Assembly (NCBI RefSeq): GCF_003966565.1
Contig: NZ_AP018718.1
Location: 1,302,001-1,366,000, forward strand
Reading direction: 5' to 3'
Length of the DNA: 64,000 nucleotides
Source: Sulfuricystis multivorans
GTDB taxonomy: Bacteria; Pseudomonadota; Gammaproteobacteria; Burkholderiales; Rhodocyclaceae
The notes beneath the pieces were generated by a model. The model made no database searches. It was not told the DNA's origin and saw only the letters and a list, made by a program, of their open reading frames with translations. Below are positions 1 through 64,000 of the stretch, one piece after another; positions within the stretch are counted from its first letter, which is position 1, and each line of letters begins with the position of its first letter. A program made the position numbers and the translations under genes.

Positions 1-616
1 CGGCCGGGTTTTGATAAGGCACTGAAGGGTCGCGGTTTTCCCAGGCGACGGCCAAGCGGCGCTGCATGGCGCGGTAGGCGCGCCGGTAGATGTCGAAATC
101 GCTCGAACGACGGACAAAGAGATAGGTGTCTGGGAAAAACCGACCTTCGGCATATGGCTCCGTCGCGCCGATGCGTTGCAGGATCTCGGCTTCAGTCAGC
201 TCGGTGCTGTCGTGACGCAGGTCGTGATGGGCATCGATCAGCGCGCGCATGTCGCGGAAAGTCTTTCCCTCGACGATGACGATCTCGCTTAGGGTCACGT
301 CGCCGGCAGTGAGCTTTTCGAGCAGCTGCCATGCCGTGATGCCAGCGCCGATTTCGTAAGCGCCGGCCTTGATGTTGCGGTCGCGGCCCGCCAGCCGGCC
401 CAGCAGCGCGAATTGCCACGGCCGGATGCCGACGCCGGCATCGCGCATCGCCTGGGCAGCGCCCTTGAGGCCGAGACCGGGGCGAATGTCGAAATCCACC
501 ACCCCGTCGGGGTTGAGTTGCAAGGAGATGGCCGCAGATGCGAACCAGACCATCCAGCCGGCGAAAGCCGCCGCGAGCAGGAAGGTCAGCCATAATAAGT
601 GTTTGAGTAGTCGCAT
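1..616 (-). CDS. mltG: Endolytic murein transglycosylase MltG (partial, C-terminus outside window)
   Basis: Inner-membrane lytic transglycosylase that cleaves nascent glycan strands and helps set their length. The ATG at 614-616 begins a 205-codon open frame that leaves the window at base 1, so only the N-terminal portion is visible. It starts with a basic, then hydrophobic segment (about residues 2-27), which fits a single membrane anchor. A LysM-like region follows. The motif EGRFFPDTY carries the glutamate and surrounding residues typical of the YceG/MltG active site. It is divergent from ygfZ, a common betaproteobacterial arrangement; tmk and holB would be expected downstream, outside the window. 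The family call is firm; the full length cannot be checked. Confidence 0.9.
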   Translation of the reverse strand, partial: MRLLKHLLWLTFLLAAAFAGWMVWFASAAISLQLNPDGVVDFDIRPGLGLKGAAQAMRDAGVGIRPWQFALLGRLAGRDRNIKAGAYEIGAGITAWQLLEKLTAGDVTLSEIVIVEGKTFRDMRALIDAHHDLRHDSTELTEAEILQRIGATEPYAEGRFFPDTYLFVRRSSDFDIYRRAYRAMQRRLAVAWENRDPSVPYQNPA

Positions 617-632
617 ACGAGGCGGCTATGAT
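603..632 (+). promoter_or_regulatory. Candidate sigma-70 promoter toward ygfZ
   Basis: TTGAGT (603-608) and TATGAT (627-632) are separated by 18 bases. The pair faces ygfZ but lies about 255 bases upstream of its ATG and overlaps the mltG start. A long leader would then include the repeat at 655-783. Prediction by motif only. Confidence 0.35.
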
Positions 633-654
633 AGTGAAACCTCTGCCTAACTTG

Positions 655-783
655 CTGTGCGGGTGGTCTGCTGCGTTGCGCGGTGCTCGGATGCTCGCCT
701 ACCCACGCAGGTATGTCTCGCATCCTGCGCTCCGTGCGCCTTGCATCCCATCCCGCTCGCGGCGTTATGCAGAAGTTTCATAG
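655..783. repeat. Intergenic imperfect-hairpin repeat related to the 206-bp MITE cores
   Basis: This non-coding stretch holds GCGTTGCGCGGTG, ATGTCTCG, CTGCGC and CGCCTTGCATC in the same order as in the cores of the MITEs at 52121-52326 and 61579-61784. It lacks their GTTGAAAAAC termini. Its two halves (GGATGCTCGCC and, reversed, GGATGCGAGACA) are partly complementary, so the transcript could fold. It is probably a diverged member of a repeat family dispersed in this genome. Confidence 0.45.
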
Positions 784-887
784 TGAGAACGCTTTACCGA
801 CCGACCTCACCACTTGCGTTCGATCGACCCGCGGGTGGCCAAGGTCGGCGATGTGGCGTTGGCCGCTTCATCGATCGAGGATTTCGC

Positions 888-1769
888 ATGAGCCAGAGCA
901 CCTTCATTCCTCTCACCGACCAGGGCTTGATCCGCGCCAGCGGCGAGGAGGCAACGAGTTTTTTGCACAACCTGCTGACCAACGACATCAACCACTTGCC
1001 GGCCGACGGCGCGCGTCATGCGGCGCTTTGCACCGCCAAGGGCCGCATGATCGCCAGTTTCCTGATCTGGCGCGAAGGGCAAGATATTCTCCTGATGCTC
1101 TCGGCCGACATCCTGCCGGGCATCCTGAAGAAACTGTCGATGTACATCCTGCGCAGCAAGGTTAGGCTCACGGACATCAGCGCCGAGCGCACGCTCTTTG
1201 GCGTGCTCGGCAGTGAAATCGGACCGACCGAGCCGATGTCGACCGCGCAGTGGCACGGCGGCACGGCGATTCGGCTCGATGCCGGGCGCGCGATCCTTGC
1301 TCTTCCCGCTGGCGCGCCTGTGCCCGCGGATGGACGTCTCGGTGAGATCGCCGCATGGCATCTGGCCGAGATTCGCGCAGGCATTCCGCGCATCGTCGCC
1401 GCCACCCAAGAGCTATTCACCCCGCAGATGGTGAATTACGAGCTTGCCAAGATCGGCGGCGTCAGCTTCCAGAAAGGCTGCTATCCAGGACAGGAAATCG
1501 TCGCCCGCACGCAGTATCTCGGCAAGGTCAAGCGGCGCATGTATCGGGTGCGGCTTAATGAGCCCTTTCCGCCAGGCACCGAGGTGTTCACCCCCGCAGC
1601 GGGCGACCAGCATTGCGGCAACGTCGTGCTGTGCGCTCCTTCGCCAGACGGCGGCTTCGAGGCTTTGCTCGTCGTGCAATCCTCGGGGGCGCAATCCGAT
1701 GGAGTGTATGTCGGCAAGCCCGACGGGGCGCGCGCCACGTTGCTCGATCTGCCCTATCCCATCGATTGA
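888..1769 (+). CDS. ygfZ: Folate-binding protein YgfZ (tRNA-modifying / Fe-S cluster repair)
   Basis: Encodes 293 residues of the YgfZ/GcvT-like family, which binds folate and supports iron-sulfur enzymes such as MiaB. The family signature KGCYPGQE is at residues 196-203, including the conserved cysteine C198. The frame is open from 657, but the upstream part translates the repeat and has no family likeness. The ATG at 888 follows GAGG by seven bases and gives the usual N-terminus. The next gene starts three bases after its stop, so the two are probably cotranscribed. Confidence 0.9.
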   Translation: MSQSTFIPLTDQGLIRASGEEATSFLHNLLTNDINHLPADGARHAALCTAKGRMIASFLIWREGQDILLMLSADILPGILKKLSMYILRSKVRLTDISAERTLFGVLGSEIGPTEPMSTAQWHGGTAIRLDAGRAILALPAGAPVPADGRLGEIAAWHLAEIRAGIPRIVAATQELFTPQMVNYELAKIGGVSFQKGCYPGQEIVARTQYLGKVKRRMYRVRLNEPFPPGTEVFTPAAGDQHCGNVVLCAPSPDGGFEALLVVQSSGAQSDGVYVGKPDGARATLLDLPYPID

Positions 1770-1772
1770 CCG

Positions 1773-2540
1773 ATGTGCCTGATTCTCGTCGCCTGGCACG
1801 CCCATCACGAGTTTCCACTCGTCGTCGCGGCGAACCGTGACGAGTTCCATGCCCGGGCGACGGCTCCGGCGGCCTTCTGGGCGGATCATCCCCAGGTGCT
1901 CGCCGGCCGTGACCTCGCCGCAGGAGGCACCTGGCTGGGCTTCACGTGCGATGGCCGCCTCGCGGCGCTGACCAATTTCCGTGATCCGGCCCGCCATCAG
2001 CCGTATGCGCCGTCGCGCGGCCGGCTGGTCGCCGACTTTCTCTGTGGCGAAACCGGCATCGACGCCTATCTCGACAGCCTCGATTCGGGACGCTACAACG
2101 GCTTCAACCTGCTGCTTGGCGACGGACGGCGGCTGGTCGCTTTCAGCAATGTGACGGGCGAGCGCCACGAACTCGCGCCCGGCATCTACGGTCTGTCGAA
2201 TGCGCTGCTCGACACGCCCTGGCCGAAAGTCGGCGCTGGCAAGGCGGCACTGGAAGCGGCGCTCCACCATCTGCCCGATGAGCACGGCCTTTGGGCACTG
2301 CTGTGCGACGATCGGACGCATCCCGATCACCTGCTCCCCGCCACCGGCGTGCCGCGCGAATGGGAACGCCTGCTCTCGGCGGCCTTCATCCGCGGGGTAG
2401 ATTACGGCACGCGCAGCTCGACGGTCATCACGCTCAGCGCCGGCGGCAAGGTGACTTTCGACGAGCAGACCTGGCTGCCGGGCGGGATGGCCGGCGAGCG
2501 GCGGCGCTATCGTTACTCGCTGATCTCGACCGGCGTATGA
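1773..2540 (+). CDS. NRDE family protein (TANGO2-like)
   Basis: 255 residues beginning MCLILVAWHAHHEFPLVVAA, followed by NRDE at about residues 22-25, the hallmark of the NRDE/TANGO2 family. The eukaryotic relative, TANGO2, is linked to heme and lipid handling, but the bacterial role is not settled. The start lies three bases after the ygfZ stop, suggesting an operon. Its 3' end overlaps the 3' end of the convergent L,D-transpeptidase gene by 28 bases. No signal peptide is visible, so a cytoplasmic protein is expected. Confidence 0.85.
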   Translation: MCLILVAWHAHHEFPLVVAANRDEFHARATAPAAFWADHPQVLAGRDLAAGGTWLGFTCDGRLAALTNFRDPARHQPYAPSRGRLVADFLCGETGIDAYLDSLDSGRYNGFNLLLGDGRRLVAFSNVTGERHELAPGIYGLSNALLDTPWPKVGAGKAALEAALHHLPDEHGLWALLCDDRTHPDHLLPATGVPREWERLLSAAFIRGVDYGTRSSTVITLSAGGKVTFDEQTWLPGGMAGERRRYRYSLISTGV

Positions 2541-2991
2541 ACCGGTACTAGGTCGAACAGCTCGATGATGTCGGCGTTCCTCATGCGGATGCAGCCGATC
2601 GAGCCGGGTTTGCCCATCTCGACCGTGTCCGGGCTGCCGTGGATGTAGATGTAGCGGCGCATCGTATCGACCTCGCCGAAGCGGTTCTTGCCCGGCTCGC
2701 AACCGGACAGCCAGAGGATGCGCGTCAAGATCCAGTCGCGATCGGGAAATTGCGCGGCAAGTTCCGGCGTCCAGATTTCGCCGGTCGGCCGGCGGCGCAC
2801 GAACACCGTGTTTGCCGCTGCGCCCGCGCCGATTTTCGCGCGGATGATGTGTTTGCCGCGCGGCGTGCGGAAGCTGCCGCGCCGCTCACCGGCACCGTTC
2901 TTCGCCGTCGAAACGCGATAGCGTCGCAGCAGCATCCCTCGCTCGTCGAACAATTCGAGCGTCTGGGCAGGGAGGCTGACGCGGATATGCA

Positions 2992-2992
<1 letters not shown>
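2513..2992 (-). CDS. L,D-transpeptidase (YkuD domain)
   Basis: 159 residues. The C-terminal part contains IHGSPDTVEMGKPGSIGCIR, matching the YkuD catalytic signature HG..(x)n..S.GCIR with the nucleophilic cysteine near residue 136. Such enzymes crosslink peptidoglycan or attach proteins to it. No signal peptide is present in the called protein, which is unusual for a periplasmic enzyme; the open frame continues upstream, but into tadA coding sequence in an arginine-rich, non-family frame. The ATG at 2990-2992 overlaps the tadA stop as TGATG, so translation is probably coupled. Confidence 0.82.
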
Positions 2993-4115
<1,123 letters not shown>

Positions 4116-4214
4116 GGATTCATCCTTGATCATTTCGCAGCCGCAAGGATAAAGCATCTGCCGTCCCGCCAGCGCCGAGTTCCGTTCGCGGCGCCGGCGG
4201 GAAGCGGTTGGTCG

Positions 4215-7013
4215 TTACGCGTTCTTCGCGACTTCGCCACCCTGCTCCAGCAAGGCCGCCTGTGCCGCGGCCAAGCGCGCGATCGGCACGCGCGGGCCGG
4301 AGCAGGAAACGTAGGTGAGCCCGATCTTGTGACAGAAATGGATCGAAGCCGGATGGCCGCCATGTTCGCCGCAGATGCCCACCTTGAGGTCGGGACGCGT
4401 CTTGCGGCCCTCGCTGACGGCAAGCTTCATCAGTTCGCCAACGCCCTTCTGGTCGAGCACTTCGAATGGGTTGTCCTGGAGAATGCCCACCTCGGTGTAA
4501 TGCGGCAGGAACTTGTTCTCGGCATCCTCGCGCGAGAACGAGAAGGTCGCCTGCGTCAGATCGTTGGTGCCGAAGCTGAAGAATTCGGCATCTTCCGCCA
4601 TACGCCCGGCACGCAGGCAGGCGCGCACCACCTCGAGCATACTGCCGAACTTGTAGCCGACGTTGATGCCGTGGGTGAGCTGGACCACCTGGTGAATGTC
4701 GCGCACGTATTTGTGGATGCGCGTCAGCTCCTCGACGGTCGCCACCTGTGGCACCATGATCTCCGGATAGACCTCGATGCCCTCTTTCGCGCACAGCGCC
4801 GCGGCCTCGAGGATCGCCTGGATCTGCATCTTGTAGATTTCAGGGTAGGTGATGCCCAGGCGCACGCCGCGATGACCGAGCATCGGGTTGACCTCGGCGA
4901 GCGCACGAACTTTCTTGAGCGTCTTTTCCTTCTTCTGGATCACATCCTCTTCGAGGTGGCTGTCCTTGAACTCGGTCATGCTGCGCGACAGCTTGGCCAA
5001 TCCATCGGCATATTGCATGTAGAGCTTCGGATTGAGCAGCTTCAGGGTCTCCGGCAACTCCTCGAGCGCCTTGAGCGAATCGCGCAGATGGTGCAGGTGG
5101 GCGATTTCCAGCTCGAGCTGCGCGGCGGTCGGCAGGAACTCGTGCAGCGGCGGATCCATCAGGCGCACGGTCACCGGCAGCCCGCGCATCGCCTTGAAGA
5201 TCGCCTTGAAGTCGGAACGCTGGATCGGCAACAGCCGGTCGATCGCGGCTTGCCGCTCCTCGAGCGATTCGGCGAGGATCATCTCCTGGACGATCGGCAG
5301 CCGGTCGGTGGCGTTGAACATGCGCTCGGTGCGGCACAAGCCGATGCCCATCGCACCGAATTCGCGCGCGCGCAGCGCGTCTTCCGGCGTGTCGGCATTG
5401 GCCATCACTTTGAGACGCGCCACCTGGTCGGCCCATTTGAGCAGCGTCGCCATGTCCTGGTTGAACTTGGCCTGCACGGTTGGCACCTCGCCGGCATAGA
5501 CATTGCCGGTGCTGCCGTCGATGGTGATGACATCGCCTTCGTGCAGCGTCGTGTCGCCGATGGTGGCGCATTTCTTCACGTCGTCGATGTGGATCGCTTC
5601 GCAACCGGAGACACAGGGCTTGCCCATGCCGCGCGCGACTACCGCCGCATGCGAGGTCTTGCCGCCGCGGCTCGTCAGGATGCCCTGCGCCTGGAAGAAG
5701 CCGTGGATGTCTTCCGGCTTGGTCTCTTCGCGCACCAGGATGATTTTCTCGCCGGCACGCCCGCGCGCCTCGGCGGTATCGGCATCGAAGACGATCTTGC
5801 CGGATGCGGCGCCCGGCGAGGCCGGCAGTCCGGTAGCCAAGGGTTTGCCCTTGAAGTTCGGCGAAAGCTGTGGCACCAACAGTTGTTCGAGCATCGAAGG
5901 ATCGACGCGCAGCAAGGCCTTTTCCTTGCTGATCAGCCCTTCCTTGAACATATCGACCGAGGTGCGCACCATCGCCGCGGCATTCATCTTGCCGTTGCGG
6001 GTCTGCAGGCAATAGAGCGTGCCGCGCTCGATGGTGAATTCGAAGTCCTGCACTTCCTTGTAGTGGCCTTCGAGGCGGTTGCGCAATTCGAGCAGTTGCC
6101 GGTAGATCTCTGGCATGTCCTGTTCCATCTCGGCAATCGCTTTCGGCGTGCGGATGCCGGCGACCACATCCTCACCCTGCGCATTGACGAGATATTCGCC
6201 GTAAATCTGATTCTCACCGGTCCCCGGGTTGCGCGTAAAGCCGACGCCGGTGCCCGAATCGTTGCCCATGTTGCCGAACACCATCGTGACGATGTTGCAG
6301 GCCGTGCCGTTGGCCATCTCCTTGGTGATCTTGAACTGCCTGCGGTAATCGACCGCACGCTTGCCGTTCCAGGAGCGAAACACCGCGCCGATGGCGATTT
6401 CGAGCTGCTTGTAGGGATCTTCCGGGAAGGGCTTGCCAGTGTGATCCTTGACGATCCGCAGGAACTGCTCGGAAAGTTCCGCGAGTTGCTCGGCTTTCAG
6501 ATCGATGTCCTGGGCGGCGCCGACTTTTTCCTTTATCGCCTTCATCGCCTCGTCGAACGGCTTGTCGTCGATCCCGAGCGCGATCTTCGCAAACAGCTGG
6601 ATGAAGCGCCGCCAGGCGTCATAACCGAAACGCGGATTGTCGGTGAGCTTGATCAGCCCGGCGAGCGTGGTCTTGTTGAGGCCGAGGTTGAGGATCGTAT
6701 CCATCATCCCCGGCATCGACATCGCCGAGCCGGAACGCACCGAGACCAACAACGGGTTGGCCGCACCGCCGAACTGTTTGCCGGTCTTTTTCTCGAGCGC
6801 CTTCATGTGTTCGAGGATTTCTTCCCAGGCACCCTTGGGCAGTTCGTCGTGCTCCAGGTAGGCCAAACAGGCTTCCGTCGTGATCGTGAAGCCGGGCGGC
6901 ACATTGAGACCGATCTGCGTCATCTCGCAGAGGTTCGCTCCCTTGCCACCCAGCAGCATCTTGTTCTTGCCGTCGCCTTCCTCGAAGGCATAGACGAACT
7001 TCTTGCCAGCCAT
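4215..7013 (-). CDS. ppdK: Pyruvate, phosphate dikinase
   Basis: 932 residues, a normal length. It interconverts pyruvate + ATP + Pi and PEP + AMP + PPi, so it can drive gluconeogenesis or PPi-linked glycolysis. Domains in order: N-terminal ATP-grasp (GGKGANLCEM near residue 25), the central swivelling phosphohistidine domain (GGKTSHAAVVARGMGKPCVS), and the C-terminal PEP/pyruvate barrel (GLCRTERMF, and GEHGG near the end). The barrel end reads GEHGGHP and SCSGPRVPIARLAAAQA; many family members have GGDP and SPFRVP there. A GGAG-type ribosome site precedes the ATG. It stands alone, divergent from rdgC. Confidence 0.95.
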   Translation of the reverse strand: MAGKKFVYAFEEGDGKNKMLLGGKGANLCEMTQIGLNVPPGFTITTEACLAYLEHDELPKGAWEEILEHMKALEKKTGKQFGGAANPLLVSVRSGSAMSMPGMMDTILNLGLNKTTLAGLIKLTDNPRFGYDAWRRFIQLFAKIALGIDDKPFDEAMKAIKEKVGAAQDIDLKAEQLAELSEQFLRIVKDHTGKPFPEDPYKQLEIAIGAVFRSWNGKRAVDYRRQFKITKEMANGTACNIVTMVFGNMGNDSGTGVGFTRNPGTGENQIYGEYLVNAQGEDVVAGIRTPKAIAEMEQDMPEIYRQLLELRNRLEGHYKEVQDFEFTIERGTLYCLQTRNGKMNAAAMVRTSVDMFKEGLISKEKALLRVDPSMLEQLLVPQLSPNFKGKPLATGLPASPGAASGKIVFDADTAEARGRAGEKIILVREETKPEDIHGFFQAQGILTSRGGKTSHAAVVARGMGKPCVSGCEAIHIDDVKKCATIGDTTLHEGDVITIDGSTGNVYAGEVPTVQAKFNQDMATLLKWADQVARLKVMANADTPEDALRAREFGAMGIGLCRTERMFNATDRLPIVQEMILAESLEERQAAIDRLLPIQRSDFKAIFKAMRGLPVTVRLMDPPLHEFLPTAAQLELEIAHLHHLRDSLKALEELPETLKLLNPKLYMQYADGLAKLSRSMTEFKDSHLEEDVIQKKEKTLKKVRALAEVNPMLGHRGVRLGITYPEIYKMQIQAILEAAALCAKEGIEVYPEIMVPQVATVEELTRIHKYVRDIHQVVQLTHGINVGYKFGSMLEVVRACLRAGRMAEDAEFFSFGTNDLTQATFSFSREDAENKFLPHYTEVGILQDNPFEVLDQKGVGELMKLAVSEGRKTRPDLKVGICGEHGGHPASIHFCHKIGLTYVSCSGPRVPIARLAAAQAALLEQGGEVAKNA

Positions 7014-7045
7014 CTTCCACTCCCGATTGTTTGAAAGAAATGTTT

Positions 7046-7062
7046 GTGCTGCAAAGCAGCAC
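7046..7062. promoter_or_regulatory. 17-base perfect inverted repeat in the ppdK leader
   Basis: GTGCTGC-AAA-GCAGCAC lies 33 bases upstream of the ppdK ATG in the ppdK/rdgC divergent spacer. As RNA on the minus strand it could form a seven-pair hairpin just before the ribosome site; as DNA it could be an operator. Nothing shows which. Confidence 0.4.
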
Positions 7063-7156
7063 GGCGTGTAAACATATCAAAACAATGCTCTTGTCGGGAA
7101 GTTTTTCCAATCGGCAGCCAGCGGGTATCCTGCGCACTTTTTCCGGAAGTTCGCTC

Positions 7157-8059
7157 ATGTGGTTCAAAAATCTGCGTCTCTATCGCCTGCCAAGCGGCCA
7201 GGCGCTCGACCTGGCAAAGCTCGATGCCCTTCTGGCTCGACGCCCCCTCACCCGCTGCGGCAGCTTCGAGATGGCCAGCTGTGGCTGGGTTTTCCCCCGT
7301 CAGGAAGGCGCCTTCGTGCATGCGGTCGATCGCCAGTGGCTGCTGGCGCTGGGGATCGAGCAGAAACTGCTGCCGACGACCGTGGTGCGGCAGACCGCCC
7401 GCGAGCGCGCCGCCATCATCGAAAAAGAACAGGGCCGAAAGGTCGGTCGCAAGGAAATGCGCGACCTCACCGAGCGGGTGATGGAGGAATTGCTGCCCAA
7501 GGCGTTTTCGCAGCGTCGCACCACCTGGGCCTGGATCGATCCGCAGGGCGGCCGGCTGGTGGTGGATGCCGGCTCGGACGCCCGCGCCGATGAGTTCATG
7601 GAAACCTTGCTCACCACGCTCGACGACGTGACGCCCCGGCCCTTACAGACGCAGGTTTCGCCCACGACGGCAATGACCGCGTGGCTGGCCGCCCAGGAGC
7701 CCCCCACCGGATTCTCTTTCGACAGCGACCTCGAGCTACGCGCCGCGAGCCAGTCCCAGTCCGCAATCCGTTATGTGCACCACGACCTCGGTGGCCAAGA
7801 AATCGCCGCCCACATCGCCACGGGCAAGCTCGTCACACGGCTGGGGCTCACCTGGAACGACAAGATTTCCTTCGTGCTGACCGACAAGCTACGGATCAAA
7901 CGGCTTGCCTTCCTCGACGTGCTGAAGGAACAGGCCGAGCAGTCGGCGGCCAACGAGGACGAGCGTTTCGACGCCGATTTCGCGCTGATGGTCGGCGAAC
8001 TGGCCCGGATGCTCGACGACCTCGTCAATGCGCTGGGCGGCGAGCTCGAGCCGGAATAG
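7157..8059 (+). CDS. rdgC: Recombination-associated protein RdgC
   Basis: 300 residues of the RdgC family, a ring-shaped nucleoid-associated DNA-binding protein that restrains RecA activity. The start MWFKNLRLYRL is the conserved RdgC N-terminus, and GGAAG lies eight bases before the ATG. The frame is open further upstream (7031) but without family likeness. The sequence is alignable in character over its whole length, ending GELARMLDDLVNALGGE. It is divergent from ppdK and convergent with zwf. Confidence 0.93.
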   Translation: MWFKNLRLYRLPSGQALDLAKLDALLARRPLTRCGSFEMASCGWVFPRQEGAFVHAVDRQWLLALGIEQKLLPTTVVRQTARERAAIIEKEQGRKVGRKEMRDLTERVMEELLPKAFSQRRTTWAWIDPQGGRLVVDAGSDARADEFMETLLTTLDDVTPRPLQTQVSPTTAMTAWLAAQEPPTGFSFDSDLELRAASQSQSAIRYVHHDLGGQEIAAHIATGKLVTRLGLTWNDKISFVLTDKLRIKRLAFLDVLKEQAEQSAANEDERFDADFALMVGELARMLDDLVNALGGELEPE

Positions 8060-8096
8060 ACATGGCGACGCGGTGCCGCCCCGCCAACGCCGAATT

Positions 8097-9602
8097 TCAG
8101 TAAGCCTGCAAGTCGCCGCCACTGACATCGAGCGAGTGGCGCCAGAACTGGTCATCGCTGTCGAACAGCCGGTAGGTCCCGCGCGGGCCCCAGCTGCCGG
8201 CTGCGTAGGTGTTGATGAATTCGCGCTCCATCGACCAGACCTTGAGCACCGGATCGACGACACGCCAGGCCCATTCCACCTCGTCGTAGCGCAGGAACAG
8301 CGAATGGTCGCCTTCCAGCACGTCGAGCAGTAAGCCTTCGTAGGCATCGACGTCCTCGTCGCCCTGCTTGCGGTAGGTGGCATCCAGGCTCAGCGTGCGC
8401 GTCTTCAGCTCCAGTCCCGGCTCCTTGACCTGGATTTCCATCTTCAGACAGTCGTCGGGTTGGATGCCAAGCATGATCCAGTTCGGACGAGTATGGGCAT
8501 GACGCGTCTGACGCAGCAAGTCCTGAGGCGGATTCCTGAAACGGATCGAGATCACCGAAAGGTTTTCCGCCATGCGTTTGCCGGTACGCAGATAGAAAGG
8601 CACGTCAGCCCAGCGCCAGTTGTCGATGAAGAGCTTCAGGGCCGCGTAGGTTTCCGTGGTGCTGTCAGGGGCCACGCCGGGTTCTTCGAGATAGCCGGGG
8701 ACCCTCTCTCCATCGATGACCCCGCTCGTGTACTGCGCGCGGAAGGCATGCGCATGGACTGCGTGCTGGGCGATGGGCCGGATGCTCTTGAGCACCTTCA
8801 CTTTCTCGTCGCGCAGATGCTCGGCGGCCATCGACACCGGCGGCTCCATCGCCACCAGCGTCAGCAGCTGCAGCAGGTGGCTCTGGATCATGTCGCGCAG
8901 CGCGCCGGCGCCATCGTAGTAGCCGGCACGGCCGCCCGTGCCGAACTTTTCGGCGTGGGTGATCTGCACATGGTCGATGTAGTGGCGGTTCCACAGCGGT
9001 TCGAGCAGCAGATTGGCGAAGCGGAACACCATCACGTTTTGCACCGTGCCCTTGCCGAGGTAGTGGTCGATGCGGAAGATCTGCGATTCGTCAAGGTGGC
9101 GATAAAGGCCCTTTTGCAGCGCCTGCGCCGAGAGCAAGTCGTAGCCGAAGGGCTTTTCGATCACCACGCGGCGCGTGCCGTGGGTCTGCTTGAGCAGTCC
9201 GGCATCGCCGAGCCGGTCGATGATGCCGGGAAACATCGAGGGCGGCACCGCCATGTAGAACGCCACGTTGCGCGGAAAGAGCGGATCGGTATCGAGCAGT
9301 TCCTTGAGCCTGAGATAGCTGCCGTCGTCGCCGGGGGGATTGGCATGGTAGTGGATACGCCCAGAGAAACGCTCGAACATGGCCGCGTCGTAGCCCTGCG
9401 GATACTTGGCCTTGAGCATGCCGGCGACCTCGGCGAGCCACTGCTCGCGGCTGCGCGCCTCGATGCTGGCGCACAAGATCATCGTCTGTTCGGGCAGCCG
9501 GCCCGCTACCTCCAGCCGGAACAGCGCCGGAATCAGCTTGAGCCGGGCGAGGTTGCCCGCCGCGCCGAAGATGACCAGGGTGCTGGGCGCGATGGTCTTC
9601 AT
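8097..9602 (-). CDS. zwf: Glucose-6-phosphate 1-dehydrogenase
   Basis: 501 residues. It oxidises glucose-6-phosphate to 6-phosphogluconolactone. The active-site stretch [13 protein letters not shown] and the substrate-binding EKPFGYDL are present. The dinucleotide loop reads [16 protein letters not shown], where most family members have GASGDLA; the Asp is replaced by Asn. The gene overlaps gnd by four bases (ATGA), and pgl is divergent on the other side of gnd, so all oxidative pentose phosphate and gluconate steps cluster here. Confidence 0.95.
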
Positions 9603-10513
9603 GATCCGCCCGACTTGACGGCATGGCCACCGAAGGCGTTTCTCATCAGCGACAGCAGTCTGTAGCCATAACCTTTCTCGTCCTGACTGACGAAGCGCAT
9701 CTGTAGCGCCAAGGTGAGCACCGGCGCAGGGATGCCCTGCTCGATGGCATCGATCGCCGTCCAGCGCCCTTCACCGGAATCGGCGACGTAGGGCGCGATA
9801 TTGGCCAACGCCTGGTCGCCCTTCAATGCCTCGGCGGTCAGATCGAGCAACCAGCTCCTGACCACCGAACCGTGGCGCCAGAGCTCGGCGATCTGGGCGA
9901 GATCGTAATGGAACTCCTGCTTCCCCTTGAGCAGATCGAGTCCTTCGGCGAGCGCCTGCATCATTCCGTACTCGATGCCGTTGTGGATCATCTTCGCATA
10001 GTGGCCGGCACCGACCGGTCCGACGTGCGCCCAACCGCGATCCGGTGCGGGGGCCAGCGCCTTGAGCACCGGCTCGACGATTTTCGCCACTTCCGGCGTG
10101 GCACCCACCATCAGGCAATACCCGTTCTCCAGCCCCCAGATGCCGCCCGAGGTGCCCGCATCCATGAAACCGATGCCCCGCTCGGCCAGCCAGGCACCGC
10201 GGCGCCGGCTGTCCTTGTAGTTCGAATTGCCGCCATCGATGACGATATCCCCGCTGCCGAGCAGGGGCGCAAGCTCCTCGATCTGGCTTTCGGTCGGCGC
10301 GCCGGCAGGCAACATCAGCCACACGAGCTTCGGCGCCGTCAGCTGGCCCACTGCGTCGGCAACCGAGCCAGCTGCCAGCATGCCGCATTCGTCGGCCAGC
10401 CCGGAAACGATCCCGCTGTCACGGTCATAGCCGACGATCTCGATGCCGTGACGGCGCAAGCGCCGCACCATGTTGCCACCCATCTTGCCCAGACCGATCA
10501 TTGCGAGACGCAT
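9599..10513 (-). CDS. gnd: 6-phosphogluconate dehydrogenase, decarboxylating (short type)
   Basis: 304 residues, the short GndA/YqeC-like form rather than the ~470-residue form. It converts 6-phosphogluconate to ribulose-5-phosphate and CO2; the short form is often NAD-preferring. N-terminal [15 protein letters not shown] is the Rossmann motif, followed by [12 protein letters not shown] and the catalytic [12 protein letters not shown] and [19 protein letters not shown] stretches. It is translationally coupled to zwf through ATGA. The start is 35 bases from the divergent pgl start. Confidence 0.93.
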
Positions 10514-10548
10514 TTTTGCTCCTCCCTTGCTGATGTATGCTCGCAGCC

Positions 10549-11228
10549 ATGCAGACGACCCGCTGGCATGCCTTTCCCGATGCGGAAGCGCTCGAACGCG
10601 CCGCGACCGCCCGTATCCTCACCTCGGCGCAGGCGGCGATCGCCGCGCGTGGCGCCTTCCATCTCGTGCTGGCCGGCGGCAACACGCCGCGGCGCGTTTA
10701 TGCCGCGCTGGCCGAAGCGCCGGCCGATTGGCCGCGCTGGCACATCTGGTTCGGCGACGAGCGCTGTCTGCCGCCGGCGCATCCCGAGCGCAACAGCCGG
10801 ATGGCGACACAGACGTGGCTGAGTCTTGTCGCCATCCCGCCAACGCAGATCCATGTCATTCCAGCGGAACTCGGCGCTGGCGAGGCGGCACGGCGGTACG
10901 CCGCGGCGTTGGTCGGCCGCGGCGATTTCGATCTCGTGCTGCTCGGCCTGGGCGAAGACGGCCACACGGCCAGCCTGTTTCCAGGCCATGACTGGGGCAG
11001 GGAGGAGACGGCGCCGGCCGCGCTCGCCATCTTCGACGCCCCCAAGCCACCGCCCGCGCGGGTCTCGCTCTCGGCGCGTCGGCTGTCGGCGGCTCGGGAA
11101 GTCCTGTTCCTGGTCAGCGGTGCCGCCAAGCGGCAGGCCGTCGCCGCCTGGCGGGCCGGGAAGACCATCCCCGCTGCGGCCATCGTGCCGGACAAAGGCG
11201 TGGATATCTTCCACGATCTGGGCGACCT

Positions 11229-11232
<4 letters not shown>
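10549..11232 (+). CDS. pgl: 6-phosphogluconolactonase (DevB/Pgl type)
   Basis: 227 residues. It hydrolyses 6-phosphogluconolactone, the product of zwf. The signature LAGGNTPRRVYAALA is near residues 40-55, with WFGDERCLPP and GLGEDGHTASLFPG further on, as expected for this family. An in-frame ATG at 10537 would add four residues; neither start has a clear ribosome site, and 10549 was chosen because it gives the common N-terminus. The stop overlaps the convergent glgP stop. Confidence 0.93.
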
Positions 11233-13721
<2,489 letters not shown>

Positions 13722-13760
13722 TTCCCCTTTGAAATCTCGCCGTTCCGCCAGCGCCTGGTT

Positions 13761-16331
13761 TTACACCTCCCCGACCCGGCGCGCAATATGCGCGAGCGCT
13801 TCCTCGACCTGGTCGATCAGGATCAAGCACAGATCACCTGGCTGCAGTTTGGCAAGTGCCGTGTCGATGGCGAGGAATTCGCCACGGATCTCCTCGATCT
13901 CCTTGGTGCGCGTCGCGCCGACGAGCCCCTTGCGGAGCAGCGCCAGCACCTCGCCGTCGGCGCGGCCGCGCTGACAGGCGTCCTGGTAGAGGATCGCGCC
14001 GTCGAAGGCCTCGCCGAGGATCTCGCTCTGGCGGATGATGTCCTCGTCGCGCCGGTCGCCAGCGCCGCTGATGACGATCCAGCGCCGTTGCGCCGGCAGC
14101 TGTTCTACCGCCTGCACCAGCGCGCGGATCGCGTCCGGGTTGTGACCGTAATCGGCGATCAGCTTCGCGCCGCGGTAGTCGAAGACATTGAAGCGCCCCG
14201 GTGCCGTCCGCGCATCGCTGACGAAGGTGGCCAAACCGCGGCGGATCGTCTCCCAGTCGATTCCCAGCGCCCAGGCGGCACCGACCGCGGCCATCACGTT
14301 CTCGACCTGGAAGCCGATCGTGCCGTTACGGGTGAGTGGTACCGCGGACAGCTCCAAGCGCTCGACTTGTGCCCCTTCTGCGCAGACGATCGCATTGCCC
14401 TCGCGAAAAATGGTCCGTTTGCCCTGCGCGCGGTGCGTCATCATCAGCGGATGATGCGGGTCGGTGGCGAAATAGGTCACCTTGCCCGGACAGGCGCTGG
14501 CCATCTTCGCGACATTCGGGTCGGCGGCATTCAACACCGCCATGCCATTGGGACTGACGTTCTGCACGATCACGCGCTTGACCACGGCAAGCTCTTCGAT
14601 CGTCGTGATGTAGTTCAGCCCCAAATGGTCGCCCATGCCGAGATTGGTCACCACCGCGACGTCGCACCGGTCGAAGCCGAGGCCCTCGCGCAGGATACCG
14701 CCGCGCGCGACCTCGAAAACTGCCGCATCGACTTCCGGATGCAGCAGCACGTTCTTTGCGCTTTTCGGGCCGCTGCAATCACCGCGATCGATGCACCGTC
14801 CGTTGGCAAAGACGCCGTCGGTCAGCGTCATGCCGATGCGCTTGCCGGTCTGGCCAATGAGATGGGCGGTCAGCCGCACCGTGGTCGTCTTGCCATTGGT
14901 GCCGGAGACCGCGACGACCGGAATGCGGCCGTTTTCATTGGCCGGGAACATCATCTCGATGACCGCGCGGCCGACGTCGCGCGGTTTGCCATAAGACGGA
15001 TCGAGGTGCATGCGCAGGCCCGGCGCCGCATTGACCTCGACGATGCCGCCGTTCTGCGCTTCGAGCGGTTGACCGATGTCCTCGCAGATCACATCGATGC
15101 CAGCGATATCCAGCCCGACCATGCGCGCGCAAGCGACGGCGTGCGCCGCGACCTCGGGATGGACGTCGCCGGTCACGTCGGTCGCGGTGCCGCCAGTCGA
15201 CAGGTTCGCGTTGTTGCGTAGCACTGCTCGCACGCCCTTCGGCAGCACCGATTCGGGCGTGAAACCTTGCGCAGCCAGGCGCGCCAGGGCGATGGCATCG
15301 AGGCGGATCTTGGTCAGCGATGTGGCATGTCCCTCGCCGCGGCGTGGATCGCTGTTGACGATATCGACCAGCTCACGTACCGAATGCACGCCATCGCCGA
15401 TCACCGTCGGAGGCTCGCGTCGCGCCGCCGCGACCATCTGGTCGCCAACGACCAGCACGCGGAAGTCGTAGCCGGTGATGAAACGCTCGACCAGCACATG
15501 CGCGCTGATTTCCTGGGCGGCAGCGAAAGCCACCTCGAAATGGGAGCGATTGACGATATTGACCGTCACCCCCTTGCCCTGGTTGCCGTCATAAGGCTTG
15601 GTGACCACGGGTAGCCCGATCTCGAGCGCCGCCTGCCAGCCGGCCTCGACGTCATCGACGACCCGTCCGACCGGCACCGGCACCCCGGCGGCCCTGAGCA
15701 GGCTCTTGGTCAGGTCCTTGTCCTGAGCGATCGATTCGGCGATCGCCGAGGTGCTATCGACTTCGGCCGCCTGGATGCGCCGCTGTTTCGCGCCCCAGCC
15801 GAACTGCACCAGGCTACCGCGGGTCAGCCGCCGCCAAGGGATGTCACGCGCCTGGGCGGCATGGACGATCGCCCCCGTCGAGGGACCCAGCCGTTCATCC
15901 TCGTCGAGCGCGCGTAACTCGGCCACAGCGGCATCGAGATCGAAGGGCGTGTCATCGAGGGCTGCCCGGCAAAGGGTTTCGGCCAGTTCCAGCGCACGGC
16001 GGCCGACCGCCTCTTCGCTGTATTCGACGACCACCTGATAAAGCCCCGCTTCGGTCGTCGGCGCCGTGCAGCTGAAGGACACCGGGCAACCCGCCTGCGC
16101 CTGAAGGTTGAGCGTGGCGAACTGCACCGCGTGGGCAAGCGAAAGCTCGCCGGCATAGCCGATCGGTCGCATCGCGCCGATATGCGGAAAGCGCGCGCGG
16201 ATGCGTGCTTCGAAGCCTGGCAAGCGACTGAATGCCCGTTCGTTTTCCTCGCAACGCACGAGAGCCTGGATCGATGTGTGCCGTGACCAGAGATTGGGGC
16301 CGCGCAAGGCACGAATGCGGAAGATTTCCAT
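13761..16331 (-). CDS. cphA: Cyanophycin synthetase CphA (full-length)
   Basis: 856 residues. It polymerises Asp and Arg into cyanophycin, using ATP at two sites. Order: N-terminal domain (1-about 160), an ATP-grasp domain with KPYDGNQGKGVTVNI (K245), which adds Asp, and a Mur-ligase-like domain with intact P-loop GTNGKTTT (G477-K481-T484), which adds Arg. The C-terminal Mur domain is present (ISGAGDRRDEDI). Its ATG is eight bases after the cphA2-like stop, so the pair is an operon. No cyanophycinase is in the window. This is a storage system for nitrogen, carbon and energy. Confidence 0.95.
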   Translation of the reverse strand: MEIFRIRALRGPNLWSRHTSIQALVRCEENERAFSRLPGFEARIRARFPHIGAMRPIGYAGELSLAHAVQFATLNLQAQAGCPVSFSCTAPTTEAGLYQVVVEYSEEAVGRRALELAETLCRAALDDTPFDLDAAVAELRALDEDERLGPSTGAIVHAAQARDIPWRRLTRGSLVQFGWGAKQRRIQAAEVDSTSAIAESIAQDKDLTKSLLRAAGVPVPVGRVVDDVEAGWQAALEIGLPVVTKPYDGNQGKGVTVNIVNRSHFEVAFAAAQEISAHVLVERFITGYDFRVLVVGDQMVAAARREPPTVIGDGVHSVRELVDIVNSDPRRGEGHATSLTKIRLDAIALARLAAQGFTPESVLPKGVRAVLRNNANLSTGGTATDVTGDVHPEVAAHAVACARMVGLDIAGIDVICEDIGQPLEAQNGGIVEVNAAPGLRMHLDPSYGKPRDVGRAVIEMMFPANENGRIPVVAVSGTNGKTTTVRLTAHLIGQTGKRIGMTLTDGVFANGRCIDRGDCSGPKSAKNVLLHPEVDAAVFEVARGGILREGLGFDRCDVAVVTNLGMGDHLGLNYITTIEELAVVKRVIVQNVSPNGMAVLNAADPNVAKMASACPGKVTYFATDPHHPLMMTHRAQGKRTIFREGNAIVCAEGAQVERLELSAVPLTRNGTIGFQVENVMAAVGAAWALGIDWETIRRGLATFVSDARTAPGRFNVFDYRGAKLIADYGHNPDAIRALVQAVEQLPAQRRWIVISGAGDRRDEDIIRQSEILGEAFDGAILYQDACQRGRADGEVLALLRKGLVGATRTKEIEEIRGEFLAIDTALAKLQPGDLCLILIDQVEEALAHIARRVGEV

Positions 16332-16339
16332 GATGATGA

Positions 16340-18505
16340 TCAGTTTTCGGCAAAGGCGCGATAAGTTTCGATGCCGGCGCGCAGCAGATCAGTGCTCAAG
16401 CCCAACGCCCAGCCGGCGGCCAGCGCGGCCAGCACGGCGACGAGATGTTCTCGGGAATCCTGCAGCAGCGGAATCTGTTCGAGGGCAATGAGCGGCAGCT
16501 CGACCGCCGAGGAACTCAGCACCACTTGGCTGTCGCGCAACACCACGGCTCGCCCGCCCTTGGTGCGATGCTCGGCCACCCGCGGCATCAAAGGGTCGCA
16601 GCTGAAGAAGATCACCTCGCCGTCGCACAGATCCGCCAGGGAGGCCGTCGTCTCGTCGTCGGCATTGAGCACGCCGATGCCGTCAGGCAGCACCACATCG
16701 ATCTGGGTGCGCATCACCTTGAACAGCAACTCGTCGTTGGTGATGCCGTGGTCGGGCATCAGCGCACGGGGGTCGATGGCCGTGACGATGCCCACCTGGC
16801 AGCGATCATAGGCCAGCCCTTCACCAGCGATCGCGGCGGGAGTATTCTCGATGACCGCGGCTTCGAGGCTGCGGTTCATCAAGAGGCGCTGACCGGGCTC
16901 CCAATGCGCGCAGTCGCCCGCCTCGACGCAGCGGTCTTCGAGGAACAATCCTTCGGTGCAGGCCAGCCCGGTGCGCAACCCGCCAAGCTGCAGCAGATGG
17001 GCGATGAGCTGCGCGGTAAGCGTAGATTCACGGCTGCCACTCACACCAATCACTGGAATGCGACCATTCTCGCCCGCCGGAAAGAGGTGTTCGACGATCG
17101 CCTCGCCGACCGGCCGGGGTTTGCCGACCGCGGGCTTCAGATGCATCAACAGGCTGGGGCCGGCATTCACCTCGACGATCGCGCCACCCTGCTCGGCCAG
17201 CGGACGCGAGATGTCCTCCGCCACCAGGTCGATGCCGGCGATGTCCAAGCCCACCACTTTCGCAGCCAGACAAGCGATCTGCGCAGTCTCGGGATGCACT
17301 GCGTCGGTGACGTCGATTGCATAGGTGCCGGTGCGCTGGACGAGCAGTTGCTGGCCTTCTGCCGGAACGTCATCGCCGGAAAAACCTTGGCGCTTCAGGA
17401 TCAGCTGCACGAGGGCATCCTTGTCGAAGTCGATGGTCTCCAAGGGCAATTCCTCGGCATCGCCGCGGCGCGGGTCGGTGTTGATCTGGCTGTCGATCAG
17501 CGCCCTGACCGTCTGGCGGCCATCGCCGGTAATAAAGATGCTCTCGCCTTTGCAGGCTGCGACCAACTTTCCGCCGACGACGAGCAGCCGGTGCTCCTCG
17601 CCGCGTACATACCGCTCGACCATCACCCCGCTACCCTCGCGTTCGGCGACCGGAAACGCCGCACGGACTTCCGCTTCGGTCATCAGTTCGAGGGAAACCC
17701 CGCGACCATGATTGCCGTCATAAGGCTTCACGACCACCGGCACACCGATTTCCTGCGCGGCTTCCCAGGCATCGTCCGGATCATCGACCATGCGGCCCTC
17801 GGGGATCGGCACGCCGCAGGAGGCCAGCAAGGTCTTGGTCAGGTCCTTGTCGCAGGCGATGGATTCGGCGATGGCGCCGGTCAGATCCGTCTCGGCCGTC
17901 CAGATGCGCTTGCTCTTGGTGCCGTAGCCCAGCTGCACGAGGTTGCCTTCGTTGAGGCGGATGTGCGGAATGCGCCGCGGCTTGGCATCGGCCGCATCGA
18001 CGATCGAGGCGGTGCTGGGGCCGAGCAGCAGCCGGTCGGCCAACTCGTGCAGACGCTTGACGGTGACCGCAACATCGAAAGGTTTGTCGTCGATCGCCGC
18101 CATCACCAGATCGCGCGCCGCATAAAGCGCCATGCGGGTGACTTCCGGATGAAAAGCACGCACCACCACCTTGTAGTGCCCGCGCGTGTCCATGCTGCGG
18201 GCACGGCCGAAGCCGCCGGGCATGCCAGCGAGATTCTGCAGCTCGAGTGTCACGTGTTCGAGGATGTGCGCCGGCCAGGTGCCTTCTTCGAGACGGCGGA
18301 TGAAGCCGCCCTCGGTGTCGTAACTGCAACGATGGGACTGTAGCGAAGGCAGCCAGGCGACGAGACGCTCGGTGAAGCCCGGCAGCGTGTTCGACGGGCA
18401 ATCTTCCAGCTCGCCGATGTCGACCCAGGCTTCCAGCACGGGACGGTAGGTCCACAGGTTGGGCCCGCGCAAGTGCACGATTTTCAGGAATTCGATGGAT
18501 TTCAT
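16340..18505 (-). CDS. Truncated second cyanophycin synthetase (CphA2/CphA'-like)
   Basis: 721 residues, homologous to the adjacent CphA in its N-terminal and ATP-grasp domains (KPYDGNHGRGVSLEL near residue 250), with a shortened Mur-like domain. The P-loop position reads GSRESTLT (G490-T497) instead of GTNGKTTT, so the lysine is replaced by serine and the second glycine by glutamate; this site probably cannot use ATP. The C-terminal Mur domain is absent. Cyanobacterial CphA2 has the same losses and polymerises beta-Asp-Arg dipeptides in one ATP-dependent step; proteobacterial CphA' is similar. It is the first gene of the minus-strand operon. Function by analogy. Confidence 0.88.
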   Translation of the reverse strand: MKSIEFLKIVHLRGPNLWTYRPVLEAWVDIGELEDCPSNTLPGFTERLVAWLPSLQSHRCSYDTEGGFIRRLEEGTWPAHILEHVTLELQNLAGMPGGFGRARSMDTRGHYKVVVRAFHPEVTRMALYAARDLVMAAIDDKPFDVAVTVKRLHELADRLLLGPSTASIVDAADAKPRRIPHIRLNEGNLVQLGYGTKSKRIWTAETDLTGAIAESIACDKDLTKTLLASCGVPIPEGRMVDDPDDAWEAAQEIGVPVVVKPYDGNHGRGVSLELMTEAEVRAAFPVAEREGSGVMVERYVRGEEHRLLVVGGKLVAACKGESIFITGDGRQTVRALIDSQINTDPRRGDAEELPLETIDFDKDALVQLILKRQGFSGDDVPAEGQQLLVQRTGTYAIDVTDAVHPETAQIACLAAKVVGLDIAGIDLVAEDISRPLAEQGGAIVEVNAGPSLLMHLKPAVGKPRPVGEAIVEHLFPAGENGRIPVIGVSGSRESTLTAQLIAHLLQLGGLRTGLACTEGLFLEDRCVEAGDCAHWEPGQRLLMNRSLEAAVIENTPAAIAGEGLAYDRCQVGIVTAIDPRALMPDHGITNDELLFKVMRTQIDVVLPDGIGVLNADDETTASLADLCDGEVIFFSCDPLMPRVAEHRTKGGRAVVLRDSQVVLSSSAVELPLIALEQIPLLQDSREHLVAVLAALAAGWALGLSTDLLRAGIETYRAFAEN

Positions 18506-18633
18506 TGTGCTGGGCTGAAACTTTCGGACGAGTAACGCGTTGATCGTGGAAAAGCTGACAGGTGGCCGAGATACTGCCCGGTCGCACCCCGTATCATTCG
18601 CAACCTTCGTCGGCAGTTTGCCTCTTCATCGTG

Positions 18634-20904
18634 ATGGAAAGCGCTACTTTACGCCAGCCAGAATCTCCGCTCCAGTCAGCCCCAGTCATAGCCACGCTCG
18701 AAATCGACCTCGACGAGCAGCTGAATTTCCGCTCCGGACTGATCCAGCTCACCGCGCTCGAGATTCGCGCCGGCGAAAAAGTCTGGCCTTTGTCGGCCGC
18801 GCTGACGCTCACGCATTCCGATCACGGCGGCATCGGCACCCTGGAGCTTGCCGACGGCCAACGCTTGCTCGCGCGCTGGCGCTACACCCTCGCCCGCAAC
18901 CCGGCCGCCCTGAAGTTCGAGCGTGAATTCAACCGCTTACGCGACAGTCTGGCGAGCGGGATGGCGCCGGCTCCCGCCCTCGCCGCGACCTGCCCGATCT
19001 GCAAGGCGCCGATTCCACCCGACGAGGAGGAATGTCCGAACTGCGCCCGCGAGCTCGCCACCCCGCCATCGACCTGGGTTTTGCTGCGGCTGTGGCGCTT
19101 CGCCAAGCCTTACCGGGGCATGCTCTTCGCCGGCTTCCTGCTCACCCTGGCCGCCACCGCCGCGACCCTGGTGCCGCCTTACTTGACCATGCCGTTGATG
19201 GACGACGTGCTGATTCCCTATCAGAACGGTACGCCGATCGACTGGGTCAAGGTCGCCTGGCTGTTGGGCGGCCTGCTTTTCGCCGCCTGCCTTGCCTGGG
19301 GCTTGGGCTGGGCGCGCACCTACATCCTCGCGCTCGTCTCTGAACGAATTGGATCAGATTTGAGAACAACGACTTATGAACATTTGTTAAAGCTATCTCT
19401 CGAATATTTCGGTGGCAAACGCACCGGGGATCTCTTGGCGCGCATCGGCTCGGAAACCGATCGCATCAACGTCTTCCTGTCGCTGCATCTGCTCGATTTC
19501 GCGACCGACGTCTTGATGATCGCGATGACCGCGGTGATCCTGTTCTCGATCGATGCCTGGCTAGCGCTGATCACGCTGATCCCGTTGCCGATCATCATTT
19601 GGCTGATCCACATCGTGCGCGACCGTCTTCGCACCGGCTTCGAGCAGATCGACCGCGTGTGGGCCGAGGTCACCAACGTGCTGGCCGACACGATCCCGGG
19701 CATTCGCGTCGTCAAGGCTTTCGCGCAGGAAGCGCGCGAGGCACAGCGTTTCCGCGACGCCAATCGTCACAACCTCGACGTCAATGACCGGTTGAACCGC
19801 ATCTGGTCGCTGTTCGCGCCGACGGTCGGCTTGCTCACCGAAATCGGCGTGCTGGTCGTCTGGGTGTCGGGCATCTGGCTGATCGCCCATGACCGCATCA
19901 CGGTCGGCGTGCTGACCGCCTTCCTCGCCTACATCTCGCGCTTCTATACCCGGCTGGACGCGATGAGTCGCATCGTCTCGGTGACGCAAAAGGCTGCTGC
20001 CGGGGCCAAGCGCATCTTCGACATCCTCGACCATGTCTCCAGCGTGCCCGATCCGGTGAAGCCGGTGCCGATGCCGCCGGTCACAGGCGCGATCCAAATC
20101 CAAAACGTGCATTTCCGCTATGGCAACCGCGCCATCCTGCGCGGCATCGACCTCGACATCCGCCCCGGCGAGATGATCGGTCTGGTCGGTCATTCCGGCT
20201 CGGGCAAGAGCACGCTGGTGAATCTGATCTGCCGCTTCTACGATGTAACGGAGGGCAGCATTCGCATCGAGGGAGTCGATCTGCGCTCGATTCCGGTGGC
20301 CGAATGGCGCCGCCACATCGGGCTGGTCTTGCAGGAGCCCTTCCTGTTCTTCGGCACCATCGCCGAGAACATCGCCTATGGCAAGCCCGACGCGACGCGC
20401 GAGGAAATCGTCGCCGCGGCGCGCGCCGCCCATGCGCACGAATTCATCCTCCGCCAGCCGTTCGGTTACGACTCGCTGGTCGGCGAGCGCGGGCAGTCGC
20501 TCTCCGGCGGCGAGCGCCAGCGCATCTCGATCGCCAGAGCGCTGTTGATCGATCCGAAGATCCTGATTCTCGACGAGGCGACCTCGGCGGTCGATACCGA
20601 GACCGAATTCGAGATCCAGCAGGCCTTGAACAACCTGATCCGCGGCCGCACGACGATCGCGATCGCCCACCGCCTCTCGACGCTGCGCCGTGCCGACCGG
20701 CTCGTCGTGATGGACCGCGGCAAGATCGTCGAGATCGGCAACCACGACGAGCTGATGGCGAAAGAAGGTCACTACTGGCGGCTCTACATGGCGCAGAGCA
20801 AGCAGCTCGACGAGCCGCCCCCGCTGGGCGAAGCCGACAAGAACGCGCTCCCGCCGCTCGTGTTGCCGGAGCCGAAGGCGCAGGAACGGGAGGTGGTCGC
20901 ATGA
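18634..20904 (+). CDS. Cyanophycin-associated ABC transporter, fused permease/ATPase with zinc ribbon
   Basis: 756 residues. An unusual N-terminal domain of about 115 residues precedes a four-cysteine zinc ribbon (C120, C123, C134, C137). A six-helix exporter domain follows (about 150-460). The ATPase has Walker A GHSGSGKST (K525), signature LSGGE (623-627) and Walker B LILDEATSAVD (D647, E648). It is divergent from the cyanophycin synthetases and overlaps the DUF1854 gene by ATGA. Databases carry an ABC/DUF1854 pair described as cyanophycin metabolism-associated, which matches. The cargo is unknown. A GTG at 18562 would add 24 residues; neither start has a strong ribosome site. Confidence 0.88.
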   Translation: MESATLRQPESPLQSAPVIATLEIDLDEQLNFRSGLIQLTALEIRAGEKVWPLSAALTLTHSDHGGIGTLELADGQRLLARWRYTLARNPAALKFEREFNRLRDSLASGMAPAPALAATCPICKAPIPPDEEECPNCARELATPPSTWVLLRLWRFAKPYRGMLFAGFLLTLAATAATLVPPYLTMPLMDDVLIPYQNGTPIDWVKVAWLLGGLLFAACLAWGLGWARTYILALVSERIGSDLRTTTYEHLLKLSLEYFGGKRTGDLLARIGSETDRINVFLSLHLLDFATDVLMIAMTAVILFSIDAWLALITLIPLPIIIWLIHIVRDRLRTGFEQIDRVWAEVTNVLADTIPGIRVVKAFAQEAREAQRFRDANRHNLDVNDRLNRIWSLFAPTVGLLTEIGVLVVWVSGIWLIAHDRITVGVLTAFLAYISRFYTRLDAMSRIVSVTQKAAAGAKRIFDILDHVSSVPDPVKPVPMPPVTGAIQIQNVHFRYGNRAILRGIDLDIRPGEMIGLVGHSGSGKSTLVNLICRFYDVTEGSIRIEGVDLRSIPVAEWRRHIGLVLQEPFLFFGTIAENIAYGKPDATREEIVAAARAAHAHEFILRQPFGYDSLVGERGQSLSGGERQRISIARALLIDPKILILDEATSAVDTETEFEIQQALNNLIRGRTTIAIAHRLSTLRRADRLVVMDRGKIVEIGNHDELMAKEGHYWRLYMAQSKQLDEPPPLGEADKNALPPLVLPEPKAQEREVVA

Positions 20905-21383
20905 GATCGCCCACTTTCACCTTGAGCCGCAACCCGTTCGGCAAACTGGTGTTCACCGGCCCCGATGGCGTGGCGCACGAGGGTGTGACGCCGGTGCGCG
21001 CTTTTGCGCTTTCCTCACCGGAGGAAGGCATTGCGCTGCTCTCTGCCGAAGGCAAGGAGCTCGTCTGGATCGACCGACTTGCCGACTTGCCGACGCCGTT
21101 GCGCGGCTTGATCGAAGAAGAATTCGCCCAACGCGAATTCATGCCGGTGATTCAGCGCATCGTCCGGGTGTCGAGCTTCGCCACCCCATCGACCTGGCGG
21201 GTCGACACCGACCGGGGAAGCACGGAACTGATTCTCAAGAGTGAGGACGACATCCGCCGCCTGCGCGGCAGCATCCACCCCAACGGACTCCTGATCGCCG
21301 ACAGCAACGGCATCCACTACCTGATCCCCGACCGAAATAGGCTCGATGCGGCGAGCCGGAAGATTCTGAAACGGTTTCTCTGA
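20901..21383 (+). CDS. DUF1854 protein, cyanophycin-associated
   Basis: 160 residues, soluble, no signal peptide or membrane segment. It has WIDRLADLP and, in its C-terminal half, STWRVDTDRGSTELILKSED and DSNGIHYLIPDRNRLDAASR, as in the DUF1854 family. The ATG overlaps the stop of the ABC transporter gene (ATGA), so the two are cotranslated. DUF1854 proteins are known to co-occur with cyanophycin synthetase genes, but no biochemical role is established. A partner of the transporter's unusual N-terminal domain is one possibility, by inference only. Confidence 0.85.
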   Translation: MRSPTFTLSRNPFGKLVFTGPDGVAHEGVTPVRAFALSSPEEGIALLSAEGKELVWIDRLADLPTPLRGLIEEEFAQREFMPVIQRIVRVSSFATPSTWRVDTDRGSTELILKSEDDIRRLRGSIHPNGLLIADSNGIHYLIPDRNRLDAASRKILKRFL

Positions 21384-21481
21384 CCGACCATCGGGTCTGA
21401 TCATCCGGCCTTGATCCTCGGCGCTGCAGGACGGCACTCAGCGGCGCTGCGTTCCCCATTGCACCGAGGTAAGATGGCGCC

Positions 21482-23977
21482 ATGGAAGCTGCTGCGCCCA
21501 TCCGCGTCCTCTACGTCGAGGACGATCCGTTCGACCGCGAGCTGGTGCTCGATGTGCTCGAACATGCCGAGACGCCCTTCGCGCTGACGACGGTTGGCGA
21601 TCGCCGCGAATTCGAAACCGCGTTGCAGACGGGCAGCTTCGATTGCGTGCTGACGGATTATGAGATTCTCGGCTACTCTGGCCTAGAGGTCTTCGATGCA
21701 GTGCAGGCCGTGCAGCCGAACCTGCCGGTGGTGATCCTGACTGGCACGGGTTCGGAAGAACTCGCCGTCGCGGCGATGAAACGCGGCGCCGCCGATTACA
21801 TCATCAAGACACCCGAGCACATCCGTCGTCTGCCGCTGTCGCTGAATCGCGTCGTCGAGCAGGCCGCATGCGCGCTACGGTTGAAACAGCAACAAGCCGA
21901 AGTCGATCTGGCCGCGAAGATTTTCGCTGCGAGCAGCGACGGGCTGATCATCACCGACGCGGCCAGAAAGATCCTCGCCGTCAATCCGGCTTTCTGCGCG
22001 CTCAGCGGCTATCGGGCCGACGAGTTGATCGGCCGCGAGACCGACGTACTCAACGCCGGACCGAAAGACGACGCCTTGGTCGCGGCAATCTGGGGAAGTG
22101 TCGCCCGACAGGGGATCTGGCAAGGCGAAATCCGGCCGCGGCGCAAGGATGGCACGCGTGGCCGCGCCTGGCTCACCCTGTCGGCGATCACGGACCCCGA
22201 GGGTGCGGTGAGCCATTATGTCATTCAGCTCGTCGATCTCACCGAGCGCAAGCAGTTCGAGGAACACCTGCGTTACGTGCTACAGCACGACGCACTGACC
22301 GACCTGCCGAATCTCGGCCTGCTGACCGACCACCTCGAGCAGGCACTCAGTGACGCCGCGCGGCAAGGGCGCAGCGTAGCGCTCATGACCCTCAATTTGA
22401 CGCGCTTTCGCGCGGTCAATGAACACTATGGCCGCAGCGTCGGCGATCGCGCGTTGATCGAAGTAGCTCGTCGTCTTTCCGACCTGATACGCGCCAGCGA
22501 CACGGTGGCGCGCAGTGGCGCCGACGAATTCGACATCGTGCTCACCAACCTCGACGAGGAAGATGATGCGATCCTGCTCGCCCAGCGCATCCTCGATCGG
22601 ATCGCCGAACCATTGGATATCGACGGTCACCGGCTGGCGCTCGATGCCTGCATCGGCATCGCGCTCTATCCGAAGGATGCCCAGGATGTCGAAGGACTGT
22701 TCAAGAGCGCCGATAGCGCGCTCGATCATGCCCGCAAAGCCGGGAAACACGGCTTCCATTTCTTCGACCGGCAGATGAATGCAGAAGCTCAATTGCGGCT
22801 GCGGCTCGAAGCTGACTTGCGGGAGGCCGTCGCGCAGGAAGCGCTGGAGATTCGCTACCAGCCACAGGTCGATCTGCACAGCGGCCGCATCTGCGGCTAC
22901 GAAGCGCTGTTGCGCTGGCAGCATCCGCAGCTCGGCGCGATCTCACCGACCCAGTTCGTCCCGTTGGCCGAGGAGATCGGCCTGATCGACCGTATCGGCA
23001 CCTGGGTCCTGCGCCAAGCCTGCCAGCAGAACAAGATTTGGTTGGATGCCGGCGCACCGCTGCTGCCGGTGGCGGTGAATGTCTCGCCCCACCAGTTCCG
23101 GCAGGAAGATCTGGCCGAGATCGTCAGTCGGACGCTGAGCGAGAGCGGCTTGCCGGGCGCCGGCCTGGAGTTGGAGATCACCGAATCGTCGATGATCGAG
23201 CACCCGACGCAGGTCGCCGACGTGATCGGCCGAGTCAAGGCACTGGGCGTGAAGCTGGCGCTCGACGATTTCGGCACCGGTTATTCGTCGCTGTCGTATC
23301 TGTCGAGCCTGCCGTTCGACAAGATCAAGATCGACCAGAGCTTCATCCGCGACGTGATCACCAACCCCGTCAACGCCGCGATCGTCAGCGCGACGATCGC
23401 GATGGGGCGCAGTCTTGGTATGACTGTGCTGGCCGAGGGTGTCGAGAACGAGGCACAGTTGATGTTCCTGCGCAGCCGGCGATGCGAGGCGATGCAGGGC
23501 TGGCTATTCAGCAAGGACATCGCCGCGGATCAGCTCGGCATGCTGCTGAAGGAAGGCGCAACGCTGAAAGTCGGCACAGCAGAAACGGCAGCAGAGGAGA
23601 CCCTGCTGCTGCTCGACGACGAGCCGAACATCCTCAACGCGCTGCGCCGCCTGCTGCGGCGGGAGGGCTATCGCATCCTCGCGACCACCTCGCCGCAGGA
23701 AGCCTTCGCACTGCTGGCGCAACATCGTGTCCAGGTGATCGTCTCCGACCAGCGCATGCCCGAGATGAGCGGCACCGAATTCCTCTCGCGCGTCCGGCAA
23801 ATCTATCCCGATACAGTGCGCATCGTGCTCTCCGGCTACACCGACCTGCAATCGATCACCGATGCGATCAACCGCGGAGCGATCTATCGCTTCCTCGTCA
23901 AACCCTGGGACGACGAAGAGCTGCGCCAGCAGATCCGCGAGGCATTCCGCGTCGCGCATGGGCTGAAACATGGCTGA
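21482..23977 (+). CDS. REC-PAS-GGDEF-EAL-REC c-di-GMP signalling protein
   Basis: 831 residues with five domains. The first receiver has acceptor D59 and lysine K109. A PAS domain follows (about 140-255). The GGDEF domain is degenerate: the signature is G346-A-D-E-F350, so cyclase activity is doubtful. The EAL domain has E474-A-L and DDFGTGYSS (D595, D596) and looks catalytically complete. The C-terminal receiver has D756 and K807 and resembles the receiver of the HD-GYP protein two genes downstream. It is probably a phosphodiesterase with two phosphorylation inputs. It is first in a four-gene run; its last eight bases overlap the open frame of the next gene. Confidence 0.9.
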   Translation: MEAAAPIRVLYVEDDPFDRELVLDVLEHAETPFALTTVGDRREFETALQTGSFDCVLTDYEILGYSGLEVFDAVQAVQPNLPVVILTGTGSEELAVAAMKRGAADYIIKTPEHIRRLPLSLNRVVEQAACALRLKQQQAEVDLAAKIFAASSDGLIITDAARKILAVNPAFCALSGYRADELIGRETDVLNAGPKDDALVAAIWGSVARQGIWQGEIRPRRKDGTRGRAWLTLSAITDPEGAVSHYVIQLVDLTERKQFEEHLRYVLQHDALTDLPNLGLLTDHLEQALSDAARQGRSVALMTLNLTRFRAVNEHYGRSVGDRALIEVARRLSDLIRASDTVARSGADEFDIVLTNLDEEDDAILLAQRILDRIAEPLDIDGHRLALDACIGIALYPKDAQDVEGLFKSADSALDHARKAGKHGFHFFDRQMNAEAQLRLRLEADLREAVAQEALEIRYQPQVDLHSGRICGYEALLRWQHPQLGAISPTQFVPLAEEIGLIDRIGTWVLRQACQQNKIWLDAGAPLLPVAVNVSPHQFRQEDLAEIVSRTLSESGLPGAGLELEITESSMIEHPTQVADVIGRVKALGVKLALDDFGTGYSSLSYLSSLPFDKIKIDQSFIRDVITNPVNAAIVSATIAMGRSLGMTVLAEGVENEAQLMFLRSRRCEAMQGWLFSKDIAADQLGMLLKEGATLKVGTAETAAEETLLLLDDEPNILNALRRLLRREGYRILATTSPQEAFALLAQHRVQVIVSDQRMPEMSGTEFLSRVRQIYPDTVRIVLSGYTDLQSITDAINRGAIYRFLVKPWDDEELRQQIREAFRVAHGLKHG

Positions 23978-24023
23978 ACCACCATGGGCGCATCCGATGG
24001 CCTCTGATGACTTTGGAGGGGAT

Positions 24024-25382
24024 ATGGAAGAAGACAAGATCCAGATCGGCTGCGAATCGATAATCAACGGCCTTGCCGTACCGACGTTCATCATCGATCT
24101 CCGGCACAGGCTCGTTTGTTGGAACCATGCCTGCGAGAAAATCACCGGCAAGTCGGCAGTCGAGATGGTCGGCACAGACAATCATCGACGGATCCTTTAT
24201 GACCAGGAACGGCCGACGATGGCCGATCTGATCGTCGATGGTGCCGACGCCAAGACACTTCGTCAGCACTACGGTGAAAAGCGCCTGACCCGTTCTTCCC
24301 TGCTCGATGGGGCCTATGAGGCAGAGGATTATTTTGCGCACTTGGGCGAGGATGGTCTATGGCTTTACTTTACCGCTGCGCCGCTGCGTGATGCGCAGGG
24401 TCGCATGCTCGGCGCAATAGAAACTCTTCAGGACGTTTCCGATCGCCATCTCGCCGAGCAAACGCTGCTGAATTATCAGAAGAATCTCGAGAAAATCATC
24501 CAGCTACACACTGCTCAGCTGGCCGAGACCCAGCAGCAACTGGTGCACGCTGAAAAAATGGCCTCGATCGGCCAACTCGCCGCCGGCGTCGCCCACGAGC
24601 TCAACAACCCGATCGGTTTCGTCAATAGCAACCTCAATACCCTCGAAACCTATCTCGCGGATCTCTTCGCGATCGCCGACGCTTATGCGCAGGCCGAGCT
24701 CGCCTACGGGATGGAGTCGCCGCCGTTCGAGCGTGCCCGCCAGCTCAAGGAGGAAAAGGATTACGACTTCCTGCGCAACGACATCCTGGCGCTGTTGCAC
24801 GAATCGAAAGAGGGGCTCTCGCGCGTCGCGCGGATCGTGCGCGATTTGAAGGATTTTTCTCATGCCGGCAACACTGCGATGCAGTGGGCCGACCTGCATG
24901 CCGGGCTCGAATCGACGCTCAACATCGTCTGGAACGAGCTGAAATACAAATGCACCGTCACCAAGCGTTATGGCGAACTGCCTCCGGTCTGGTGCGACAT
25001 TTCGCAGCTCAACCAGGTGTTCATGAACCTGCTCGTCAATGCTGGCCACGCGATCGCCGAGAAGGGCGAGATCACGATCGCCACCGGCCGCGAAGGCGAC
25101 AAGGTGTTCGTCGCGATCAGCGACACCGGCAGCGGCATCGCGCCGGAGAACCTCAAACGCATTTTCGATCCCTTCTTCACCACCAAGCCGGTCGGCAAGG
25201 GCACGGGTCTCGGCCTGTCGCTCGCCTATGGCATCGTGCAGAAACACCGGGGCAACATCGAGGTAAAAAGCGAGCTGGGCAAGGGCAGCACCTTCACCGT
25301 CTGGTTGCCGATCGAGCCGCCGACGCAGACCGCCGAGACGCAGACTGCCGTCTTGCCAGCGCCGACTTTGCAACAGCCATGA
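24024..25382 (+). CDS. PAS-domain sensor histidine kinase
   Basis: 452 residues. An N-terminal PAS domain (about 8-140) is followed by a short coiled coil and a HisKA/HATPase core: phospho-acceptor H191 in GVAHELNNPIGF, N-box MNLLVNAGHAI, SDTGSGI and GTGLGLSLAYG. There are no membrane segments, so it is a cytoplasmic sensor. The frame is open from an ATG at 23970 that overlaps the upstream gene, but the ATG at 24024 has GGAGG close before it and is preferred. The insert between H- and N-boxes is long. It overlaps the HD-GYP gene by ATGA, making that response regulator its likely partner. Confidence 0.88.
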   Translation: MEEDKIQIGCESIINGLAVPTFIIDLRHRLVCWNHACEKITGKSAVEMVGTDNHRRILYDQERPTMADLIVDGADAKTLRQHYGEKRLTRSSLLDGAYEAEDYFAHLGEDGLWLYFTAAPLRDAQGRMLGAIETLQDVSDRHLAEQTLLNYQKNLEKIIQLHTAQLAETQQQLVHAEKMASIGQLAAGVAHELNNPIGFVNSNLNTLETYLADLFAIADAYAQAELAYGMESPPFERARQLKEEKDYDFLRNDILALLHESKEGLSRVARIVRDLKDFSHAGNTAMQWADLHAGLESTLNIVWNELKYKCTVTKRYGELPPVWCDISQLNQVFMNLLVNAGHAIAEKGEITIATGREGDKVFVAISDTGSGIAPENLKRIFDPFFTTKPVGKGTGLGLSLAYGIVQKHRGNIEVKSELGKGSTFTVWLPIEPPTQTAETQTAVLPAPTLQQP

Positions 25383-26689
25383 ACGCATCCCAGACACCTC
25401 CGGCGCCAGCGCGCATCCTGTGCGTCGATGACGAACCATCGATTCTCGCCGCGTTGAAGCGCGTCTTCCGTCCTCACGGCTATACCGTGCTGACGGCCGG
25501 CTCCGGTCAGGAAGCGCTCGAGCTGCTCGCCAAGGAGCCGGTCGATTTGGTGATCAGTGACATGCGCATGCCACAAATGGATGGTGCGCAGCTTCTCGAA
25601 CAGGTCTTCCAGCGCTGGCCCGAGACGAAGCGCATCTTGCTCACCGGCTACGCCGATGCCAATGCCACGATCGCGGCGATCAATCTGGGCCATATCTGGC
25701 GCTATGTCGCCAAGCCTTGGAACGATGCCGAACTGGTGAGCGCCGTCGAGCAGGCGCTGGCCCACAGCCGGTTGGAGCGCGAGAACGCCGCGCTCGTCGC
25801 GCTCACAAAGCGGCAGAACGAAGAGTTGCGCCGGCTCAATGCCGGCCTGGAAGAAAAAGTCGCGGCGCGCACCGCGGAATTGCAACAAATGCTCGGCATG
25901 GTGGAAACAGCCCATGCCGAGCTGAAAAAAGGCTTCATGACCACCGTCAAGGTGCTCTCCAGCCTGTTCGAGCTGCGTGGCGGCAAACTCGCCGGCCACT
26001 CGCGCCGCGTCGCCGAGACGGCGCGCCAGCTCGTCCAGGTGCTCGCGCTCGACGAAGCGGCCGCCCAGGACGTGTTGCTCGCAGCGCTGCTGCACGACAT
26101 CGGCAAGATCGGCCTGCCCGACCATCTGCTCGACAGGCCGTTCATTACGCTGCTGGCCGAAGAGCGTGCCCAGGTCATGACGCATCCGCAGCGTGGCGAG
26201 CTGGTATTGAAGGCGGTCGAACAGCTCAAGAATGCGGCCGTGCTGGTGCGCCACCATCACGAATGCTTCGACGGTAGCGGCTATCCGGATCATCTGGTCG
26301 GTCTGGCCATCCCTCTGGGCGCGCGCATTCTCGCCGTGGCCAACGATTTCGATGCCCTGCAGCTGGGCACGCTGGTCAGCCGGCCGTTGAAACCAGCCGA
26401 GGCGCGCTCCTATATCTTCGAAAACCGTGGCAAGCGCTATGACCCGCAGGTCGTCGATGCCTTCATGGCCAAGGTCGCCGATCAGATCCCCGAGGAAGTG
26501 CAGGAGCTGCCGATGCGTCCCGGCACCTTGCGTCCCGGCATGGTGCTGACGCGCGATCTCATGCATCCCGACGGCTACCTGCTGCTGGCCAAGGGCCAAG
26601 CAGTCGATGCGCAGGTGATCCAGCAGCTGCTGAAGATCGAATCGCTGGAAGGCCACCGATTGACACTCTATGTCCGGCCGGAGAAGTGA
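25379..26689 (+). CDS. Response regulator with HD-GYP c-di-GMP phosphodiesterase domain (RpfG class)
   Basis: 436 residues. The receiver has D61 and the KPW motif typical of RpfG-class regulators. A coiled coil (about 130-185) leads to an HD-GYP domain with HDIGK (H239, D240), HHH near 293 and DGSGYP (298-303); the key metal and signature residues are present, so hydrolysis of c-di-GMP to GMP is expected. A C-terminal extension (about 375-436) repeats a motif seen after HD-GYP domains in other regulators. The ATG overlaps the upstream kinase stop. The downstream hemerythrin-kinase begins two bases after its stop. Confidence 0.93.
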   Translation: MNASQTPPAPARILCVDDEPSILAALKRVFRPHGYTVLTAGSGQEALELLAKEPVDLVISDMRMPQMDGAQLLEQVFQRWPETKRILLTGYADANATIAAINLGHIWRYVAKPWNDAELVSAVEQALAHSRLERENAALVALTKRQNEELRRLNAGLEEKVAARTAELQQMLGMVETAHAELKKGFMTTVKVLSSLFELRGGKLAGHSRRVAETARQLVQVLALDEAAAQDVLLAALLHDIGKIGLPDHLLDRPFITLLAEERAQVMTHPQRGELVLKAVEQLKNAAVLVRHHHECFDGSGYPDHLVGLAIPLGARILAVANDFDALQLGTLVSRPLKPAEARSYIFENRGKRYDPQVVDAFMAKVADQIPEEVQELPMRPGTLRPGMVLTRDLMHPDGYLLLAKGQAVDAQVIQQLLKIESLEGHRLTLYVRPEK

Positions 26690-26691
26690 CG

Positions 26692-28044
26692 ATGGAAGCC
26701 TTCGTCTGGAGCGAGCGTTTCGAAACCGGTTTCGCCAGCGTCGATGCGCAGCACCGCCATCTCGTCGCCCTCGTCAATCGGGTCGGCGACATGCTCCTCG
26801 ATGCGAATCCGGGCTCATCCGGGATCGAGGAAGTGTTCCGCGAGCTTTCGACCTACGCAGCGACACACTTCCGCGGGGAAGAACGCCTGATGCAGGAGAA
26901 CGGCGTCGATGCGCGCCATCTCGAGCATCACCGCAAGTCGCACCGTGATTTCGTCGAACAGGTCAAGGAGATGTGGAACCAGCGCAAATTGATGTCGGCG
27001 CCGGCGGAAACCCTGCATGGCTTCCTCGTCGCCTGGCTGAGTTTCCACATCCTCGGCGAGGATCAGCAGATGGCACGCGAAATCATGCGCATCCGCCAAG
27101 GCAAGAGCCCGGCCGAAGCCCATGAGCTCGAACACACGCGCGGCGAACGCTCGACGACGGCGCTGATCACCGCGCTGAAAAACCTCTATGCGGTACTGCT
27201 GCGCCTGAACCGCGACATGGCGCAGATCAATGCCCGTCTCGAAGCCGAGGTCGCCGAACGCACGAAAGAGCTACTACAATCGGAAAAGCTCGCTTCGATC
27301 GGCCAACTCGCCGCCGGGGTGGCACACGAGATCAACAATCCGATTGGTTTCGTCACGTCCAATCTCGGTACGTTGGGTCGCTATGTCGATCAGCTGCTGC
27401 GGCTGGCCGACCTAGGCGCCGCGACGCCGCAAGGCGAGGCGATCAGCCAGGAAATCGATCTGGCCTACCTGAAAACCGATGTCGCCGACCTGCTGCGTGA
27501 AACGCGCGCGGGACTCGAACGAGTGCAAAAGATCGTCGTCAATCTCAAGGATTTCTCGCGCGTCGATCAGGCGCAATGGCAGGAAGCCGACCTGCTTGCC
27601 GGCCTCGAGAGCACGCTTGCCGTCGCCGCCCACGAATTGAAGTACAAGGCGGACATCAAGCGCGATCTCGCGCCACTGCCGCCGGTGCGTTGCATGCCGG
27701 CGCAGATCAACCAGGTGTTCCTGAACCTGCTGGTCAACGCGGCACAGGCAATCGCCGGTCACGGCACGATCACATTGAAAAGCGGACGCGCCGGCGACCG
27801 TGTCTGGATCGAGATCACCGATACCGGTTGCGGGATGGATGCAGCCACCCAGCGCCGCCTGTTCGAGCCGTTTTTCACCACCAAGCCCGTCGGCAGCGGC
27901 ACCGGGCTGGGACTGTCACTGAGCTGGGACATCATCAACAAACACGGCGGCAGCATCGACGTCGACAGCACGCCGGGCAAAGGCACGACGTTCCGCATCT
28001 GGCTGCCGATTTCTGGACCCAGCGGAGGACACGAGGCCGGTTAG
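26692..28044 (+). CDS. Bacteriohemerythrin-histidine kinase fusion
   Basis: 450 residues. The N-terminal 135 residues are a hemerythrin domain with diiron ligands in the expected order: H21 in DAQHRHL, H in THFRGEE with the glutamate, the paired H in HHRKSH, and H and D in FHILGED. A coiled coil (about 165-205) joins it to a HisKA/HATPase core with H212 in GVAHEINNPIGF, NLLVNAAQAI, DTGCGM and GTGLGLSLS. The kinase core is closely similar to that of the PAS kinase two genes upstream, suggesting duplication with exchange of sensor domain. Hemerythrins bind O2, so an oxygen or redox input is likely. An in-frame GTG lies six bases upstream. Confidence 0.92.
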   Translation: MEAFVWSERFETGFASVDAQHRHLVALVNRVGDMLLDANPGSSGIEEVFRELSTYAATHFRGEERLMQENGVDARHLEHHRKSHRDFVEQVKEMWNQRKLMSAPAETLHGFLVAWLSFHILGEDQQMAREIMRIRQGKSPAEAHELEHTRGERSTTALITALKNLYAVLLRLNRDMAQINARLEAEVAERTKELLQSEKLASIGQLAAGVAHEINNPIGFVTSNLGTLGRYVDQLLRLADLGAATPQGEAISQEIDLAYLKTDVADLLRETRAGLERVQKIVVNLKDFSRVDQAQWQEADLLAGLESTLAVAAHELKYKADIKRDLAPLPPVRCMPAQINQVFLNLLVNAAQAIAGHGTITLKSGRAGDRVWIEITDTGCGMDAATQRRLFEPFFTTKPVGSGTGLGLSLSWDIINKHGGSIDVDSTPGKGTTFRIWLPISGPSGGHEAG

Positions 28045-28095
28045 CCGTGCTACCCTCTCGCGCCGCCGTCCATTGATTGGCGCAGCATCGTTACC

Positions 28096-30264
28096 ATGCA
28101 TCCGATCCACCACTTTCCAATCACTACCGTCTGGCCCGGCTCGCCCTACCCGCGCGGCGCCACCTGGGATGGCGAAGGCGTCAATTTCGCGCTGTTTTCC
28201 GAGCATGCCGAAAAGGTCGAGCTGTGCCTGTTCGATCCGTCCGGTCAGCATGAAATCCAGCGCATCACGCTGCGCGAGCAGACCGATCTGGTCTGGCACT
28301 GTTATCTGCCCGAGGCGCGCCCCGGACTGCTCTACGGTTATCGCGTTCATGGGCCTTACGACCCGGTGCGCGGCCACCGTTTCAACCCGAACAAGCTGTT
28401 GCTCGATCCCTACGCCCAGGACATCGTCGGGCCGCTCATCTGGAACGACGCCCATTACGGCTATCAGGTCGATGCCCTGCATGACGATCTGTCCTTCGAC
28501 CGCCGCGACAACGCGCCGTGGATGCCGAAGTGCCGCGTCACCGATCCGGCGTTTTCCTGGGGGGATGATCGTTCGCCGAACATCCCCTGGCACGAGATGG
28601 TGATCTACGAGCTGCACGTGCGCGGTTTCACGATCGAGCATCCGGACGTCCCGCCCCCGCTGCGCGGCACTTATGCGGGGTTGATCACCGCGCCGGTGAT
28701 CAACCATCTCAAGCGGCTGGGCATCACCTCGGTGGAGCTGATGCCGATCCACAGCTTCATCGACGACCGCCATCTGGTCGATCAGGGCAAGCGCAATTAC
28801 TGGGGCTACAACTCGATCGGCTTTTTTTCGCCCGAGCAGCGCTATTCGGCGAGCGGCTCGCCGAAGGAATTCAAGACGATGGTCAAGACGCTGCATTCGG
28901 CGGGCATCGAGGTGATCCTCGACGTGGTCTATAACCACACCGCCGAAGGCAACCATCTGGGGCCGACGTTGTCGTTCAAGGGCATCGACAACAGCGTCTA
29001 TTACCGTCTGCAGCCCGACGCGCCGCGTTATTACCGCGATTACACCGGCTGCGGCAACACGCTCAACCTCGAACACCCGCGCGTGCTGCAGCTGGTGATG
29101 GATTCTCTACGCTACTGGGTGCAGGAGATGCACGTCGACGGCTTCCGCTTCGATCTGGCCGCCGCGCTCGGTCGCGAGCAGCATACGGTGAATCACTTCG
29201 GCGCTTTCTTCGACATCCTGCACCAGGATCCGATCCTCTCGCGCGTCAAGCTGATCGCCGAGCCGTGGGACCTCGGCGAAGGCGGCTATCAGGTCGGCAA
29301 TTTCCCGTTGGGCTGGGCAGAATGGAACGACCGCTACCGCGATTGCATGCGCGCTTTCTGGCGCGGCGATGGCGGCAAGATCGGCGAATTCGCCACAAGG
29401 CTGACCGGCTCCTCCGACCTCTACGCCCGCAACGGCCGCCGCCCCTATGCGAGCATCAATTTCATCACCGCGCACGACGGCTTCACGCTGCACGATCTGG
29501 TCAGCTATGAACACAAACACAACGAGGCCAACGGCGAAGGCAACCGCGACGGCACCGACAACAACCTGTCTTGCAACTACGGCGTCGAAGGCGAGAGCAG
29601 CGATCCTGGCATCTGTGCGCTGCGCGCGCGCCAGAAGCGCAACCTGCTGGCCACCTTGCTGTTCTCGCAGGGCGTGCCGATGCTGCTTGCCGGCGACGAG
29701 ATGGGCCGCACCCAGCATGGCAACAACAACGCTTACTGTCAGGACAACCCGCTCGGCTGGGTGAGCTGGAATCTCAGCGCGGATGATCGGGAACTGCTCG
29801 AATTCGTCGCCCGGTTGGTCAGGCTGCGCCACCGTCACCCGGTGTTCCGGCGGCGCAATTTCTTTCAGGGACGGCCGATCCGCTACTCGTCTGATACCGG
29901 CATCAAGGACATCCACTGGCTCAAGCCCGACGGCACCGACATGAGCGACGAGGAATGGACGCAGGATTACGCCCGCTGTCTTGGCGTCTATCTGTCCGGC
30001 GAGGCGCTCGGCGAAGTCGATCGCCACGGCCGCGCGATCCGCGACGACAACTTCATCCTGCTGTTCAACGCCCATGTCGACCGGATCGATTTCGCCCTGC
30101 CCCGACTGTGTGACGATTGCCTCTGGCAGGTGCTGATCGACACCCATTACCACGCCGGCCTCAAGCCTGATGGCCGTTTTCGCGGCGGCGAACGTTATCC
30201 GCTCGAAGGCCGCACCCTTGCGCTGCTCAGCCAGCAAACCGCTGCAACTCAAACCGCCCCATGA
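28096..30264 (+). CDS. glgX: Glycogen debranching enzyme GlgX
   Basis: 722 residues, GH13 family, which hydrolyses alpha-1,6 branches of phosphorylase limit dextrin. An N-terminal CBM48-like domain (about 10-110) precedes the catalytic barrel: DVVYNHTAEGNH, DGFRFDLAAALGRE with the nucleophile, IAEPWDLGEGGYQ with the acid/base, and FITAHDGFTLHDL. The length is normal. Its stop overlaps the malQ start (ATGA). It follows the signalling run by 51 bases; separate promotion cannot be judged from sequence. Confidence 0.96.
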   Translation: MHPIHHFPITTVWPGSPYPRGATWDGEGVNFALFSEHAEKVELCLFDPSGQHEIQRITLREQTDLVWHCYLPEARPGLLYGYRVHGPYDPVRGHRFNPNKLLLDPYAQDIVGPLIWNDAHYGYQVDALHDDLSFDRRDNAPWMPKCRVTDPAFSWGDDRSPNIPWHEMVIYELHVRGFTIEHPDVPPPLRGTYAGLITAPVINHLKRLGITSVELMPIHSFIDDRHLVDQGKRNYWGYNSIGFFSPEQRYSASGSPKEFKTMVKTLHSAGIEVILDVVYNHTAEGNHLGPTLSFKGIDNSVYYRLQPDAPRYYRDYTGCGNTLNLEHPRVLQLVMDSLRYWVQEMHVDGFRFDLAAALGREQHTVNHFGAFFDILHQDPILSRVKLIAEPWDLGEGGYQVGNFPLGWAEWNDRYRDCMRAFWRGDGGKIGEFATRLTGSSDLYARNGRRPYASINFITAHDGFTLHDLVSYEHKHNEANGEGNRDGTDNNLSCNYGVEGESSDPGICALRARQKRNLLATLLFSQGVPMLLAGDEMGRTQHGNNNAYCQDNPLGWVSWNLSADDRELLEFVARLVRLRHRHPVFRRRNFFQGRPIRYSSDTGIKDIHWLKPDGTDMSDEEWTQDYARCLGVYLSGEALGEVDRHGRAIRDDNFILLFNAHVDRIDFALPRLCDDCLWQVLIDTHYHAGLKPDGRFRGGERYPLEGRTLALLSQQTAATQTAP

Positions 30265-32171
30265 ACGAGACCGCCCTCGAACGCCTCGCCGAGGCCTGCG
30301 GCATCGCCCGCGAATATCACGACATCTGGGGCGGCCATCATCCGACCTCGGCGAGCACGCAGCGTGATTTGCTCGCCGCGATGCACTTCGACCTCACCCG
30401 CGATGCCGAAGAGCTGCTCGCCGAATTCGCGGCGGCCCAGCGCACCCTCCCTGCGCTGCCTGATGAGGCGATGGCGCAATGCTGTCATCTGCCGGCCGTA
30501 CTCGCCGAGGGTGGACGGCTGTGGGGCTTGAGCGTGCAGCTCTACAGCCTGCGATCAGGGCGAAATTGGGGCATCGGTGATTTCACCGATCTGGCCGCGC
30601 TGGTCGAACTGGTCGCCGCGGCCGGCGGCGATTTCATCGGACTGAACCCCTTGCATGCGCTATTTCCGGACGATCCGACGCGCATCAGCCCCTACAGCCC
30701 TTCGCACCGCGCTTTCTTGAACGTGCTCTACATCGATGTCGAGGCCGTGCCGGAATTCGCCGCCTGTGAGGCCGTCCAAAGCCGTATCGCCAGCGCCGAG
30801 TTTCAGGCGCAATTGACTGCGCTGCGCGCGCAGCCGTTGGTCGATTACCCTGGCGTCGCCCGGCTCAAACTCGAGATCCTGCGGGCGCTGTTCGATTTCT
30901 GGCGCGCCCATGCCGGCGCCTGCCTGGCCGGCTTCGCCGTCTGGCGCGAAGCACAGGGCGAGGCACTGGAACATTTCGCGCGCTTCGAGACGCTCCAGGC
31001 GCACTTTCGCGCACAAGACCCGGACTGCTGGGGCTGGCCAGCCTGGCCGGAGGAATACCGTGACCCGGCCTCACCCGCTGTCGCCGCTTTTGCCGAGAAT
31101 CACGCCGTCGAGATCGACTGGCATGCCTGGCTGCAATGGCTGGCGGATTCGCAGCTGGCCGCGGTCGCCGCACGCGCGCGCGAGCGCGGCATGGCGATCG
31201 GTCTTTACCGCGATCTGGCCGTCGGCGCCCATCCGGGCGGCGCGGAGGTCTGGCAATGGCAGGATGTGTTCGCGATCGGCAATGGCGGCGCCCATACCGG
31301 CGCGCCGCCCGACGATCTCAATCTGCTCGGTCAGGACTGGGGACTGCCGCCCTTGATCCCGCATCGCCTGCGCGAAGCCAGTTATGCGCCCTTCATCGAG
31401 GTATTGCACGCCAACATGCGCCACGCCGGCGCCTTGCGCATCGATCATGTGATGGGATTGTCACGCCTGTTTTGGGTACCGGCCGACACGCCGGCAACCG
31501 AAGGCGCTTATGTCCATTACCCCTTCGCTACGCTGCTCGGCCTCGTGGCACGCGCGAGTCTCGACCATGCCTGCCTGGTGATCGGCGAGGACTTGGGCAC
31601 CGTGCCCGAAGGTTTCCGCGAGCGGCTCTTCGCTGCCGGCGTGCTCTCCTACCACCCGCTGATCTTCGAGCGTTATCCCGACGGCAATTTCCGCCTGCCC
31701 GTCGACATGCCGCGCCAGGCGCTCGTCTCGGCCAGCACCCACGACTTGCCGACGCTCGCCGGTTTCTGGCAGGGCGTCGATCTGGAGATTCGCACGCGAT
31801 TGATGCTGTTTCCGAGCAGCGCAGTGCGCGAGCGGCTGATCACCGAACGCGGCTGGGATCGCGGCCGCTTGCTGTGGGCGCTGGAGCGCGAAAATCTGCT
31901 CCCTACGGGAGTCAGCAAGGACCCTGCTGCGCTGCCGGACCTGACGCCGGAAGTCATCGCTGCGATCCACGCCTATCTCGCCCGCAGCCCGGCGATGTTG
32001 CTGTCCATCCAGCCCGAGGACGTCTTCGCCTGCCGCGATCAGATCAACGTGCCGGGCACGCTCGAAGACCAACATCCGAACTGGCAGCGCAAGCTGCCGC
32101 AGCCGCTGGAAGAGTGGCCGATGCTGCCGGGCTGGTATGCCGTGATCGACGCTGTGCGCGCCGAGCGCTGA
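30261..32171 (+). CDS. malQ: 4-alpha-glucanotransferase (amylomaltase)
   Basis: 636 residues, GH77 family. It transfers maltodextrin chains and releases glucose, complementing glgP and glgX. Family motifs include WGIGDF, the YSPSHRAFLN region, ALRIDHVMGLSRLFWVP with the nucleophile region, IGEDLGTVPEGFRE with the acid/base, and STHDLPTLAGFWQG. It lies in the ATGA overlap with glgX and ends six bases before the convergent exonuclease gene. Confidence 0.95.
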   Translation: MNETALERLAEACGIAREYHDIWGGHHPTSASTQRDLLAAMHFDLTRDAEELLAEFAAAQRTLPALPDEAMAQCCHLPAVLAEGGRLWGLSVQLYSLRSGRNWGIGDFTDLAALVELVAAAGGDFIGLNPLHALFPDDPTRISPYSPSHRAFLNVLYIDVEAVPEFAACEAVQSRIASAEFQAQLTALRAQPLVDYPGVARLKLEILRALFDFWRAHAGACLAGFAVWREAQGEALEHFARFETLQAHFRAQDPDCWGWPAWPEEYRDPASPAVAAFAENHAVEIDWHAWLQWLADSQLAAVAARARERGMAIGLYRDLAVGAHPGGAEVWQWQDVFAIGNGGAHTGAPPDDLNLLGQDWGLPPLIPHRLREASYAPFIEVLHANMRHAGALRIDHVMGLSRLFWVPADTPATEGAYVHYPFATLLGLVARASLDHACLVIGEDLGTVPEGFRERLFAAGVLSYHPLIFERYPDGNFRLPVDMPRQALVSASTHDLPTLAGFWQGVDLEIRTRLMLFPSSAVRERLITERGWDRGRLLWALERENLLPTGVSKDPAALPDLTPEVIAAIHAYLARSPAMLLSIQPEDVFACRDQINVPGTLEDQHPNWQRKLPQPLEEWPMLPGWYAVIDAVRAER

Positions 32172-32177
32172 ACGGTG

Positions 32178-32966
32178 CTATGCGCCCCAGGCGCCGAGAA
32201 ACTCCCGCCAGTGCGCTGCATCGATCTTCGCCAGCGCGTCGCGCACGCTGGCCACTTCCTCGTCGTGCTCCGCGACGGACATTTGGCCACGCATCATCTG
32301 GAAGCGCAGATAGACGAGGTAGGTGTTGACGACATCGGTCTCGCAATAATCGCGGATCGCCCCGATCTCGCCAGCAAGCCACGCACTCCAGACCGCGCCG
32401 CCGTCCATGCCGAGTTTGCCAGGAAGCCCCATCAGCTTCGCCAGCTCGTCGAGCGGCGCGTTGGCGCGCGGCTGATAGAGCGCCAACAGATCCATCAGAT
32501 CCAGATGGCGCGTGTGGTAACGACTGATGTAGTTGTTGAACTTGAAGTCGCGGCTGTCCTTGTAATCGCCCTCGCCCATCTCCCAGTAGCGCGGCGCGGC
32601 GATGCCGTGGATCAACCCGCGGTAGTGCAGCACCGGCAAATCGAAGCCACCGCCGTTCCATGAGACGATCTGTGGCGTGTATTTTTCGATACCGGCGAAG
32701 AAGCGCCGGATGATCTCGGCCTCGGTGAGCTTCGGCTCGGCCAGCGACCAGACCTTGAAGCCCTCGTCGCTCCTCATCACGCAAGAGATGACGACGACGC
32801 GTTGCAGATGGAGCGGCAAAAAATCCGAGCCGTTCTTTGCGCGCTGCTTCTGGAAGGCGAATTCTGCCACCTCGGCATCGGGCAGCGATTCCGGCAGATC
32901 ATGGAGAAGTCGCAGCCCCGCGATATCGGGGATCGACTCGATGTCGAAGACAAGAACAGGAGTCAC
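32178..32966 (-). CDS. Predicted 3'-5' exonuclease, PolB-like (DEDD fold)
   Basis: 262 residues. It starts [14 protein letters not shown], the first DEDD motif, with VSWNGGGFDLPVL as the second and CETDVVNTYLVYLRF as the third, as in the PolB-associated exonuclease-like family. No polymerase domain is attached. The ATG overlaps the cysM stop by four bases, so it closes the long minus-strand operon-like block. The substrate is unknown; a DNA repair or RNA role is equally compatible. Confidence 0.85.
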   Translation of the reverse strand: MTPVLVFDIESIPDIAGLRLLHDLPESLPDAEVAEFAFQKQRAKNGSDFLPLHLQRVVVISCVMRSDEGFKVWSLAEPKLTEAEIIRRFFAGIEKYTPQIVSWNGGGFDLPVLHYRGLIHGIAAPRYWEMGEGDYKDSRDFKFNNYISRYHTRHLDLMDLLALYQPRANAPLDELAKLMGLPGKLGMDGGAVWSAWLAGEIGAIRDYCETDVVNTYLVYLRFQMMRGQMSVAEHDEEVASVRDALAKIDAAHWREFLGAWGA

Positions 32967-33865
32967 GCCGGAAACACGCCGGTCGAGAGATAGCGGTCGC
33001 CGCGATCGCAGACGATGCTGACGATCACCGCGTCCTCGACTTCGGCGGCGATGCGCAGCGCCACCGCCATCGCCCCACCGGACGAAATGCCGGCACAGAT
33101 GCCCTCCTCGCGGGCGAGCCGACGCGTCATTTCCTCGGCGTCATGCTGGCTTACGTATTCGATCCGGTCGATGCGCGAGAAATCGCAGATCTTCGGCAGA
33201 TACTCCGGCGGCCATTTGCGGATGCCCGGAATCTGCGCGCCTTCTGCCGGCTGACAACCGATGATCTGGATGGCCGGATTCATTTCCTTGAAGTAGCGCG
33301 AGCAGCCCATGATCGTGCCTGTGGTGCCCATGCTGGAGACGAAATGGGTGATGCGGCCTGCCGTGTCGCGCCAGATTTCCGGGCCGGTGCCGCGGTAGTG
33401 CGCGAGCGGATTGTCCGGGTTGGAAAACTGGTCGAGCATGATGCCGCGTCCAGTGCCAACCAGCCGCTCGGCCTCGTCGCGCGCGCCTTCCATCCCGGCT
33501 GCCTTCGGCGTCAGTATCAGCTCGGCACCATAGGCGCGCATCGACTGCCGCCGCTCGATACTCTGGTTCTCCGGCATCACCAGCACCATTTTGTAGCCGC
33601 GCATCGCCGCCACCATCGCCAGCGCAATGCCGGTGTTGCCCGAAGTCGCCTCGATCAGCGTGTCGCCTGGCTTGATCTCGCCGCGCTTTTCGGCTTCCAG
33701 GATCATCGACAGTGCCGGCCGGTCCTTGACCGAGCCGGCCGGATTGTTGCCCTCGAGCTTGGCAAGAATCACGTTATTGCGCCGCGCATTCTCGGCGCCA
33801 GGTAACCGTTGCAGGCGCACCAGCGGAGTATTGCCGACAAAGTCTTCGAGAGTATGCGTGTTCAT
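32963..33865 (-). CDS. cysM: Cysteine synthase B
   Basis: 300 residues, PLP enzyme of fold type II, making cysteine from O-acetylserine and sulfide or thiosulfate. The PLP lysine is K47 in [23 protein letters not shown] binds substrate and GTTGTIMG the phosphate. The CysM rather than CysK type is suggested by the length and the [15 protein letters not shown] context. Its start overlaps the hldD stop by four bases (ATGA). Confidence 0.94.
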
Positions 33866-34860
33866 TTGCCGGAGAGATAGCTGACGTATTCCCTCACACC
33901 CTGCGCGACATCCCGGAAAGGTTCCGTGTAGCCGGCCTCGCGCAGCGCGGAAATATCGGCCTGCGTGAAGCTTTGATATTTGCCTTTCAATGCCTCGGGG
34001 AAAGCGATGTATTCGACGATGCCGGCATCGACCATCTGCGCGAGCGAAAGCGGCGGCTCGCCTTCCAAGGCACGGCAGGCGTTGACGGTGGCGAAGGCGA
34101 TGTCGTTGAACGGTTGCGCCTGGCCGGTGCCGAGGTTGAAGATGCCAGACTTACCCGGATGGTCGAGAAAGAACAGATTCACCTTGACGACGTCCTCGAC
34201 ATAAACGAAATCGCGCCGCTGTTCGCCGTTGCCATAACCGTCGCAGCCTTCGAACAGCTTCACCTTGCGGCTTTCGCGATATTGGTTGAAGTGGTGGAAG
34301 GCGACCGAGGCCATGCGCCCCTTGTGCTGCTCACGCGGCCCATAGACGTTGAAGTAACGAAAACCCACCACCTGCGAGGCCGGCTCTTCCTGAGCCAGAC
34401 GCCGGCGAACCACCTGGTCGAAGAGGAATTTCGAGTAGCCATAGACGTTCAGCGGCCCCTCGTGCTCGCGTGCCTCTTTGAAGATGCGCCCCGCCCCATA
34501 GACCGACGCGGAGGAGGCATAGAGGAACTGCACCTCCTGATCGAGACAATGATCCAACAGCGTCAGGCTGTAGCGGTAATTGTTCTGCATCATGTAATGG
34601 CCATCGCTCTCCATCGTGTCCGAGCACGCCCCTTCGTGGAACACCGCTTCGAGCACACCGTCGAAATGGCCCTGCTGCAACAGCTCGAGGAATTCGTGCT
34701 TGTCGAGATAGTCGGCAATCTCGCAATCGACCAAATTCTTGAATTTGTCCGCCTTCTCGAGGTTGTCGACGGCGAGGATATTGTCGATGCCGCGCTCGTT
34801 CAACGCCTTGACGAGATTCGAGCCAATAAACCCGGCCGCACCGGTGACTACGTAATACAT
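33862..34860 (-). CDS. hldD: ADP-L-glycero-D-manno-heptose 6-epimerase
   Basis: 332 residues (also called rfaD). It epimerises ADP-D-glycero- to ADP-L-glycero-manno-heptose for the LPS inner core. N-terminal [15 protein letters not shown] is the NAD site; [10 protein letters not shown] carries the catalytic Tyr and Lys. The start is taken at the ATG 34858-34860, giving the family N-terminus; codons at 34866 and 34872 are also possible. The IS4-family element ends nine bases before this ATG. The rebuilt native leader would read AAGGAATGAGT before ATG; the insertion leaves GTGGGAATGAGT, a weaker but plausible ribosome site. Its original promoter and linkage to rfaE1 are cut. Confidence 0.94.
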
Positions 34861-34869
34861 ACTCATTCC
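34861..34869. repeat. Target duplication (left copy) of the IS4-family element
   Basis: ACTCATTCC, repeated exactly at 36192-36200 on the other side of the element. A nine-base duplication is within the range for IS4-type elements and shows a simple insertion. Confidence 0.85.
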
Positions 34870-36191
34870 CACTACCGTCCGGTTAAATCGTGAATAGATT
34901 CAGTTGGTTGCGCGGCACACCCTGTGGAAGAATGCACTCGCTGGCTGGAAAGGCTTGCTGCAAGGGCATCTTCTCGAACAGGGTGACCGACAAAATCTGT
35001 AGCAAAGTGTAGAGCGAGGCGTCCAGTTGCAGTTTCTTCTTGATGATGGCAACGAGCACATAGACCGACACGGCGATCCAGATTTGCGTCTTGACCGCAT
35101 TCTCCGATGTTCCGAAAAACCGTTTGATCCGCAAATGCTGCTTGATCCACTTGAAGAACAACTCGACTTGCCAGCGATTCTTGTAGAGCGCGCAGATCGT
35201 CGTGGCCGGCAAGGTCATCTGGTTGGTAAGGAAGATGAGCGTCTTGCCTGTCTCCGGATCGTTGAAGCGCACCCGGCGCAGCTGGGCGGGATACTCCTGC
35301 CGGGTGTAGAAACCATCGAGCGCAATGCGCTGATCGCAGATGACGCCCGTGGTTCGGTCGGTTGGCACCGAATAGACACGATGCCAGCGCATGTTCGACT
35401 TGGCGCGTGTGACGAAGAACGCCCCGGCCAGGTGCAGCGCATGCAAGCGGGCGAAATCGACGTAGCCCCGATCCATGGTGTAGATGGCCCCGGGTTCCAG
35501 TTCGAGCAGATCGAGGGCATGCACGTCGTGCAGTTTGCCGTCGGAGACATGGATAAAGCTGGGAATGCTGCCCTTCAGGTCGAGCAGCGTATGCATCTTC
35601 ACCGCCGCCTTGGTGGTGCGAAAGTGCGCCCACGGAAACACCGACAGGCACAGGTCGATGGTGGTCGAGTCCAGCGCATAGACGGTGTTCGACAGATCGA
35701 GTCCCAAGTCCTCGCTCATATACAGTTTGCGGGCTTGCATGATCAAGCGACTGGCAAAAGCTTCCCAGATGCGCCAATCTCGCGACTCGTTGGCGTCGGC
35801 CAATGTCGATCTGGCCACCGGAGCGCGAAACCCCATGTGGTAGAGCTTCGCCGATTGGGCCAGCAGGCAGGCCTCGATGTCCCGCAGGCTCTCCCGGTAG
35901 GTCAGTTGCGCAAAGGCCATGGCCCGGAATTGCTCGGCACAGGTCAGCGCCCGCACCCCCTTGTCGCCGCCGTGTCGTGCCACGATCCGATGGAATGTCT
36001 TCCACGGCAGAAAGTCCATGATCTGGGCGAACAGCGTCTTGCCGGTGTTCATGGCAGTCTCCGGGCCAAAGCTCGGAATTCTGCGGGAACCCCGTTTCCG
36101 ATTTCAAATCGGAGACACCCCTCGTCGCTCGGAAACCTGCATCAGTCATGGCTTACAGCGGTTCACCCTCTCATTTAACCGGACAGCAGTG
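34870..36191 (-). mobile_element. Complete IS4-family insertion sequence, 1322 bp
   Basis: Bounded by 19-base imperfect inverted repeats: CACTACCGTCCGGTTAAAT on the left, and CACTGCTGTCCGGTTAAAT as the reverse complement of the right end (17 of 19 identical). It is flanked by the nine-base duplication ACTCATTCC and carries one intact transposase gene. Intact ends, duplication and frame suggest a recent, possibly active insertion. It separates hldD from rfaE1 in the LPS gene run. Confidence 0.9.
34883..36052 (-). CDS. IS4-family transposase (DDE)
   Basis: 389 residues. Catalytic residues are visible: D128 in YALDSTT, D194 in TMDRGYVDF, and the IS4 signature Y290-x2-R293-x3-E297-x6-K304 in [15 protein letters not shown]. 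The N-terminal DUF4372-like region is present. It fills nearly the whole element; the stop is 13 bases from the left end. It is encoded on the same strand as the surrounding LPS operon, so outward transcription into hldD is possible. Confidence 0.93.
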
Positions 36192-36200
36192 ACTCATTCC
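36192..36200. repeat. Target duplication (right copy) of the IS4-family element
   Basis: ACTCATTCC, identical to 34861-34869. On the minus strand, joined to the preceding TGAA, it restores the pre-insertion leader AAGGAATGAGT of hldD. Confidence 0.85.
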
Positions 36201-36203
36201 TTC

Positions 36204-36413
36204 AACCCAGATTGTCCATTGGAACGCGAGCGGGTTTCGAAGGCGAGGGCGAGCAGGTTTGCGTCCCCGCGACGAGCCAATAACAGTGTCTATTGGCGAG
36301 GAACGGGGGCGCAAAGATGCCGCCCGCAGCTCGAAAACCGCCGCGTAGGGCGATGAGATGATCGTATCGAATGTTCATGGCGAATCTGCCCGGTCTAATG
36401 GACAATCTGGGTT
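36204..36413. repeat. 210-bp element with 17-bp terminal inverted repeats
   Basis: AACCCAGATTGTCCATT (36204-36220) and its exact reverse complement (36397-36413) bound a stretch without a convincing gene. A 67-codon minus-strand frame fills it but has no ribosome site or recognisable domain. The left end abuts the hldD leader and the right end lies inside the rfaE1 3' end. Its terminus, followed by AGACCG, recurs near the MITE at 61.58 kb, so it is a dispersed repeat, possibly non-autonomous mobile DNA. Confidence 0.7.
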
Positions 36414-37328
36414 CAACTCTTCCAGAGAACAGGTGGCGGTGCCGAGCTTGCCGACGACGATACCCGCCGCGCGGTTGGCAAGCCGCACCGCTTCGATGAG
36501 GGGCTGCCCGGCGGCGAGCATCACCGCCAGCGTGGCGATCACGGTATCCCCCGCACCGCTGACATCATAAACCTCGCGCGCCTGCGCCGGCTCGTGAATC
36601 GCCCCATCCGCAGTAAACAGCGTCATGCCTTCTTCCGAGCGCGTCAGCAGCACGGCATCGAAGCCGAGCTCGGCGCGCAGCTTCGTCACCCGGGCGGTCA
36701 GGTCTGTTTCATCCTGCCAGCGGCCGACGACCTCACGCAATTCGGCGCGGTTGGGCGTGACGATGCTCGCCCCCGCATAGCGCGTGTAGTCGTCGCCTTT
36801 GGGATCGACGAGCACGGGTTTGCCGTATTCCTTGGCGATGCGGATCATCTCGGCGATGTGGGTCAGCCCGCCCTTGCCATAGTCGGAGAGGATCACGACC
36901 TCGCAATCATCGATGCGCTGGCGGAACTCGGCCAGCTTCGCTTGCAGCACCTCGTGAGCCGGCCAGTTCTCGAAGTCGATGCGCAGCAGTTGTTGCTGGC
37001 GGCCGATGACGCGCAGCTTGACGGTGGTATTGAGCTGCGCATCTTCATGGAGACTCGCCTCGATCGCCGATTCGGCCAACAAGCGGGCGAGCGACTGGCC
37101 AGCCTCATCGGCGCCGACGACCGAAAGCAGAGTCGCCTGCGCGCCGAGCGCGGCGATGTTGCGTGCGACATTGGCCGCGCCGCCGGGACGCTCCTCGGTG
37201 CGCTCCACCTTGACCACCGGCACCGGCGCTTCGGGTGAGATGCGCGAGACCTCACCGAACCAGTAACGGTCGAGCATCACGTCGCCGACGACGAGCACAC
37301 GGGCAGAAGCCGTATCGGGCAGATTCAT
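36375..37328 (-). CDS. rfaE1: D-glycero-beta-D-manno-heptose-7-phosphate kinase
   Basis: 317 residues, PfkB/ribokinase family (HldE kinase half, without the nucleotidyltransferase half). It makes heptose-1,7-bisphosphate for LPS core. The catalytic motif DVSGAGDTVIATLAVML is near residue 255, and GGAANVARN is N-terminal. The ATG overlaps the lapB stop by ATGA. The last residues after CSLEEL, NPDCPLDRADSP, are encoded by the terminal inverted repeat of the 210-bp element, so the natural C-terminal end appears to have been replaced. The domain core is complete, so activity is likely. Confidence 0.9.
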   Translation of the reverse strand: MNLPDTASARVLVVGDVMLDRYWFGEVSRISPEAPVPVVKVERTEERPGGAANVARNIAALGAQATLLSVVGADEAGQSLARLLAESAIEASLHEDAQLNTTVKLRVIGRQQQLLRIDFENWPAHEVLQAKLAEFRQRIDDCEVVILSDYGKGGLTHIAEMIRIAKEYGKPVLVDPKGDDYTRYAGASIVTPNRAELREVVGRWQDETDLTARVTKLRAELGFDAVLLTRSEEGMTLFTADGAIHEPAQAREVYDVSGAGDTVIATLAVMLAAGQPLIEAVRLANRAAGIVVGKLGTATCSLEELNPDCPLDRADSP

Positions 37329-38512
37329 GGCGAAAGATCGAATTCTTCGGTGCGTTTCGGGGGGAAAGTCTCCCAGCCGCCGCAGGCTGGGCAGCGCCAG
37401 TGGAACTGACGCGCCTTGAAACCGCAATCGTCACAGCGGTAACGCGCCACGCGCCGGGTGTGGGTATGGATCAGGTTCTTGACCAATTCCAGATCGGCAC
37501 GTCGCTCCGGTGGCGCGAGCAGGAGCTGCGCTTCGAGCAGCTTGTCGAGCCCCAGCAGAGTGGGATTGCGCCGCAGTTCGTCGCGCACCAAGCCATAGGC
37601 GGCTTGCGGACCATGAACCCGTAACTCCGCCTGGAACACGGCATCGAGGAGATCGAGCGACGAATGGCGTTCGAGATAACCGCGCAGCAGCTCGATGCCC
37701 GCCTGCTCGCGGCCAAGCTGTCGGAATGCAGCCATCATCTTGTCCGCAGCGAGCGACAGATGCTGCGGGTTTTGTTGTTCGATTGCCTGCCAGTGGCCGA
37801 TCGCCGCCTCCGGAGAGCCGGCCTTCGCTTCGAGCTCGCCGAGCATCAGCGTGGCGCGCACGCAGCGGCGGTTGGTCGCCAGCGCGGTCTCGATGTGCTG
37901 GCGCGCCATTTCGTAACGGCCGTTGAGCAGATCGGAGGCCGCTAGCTCGCAATGGAATTGGGCGATTTCTTTTTGCCAGAGATGCTCCGCATGGCCAGGC
38001 ATCTGGTTGGCGATGGCAATGGCTTTTTCCCAATCCTTCTCGAGCTGATAGATCTCCAGCAGGTTGCGCAATGCTTCCTCGTCACGCGCGGTGCCGCGCA
38101 GTTTGAGGAAGACCTCCTCGGCGCGATCGAGCAGCCCCGCCTTCAGATAATCCAGGCCGAGTTCCGTCAGGGCTTGCAGGCGCTGTTCTTCGGTCAGTTG
38201 GGAGAGCGAGGCGTCGCGGTCGATCAGGTGCTTGTGCACGCGAATCGCGCGGTCGGTCTCGCCGCGCCGGCGAAACAGGCTGCCAAGCGCGAAATGCAGT
38301 TCGACGGTCTCGGGATCGATGCGCGCCGCTTCGAGAAACGCCTCGATCGCTCGATCGGGCTGCTCATTGAGCAGGAAGTTGAGGCCGGTGAAATAGGAGC
38401 GCGGTAAGGCGCGCGATTCGCTGACCACCTGCTTGATGTCGATCCGCGCCGCCAGCCAGCCGAAGCCGAAAAACAATGGCAGCGCGAGTAGCCACCACAG
38501 TTCGATTTCCAT
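37325..38512 (-). CDS. lapB: Lipopolysaccharide assembly protein B (LapB/YciM)
   Basis: 395 residues. An N-terminal membrane helix (about 5-22) anchors a cytoplasmic chain of TPR repeats (about 35-340) and a C-terminal rubredoxin-like zinc site with CDDC and CPAC. LapB regulates LpxC turnover through FtsH and couples LPS synthesis to transport. The start ATG is 38510-38512, two bases after the lapA stop; the longer open frame upstream is out of family. Position with lapA and rfaE1 fits an LPS operon. Confidence 0.94.
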   Translation of the reverse strand: MEIELWWLLALPLFFGFGWLAARIDIKQVVSESRALPRSYFTGLNFLLNEQPDRAIEAFLEAARIDPETVELHFALGSLFRRRGETDRAIRVHKHLIDRDASLSQLTEEQRLQALTELGLDYLKAGLLDRAEEVFLKLRGTARDEEALRNLLEIYQLEKDWEKAIAIANQMPGHAEHLWQKEIAQFHCELAASDLLNGRYEMARQHIETALATNRRCVRATLMLGELEAKAGSPEAAIGHWQAIEQQNPQHLSLAADKMMAAFRQLGREQAGIELLRGYLERHSSLDLLDAVFQAELRVHGPQAAYGLVRDELRRNPTLLGLDKLLEAQLLLAPPERRADLELVKNLIHTHTRRVARYRCDDCGFKARQFHWRCPACGGWETFPPKRTEEFDLSP

Positions 38513-38514
38513 TA

Positions 38515-38784
38515 TCAGGTCTTCGGCCGATCCGTCGGCTCGGGCGCGGTGGCTCGACGTTCGAGACGGCTGACCCTGCGCCGCAGCCGGATCACCTGCG
38601 GCAGCAGGGCCAATAATCCGAGAGCGACGCCGATCGCCAGCGCCGCCAACAGCGCCAGCGACAAAGGCACGCGCCAGACGGTATCGAAGTAGAAGCGCAG
38701 CTCCACATCCGAAGCATTCTTGATCGCCAGGCCGAGCAGGACGACGAACAGGACGCCACGCAGGAGCCAGAGCAGTGCGTTCAT
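38515..38784 (-). CDS. lapA: LapA family membrane protein (DUF1049)
   Basis: 89 residues with two hydrophobic segments (about 5-20 and 40-63) and a basic C-terminal tail with a short coiled coil (RLRRRVSRLERR). This is the LapA/YciS pattern. LapA works with LapB in LPS assembly. It is eleven bases downstream of ihfB. Confidence 0.88.
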   Translation of the reverse strand: MNALLWLLRGVLFVVLLGLAIKNASDVELRFYFDTVWRVPLSLALLAALAIGVALGLLALLPQVIRLRRRVSRLERRATAPEPTDRPKT

Positions 38785-38795
38785 CGGCAGGGCGT

Positions 38796-39083
38796 TTATT
38801 TACCGGCCTGGTCGACGCGCTCGCGCAACTCTTTGCCCGCCTTGAAATGCGGCACGTACTTGGCCGGCACCTCGACCTTGACGCCGGATTTCGGGTTGCG
38901 GCCGATGCGCGGCGGACGGTAGTTGAGCGAGAAGCTGCCGAAGCCGCGAATCTCGATGCGCTCCCCTTTGGCGAGGGTTTCCGCGAGCGCATCGAGAATC
39001 ACTTTGACGGCCAGATCCGCATCTTTTGCCACCAGCTGTGGAAAGCGCTGGGCCAGACGGGCGATCAACTCGGATTTGGTCAT
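38796..39083 (-). CDS. ihfB: Integration host factor subunit beta
   Basis: 95 residues, HU/IHF family. The arm sequence [24 protein letters not shown] is present with the intercalating proline. It bends DNA together with IHF-alpha, which is encoded elsewhere. The [16 protein letters not shown] start and the location just downstream of rpsA are both typical of the beta subunit. Confidence 0.95.
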
Positions 39084-39092
39084 GGCCCCGGC

Positions 39093-40802
39093 TTATTGCT
39101 GATTGAGCTTGGCCTTCAGCAAGGCGCCGAGATTGGTGGTGCCGGTCGCGGCGGACGCCGATTCGGCCGAAAGCTTTTGCATCGCCTCGGCTTGCTCGGC
39201 CTGCTCCTTGGCCTTGATCGACAGGTTGATCGAACGCGACTTGCGATCGACATTGATGATCATCGCCTCGATGCTGTCGCCGACTTTCAGGTGTTGCGAC
39301 AGGTCTTCGATGCGCTCGCGCGAGAACTCGGAAGCGCGCAGATAGCCTTCGACATCACCACCGAGATCGATCACCGCGCCCTTGGCATCGACGCTCTTCA
39401 CGATGCCGCTCACCAGGCTGTTCTTGTCATGCGTGGCGATGAAGCTGGTGAAGGGGTCGCCATCGAGCTGTTTGATGCCGAGCGAAATACGTTCCTTCTC
39501 GACGTCGATCGACAGCACCACGGCCTCGACCTCGTCGCCCTTCTTGTAGTTCTGCTTGGCTTCCTCGCCGGGCAGCGACCAGGAGAGGTCGGACAGATGC
39601 ACCAGGCCGTCGATGCCGCCGGGCAAGCCGATGAAGATGCCGAAGTCGGTGATCGACTTGATCGCGCCTTTCACCTTGTCGCCCTTCTTGTGGTTCATCG
39701 CGAATTCTTCCCACGGGTTGGGCTTGCACTGCTTCATGCCCAACGAGATGCGACGGCGGTCCTCGTCGATTTCGAGGATCATCACCTCGACTTCGTCGCC
39801 GAGCTGGACGACCTTCGACGGGTGGATGTTCTTGTTGGTCCAGTCCATTTCGGAGACGTGCACCAGACCTTCGATGCCCTGTTCGATCTCGACGAAGGCG
39901 CCGTAGTCGGTGAGATTCGTCACTTTGCCGAACAGGCGCGTGCCGGCGGGGTAGCGGCGCGCGATGCCGATCCACGGATCCTCGCCCAGCTGCTTCATGC
40001 CCAAGGAAACGCGGTTTTTCTCCTGGTCGAACTTGAGCACCTTGGCGGTGACTTCATCACCGACGTTGAGCACTTCGGACGGGTGACGCACGCGCCGCCA
40101 GGCCAGATCGGTGATGTGCAGCAGGCCATCGATGCCGCCGAGATCGACGAAGGCGCCATACTCGGTGATGTTCTTGACGATGCCCTTGACGATCGTGCCT
40201 TCCTGGAGGCTTTCCAGCAGCTTCTGACGCTCTTCGCCCATGTTGGCTTCGAGCACGGCACGGCGCGAGAGTACTACGTTGTTGCGCTTGCGGTCGAGCT
40301 TGATGACCTTGAACTCGAACTCCTTGCCTTCATAAGGCGTGGTGTCCTTGACCGGACGGGTATCGACCAACGAGCCAGGCAGGAAGGCGCGGATGCCGTT
40401 GGTCATGACGGTGAGACCACCTTTGACCTTGCCGGTGATCACACCCTTGACGAGGGTGCCTTCGTTCATCGCCTTTTCGAGATCGTTCCAGGCGGCGATA
40501 CGCTTGGCCTTTTCGCGGGAAAGGCGGGTTTCGCCATAGCCGTCTTCGAGCATCTCGATGGCGACCTGGACGAAATCACCTGGCTTGACTTCGATTTCTC
40601 CACGGTCGTTCTTGAATTCCTCGACCGGGATGAAAGATTCGGATTTGAGGCCCGCGTTGACGACCACGAAATTCGGATCGACACGGACGACTTCGGCCGT
40701 GATCACTTCGCCGGCGCGCATTTCCTTGCGCGAGAGGCTTTCTTCGAACAGGGCGGCAAACGATTCGTCGGCGGGATTCACGGCAGCAGCGGTAGCAGAC
40801 AT
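39093..40802 (-). CDS. rpsA: 30S ribosomal protein S1
   Basis: 569 residues with six S1 RNA-binding repeats, as in other Gram-negative S1 proteins. It binds mRNA leaders during initiation. The repeats are recognisable from recurring [18 protein letters not shown] and [10 protein letters not shown] stretches. It lies between cmk and ihfB, the usual order. The 28-base spacer to the aroA/cmk stop suggests readthrough is possible. Confidence 0.97.
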
Positions 40803-40830
40803 AGGGTTGAAGGTTGAAGGAAAAAAACCG

Positions 40831-42813
40831 TCAGACGACGGGTGGGTTGATGAACGGCAGACGGCGACGGACGCTGTCCATCACCGCTGCCACGGCTTGG
40901 TCGATGTTCAATGACGTGGTATCCACGAGATCGGCATCGGGCAATTGCTTCAAGGGTGCGACGGGTCTTGCGGCATCGCGGGCATCCCGATCTTCGAGAT
41001 CCCTCACGATATCCTGCAAAAGGGGACGCATGTTATCAGGCATTCCCTTCTCGATCAACTGCTTATATCGTCTTTCGCCCCGCGTCTGCGCGGAGGCGGT
41101 CAAAAACACCTTGACGGGCGCGTCGGGGAACACCACCGAACCCATGTCGCGGCCGTCCGCGACCAAGCCGGGAAAGCGGCGGAAAGCGCGCTGGCGGTCG
41201 AGCAGCGCGGCGCGCACGGCAGGAAAGGCGGCGATCTTCGATGCACCATTGCCGATGGTCTCACGACGAATCGCCTCGGTCACGTCCTCACCGGAAAGGA
41301 AGATTCTGTCGTCGCGAAATTCCACCGGCAGCGTGGCGGCGATCGCTGCGACCCCGACTTCGTCGTCGAGCGAAACATCTGCCTTCAGCGCCGCAAGCGC
41401 GGTCAAGCGATAGAGCGCGCCGCTGTCGAGGAAATGAAAGCCCAACGCTTTCGCCACCCGCTGCGCCACGGTGCCCTTGCCCGAGGCCGATGGACCGTCG
41501 ATCGCGATCACCGGCGCGGCGATGCGGGCAAAGACGTCGAAATAATCCGGGAAGGTCTTTGCGACACAGCCTGGCTCCAGGATGCGCACCGGCACGCCGC
41601 CCAAGGCAACCAGCGAGAAGCACATCGCGATGCGATGGTCATCGTAGGTGGCGATCGCGACATTGGGTATCAAACTCGGCGCAGGCAAAACGGCAAGCCA
41701 ATCTGCACCCTCCTCCACCGTCGCGCCGAGCTTTCTGAGCTCGGTCGCCATCGCCGCGATGCGATCGGTCTCCTTGACGCGCCAGGAGCCGATGTTGCGC
41801 AAGGTACAGCGGCCGTCGGCAAACAGCGCCGCCACCGCGAGCGTCATCGCCGCATCGGGGATGTGGTTGAGGTCGAGGTCGAAGGCTCTCAGTCTGCCCA
41901 GTGGCCCGCCCGAGGCGGGCGCGCTGGCCTCGATCCAGTTTTCGCCCCAGACGATCCGCGCCCCCAGTGTTTCGAGCGCGTCGGCAAATTTCACATCGCC
42001 CTGGATGCTGTGGCGCCCGACGCCTTCGACGCGCACCGGACCACCGCCGATCGCGCCTGCGGCAAGAAAGTAGGAAGCGGCCGAGGCATCGCCCTCGACA
42101 TGCAAGCGCCCCGGACTGCGATAGCGCTGCTTGGCCGGTATCGTGAAGCGCCGCCAGCCATCGCGCTCGACCGTCACGCCAAAGCGCGCCATCAGGTTGA
42201 GCGTGATCTCGATGTAGGGCTTCGAGATGAGCTCGGTCGTCAGCTCGACCACCGTCGTCTCGCCCGTGAGTGGCAGCGCCATCAACAAGGCCGTGAGGAA
42301 CTGCGATGAAACATCGCCGCGCACCTTGATCGGCGCAGCGGGCCTGAGCTGCGCCGGGAAGATTTCCAGTGGCGGAAAGCCTGCGTTGCCGGCATAGCGC
42401 ACATCGCAGCCGATCTGCCGCAAACCATCGACCAGATCGCCGATCGGCCGCTCGTGCATGCGCGCCACACCCGAGAGCCTGTAATGACCGCCGGAAAGCG
42501 CCAGCACCGCGGTGAGTGGCCGGATCGCCGTGCCGGCGTTGCCCATGAACAGCTCGCCCTGTTTGACCGGAAACACGCCGCCAGCGCCACGCACCCGCCA
42601 GCAGTTCTGCCCTTTCGCCTCGAGCCCGATGCCGAGGGAAGCCAAGGCGGTAAGCATCACGCGCGTGTCGTCGGAATCGAGCAGGTCATGGATTTCCGTC
42701 GCCCCTTCGGCGAGCGCGGCCAAGAGCAGCATGCGGTTGGAGATGCTCTTCGAGCCCGGCAGCTTCACCGTGCCGGCGGCGTTCGAGAGCGGCGGGAGGT
42801 CGATGAATGCCAT
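40831..42813 (-). CDS. aroA-cmk: Fused 3-phosphoshikimate 1-carboxyvinyltransferase / cytidylate kinase
   Basis: 660 residues in one frame. Residues 1-about 435 are EPSP synthase ([30 protein letters not shown], the final [10 protein letters not shown]), the sixth shikimate step. Residues about 437-655 are CMP kinase, with P-loop GPSASGKGT (K446) and the [13 protein letters not shown] region. A stop or start between the halves is absent. The fused form is known in some beta- and gammaproteobacteria. The ATG overlaps the tyrA stop as TGATG. Confidence 0.95.
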
Positions 42814-43700
42814 CACTCGCCCACCGGCGCTTGCGCTTCCAGCCAGGCATCCCGCCGCGCGCGAGCCGTGGCGAACATGCTTTCCAGCCCCGCACTGTCG
42901 GCGCTGGCGAGCATCACACGCGTCTTCATGAGCTCGACCATGAAGGCATCGACCTCTTTCATCAGCGCTTTGCGATTGGCGATGCAGATGTCGCGCCACA
43001 TTTCCGGATGGCTGCTGGCGATGCGCGTGAAATCGCGAAAGCCGCTGGCGGCAAAGGAAAACAGTTGATCGGCATTGTCGCGCAGCGCCAGATCATGCAC
43101 CAGCGCGAAGGCCAACAGATGCGGCAGATGGGAGACCGCCGCGAACACGCGGTCGTGCTCCTCGGGCGAGAGTTCCGAGACTTTCGCGCCGGCAAGTTCC
43201 CAGACCTTGCGAATCGCCGCCACGTCTTCGGGTCGGTTTTCGGGCAACGGGGTGAGCACGACGCGTCTTCCCAGGTAGAGATCGGCTTTCGCAGCGGCTA
43301 CTCCGCTCTTCTCGGCTCCAGCGATCGGATGGCCGGGAATGAACTGACCGATCTTGTCACCCAGCGCCTGCCGCGCTGCGGCAACGACGTCGCATTTGGT
43401 GCTGCCACCGTCGGTGACGAGAGTATCAGGCCCAAGATACGGCGCGATCGCCTGCATGACCGGCAGTATCTGGCCGACCGGCATGCCGAGGAACACCAGG
43501 TCGGCGCCCTGCAAGGCGCTTTTCCAGTCGCAGGCGATCTCGTCGATGACGCCGAGCTCCAGCGCCCGCTCCAGCGACGCGCGGCTGCGGCCCAGGCCGA
43601 CGATATGCGGGCAATCGTGCCGTCCCGCCAGCGCCGACTTGATACTCAAGGCAAACGAGCCACCGATCAGACCGACGCCGCAAATGACGAGCTTGCCCAT
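42813..43700 (-). CDS. tyrA: Prephenate dehydrogenase
   Basis: 295 residues, monofunctional TyrA without chorismate mutase or ACT domain. It decarboxylates prephenate to 4-hydroxyphenylpyruvate. The N-terminal [16 protein letters not shown] is the NAD site and [15 protein letters not shown] is the prephenate region. It is between hisC and aroA-cmk with one-base TGATG overlaps on both sides, so translation is coupled. Confidence 0.93.
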
Positions 43701-44788
43701 CAGAGACTCTTCTCCAGCGCTTCGAGAAAGCGCAGGTTTTCGCTTTCCAGGCCGATCGTCACACGCAGATGATTCGGCAAACCATAGCCGCCGATCGGCC
43801 GCACGATCACGCCCTGTTTCAGGAGTTTTTGGTTGACCGCCGCGCCATCGGGCACGGCGAAGGTGACGAAATTACCGTGCGAGGGAATGTGCTCCAGCCC
43901 CAGGCGTTTGAGGCCGGCGACGATCTGCTCCATACCGCGACGGTTGAGCTGATAGCTCTCGGCGACGAACAAGTGGTCGTCGAGCGCCGCGGCTGCGGCC
44001 GCAATGGCGAGATTGTTGACATTGAAGGGCTGACGCACCCGGTTCATCAGGTCGGCAATCTCGGCTGAAGCCACCGCGAAGCCGACACGCAAGCCCGCCA
44101 GACCATAGATCTTCGAGAAAGTGCGGGTAACGATCAGGTTCGGAAAATCCTTGATCCAAGCCACGGTATCGACGCGCTCGGCCGGCGGCAGGTACTCGTT
44201 GTAGGCTTCATCCAGCACCACTGCGACATCGGCCGGCACCTGGGCGATGAATTCGCGCACTTGCGGATAGGGCAGGAAATTGCCGGTAGGGTTGTTCGGA
44301 TTGGCGATCCAGACCACGCGCGTGTCAGGTCGGATCGCCGCCTGCATCGCCGTAAGATCGTGGCCATAGTGTTTCGCCGGGGTCACGATGCATTCGGCGC
44401 CAGTGGCCATCGTCGCCAGTGGATAGACGGCGAAGGCATGCTCCGAGAACACGGCCGAGCGTCCCGGCGCAAGGAAGACCCGCGCGGCCAGATCGAGCAC
44501 GTCGTTCGAGCCATTGCCGAGCACGATCTGTTGCTGGGCGACGCCCAAATCCTGAGCGAGCTTCGCGATGAGCTCGAACTGATCGGGATAACGCTCGACT
44601 CCTGCCAGGGCCTTCTCGACCGCGGCGCGCGCCTTCGGACTCATGCCCAAAGGATTTTCGTTCGAGGCCAGCTTGACGATCTTGTCGACGGCCAGGCCCA
44701 TCTCGCGGGCGAGTTCGGTGATCGGTTTGCCGGGCACGTAAGGGGAAATCTTGCGGACGTAGGGCAGTGACTGATCGAAGATGCTCAT
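43700..44788 (-). CDS. hisC: Histidinol-phosphate aminotransferase
   Basis: 362 residues, class I/II aminotransferase. The PLP lysine lies in TRTFSKIYGLAGLRVGF, and NPNNPTG is present. It acts in histidine synthesis and, in this genomic setting, probably also as an aromatic aminotransferase completing Phe and Tyr synthesis; the latter is inference from gene context. Eighteen bases follow the pheA stop. Confidence 0.92.
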   Translation of the reverse strand: MSIFDQSLPYVRKISPYVPGKPITELAREMGLAVDKIVKLASNENPLGMSPKARAAVEKALAGVERYPDQFELIAKLAQDLGVAQQQIVLGNGSNDVLDLAARVFLAPGRSAVFSEHAFAVYPLATMATGAECIVTPAKHYGHDLTAMQAAIRPDTRVVWIANPNNPTGNFLPYPQVREFIAQVPADVAVVLDEAYNEYLPPAERVDTVAWIKDFPNLIVTRTFSKIYGLAGLRVGFAVASAEIADLMNRVRQPFNVNNLAIAAAAAALDDHLFVAESYQLNRRGMEQIVAGLKRLGLEHIPSHGNFVTFAVPDGAAVNQKLLKQGVIVRPIGGYGLPNHLRVTIGLESENLRFLEALEKSL

Positions 44789-44806
44789 GAATGAATGACT
44801 ACGCTC

Positions 44807-45889
44807 TCAGTTGGCGGCTTTGGGGTAGGAACCGAGTTCTTTGAGGAAGCCGACGCAGCCCTTCAGCTCTTCGAGCGCGGCGGCGACGTTCGCATCGCTG
44901 CGATGGCCTTCGACATCGATGAAAAACACATATTCCCAGCGTGAATTGCCGAAGCCGCGCGCCGGCCGCGACTCGAAGCGCGACATCGAAACGGCGTGGT
45001 TCTTCAGTGGCGTGAGCAGGTCGTGCACCGCGCCGGGCTTGTTCTGCGCCGAACAGACGAAGGAGGTCTTGTCATTGCCCGAAGGCCCGGCGTCGTGCGT
45101 GGCGAGCACGACGAAGCGCGTGGTGTTGTTCGGATCGTCTTCGATGTTGGCGGCGAGGATGTTCAGATCGTAAAGACGCGCCGCCGCTTCGCCGGCGATC
45201 GCACAGGCTTCGACGTCTCCGGCCGCCAGACGGGCGGCCTCGGCATTGCTCGCTACCGGCACGCGCGGCAGATGGGGCAGGTTGCGGTTCAACCACTCGT
45301 GGCACTGGGCGAGCGACTGGGCGTGGGAATAGAGCTTTTTCACCGCATCGAGCGAGGCGGCCTTGCTCATCAGATTCTGATGGATGCGTAGATTCACCTC
45401 GCCGCAGATCATCAACGGCGAAACGAGCATCTGATCCAGCGTGCGGCCGACCGAGCCTTCGGTCGAATTCTCGATCGGCACGACGCCGTAATCGGCCTGC
45501 CCCGCCTCGACGGCGCGGAACACGTCGTCGATGGTGAGAAACGGTGTGAAGGTCGGTGCCGAGCCGAAATGCTTCTTCGCCGCCGATTCCGTGAAAGTGC
45601 CGGCCGGGCCGAAATAGGCGATTTTGAGCGGCTGCTCGAGGGCGAGACAAGCCGACATGATCTCGCGGAAGATCGTGCGTACGGCCGCCTCCGGCAGCGG
45701 GCCGGGATTCATTGCAGCGATGCGGCGCAACACCTGCGCCTCGCGCTCGGGGCGATAGAGGTTGCCGTGCTTGATTTCGCCAACCTTCTGAGCCAACTTC
45801 CCGCGGTCGGAGATCAGGCGCAGCACTTCATCATCGATCGCATCGATGCGCTCCCGTAAGCGGGCGAGCTCTTCGGCTGGATCGACCAT
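44807..45889 (-). CDS. pheA: Bifunctional chorismate mutase / prephenate dehydratase
   Basis: 360 residues. Chorismate mutase (about 5-90: LRERIDAIDDEVLRLISDRG), prephenate dehydratase (about 95-275: YFGPAGTFTESAAKKHFG, PIENSTEGSVGRTLD) and a C-terminal ACT domain (about 285-355: KPGAVHDLLTPLKNHAVSMS, ESRP). The ESRP motif implies feedback by phenylalanine. The start at 45889 overlaps the serA stop as TGATG; the long open frame upstream is a shadow of serA. Confidence 0.95.
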   Translation of the reverse strand: MVDPAEELARLRERIDAIDDEVLRLISDRGKLAQKVGEIKHGNLYRPEREAQVLRRIAAMNPGPLPEAAVRTIFREIMSACLALEQPLKIAYFGPAGTFTESAAKKHFGSAPTFTPFLTIDDVFRAVEAGQADYGVVPIENSTEGSVGRTLDQMLVSPLMICGEVNLRIHQNLMSKAASLDAVKKLYSHAQSLAQCHEWLNRNLPHLPRVPVASNAEAARLAAGDVEACAIAGEAAARLYDLNILAANIEDDPNNTTRFVVLATHDAGPSGNDKTSFVCSAQNKPGAVHDLLTPLKNHAVSMSRFESRPARGFGNSRWEYVFFIDVEGHRSDANVAAALEELKGCVGFLKELGSYPKAAN

Positions 45890-47070
45890 CAATGTTCCTG
45901 CGGCAGATAACGCACCGCCAGCACGCCGTCGATCTTGGCGATCGCATCGATCACCGTCTGCGGCACCGGGCTGTCGACATCGACGAGCGTGTAGGCGATA
46001 TCCCGCTTCGACTTGTTCATCATGTTGTGGATGTTCAATCCGGCCCCGGCAAGCACTGCGGTGATTTGCCCCACCATGTTCGGCACGTTGGCGTTGGCGA
46101 TCGCGATGCGAAAGGCCGATTCGCGCGGCATCACCACGTTGGGAAAGTTCACCGCATTGACGATGTTGCCATCGATCAGATAGTCGCGCACCTGGTCGGC
46201 GACCATGATCGCGCAGTTTTCCTCGGCCTCGCGCGTCGAGGCGCCCAGGTGGGGCAAAGCGATGACCTGCGGATGAGTATTGACGCGCGGGCTCGGGAAG
46301 TCGCACACGTAGCAGGCCAGGTGCTTCGCTTCCAGTGCCGAAAGCACCGCCGCCTCATCGACGACACCGTCGCGAGCGAAATTGAGCAGCACGGCGCCAT
46401 GCTTCATCAGCGCGATGCGCTCGGCATCGATCATCTTCTTCGTCGCATCGATGAGCGGCACATGCAGTGTGACGAAATGGCTGCCCTTCAATACTTCGGC
46501 AAGCGAATTGGCCTTTTTCACCTGCGCAGGCAGGCTCCAGGCCGCATCGACGGTGATCTCGGGGTCGAAACCGATCACCTGCATGCCGAGCTTGATCGCC
46601 GCATCGGCGACCAGACAGCCGATCTTGCCCAGACCGATCACGCCGAGGGTATGGCCGGAAAGCTCGAAGCCCGCATAGGCCTTCTTGCCGGATTCGACCT
46701 TCTTCTCCATCTCGGGATCGTTAGGATCGAGCGCGGCGACGAAGCGCAGCGCCGCCGGCAGGTTTCGCGCCGCCATCAGCATGCCGGCGAGCACCAGTTC
46801 CTTGACCGCGTTGGCATTGGCTCCTGGCGCGTTGAACACCGGCACGCCGCGCTGGCTCAGCGCGGCGACCGGGATGTTGTTGGTGCCCGAACCGGCGCGG
46901 CCGATCGCCAGCACGGATTTGGCAATCTCGACACTATGCAGATCGGCCGAACGCAGCAGGATCGCATCCGGCGCAGCGATTTCCTTGGCGCAGACGAAAC
47001 GCTCGCCCAGGCGCTTGAGGCCATTTTGCGAGACATTGTTGAGGACGAGGACCTTGAACGGCTCAGCCAT
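45889..47070 (-). CDS. serA: D-3-phosphoglycerate dehydrogenase
   Basis: 393 residues. It oxidises 3-phosphoglycerate, the first step of serine synthesis. [17 protein letters not shown] is the NAD site and the catalytic His is in [17 protein letters not shown]-terminal ACT-like regulatory domain (about 320-393) has [20 protein letters not shown]. It overlaps the serC stop by eight bases and the pheA start by one. Confidence 0.94.
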
Positions 47071-48145
47071 GATTCTTCTCGAACTCGCGCATGTATTCGA
47101 CGAGAGCTTCGACGCCGGCCTTGGGCATCGCGTTGTAGATCGAGGCGCGCATGCCGCCGACCGAGCGGTGACCTTTGAGCTGCACCAGGCCGCGTGCCTT
47201 GGCGCCCTTGAGGAACTCGTCGTCGAGCGCGGCGTCCCTCAACGTGAAAGGAATATTCATCCGCGAACGATCTTGTCTGCGCACCGGGTTGCGGTAGAAC
47301 TCGGTGGAATCGAGGTAGTCGTAGAGGAGCTTCGCCTTTTCGATGTTTTTCTGTTCCATCGCCGCCACCCCGCCGTTTTTCTTCAGCCACTGGAACACCA
47401 GGCCAGCGATGTAGATCGCATAGGTGGGCGGTGTGTTGTACATCGACTCGGCATCGACATGGGTCTTGTAGTCGAGCATCGCCGAAGGCGCCGGCTGCGC
47501 CTTGCCGACCAGATCCTCGCGGACGATGACGATGGTCAGCCCCGCCGGGCCGATGTTCTTCTGCGCGCCGGCGTAGATCAGGCCGTATTTGCTGACGTCG
47601 ATCGGCCTCGACAGGATGTTCGAGGACATGTCGCAGACGAGCGGCACGTCGCCGGTATCGGGTGTCCAGTGAAACTCGACGCCGCCGATGGTCTCGTTGG
47701 CCGTGTAATGCACATAGGCGGCATCCCTGGAAAGCTTCCAGTCGGCCTGCGCCGGCGCATAAGTGAAGCCCTCGTCTTCGCTGCTGGCGACGACATTGAC
47801 GGTGCAAAAGTTCCTGGCCGCCTTGATCGCCTTCTTCGCCCATTCGCCGGTATGCACGTAGTCGGCCACCGACCGGCCGGCAAGCAGGTTCATCGGCACC
47901 ATCTCGAACTGCAGGGAGGCGCCGCCTTGCAAAAACAACACCTTGTAATTCGCCGGAATGGCCAGCAGCTCCCGGAGGTCGGCCTCGGCCTGGGCGGCAA
48001 TGCTCATGAACTCCTTGCCGCGGTGGCTCATCTCCATCACCGACATGCCGGCGCCATGCCAGTCGAGCATCTCCGCGGCGGCCTGCTGGAGGACTTCTTC
48101 GGGCAGCGCGGCCGGGCCGGCGCTGAAGTTGAATACGCGTGCCAT
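47063..48145 (-). CDS. serC: Phosphoserine aminotransferase
   Basis: 360 residues, PLP enzyme, second step of serine synthesis and used in pyridoxine synthesis. It starts [20 protein letters not shown] and the PLP lysine is in [19 protein letters not shown]. It begins three bases after the gyrA stop and overlaps serA, the standard betaproteobacterial gyrA-serC-serA-pheA order. Confidence 0.96.
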
Positions 48146-48148
48146 TGC

Positions 48149-50692
<2,544 letters not shown>

Positions 50693-50748
50693 TTGATCTG
50701 GTTTTGGGAGCCAGCCCCGCAGGGCTTTGAAAAGTTTAAAATCTTAGC

Positions 50749-52095
50749 ATGAATACCTTCCGGGATTCCTCACCACCACTGGAAATCGATCAGCTGATCG
50801 ATGCACGCTGGATCGCCCCGGTCGAGCCGGAAAATCTCCTGCTCGAACACCATAGTCTGGCGATCCATCAGGGCCGGATCGTTGCACTGCTGCCGACGGC
50901 TGAAGCCCAGCGGCGCTACGCGCCACGCGAGCATTTCGCGCTCAGCGAGCATCTCCTGCTGCCGGGTTTCGTCAACCTGCACACCCATGCCGCGATGACG
51001 CTGCTGCGTGGTTTTGCCGACGACATGCCGTTGATGCGCTGGCTCACCGAGCGCATCTGGCCGGCGGAACAACGCCATGTCGCGCCGGAATTCGTCCGCG
51101 ACGGCACCTTGCTCGCCTGCTGGGAGATGCTCCGGGGAGGCATCACCTGTTTCAACGACATGTATTTCTTTCCGCATGCCGCCGCCGAAGCCGCCTTGGC
51201 GGCCGGCATGCGCGCCGCACTGGGCATCACCGTGTTCGAATTTCCCAGCGCCTACGGCAGCGATGCCGAGGATTATCTGGCCAAGGGCCTGGAAACGCGC
51301 GATGCCCTTGCTGACGAGCCGCTGATTTCCTTCTGTCTCGCGCCGCACGCGCCCTACACCGTCGCCGACAAGACCTTCGAGCGTGTCGCGGTGCTCGCTG
51401 ACCAGCTGGAAGCACCGATTCACATCCATGTCCATGAAACCGAAGAGGAAATCGCCGACAGCCTCAAGGAGCATGGTGTCCGCCCCCTCGAGCGCCTCGA
51501 ACGTCTCGGTCTGCTGGGCCCGCAGCTGATCGCCGTCCATGCCGTGCATCTTTCGGATGCCGAAATCGACTTGTTGGTGGATCATGGCAGCCATGTCGTC
51601 CATTGTCCGACCTCGAACATGAAGCTCGCCAGCGGCCTGGCACCGGTCAGCGCATTGCTGGCGAAAGGCGTCGGCGTCGGCCTGGGCAGCGATGGAGCCG
51701 CGAGCAACAACCGGCTCGACCTAATGCAGGAGATGCGCCATGCCGCCTTGCTCGCCAAACTGGGCAGCCGGGATGCGGCTGCGCTGCCTGCACATCAGGC
51801 ATTGCGGCTGGCCACGTTGGCCGGCGCGCGGGCGCTCGGCCTCGACGACGAGATCGGCTCGCTGCTGCCTGGCAAGGCGGCCGACCTATGCGCACTGCGC
51901 CTGGACGATTGGGCACTGCAACCCTGCTACGATCCGGTCTCCCACCTCGTCTATGTGGCCGGCCGGGAACAGATCACCCATGTCTGGGTCGCGGGCAAGT
52001 TGCGCATAAAAGACACTCGCGCCGTCGGCCTCGACCTTGACTCGCTCCAGGCAAAATGCAGAGTATGGAATAGTGTTATCATTGGTCACCGTTAG
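50749..52095 (+). CDS. mtaD: Amidohydrolase, 5-methylthioadenosine/S-adenosylhomocysteine deaminase-like (TRZ/ATZ)
   Basis: 448 residues. Metal motifs are present: FVNLHTHAAMTLLRG (HxH), HAPYTV, HIHVHETEEE, and GSDGAASNNRLDL with the catalytic Asp. This TRZ/ATZ group includes methylthioadenosine/SAH deaminases and other aminohydrolases, so the exact substrate is uncertain. The ATG has no Shine-Dalgarno-like sequence; an A/T-rich AAGTTTAAAATC precedes it. In many betaproteobacteria this gene precedes ubiG, as here apart from the inserted MITE and an OmpA gene. Confidence 0.85.
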   Translation: MNTFRDSSPPLEIDQLIDARWIAPVEPENLLLEHHSLAIHQGRIVALLPTAEAQRRYAPREHFALSEHLLLPGFVNLHTHAAMTLLRGFADDMPLMRWLTERIWPAEQRHVAPEFVRDGTLLACWEMLRGGITCFNDMYFFPHAAAEAALAAGMRAALGITVFEFPSAYGSDAEDYLAKGLETRDALADEPLISFCLAPHAPYTVADKTFERVAVLADQLEAPIHIHVHETEEEIADSLKEHGVRPLERLERLGLLGPQLIAVHAVHLSDAEIDLLVDHGSHVVHCPTSNMKLASGLAPVSALLAKGVGVGLGSDGAASNNRLDLMQEMRHAALLAKLGSRDAAALPAHQALRLATLAGARALGLDDEIGSLLPGKAADLCALRLDDWALQPCYDPVSHLVYVAGREQITHVWVAGKLRIKDTRAVGLDLDSLQAKCRVWNSVIIGHR

Positions 52096-52116
52096 CCGCA
52101 GAGTAATGCGGAGTGA

Positions 52117-52120
52117 CTAA
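52117..52120. repeat. CTAA target duplication, left of MITE copy 1
   Basis: CTAA is repeated at 52327-52330 immediately after the element. The four-base YTAR-type target fits IS5-group transposition. Confidence 0.7.
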
Positions 52121-52326
52121 CAGGCCGTTGAAAAACGTCACGAGGATGGCCAGATGCAAGGCGTTTGGTGCGCAGCGACCGAAGCCTATCAAATAGATAG
52201 GCGAGGGAGCGACAACGAAGTTGCGGCGAAGGTTCACTTTGGCTTTGCCGAGGTTGAGCGAAGCGGCCGAAGCCAACACCGCGCAACGCGGAAGAACGCC
52301 CACCGCAGTAGTTTTTCAACGGCCTG
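52121..52326. mobile_element. MITE copy 1, 206 bp
   Basis: Perfect 16-base terminal inverted repeats (CAGGCCGTTGAAAAAC and its complement) and CTAA duplications bound a non-coding core. It is nearly identical, in opposite orientation, to the element at 61579-61784, and its ends match the IS5/IS1182-type element at 61831-63150. A 74-codon frame inside is an artefact of the repeat. It lies between mtaD and the OmpA gene and may supply or block transcription there. Confidence 0.9.
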
Positions 52327-52384
52327 CTAAGGCACGACACTCACAGGGATTCTCTTTCAACAACTCAAAGTTAGGGAAAAAAAC

Positions 52385-53068
52385 ATGATCAAGCTCGCCT
52401 CCAAGCATCTTCTGATGGCAGCCGTGGTCGCCGGCATCGGCGCCGCTGCCCAAGCGCAAACTCCCGGCGTGGACCTCAAGGGCACCGTCGGCTATGTGAT
52501 CGATCAGCGCGGTTATGTCGCGAAGAGCGGCGCCGGCTTGTGCTGGCGTACCGGCTACTGGACGCCAGCGATGGCGATCGCCGAATGTGATCCCGACCTG
52601 GTACCCAAGGCCGCTCCGGCCCCTGCACCTGCGCCCGCGCCTGCCGCCAAACCCGCTCCGGCTCCGAAGCCCGCGGCGAAAAAGGTGACGCTGGCCGCCG
52701 ACACGCTGTTCGATTTCGACAAGGCTATCCTGCGCCCCGAAGGCAAGGCCAAGCTCGACAAGCTGGTCAGCGACATCGGCACCATCAAGCTGGAAGTGAT
52801 CATCGCCGTCGGCCATGCCGACCGCATCGGCAAGGACGCCTATAACCAGAAGCTATCCGAGCGTCGCGCCGCCGCCGTCAAGGACTATCTGGTGAGCAAG
52901 GGCATCGAGGCCAACCGCATCTATGCCGAAGGCAAGGGTGAGAAGCAGCCGGTGACCGGCGACAAGTGCAAGAAGATGGGCCCCGAGAACCGCAGGAACA
53001 AGAAGCTGATCGAGTGCCTGCAACCCGATCGTCGCGTCGAAATCGAAGTGATCGGCACGCAAAACTGA
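52385..53068 (+). CDS. OmpA-family outer membrane protein
   Basis: 227 residues. A signal peptide is clear ([20 protein letters not shown], cut after AQA near residue 24). A short domain with two cysteines (about 35-75) is followed by a Pro/Ala linker (about 78-100) and a C-terminal OmpA peptidoglycan-binding domain (about 105-225) with [31 protein letters not shown] and NRRVEIE-like [10 protein letters not shown]. There is no eight-strand barrel, so it is a periplasmic peptidoglycan-binding type. A hairpin with T-run follows the gene. Confidence 0.92.
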
Positions 53069-53090
53069 ACGCGCCCGTGATTGGCCACGG

Positions 53091-53118
53091 AAAGCCCTGC
53101 CTGGCAGGGCTTTTCCTT
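53091..53118 (+). terminator. Rho-independent terminator after the OmpA-family gene
   Basis: AAAGCCCTGCC pairs with GGCAGGGCTTT across a very short loop, followed by TCCTTTT. It is 22 bases past the stop and 15 bases before the ubiG start, so ubiG probably has its own start or relies on readthrough. Confidence 0.8.
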
Positions 53119-53132
53119 TTCGGGAGTTCCCC

Positions 53133-53840
53133 ATGAGCACGACCGTCAATTTCGATCCGCAGGAGCTCGCCAAATTCGGTGAGCTGGCCCATCGCTGGTG
53201 GGATCCGCACTCCGAATTCAAGCCCCTGCATGACATCAACCCGCTGCGTTTGGGCTGGATCGACCGCTGCGCCAGTCTCGCCGGCAAGAAGGTTCTCGAT
53301 GTCGGCTGCGGTGGTGGCCTGCTCACGGAAGGCATGGCAGCGCTCGGTGCGCAGGTGATGGGCATCGATCTTTCGGAAAAGCCACTGGCCGTCGCGATGC
53401 TGCATCTCCATGAAAGCGGCCACCAGATCGACTATCGCCTCGTTTCGGCCGAAGCGCTGGCCGCCGAAATGCCGGCCAGCTTCGATGTCGTCACCTGCAT
53501 GGAAATGCTCGAGCATGTGCCGGACCCCGCCTCGACCGTGCGTGCCTGCGCCCGGCTGGTCAAACCCGGCGGCCAGGTGTTTTTCTCGACCATCAACCGC
53601 AATCCGAAGGCCTGGTTGTTCGCGGTGGTCGGCGCCGAATACGTGCTGCGCCTGCTGCCGAAAGGCACCCACGAATACGCGAAATTTCTGCGTCCGGCGG
53701 AATTGGCGCGCTTTGCGCGTGAGGCGAATCTGGAAATCGAAGAAATCATTGGCATGAGCTACAACCCGCTGACCAAGACCTACTCACTTGGCTCAGACAC
53801 CAGCGTGAATTATCTGTTGCGCGCCCGGCGTCCAGCCTGA
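53133..53840 (+). CDS. ubiG: Ubiquinone biosynthesis O-methyltransferase
   Basis: 235 residues, SAM-dependent. It does both O-methylations in ubiquinone synthesis. It starts with [20 protein letters not shown], a conserved UbiG N-terminus, and has [16 protein letters not shown] as motif I and EMLEHVPDP as motif II. GGGAG lies seven bases before the ATG. It ends back to back with the convergent solute-binding protein gene, with no spacer. Confidence 0.95.
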
Positions 53841-55952
53841 TCAGCTTTTTGCCGACGCCTTCTCACGGCGGCGGTGACTGACTACCGCCGGCAAGGCCAA
53901 TGCAACCAGCAGGCCGGCCACCGCCGCGAGCGGCCAGATCACCGGCCGGTTCCATTGCGCACGCAGCCTCTCCCGCAACGCCACGTCGATACGCTGATAT
54001 TTGAGCGTGTTGTTGCCGACCTTGGTCGGTTTGCGGTTCAAAAGCCAAGCGTGGCGCAGGCTGTAATCCTTCGGATGGAAACCCCATACCCAAGGGGTGT
54101 CCTCGTGCAGGATCGCGAGCATCCGGTCGATGATTCGCTGTCGTTCGGGGCCGTTGTCCATCGCCCGCATGCGCTCGAAGAGCCGGTCGTATTCGGGATT
54201 TGCATAGTTGGCGGCATTCTCGCCGCCGTGCTTGACCTTGCCCTGCGGGCCATAGAGTAGGAACAGGAAGTTCTCCGGATCCGGGTAGTCGGCATTCCAG
54301 CCGAAATAGAACAACTGCACCGCGCCCTTACGCACCTTCTCCTGGAAGCGGTTGTAATCGGTGCTGCGCACGACGAGCTGCACGCCGAGCTTCTGGAACT
54401 GCTTGTTCAGCCAGTCGATACGGGATTTCGCGCCGACGCCGGTCGTCGTGGTATCGAGGTTGATGATCAGCGGCTCGCCCGTCTTGGCATTGCGGCCGTC
54501 CGGCCAGCCGGCTTCTGCGAGCAGGCGGCGCGCCACCGCAATGTCCTTGCGGCGCGCTCCTGCCTCGCTCCAGTCATAGACCACCGGGTTGATGCCGGCA
54601 CGCCCTTCGCGATAGCCGAAGATGCCGGGCGGGATCGGACTCATCGCCGGTATGCCGCGGCCGTTCTGGAAGATCGAGATGAACTCTTCCTGATCGATCG
54701 CGATGGCAATCGCCTGACGGATCTTCCGGGCCGCCGGACTGTCGCCGCCGATCAGCGGATCGAGCATATTGAAGCCCATGTAGAAGGTCGAAGTCGCCAC
54801 CGAGGTCGATAGCCGAATGCCCTGTGCGCGCATCTCGGCCGTCAGCGAGACTTCGCCGCCCGTGTCGACTTGCACCGCCTGATCGAAGGAATCCGAGGCG
54901 ATGCCCGAGGCATCGTAATAGCCTTGCAGGAACTTGTTCCAGTAGGGAATCTGTTCCTTCTCGCGCGTGAAGACCACCTTGTCGATGAACGGCAGCGGCT
55001 TGCCGCAATCGTCGAGCAGCCCGGCTTCCCTGTCGCCCGGCTCACCTTCGCAGGGATAGGTTTCACCACGGAAATTGGGATTGCGCTCCAGCACCATGCG
55101 TGCATTCGGATTGTTCTCGGTCAGCATGTAGGGGCCAGTGCCGATCGGATACCAGTCGAGGGTGAGATTTTTCTCCGCCATTCCCGGCTGGCTGTGGAAA
55201 CGATCCGCTTCCCAGGGCATCGGTGCGAAAAAGGGCATCGTCAGCCAGTAGAGAAATTGCGGATACTTGCCCTTGATGCGAATGCGATAACGGTAACGAT
55301 CGATGACCACGGCGCCGGCGAGCGGAAACTCCCGTAGATCGAGCCATCCTTGCCGTTCCGAAGCCGCCGACTTTTGTAAACTTTGCGCCAGCTCGTGCAG
55401 GCCGACGATGTATTCCTCCATCAGCCCGAGAATCGGGGAATGCAGTCTGGGATGGGCGAGCCGCTTGATCGCATACACGTAATCCTCGGCCACCAGCTCG
55501 CGCGTACCGCGATTGGGGAAATCGGCCAGGGTATGAAAGGCGGAAATGTCGGCCGGCTGCTCGGCGAAGGCCGGATGCGGCTGATAGCGGATGCCCGGTT
55601 TGATCTCGACGACATAGTCGGTGAAAGCGATCTGCGCCGCATCGGCATTGGCGGGCAAGGGATTGCCTTGCACATCGAGATAACTGGGTTGGGGCACGGC
55701 CACCGCCGTTGCGGGAATCAGCGCATAAGGGCGTTTCAGATAGTGATACTGCAACGGCGGCTCGTAGATCTGCGCCGTGAAGGTGATTTCGTCCTCACTA
55801 TAGGACTGCACCGGATCGAGGTGCTTGGGCCGCTCGGTGAACGCCGTGTAGAGGATGTTCTGTCCGCGCTCGGCGGCCGGGTAAGGATCATTCCAAACCG
55901 GGCCGCAGGCACCGAGCAGAAAACACGCCAACGAAATGAGCAGCCGCTGCAT
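53841..55952 (-). CDS. Peptide-type ABC solute-binding lipoprotein with C-terminal membrane helix
   Basis: 703 residues, SBP family 5 (oligopeptide type). The start at 55952 gives a lipoprotein signal with lipobox LLGAC (C16). The solute-binding fold covers most of the chain ([16 protein letters not shown], the [15 protein letters not shown] region, YNPxF-like ERNPNFRG). After residue about 665 comes a hydrophobic stretch, [18 protein letters not shown], and a basic tail, so the protein would be anchored at both ends, which is unusual. No permease or ATPase genes are beside it. The substrate is not inferable. Confidence 0.85.
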
Positions 55953-55977
55953 GGCCGAAGTGTAATGCAATCGCCGC

Positions 55978-55983
55978 TATAAT
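55978..55983 (+). promoter_or_regulatory. Candidate -10 element for fabI
   Basis: A perfect TATAAT lies 34 bases before the fabI ATG in the spacer divergent from the solute-binding protein gene. No good -35 hexamer is seen at 16-18 bases upstream (CCGAAG region), so another factor or an extended element may be needed. Confidence 0.45.
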
Positions 55984-56017
55984 CCGGCTCCGTTGGAACG
56001 CATTGGGAGGAATCACC

Positions 56018-56827
56018 ATGGGTTTTCTTGCCGGCAAGCGCATCCTGATCACCGGCCTGTTGTCGAACCGCTCGATCGCCTATGGCATCGCCAAGGCTTG
56101 CCACCGCGAAGGCGCACGACTCGCCTTCACCTACCAGAGCGAACGCTTCCGGGAACGCTTGCAGAAATTTGCCGCCGAATTCGACAGCGACATGGTGTAT
56201 CCGCTCGATGTCGCAGACGATGCGCAGATCGATGCCGCCTTCGCCGCCATCGCTGAGCGCTGGGAAGGTCTCGATGGGCTGGTCCATTCGATCGCCTATG
56301 CGCCCAACGAGGCGATCGAAGGCGATTTTCTCGATGGCATTTCCCGCGAAGCCTTCCGCATCGCCCATGAAATCTCTTCCTATAGCTTTCCGGCCATGGT
56401 CAAGGCGGCGCGGCCACTGCTGTTCAAGGGCAACAATCCGTCGCTGCTGTGCATGACCTATCTCGGCGCCGAGCGCACGATGCCCAACTACAACACGATG
56501 GGGCTGGCCAAGGCGAGCCTGGAAGCGGCCACCCGCTATCTCGCCTTCAGCCTGGGGCCGCGCGGCATCCGCGCCAATGCGGTTTCGGCCGGCCCGATCA
56601 AGACCTTGGCCGCTTCGGGCATCGGCAACTTCAGCAAACTGCTCGCCTACAACGCACATCATGCACCGCTCAGGCGCAACGTGACGATCGACGAGGTCGG
56701 TAATGCCGCCGCCTTCCTGCTCTCCGACCTGGCGAGCGGCATCACCGGCGAAGTGCTCTTCGTGGATGGCGGCACCCACACCGTCGCGATGGGCAATCCC
56801 GACCCGTTGCCGGGCTCGACGGCCTGA
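56018..56827 (+). CDS. fabI: Enoyl-[acyl-carrier-protein] reductase (NADH)
   Basis: 269 residues. It reduces enoyl-ACP in fatty acid elongation and is the triclosan target family. The FabI N-terminus [20 protein letters not shown] and the catalytic YNTMGLAK (Tyr-x6-Lys) are present, followed by [20 protein letters not shown]. The ATG at 56018 follows GGGAGGAA; an in-frame start 15 bases upstream is less likely. It is convergent with ppiD. Confidence 0.96.
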
Positions 56828-56867
56828 AACGCCGCTCCGGTGCCGCGTTACCAGCGCCGACTGGCGA

Positions 56868-58766
56868 CTATTTGCGCTCGAGCGCTGCGCTGTTGATCGT
56901 CACGCCATATTGCTCGCGCAATGCGGCCAGCCAGCCGATCAACTCTTCGCGCGCGACGACATCGTTGTATTGCTGACGCAAGGCTTCGGCGCGCGGCGCC
57001 GCTTCGCCCGGATTGGCTGGATCGAAGGGTCTGACGCGCTCGATCCGATACAAAGCAAAGCCGCTCGCCGTCTTGACACCAGCATAGGCGGGTAATTGTT
57101 TCGCATCGACGGCGAAAATCGCGGCGCGCGCGTCCGCACTGAGGTCCGGCGCATGCTGACGACTCACTGCGCGCACAGTTCCCCACGTGAGCGTGGACTT
57201 TTCACCCCGCCGCAGCTTGGCAAGCTCCGCTTCACCTGCCTCTGCAGCCTTGGCCAAAGCCACCTCGCGTGAGAGTACCTGTTCGATCATGCCAGCCACT
57301 TTTTCGAGCGGCAGCAGCTCGGCGGGACGATGCTCGATCACACGCGCGGCAACGAGCATGTTCGGCGCGGCTTCGATCGCCTCGGTGTTGCGCCGGTTCT
57401 TGATCGCATCTTCGGAAAAGATCGCCTGCAGCAGCTTCGGGTTCGTGAAGGGCGCGGAAAGATGCCCATCCTTCGCCAGCCAATCCGAGGTCTGGATCGC
57501 CAGCCCATACTTTTCCGCCGCAGGCTTGAGGCTGTCGGCCTGTTCATAGACCAGATTGGCGAAGCCTTCTGTCGCTTCGAGAAACTGCTTCGTGCCCACC
57601 TGGCGCTTGAGCTCCGCCTCGATCTCGCCGCGCACCTCGTCGAAGCTGCGGGTCTGTTCGGGACGGATACCGGTGAGCTTGATGATGTGGAAACCGAAAT
57701 CCGAACGCACCAGATCGGAAACCTGGTTTTCCTGCAACGCGAAAGCGGCCTCTTCGAAAGGCTTGACCATCATGCCGCGGCCAAAGAAGCCGAGGTCTCC
57801 GCCCTTGTCGGCGGAACCCGGATCCTGAGAATGCGCTTTCGCCAGCTTGGCAAACTCATCCGGATTGGCCCGCACCTGGTCGAGAATCTGCCTGGCCTTT
57901 TGCTCGGCCGCCTTGAGCTCGTCGGCCGAAGCATTTTTTTCGACGCGAATCAGGATGTGGCTGGCGCGCCGCTGCTCGGGCGTGCGGTAACGCGCCTGAT
58001 TCGCCTCATAGGCAGCCTTGATCTCGGCCTCCGCGACCTTGGCGTTGTTGATCAGTTTGTCGCGACCCAACACCAGATATTCCACGCGCACCTGCTCGGG
58101 CTGTTCGAAACGGGCACGATTCTCGTCGTAATAACGCTGCACCGCCTGCGCATCCGGCTTGCTGGCGGCGAGGAACTGCTCGACGGGCAGCACGGCCTCG
58201 GCGATGTCGCGCTCTTCGAGCCGGGCGGTCAGCCAACGCTCCACCGGCAGCTTACCCACGAAGGAGGCATTCGCGATCGGCAACAGCTGTTGCTGGGTGA
58301 TCAGATCCCGGCGCAGCAGCGTCTCGAACTGGGCAACGCTCATGTTCTGGCCGGCGACCATCGCCTCGTAACGTTCGCGCGAAAACTTGCCGTCCACCTG
58401 CAAGGCCGGTAGGGAGGTGATGATCGCCGCGAGCATTTCGTTGCTGATACCCATGTGCGCTTTGCTGGCATGCAATTGCAGAGCACGCTGGTTGATCAGC
58501 TCCTGCAGCACGCCACGCCGGAATTCCGGGCTTTCCAACAAGGCCGTATTGTTGGAAAGCTGTGGCCGCAGGCGCTCCTGCTGTTCGGTCAGGGCGCGCT
58601 GGAATTCATCGCGGCTGATCGGCGACTTGCCGACGCGGGCGATCTCGTTCGCGCCACCACCGCTGCCGCGAATGTAGGAATCCACCCCCCACAGGGCAAA
58701 CGGCAGAATGATGATCGCCAATACCAGCTGGACGATTTTCTTGTTGTTGCGAACGAAATCGAACAT
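56868..58766 (-). CDS. ppiD: SurA N-terminal domain / peptidylprolyl isomerase (PpiD-like)
   Basis: 632 residues. One membrane helix near the N-terminus (about 13-30) anchors a periplasmic chain: SurA-like chaperone domain (about 40-160), parvulin isomerase domain (about 265-355: ASHILIRVEKNAS, DLGFFGRGMMVKPFEEAAF, FGFHIIKLTG), then a C-terminal chaperone part. It folds outer membrane proteins leaving the Sec machinery. The start at 58766 gives MFDFVRNNKK, the family N-terminus. tRNA-Ser follows upstream by 62 bases. Confidence 0.92.
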   Translation of the reverse strand: MFDFVRNNKKIVQLVLAIIILPFALWGVDSYIRGSGGGANEIARVGKSPISRDEFQRALTEQQERLRPQLSNNTALLESPEFRRGVLQELINQRALQLHASKAHMGISNEMLAAIITSLPALQVDGKFSRERYEAMVAGQNMSVAQFETLLRRDLITQQQLLPIANASFVGKLPVERWLTARLEERDIAEAVLPVEQFLAASKPDAQAVQRYYDENRARFEQPEQVRVEYLVLGRDKLINNAKVAEAEIKAAYEANQARYRTPEQRRASHILIRVEKNASADELKAAEQKARQILDQVRANPDEFAKLAKAHSQDPGSADKGGDLGFFGRGMMVKPFEEAAFALQENQVSDLVRSDFGFHIIKLTGIRPEQTRSFDEVRGEIEAELKRQVGTKQFLEATEGFANLVYEQADSLKPAAEKYGLAIQTSDWLAKDGHLSAPFTNPKLLQAIFSEDAIKNRRNTEAIEAAPNMLVAARVIEHRPAELLPLEKVAGMIEQVLSREVALAKAAEAGEAELAKLRRGEKSTLTWGTVRAVSRQHAPDLSADARAAIFAVDAKQLPAYAGVKTASGFALYRIERVRPFDPANPGEAAPRAEALRQQYNDVVAREELIGWLAALREQYGVTINSAALERK

Positions 58767-58828
58767 GGTCTCGTTTCCAAGCAAAAAGGCGAACCGTGGT
58801 CCGCCTTTATATCTTATTCGCGTGTCAC

Positions 58829-58922
58829 TGGCGGAGACGGAGGGATTCGAACCCTCGATACAGGTTTTGGCCCGTATGCTCCCTTAGCAGGGGAGTGCCT
58901 TCGACCTCTCGGCCACGTCTCC
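58829..58922 (-). tRNA. tRNA-Ser (anticodon GCU)
   Basis: 94 bases including an encoded CCA. The acceptor stem GGAGACG pairs with CGTCTCC, the discriminator base is G, and the anticodon loop CUGCUAA carries GCU in a stem CTCCC/GGGAG. The long variable arm (CATACGGGCCAAAACCTGTAT) marks a class II serine tRNA, and the T loop is GGTTCGAATCC. It lies between ppiD and the aspartate kinase gene. Confidence 0.96.
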
Positions 58923-58964
58923 GAAGTGGGCGGATGATACCCGCCGCACCTTTCCGGGTCAAAC

Positions 58965-60206
58965 TCAAGCCGGCGCCTTGTCGAGCCCGAAGGCCTGGTG
59001 CAGCACGCGCACGGCGAGTTCGAGATATTTCTCGTCAACCACTACCGAGATCTTGATTTCGGAGGTGGAGATCATCTGAATGTTGATCCCCTCCTCGGCC
59101 AGCACGCGGAACATCTTGCTGGCGACACCGGGATGGGAGCGCATGCCGACGCCGACGGCGGAAACCTTGCAGATCTTGTTGTCGCCTTCGATCGCTCGCG
59201 CGCCGATGTGCGGCTTGACCTGTTCTTCGAGGATTTTCAGGGCCCGTGCGTATTCACCGCGATTGACAGTGAAGGAGAAATCGGTAGTGCCGTCATGACC
59301 GACGTTCTGGATGATCATGTCGACGTCGATGTTGGCCTCGGAAATCGGCCCGAGAATTTGCGATGCGATGCCAGGACGATCCGGCACGCCCAGCACGGTC
59401 AGCTTGGCCTCGTCGCGATTGAAGGCGATGCCAGAGATGATCGGTTGTTCCATGGTGGTGTCTTCCTCAACGGTAATCAGCGTGCCAGAAGTTTCCTTGC
59501 CTTCTTCTTCGAAGCTGGAAAGCACGCGCAGTTTGACTTTGTACTTGCCGGCGAATTCGACCGAGCGGATCTGCAGGACCTTGGAGCCCAGACTCGCCAT
59601 TTCGAGCATTTCCTCGAACGTGATCCGATCGAGCTTGCGCGCCTCGGGCACGACCCGCGGATCAGTCGTATAGACGCCATCGACATCGGTATAGATCTGG
59701 CATTCGTCGGCCTTGAGCGCAGCGGCGAGCGCAACCGCGGAGGTATCCGAACCGCCCCGGCCAAGCGTGGTGATGTTGCCCTGTTCATCCACCCCTTGGA
59801 AGCCGGCCACGATCACTACCGTGTCGTCTTCGAGATCGGAGCGGATGTTGTGCTCGTCGATCGAGAGAATGCGCGCCTTGGTGAAAGTACTGTCGGTAAG
59901 CACCTTGACTTGCCCGCCGGTGTAACTCTTCGCCTTGATGCCGAGATCCTGCAAGGCCATCGCCAAGAGCGCAATGGTGACCTGTTCGCCGGTGGAAACC
60001 ATCACGTCGAGTTCGCGCGGATGAGGGTTCGGCGAGACTTCCTTGGCGAGGGCGATCAGGCGGTTGGTTTCGCCGCTCATCGCGGAGACGACCACGACGA
60101 GCTGGTGGCCCTGCATTTTCCAACGTTTGATGCGCCGGGCGACATCCCGGATGCGTTCGGGGCTACCCACGGAGGTGCCCCCGTACTTCTGAACGATCAG
60201 CGCCAT
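58965..60206 (-). CDS. lysC: Aspartate kinase
   Basis: 413 residues. It phosphorylates aspartate, the entry to Lys, Thr and Met synthesis. The N-terminus ALIVQKYGGTSVGSPERI is the kinase motif; FTKARILSIDEHN and GRGGSDTSAVALAAALKAD follow. Two C-terminal ACT domains (about 265-405) include SAVGVGMRSHPGVASKMF and imply amino acid feedback. The frame is open 45 bases further upstream without family likeness. The gene stands alone between tRNA-Ser and the divergent HTH gene. Confidence 0.94.
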   Translation of the reverse strand: MALIVQKYGGTSVGSPERIRDVARRIKRWKMQGHQLVVVVSAMSGETNRLIALAKEVSPNPHPRELDVMVSTGEQVTIALLAMALQDLGIKAKSYTGGQVKVLTDSTFTKARILSIDEHNIRSDLEDDTVVIVAGFQGVDEQGNITTLGRGGSDTSAVALAAALKADECQIYTDVDGVYTTDPRVVPEARKLDRITFEEMLEMASLGSKVLQIRSVEFAGKYKVKLRVLSSFEEEGKETSGTLITVEEDTTMEQPIISGIAFNRDEAKLTVLGVPDRPGIASQILGPISEANIDVDMIIQNVGHDGTTDFSFTVNRGEYARALKILEEQVKPHIGARAIEGDNKICKVSAVGVGMRSHPGVASKMFRVLAEEGINIQMISTSEIKISVVVDEKYLELAVRVLHQAFGLDKAPA

Positions 60207-60280
60207 GTTCGATCCAAAAAAGAAAGTGGCGCATTCTAGCCGAAACCGCAATGTTGCGGAAACTACTTAGTTGCATGGCC

Positions 60281-60309
60281 TTGTATGGCAAGCCAATATT
60301 CGATATGCT
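60281..60309 (+). promoter_or_regulatory. Candidate sigma-70 promoter for the HTH gene
   Basis: TTGTAT (60281-60286) and TATGCT (60304-60309) are spaced by 17 bases, in an A/T-rich spacer 75 bases ahead of the HTH gene ATG. Motif match only. Confidence 0.4.
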
Positions 60310-60383
60310 TGCATGTCTATAACTTCCGTTGTAAAAACGAATCGCTCATCATACCCACCTTAACCCAACGAAAGGATGATCAA

Positions 60384-60674
60384 ATGAAATCGACAGACAA
60401 AATCGACGTCCGCGAAATCCGCCGCAAGCTCGGCATGAACCAGCAGCAATTCTGGTCGAAACTCGGTGTGACCCAAAGCGGTGGTTCTCGCTACGAAAGC
60501 GGTCGCAACATGCCGCGGCCCGTGCAGCATCTGCTCCGTCTCGTGCATATCGAGCAGATCGACATCCAGAAGATCAAGAAAGAGGATTGGGAGGTCAGCG
60601 AGTATCTGAAGTCGAAGAAGCCCGACCTCTTCAAGGAGCTCAAGAAGGAAGCACGAGCCGCCAAAAAAGGCTGA
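60384..60674 (+). CDS. Small XRE-type helix-turn-helix protein
   Basis: 96 residues. DVREIRRKLGMNQQQFWSKL and GVTQSGGSRYESGRNMPRP form an XRE-like helix-turn-helix, followed by a lysine-rich C-terminal tail (KKEARAAKKG). AAGGA lies eight bases before the chosen ATG; the frame is open 99 bases further upstream without a ribosome site. It is not next to a toxin gene and carries no other domain. The target is unknown; a DNA-binding regulator is the simplest reading. Confidence 0.8.
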   Translation: MKSTDKIDVREIRRKLGMNQQQFWSKLGVTQSGGSRYESGRNMPRPVQHLLRLVHIEQIDIQKIKKEDWEVSEYLKSKKPDLFKELKKEARAAKKG

Positions 60675-60682
60675 GCGGGTGA

Positions 60683-61546
60683 TTACGGGCTGACCATCAC
60701 GGTCAGCCCGGTCACTGTGCGGATCCGTTCCGCGAATTCTTCCAGCCACTCGGCAGGCAAAGCTTGCAGTCGTGCGGCTTCCGGTTGCTGTGAGGGACGC
60801 GCCAAACCATAAAGATGCACCCCGGCGAGCACATCCCGCGCGCTGCCGAGTAGTGCCAGATAGCGTTCGAGCGCATCCTGCGATGGCGTTTCGCCGTCGA
60901 ACATGAAAAAACAGCTTTGCACCCAGGTGGGGCACAGTGATGCACAGGTTTCGAGTCTTCGGAGGACGACGCCGGGCTGCAAGGCGACACCATTGATCAG
61001 ACGGGTAGTTTCGGCTCCCACGCCATCGATCTTGAACCAGACCTCACCCTGGCGCTCTCCAATGCACCGGATGCCTTCCTGCACGGCTTTGCGGCCGAGG
61101 AAACTCCCGTTGGTGATGAGCCGCAACAGCGGCGCTCGGGATATCGGAAAATCATCGAGCACCCGAGCGACCAAGGCGACGGCTGCGGGAAATTCATCCG
61201 CGCTGGTCGGTTCGCCGTTGCCGGAAAAGGCGACATCGACCAAACGACGCGCCTTTGGCGGCGCATGCCGTTGCAGATAATCGCCGTGGATCATTGCCGT
61301 CAAAAGCGCGCGTAATTCGGTTTCCAGGAGAGCGAGATCGATCGGTGGTGGCCCGCCACGTTTCAGGTTGGGCACCTGGCAATAGATGCAGCGCCAATTG
61401 CAGGCGTTGTTCGGATTCAGGTTGATACCAACGGAGACGCCGCGTGCACGCCGGGAGACCACCGGGTAGACATAGGTCATGCCGCTGCTGTCGCGGTCAT
61501 GGTTGCCGGTGGAAAGCCGACGCGCGGGAAAAGTCATGGGGCACAT
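60683..61546 (-). CDS. Radical SAM protein
   Basis: 287 residues. The cluster motif CNWRCIYC (CxxxCxxC) with QVPNLKRGG lies near residue 50, followed by FSGNGEPTSADEF, similar to the radical SAM FSGxGEPT motif, and LLRLITNGS. There is no extra ferredoxin domain. The reaction is not known; small stand-alone members of this type occur in many proteobacteria. The frame runs back to 61918 across the MITE, but that part translates repeat DNA. The start is taken as 61546 (61537 is also possible). Its 3' end forms a hairpin shared with the HTH gene's 3' flank. Confidence 0.82.
   Translation of the reverse strand: MCPMTFPARRLSTGNHDRDSSGMTYVYPVVSRRARGVSVGINLNPNNACNWRCIYCQVPNLKRGGPPPIDLALLETELRALLTAMIHGDYLQRHAPPKARRLVDVAFSGNGEPTSADEFPAAVALVARVLDDFPISRAPLLRLITNGSFLGRKAVQEGIRCIGERQGEVWFKIDGVGAETTRLINGVALQPGVVLRRLETCASLCPTWVQSCFFMFDGETPSQDALERYLALLGSARDVLAGVHLYGLARPSQQPEAARLQALPAEWLEEFAERIRTVTGLTVMVSP
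60686..60710. terminator. Hairpin between convergent HTH and radical SAM genes
   Basis: CGGGCTGACC and GGTCAGCCCG form a ten-pair stem around ATCAC. It overlaps the last codons of the radical SAM gene and starts 11 bases past the HTH stop. No T-run follows on the plus side, so a bidirectional terminator is possible but not certain. Confidence 0.4.
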
Positions 61547-61561
61547 GCCCGGAATATTAAT

Positions 61562-61578
61562 CCTAGAATGTCCATTAG
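61562..61578. repeat. Remnant of the 210-bp repeat family end, interrupted by MITE copy 2
   Basis: CCTAGAATGTCCATTAG matches the 210-bp element terminus at 15 of 17 bases. After the MITE the sequence continues CTAGACCG; removing the MITE and one target copy restores TGTCCATTAGACCG, identical to the element at 36392-36405 on the minus strand. Confidence 0.6.
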
Positions 61579-61784
61579 CAGGCTGTTGAAAAACTACTGC
61601 GGTGGGCGTTCTTCCGCGTTGCGCGGTGTTGGCTTCGGCCGCTTCGCTTAACCTCGGCAAAGCCAAAGTGAGCCTTCGCCGCAACTTCGTTGTCGCTCCC
61701 TCGCCTATCTTATTGATATGTCTCGGTCGCTGCGCACCAAACGCCTTGCATCTGGCCATCCTCGTGACGTTTTTCAACGGCCTG
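61579..61784. mobile_element. MITE copy 2, 206 bp
   Basis: Bounded by CAGGCTGTTGAAAAAC and the complement of CAGGCCGTTGAAAAAC, flanked by TTAG and CTAG. It has the same length and nearly the same sequence as copy 1, reversed. It lies between the radical SAM gene start and the frameshifted insertion sequence and accounts for most of the 361-base gene-free stretch at 61547-61907. A 79-codon frame across it is not a gene. Confidence 0.9.
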
Positions 61785-61830
61785 CTAGACCGAGCGAGGA
61801 GCTTCATGAGGTGTTCGAAATCGCGTTTAA

Positions 61831-63150
61831 CAGGCCGTTGAAAAACTCTGATCATCGGGGCGGGTTGGTAAAATTGGCTCATCGATTCCTTTGAGGCAGA
61901 CCATCCGATGCGAGGCAAGACGATCGATCAAGGCGCGATGTTCTCCTACGTGAGCCTGGAGGACCGCATTCCGAAGAATCACCCGCTGCGCAAGCTGCGC
62001 TTTCTGGTAGATGCCGTGCTAGCGACGATGGACCTGGAATTCGATGCGGTCTACGCCAAGACCGGCCGTCGGTGCCGCCGAAGCGCCTTCTGAAGGCGAT
62101 GCTGCTGCAAATCCTGTTCACGATTCGCTCCGAGCGCCTCTTGGTCGAGAGCATCGACTACAACCTGCTCTATCGCTGGTTTGTCGGCCTGGCCATCGAC
62201 GATCCGGTGTGGGACCACTCCACCTTCAGCCAGAACCGGGACCGCCTGTTCAACGAAGGGCTGGCCCGGGTATTCTTCGAGCGGGTCAAGGCCCTGGCCG
62301 ACTGGAAACGACTGACCAGCAGCGAACACTTCAGCGTCGATGGTACCCTGATCGATGCCTGGGCCTCGCACAAGAGCTTCCGGCCCAAGGACGCTGATGG
62401 CCCGAGGCCCCCGGGGCGCAACCCGGAAGTGGATTTCAAGGGCCAGCCCCGGGCCAACGACACACACGCCTCCACCACCGACCCGGACGCCCGGCTGTTC
62501 AAGAAAGCCCAAGGCACGGCCTCGCGGCTGTGCCACATGACCCACGTGCTGATGGAGAACCGCAATGGCCTGGTGGTGGATGTGGCCACTACCGAGGCAA
62601 ACGGCAAGGCGGAACGCCAGGCGGCCTTGAAGCTTCTTGCCCGGCACGCCAGGCGGGGCGCGACGGTAGGCGCGGATAAAGACTATGACACGGCCGACTT
62701 CGTCGCCGGCTGCCGCAAACTGGGGGTGACGCCGCACGTGGCGAGGAAGAAGACCGGCTCGGCGATCGATGCTCGCACAACGAGGCATGCGGGTTACCAG
62801 ACTTCGCTGAAGGTGAGAAAACGCATCGAAGAGGTCTTCGGCTGGCTCAAGACCGTGGGGGTTTGCGCAAGACGCGGCTGATCGGCCGGGCCAAATTGGC
62901 TGGGCAGACGCTCTTGTGCTTTGCCACCTACAACCTGGTGCGCCTGGGTAGCCTGGGCGGCTGGTGGAACGCGCAGCATGTGTAGGGCGAAATCCGCCCG
63001 GATTCCGCCCAAAGGCGGAAGAACAGCCGGGAAACCGGCCAAACAGGCCCTCAACCTGGGCTGAACAGGGTCACATCGAGGCAATGACACCGAAAAACGA
63101 CCGTTCAGAGATGGGTTGGGAAGGTTGAACATGGGTTTTTCAGCGGCCTG
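61831..63150 (+). mobile_element. IS5/IS1182-type insertion sequence, 1320 bp, degenerate
   Basis: Ends are CAGGCCGTTGAAAAAC and the complement of CAGGCCGCTGAAAAAC (15 of 16 match), flanked by TTAA and CTAA. It carries a transposase gene with frame disruptions and a small hairpin near its 3' end (TTCCGCC-CAAA-GGCGGAA, 63003-63020). It is the likely source of the ends of both MITEs. It sits 46 bases from MITE copy 2, in the same orientation of the ends. Confidence 0.85.
61908..62985 (+). pseudogene. Frameshifted IS5/IS1182-type transposase
   Basis: Three frames together give one transposase. Frame 1 (61908-62093) has the N-terminal MFSYVSLEDRIPKNHPLRKL domain and shifts near 62070, inside KTGRR/PPKRLLKAM. 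Frame 2 (62072-62881) has the core: DHSTFSQNRDRLF, HFSVDGTLIDAWASHKSFRP with the first Asp, GADKDYDTADF with the second, and RIEEVFGWLKT with the Glu. A second shift lies in the five-G run at 62857-62861; the remaining codons to 62985 encode the usual end (TRLIGRAKLAGQ, CFATYNLVRLGSL). Either the gene is dead or two programmed shifts exist; the first is more likely. Confidence 0.88.
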
Positions 63151-63167
63151 CTAAACATGCTGCAAGG

Positions 63168-63193
63168 TTCAGGAGCAGTGGCCGCCTCCTGAA
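63168..63193. promoter_or_regulatory. Inverted repeat upstream of the Crp/Fnr gene
   Basis: TTCAGGAG and CTCCTGAA, exact eight-base arms with a ten-base spacer, lie 30 bases ahead of the Crp/Fnr gene start. The layout could be a regulator site or an RNA hairpin. It is not a canonical Fnr or Crp box. Confidence 0.35.
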
Positions 63194-63222
63194 GAGGGAT
63201 CGTTGACAGGGGGAAACGAGGC

Positions 63223-63873
63223 ATGAATGGAGTTCAGCCGGGGTCAAGAGCGATGTTCCCAGCGTATTTTCCTCATGAACTGGTGAGACGCGCGCGTCTG
63301 CGATCCCTACGGCGCGGTGAAGTTCTGTTCAGCTTTGGCGACCGGATCGACTCCTTGCACAGGGTCGTGGAAGGCCAGCTCTCCCTGGTCCATCTGTTGC
63401 CGGATGGCGGCGAACTGGTGCTGATGCGAACCGGTGCGGATCAGTTCATCGCCGAGTGCAGCGTCTGCGCCAACGAATATACCTGCGAGGCGCGAGCCGA
63501 CAAGGAAAGCCTCGTTGCCTCGCTTCCCATGGCCGAATTCGACCGCTGGCTGATCCAGGACGGAAGCTTTGCGCGCGCCTGGGCAATGGATCTCGCACGC
63601 AGGCTCAAGGACCAGTTCATACGCTACCAGCGGCTCAGCTTGCGGAATGCGCGTGATCGCATTCTGCATTTTCTCCATAGCGAGGCCGACACGCGCGGCG
63701 TGGTTTCCTTGCCGGGAAGCTATGCGGACTGGGCAGCGGAACTGGGCCTGACGAAGGAAACGCTGTACCGGGCGCTTGCTGCGCTTGAGGACGAGGCGGT
63801 ACTGAGCCGCGATGGCAGGTGGTTGACGATCCTGGAAAGTCCCTTGCGTCGCGGCACTCGCCGAGAGCGATGA
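63223..63873 (+). CDS. Crp/Fnr family transcriptional regulator
   Basis: 216 residues. An N-terminal cyclic nucleotide-binding-like domain (about 15-125) has GEVLFSFGDRIDSLHRVVEG and contains two cysteines (CSVCANEYTC gives three in all), then a dimer helix (about 110-145) and a C-terminal winged HTH with WAAELGLTKETLYRALAALE. The cNMP-binding arginine motif is not evident, and the Fnr N-terminal cysteine cluster is lacking, so the signal is unknown. The ATG at 63253 is an alternative start. The gene begins just beyond the mobile-element nest. Confidence 0.88.
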   Translation: MNGVQPGSRAMFPAYFPHELVRRARLRSLRRGEVLFSFGDRIDSLHRVVEGQLSLVHLLPDGGELVLMRTGADQFIAECSVCANEYTCEARADKESLVASLPMAEFDRWLIQDGSFARAWAMDLARRLKDQFIRYQRLSLRNARDRILHFLHSEADTRGVVSLPGSYADWAAELGLTKETLYRALAALEDEAVLSRDGRWLTILESPLRRGTRRER

Positions 63874-63882
63874 TGGATGTCA

Positions 63883-63898
63883 TATGACGCGCGTCATA
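63883..63898. promoter_or_regulatory. 16-base perfect palindrome, possible Crp/Fnr-type operator
   Basis: TATGACGCGCGTCATA is a perfect palindrome ten bases after the regulator gene. It can be read as ATGAC-N4-GTCAT, the half-site and spacer layout typical of Crp/Fnr proteins. The rest of the window (63899-64000) is A/T-rich with no gene seen, and may be a promoter region for a gene outside the window. Confidence 0.45.
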
Positions 63899-64000
63899 CA
63901 ACGGCCCCTCCACCGATGCCAACCCATTGTTTCTAATTAAACAATTAATTTCAGGCTCACTGTGCTGCATCACTTCTCATTCTTAATTCATCCAATAAGA

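Follow-up and report, generated by a model that had tools for sequence, protein, structure and literature searches.

The question raised by this locus is whether four neighbouring signalling genes form one c-di-GMP circuit with a hemerythrin input and, if so, whether that circuit simply lowers c-di-GMP. All four lie on the forward strand of the window, the whole stretch of 64,000 nucleotides analysed here. Gene 1 (21482–23977) encodes a REC-PAS-GGDEF-EAL-REC protein of 831 residues with Pfam matches to two Response_reg domains, PAS, GGDEF and EAL; gene 2 (24024–25382) a PAS histidine kinase of 452 residues (PAS, HATPase_c); gene 3 (25379–26689) a REC-HD-GYP protein of 436 residues (Response_reg, HD_5) with phospho-acceptor Asp61; and gene 4 (26692–28044) a hemerythrin histidine kinase of 450 residues that matches Hemerythrin, HisKA and HATPase_c together with bacteriohemerythrin models. 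Each open reading frame and each named domain was recovered at these positions, and the Pfam cut-offs are well exceeded except by the HisKA domain of the PAS kinase, which falls slightly under its cut-off in a protein whose HATPase_c match reaches 9e-26. Read directly from the sequence are the genes present, the family assignments, the catalytic and ligand residues, how far the pairing is conserved, and the kinase and receiver classes.

The original prediction placed the genes in tight succession, with overlaps or two-base gaps, and this holds with one likely exception. Genes 2 and 3 overlap by 4 nt (25379–25382) and genes 3 and 4 are 2 nt apart, taking ATG 26692 as the start of gene 4. The start of gene 2 is most likely ATG 24024, because GGAGG precedes it, which would leave a gap of 46 nt after gene 1; the alternative start, ATG 23970, would instead give an overlap of 8 nt. 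Promoter and terminator scans at the locus gave results near shuffled expectation. It might be supposed that this is a chance or shared-strand cluster of unrelated signalling genes with no common circuit, given that such domains abound in the genome (22 GGDEF domains above cut-off, 21 of them besides gene 1, and 8 HD_5 domains above cut-off) and that the flanks are unrelated, with two cyanophycin-synthetase-like genes (Pfam Cyanophycin_syn) and cyanophycin-associated ABC and DUF1854 genes on the 5' side, and glgX and a 4-alpha-glucanotransferase gene on the 3' side. However, the overlapping or 2-nt junctions, the occurrence of all four genes in identical order and at the same place, beside glgX, in the complete genome of a congener (G019), and the recurrent pairing with REC-HD-GYP genes described below make this reading, already disfavoured, highly improbable. 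The gene order is thus not unique to this genome. A functional tie to the cyanophycin and glycogen genes was also considered and is unsupported, these flanks being common only to the same congener among the loci compared.

The EAL domain of gene 1 (EAL motif, 22901–22909) has all eight catalytic residues (E, N, E, D, D, K, E, Q) and is likely, on these residues, to be a c-di-GMP hydrolase. As predicted originally, the only cyclase domain looks inactive. It departs from active diguanylate cyclases in reading GADEF (22517–22531) for GG(D/E)EF and, in an alignment with GGDEF proteins, in carrying Asn305 (22394–22396) for the metal-binding Asp, so that the cyclase is very probably dead; its I-site (RxxD) is intact (RASD, 22490–22501). 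By a strict criterion the cyclase site is intact in 8 of 27 proteins ending in GGDEF-EAL-REC and in 17 of 27 GGDEF-only proteins, a contrast that is understated because the GGDEF-only proteins failing the criterion mostly read GGEEL or similar. The protein carries two receivers, one N-terminal with phospho-acceptor Asp59 (21656–21658) and one C-terminal (Response_reg, 23606–23938) with phospho-acceptor Asp756.

Gene 3 scores 555.8 bits against the NCBIfam NosR-family model NF053512 (curated cut-off 400 bits), with residues 13–432 covering positions 1–422 of the 422 in the profile, and by this match it is a NosR-family response regulator, an identity absent from the original prediction. Of 114 genomes drawn from across the class, 11 encode a member above the cut-off. 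In the nitric-oxide system NosP/NosK/NosR, NosR serves as the response regulator; phosphotransfer from NosK to NosR has been demonstrated in Burkholderia pseudomallei, where NosR is degenerate (HG-GTP), and in the authors' model phosphorylated NosR may raise c-di-GMP (PMC12570481). The present locus resembles nosRPK of that organism in its NosR-family REC-HD-GYP protein, in the type of kinase core, in the operon of kinase and regulator, and in the HEINN motif that gene 4 shares with NosK; it differs in its fused PAS and hemerythrin sensors, its two kinases, its extra EAL-REC effector and the intact HD and GYP motifs of gene 3 (PMC12570481). No FIST domain (PF08495) was found in the window's genome, so the sensor that defines NosP/NosK/NosR is lacking there. 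Judged from these comparisons, the locus belongs to the NosK/NosR type, as a variant with hemerythrin as an input and an EAL-REC protein as an additional effector.

In the HD-GYP domain of gene 3, the position that we take to be the last metal ligand of HD domains holds Asn322, followed by an acidic residue (Asn322-Asp323, 26342–26347), where the aligned PmGH and PA4781 carry Asp. The domain retains H, HD, H, HH, K, Glu and GYP, and its metal-ligand set is incomplete because of Asn322. Asn occupies this position in 39 of 42 REC-HD-GYP proteins of the bacterial family, with the next residue always Asp or Glu, and the HD, K, His and GYP residues are invariant in all 42; between congeners the HD-GYP domain of gene 3 is under strong purifying selection. 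Outside the bacterial family the REC-HD-GYP partners vary more, with degenerate forms in Burkholderia and its relatives. Since V. cholerae HD-GYP proteins short of one expected residue differ in activity, with one of three active and two inactive (PMC4212101), the activity of gene 3 is not readable from its sequence, and the protein may be a regulator rather than a hydrolase. The view that both phosphodiesterase chemistries occur together therefore stands as far as the two domains and the intact EAL site are concerned, and is weakened for the HD-GYP domain by Asn322; the further claim that the whole set would lower c-di-GMP does not stand as written, because gene 3, with Asn at the last HD-GYP metal-ligand position, may regulate instead of hydrolysing. 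A purely c-di-GMP-lowering switch, in which the EAL and HD-GYP domains are both active and both kinases feed all three receivers, as first proposed, draws on the intact EAL site, the dead cyclase, and the invariant HD-GYP residues under purifying selection, but we regard it as unlikely in view of the conserved Asn, the degenerate relatives and the divergent N-terminal receiver of gene 1.

That receiver bears directly on the wiring. With 46% identity and most of the mapped helix-1 residues in common, the gene 3 receiver and the C-terminal one of gene 1 belong to one class, whereas the N-terminal receiver is only 17–21% identical to either, is of another class, and diverges between congeners as a sensor does. 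The proposal that two kinases could feed three receivers is thus reduced to two receivers of one class, with a third that stands apart and diverges faster. The kinase cores of genes 2 and 4 are not near-identical, as had been suggested, but 52–54% identical. The phospho-acceptor histidines are His191 of gene 2 (24594–24596) and His212 of gene 4 (27325–27327), and the DHp helix-1 positions at offsets +8, +11, +12 and +15 from them, which we take to be specificity positions as mapped from HK853/RR468, read F, S, N and T in both kinases. These residues are common to most kinases with the same core in the bacterial family, so their presence here neither proves the pairing nor excludes kinases from outside the locus. 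Seen against this background, the idea of a compact many-to-many unit survives in its gene content of several kinases and several receivers, with two rather than three receivers of one class. The pattern of residues and conservation agrees with a scheme in which both kinases act on two receivers, the sensors can be exchanged and the N-terminal receiver has an input of its own; it is no proof of phosphotransfer.

Such exchangeability is implied by comparison with relatives, for which domains were called with small HMMs built for this analysis. Between congeners the C-terminal receiver of gene 1 (95%), the HD-GYP domain (93%, dN/dS 0.06) and the core of the gene 2 kinase (90%) are conserved, and the PAS domain of gene 2 (26%), the N-terminal receiver of gene 1 (66%) and the hemerythrin domain (74%) are less so. 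In three other congeners (G080, G262 and G212) a kinase, the REC-HD-GYP gene and the hemerythrin kinase stay together, and the sensor of the first kinase varies among congeners (PAS, PAS-PAS, PAS-GAF-PAS and others). A gene 1-type protein is not always beside the kinase and REC-HD-GYP pair in relatives. In the sister species G212 the genes run, one directly after another, from a NosP-like FIST gene through a sensorless kinase and a NosR-family regulator to a hemerythrin kinase; a sensor swap was considered as the origin of this sensorless kinase and rejected, its core lying in a separate clade, which points to gene replacement.

Across the loci compared in the bacterial family, a REC-HD-GYP gene lies on the same strand within two genes of 24 of the 39 hemerythrin kinases, whereas none of the hemerythrin-GGDEF genes, 13 in number, has one so placed (Fisher p about 6e-5, with kinship ignored). 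An EAL-REC protein is encoded within four genes of 14 of the 39. There is no same-strand REC-HD-GYP gene within four genes of 15 hemerythrin kinases, although some of these loci end at contig ends, and none of the locus counts takes phylogeny into account. Hemerythrin itself was considered as the cause of the adjacency and discarded: kinases with the same core and other sensors adjoin a REC-HD-GYP gene within two genes as often (15 of 20 loci against 24 of 39, p = 0.39). Because these other-sensor kinases pair alike, the kinase core and the NosR-type regulator are the stable unit, and hemerythrin one of several inputs to it.

It is conceivable that the two kinases are instead insulated, each with a single target: the REC-HD-GYP protein for the hemerythrin kinase, the EAL protein for the PAS kinase. 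For 17 of the 39 hemerythrin kinases the adjoining gene on the same strand is a REC-HD-GYP gene, also in loci with few other kinases nearby (L037 and L050), and the cores of the hemerythrin kinases form one clade and those of the PAS/GAF kinases in the position of gene 2 another. Set against this are the agreement of the two kinases at the mapped specificity positions, the single receiver class, and the PAS/GAF kinase directly 5' of the REC-HD-GYP gene in G019, G080 and G262, so that we consider strict insulation quite unlikely. A different arrangement, tentatively entertained and rather unlikely, is a hub on which sensors are swapped: interchangeable kinases for NO (NosP/NosK), O2/redox (the hemerythrin kinase) and other cues would act on one NosR-family regulator with an altered metal site (Asn and then an acidic residue), which would gate a partner EAL protein and have no hydrolysis of its own.

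The hemerythrin domain of gene 4 (26731–27075) has the full H/HxxxE/HxxxH/HxxxxD diiron ligand set, with all seven ligands present (H21, H59, E63, H80, H84, H119 and D124; five His, one Glu and one Asp) and invariant in 17 homologues. The nearest solved structure is DcrH-Hr (E 2.7e-10). An O2-binding hemerythrin input had been proposed. The domain and its ligands support a hemerythrin input, but 'O2-binding' is probably not the best description: by analogy, the predicted sensor is more likely an O2-driven redox switch than a stable O2 complex, because redox switching of this kind, with no stable oxy form, is how the bacterial hemerythrin sensors characterised in DGC and HD-GYP proteins act (PMC9388753). 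As in Bhr-DGC of Vibrio cholerae and Bhr-HD-GYP of Ferrovum, a hemerythrin domain would here preside over c-di-GMP turnover, with the difference that those proteins join sensor and enzyme in one chain (PMC9388753), whereas gene 4 joins the sensor to a kinase that would act through receivers.

Among known networks the closest analogue of the locus is HnoK/HnoS with HnoB/HnoC/HnoD of Shewanella oneidensis, likened by domain make-up and not by sequence, which has two kinases, three receivers, and EAL and HD-GYP regulators; there, however, a separate H-NOX protein senses NO, a DNA-binding regulator takes the place of the third receiver, and the HD-GYP protein HnoD is degenerate, lacks phosphodiesterase activity and inhibits the EAL protein HnoB until phosphorylated (PMC6335343). 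RpfC/RpfG of Xanthomonas likewise couples a histidine kinase to a REC-HD-GYP regulator, but senses DSF through a single kinase, and the phosphodiesterase domain of RpfG is proven (PMC4212101). In NosP/NahK/NarR of Legionella pneumophila the kinase targets a REC protein that also has GGDEF and EAL domains, and the cyclase of NarR is active, whereas gene 1 has lost its cyclase residues and its matching receiver is C-terminal (PMC8846402).

Taken together, the best explanation of the sequence evidence, and one we hold to be probable, is a branched two-component circuit for c-di-GMP with the NosR-family regulator at its centre, for which we infer phosphotransfer, the enzyme activities, iron binding and the direction of the response. 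Two soluble kinases with NosK-type cores, whose sensors are PAS in gene 2 and, in gene 4, an N-terminal diiron hemerythrin domain responding to O2 or redox state, would phosphorylate or dephosphorylate the same two targets, namely the gene 3 receiver and the C-terminal one of gene 1. The EAL domain of gene 1 would be the likely c-di-GMP hydrolase, and its dead GGDEF domain with the retained I-site would serve, if it has any role, as a nucleotide-binding regulatory domain. Gene 3 would either hydrolyse c-di-GMP or regulate the EAL protein, as HnoD does HnoB, and the N-terminal receiver of gene 1 would take a separate input from elsewhere. In this circuit the hemerythrin kinase would bring an O2 or redox signal to a pathway that uses NO (NosP, NosK) in relatives.

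A many-to-many unit with EAL and HD-GYP regulators is not new in principle, HnoK/HnoS of Shewanella being a precedent (PMC6335343). The characterised hemerythrin sensors act in cis, in MCP, DGC, HD-GYP and ATPase proteins (PMC9388753), and the open-licence papers searched gave no report that ties a hemerythrin kinase to a NosR-family regulator. The conserved Asn variant bears on the role of the last HD metal ligand. If the proposed circuit is correct, a conserved hemerythrin kinase together with a NosR-family regulator would provide a non-heme O2 or redox input to two-component control of c-di-GMP. O2 and NO levels shift together as cells turn hypoxic and denitrify, and the circuit would make the two inputs converge on one output, a convergence that the row of FIST gene, sensorless kinase, NosR-family regulator and hemerythrin kinase in the sister species makes directly testable.

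In the REC-HD-GYP proteins of the NosR type (NosR being the response regulator of the NO system), the Asp at the last metal-ligand position is substituted, mostly by Asn, and the residue that follows is acidic in nearly all of them (window 26342-26347, Asn322-Asp323 of gene 3, and the equivalent site in the relatives' loci L031-L208). As judged from sequence, the predicted metal site is one in which the acidic residue is displaced by one position. Two EAL-REC relatives (L035:2745-5291 and L038:11165-13399) carry Val where the AEGVE motif has its Glu, so that in certain genomes even the EAL protein may lack activity.

Proteins made up of two tandem receivers, about 280-360 aa long, repeatedly adjoin kinase/REC-HD-GYP clusters (L034:11179-12216, L138:5291-6343 and L035:5203-6153, among others) and are possibly phosphate sinks or relays. 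Directly upstream of kinases that combine the NosK-type core with other sensors there is often an HDOD-like gene of about 280-330 aa (L178, L181, L182, L186, L188, L189 and L196); in two of the encoded proteins HDIG is the sole domain match. Within window 13761-21383, two cyanophycin-synthetase-like genes (- strand) adjoin a cyanophycin-associated ABC transporter (NF052233) and a DUF1854 protein (NF052234), both on the + strand.

G212, of the same genus as the window organism, has four consecutive genes (L140:6261-11366): a NosP-like FIST gene, followed by those for a sensorless kinase, a regulator of the NosR family and the hemerythrin kinase. This adjacency suggests that a single regulator receives both NO and O2/redox inputs.
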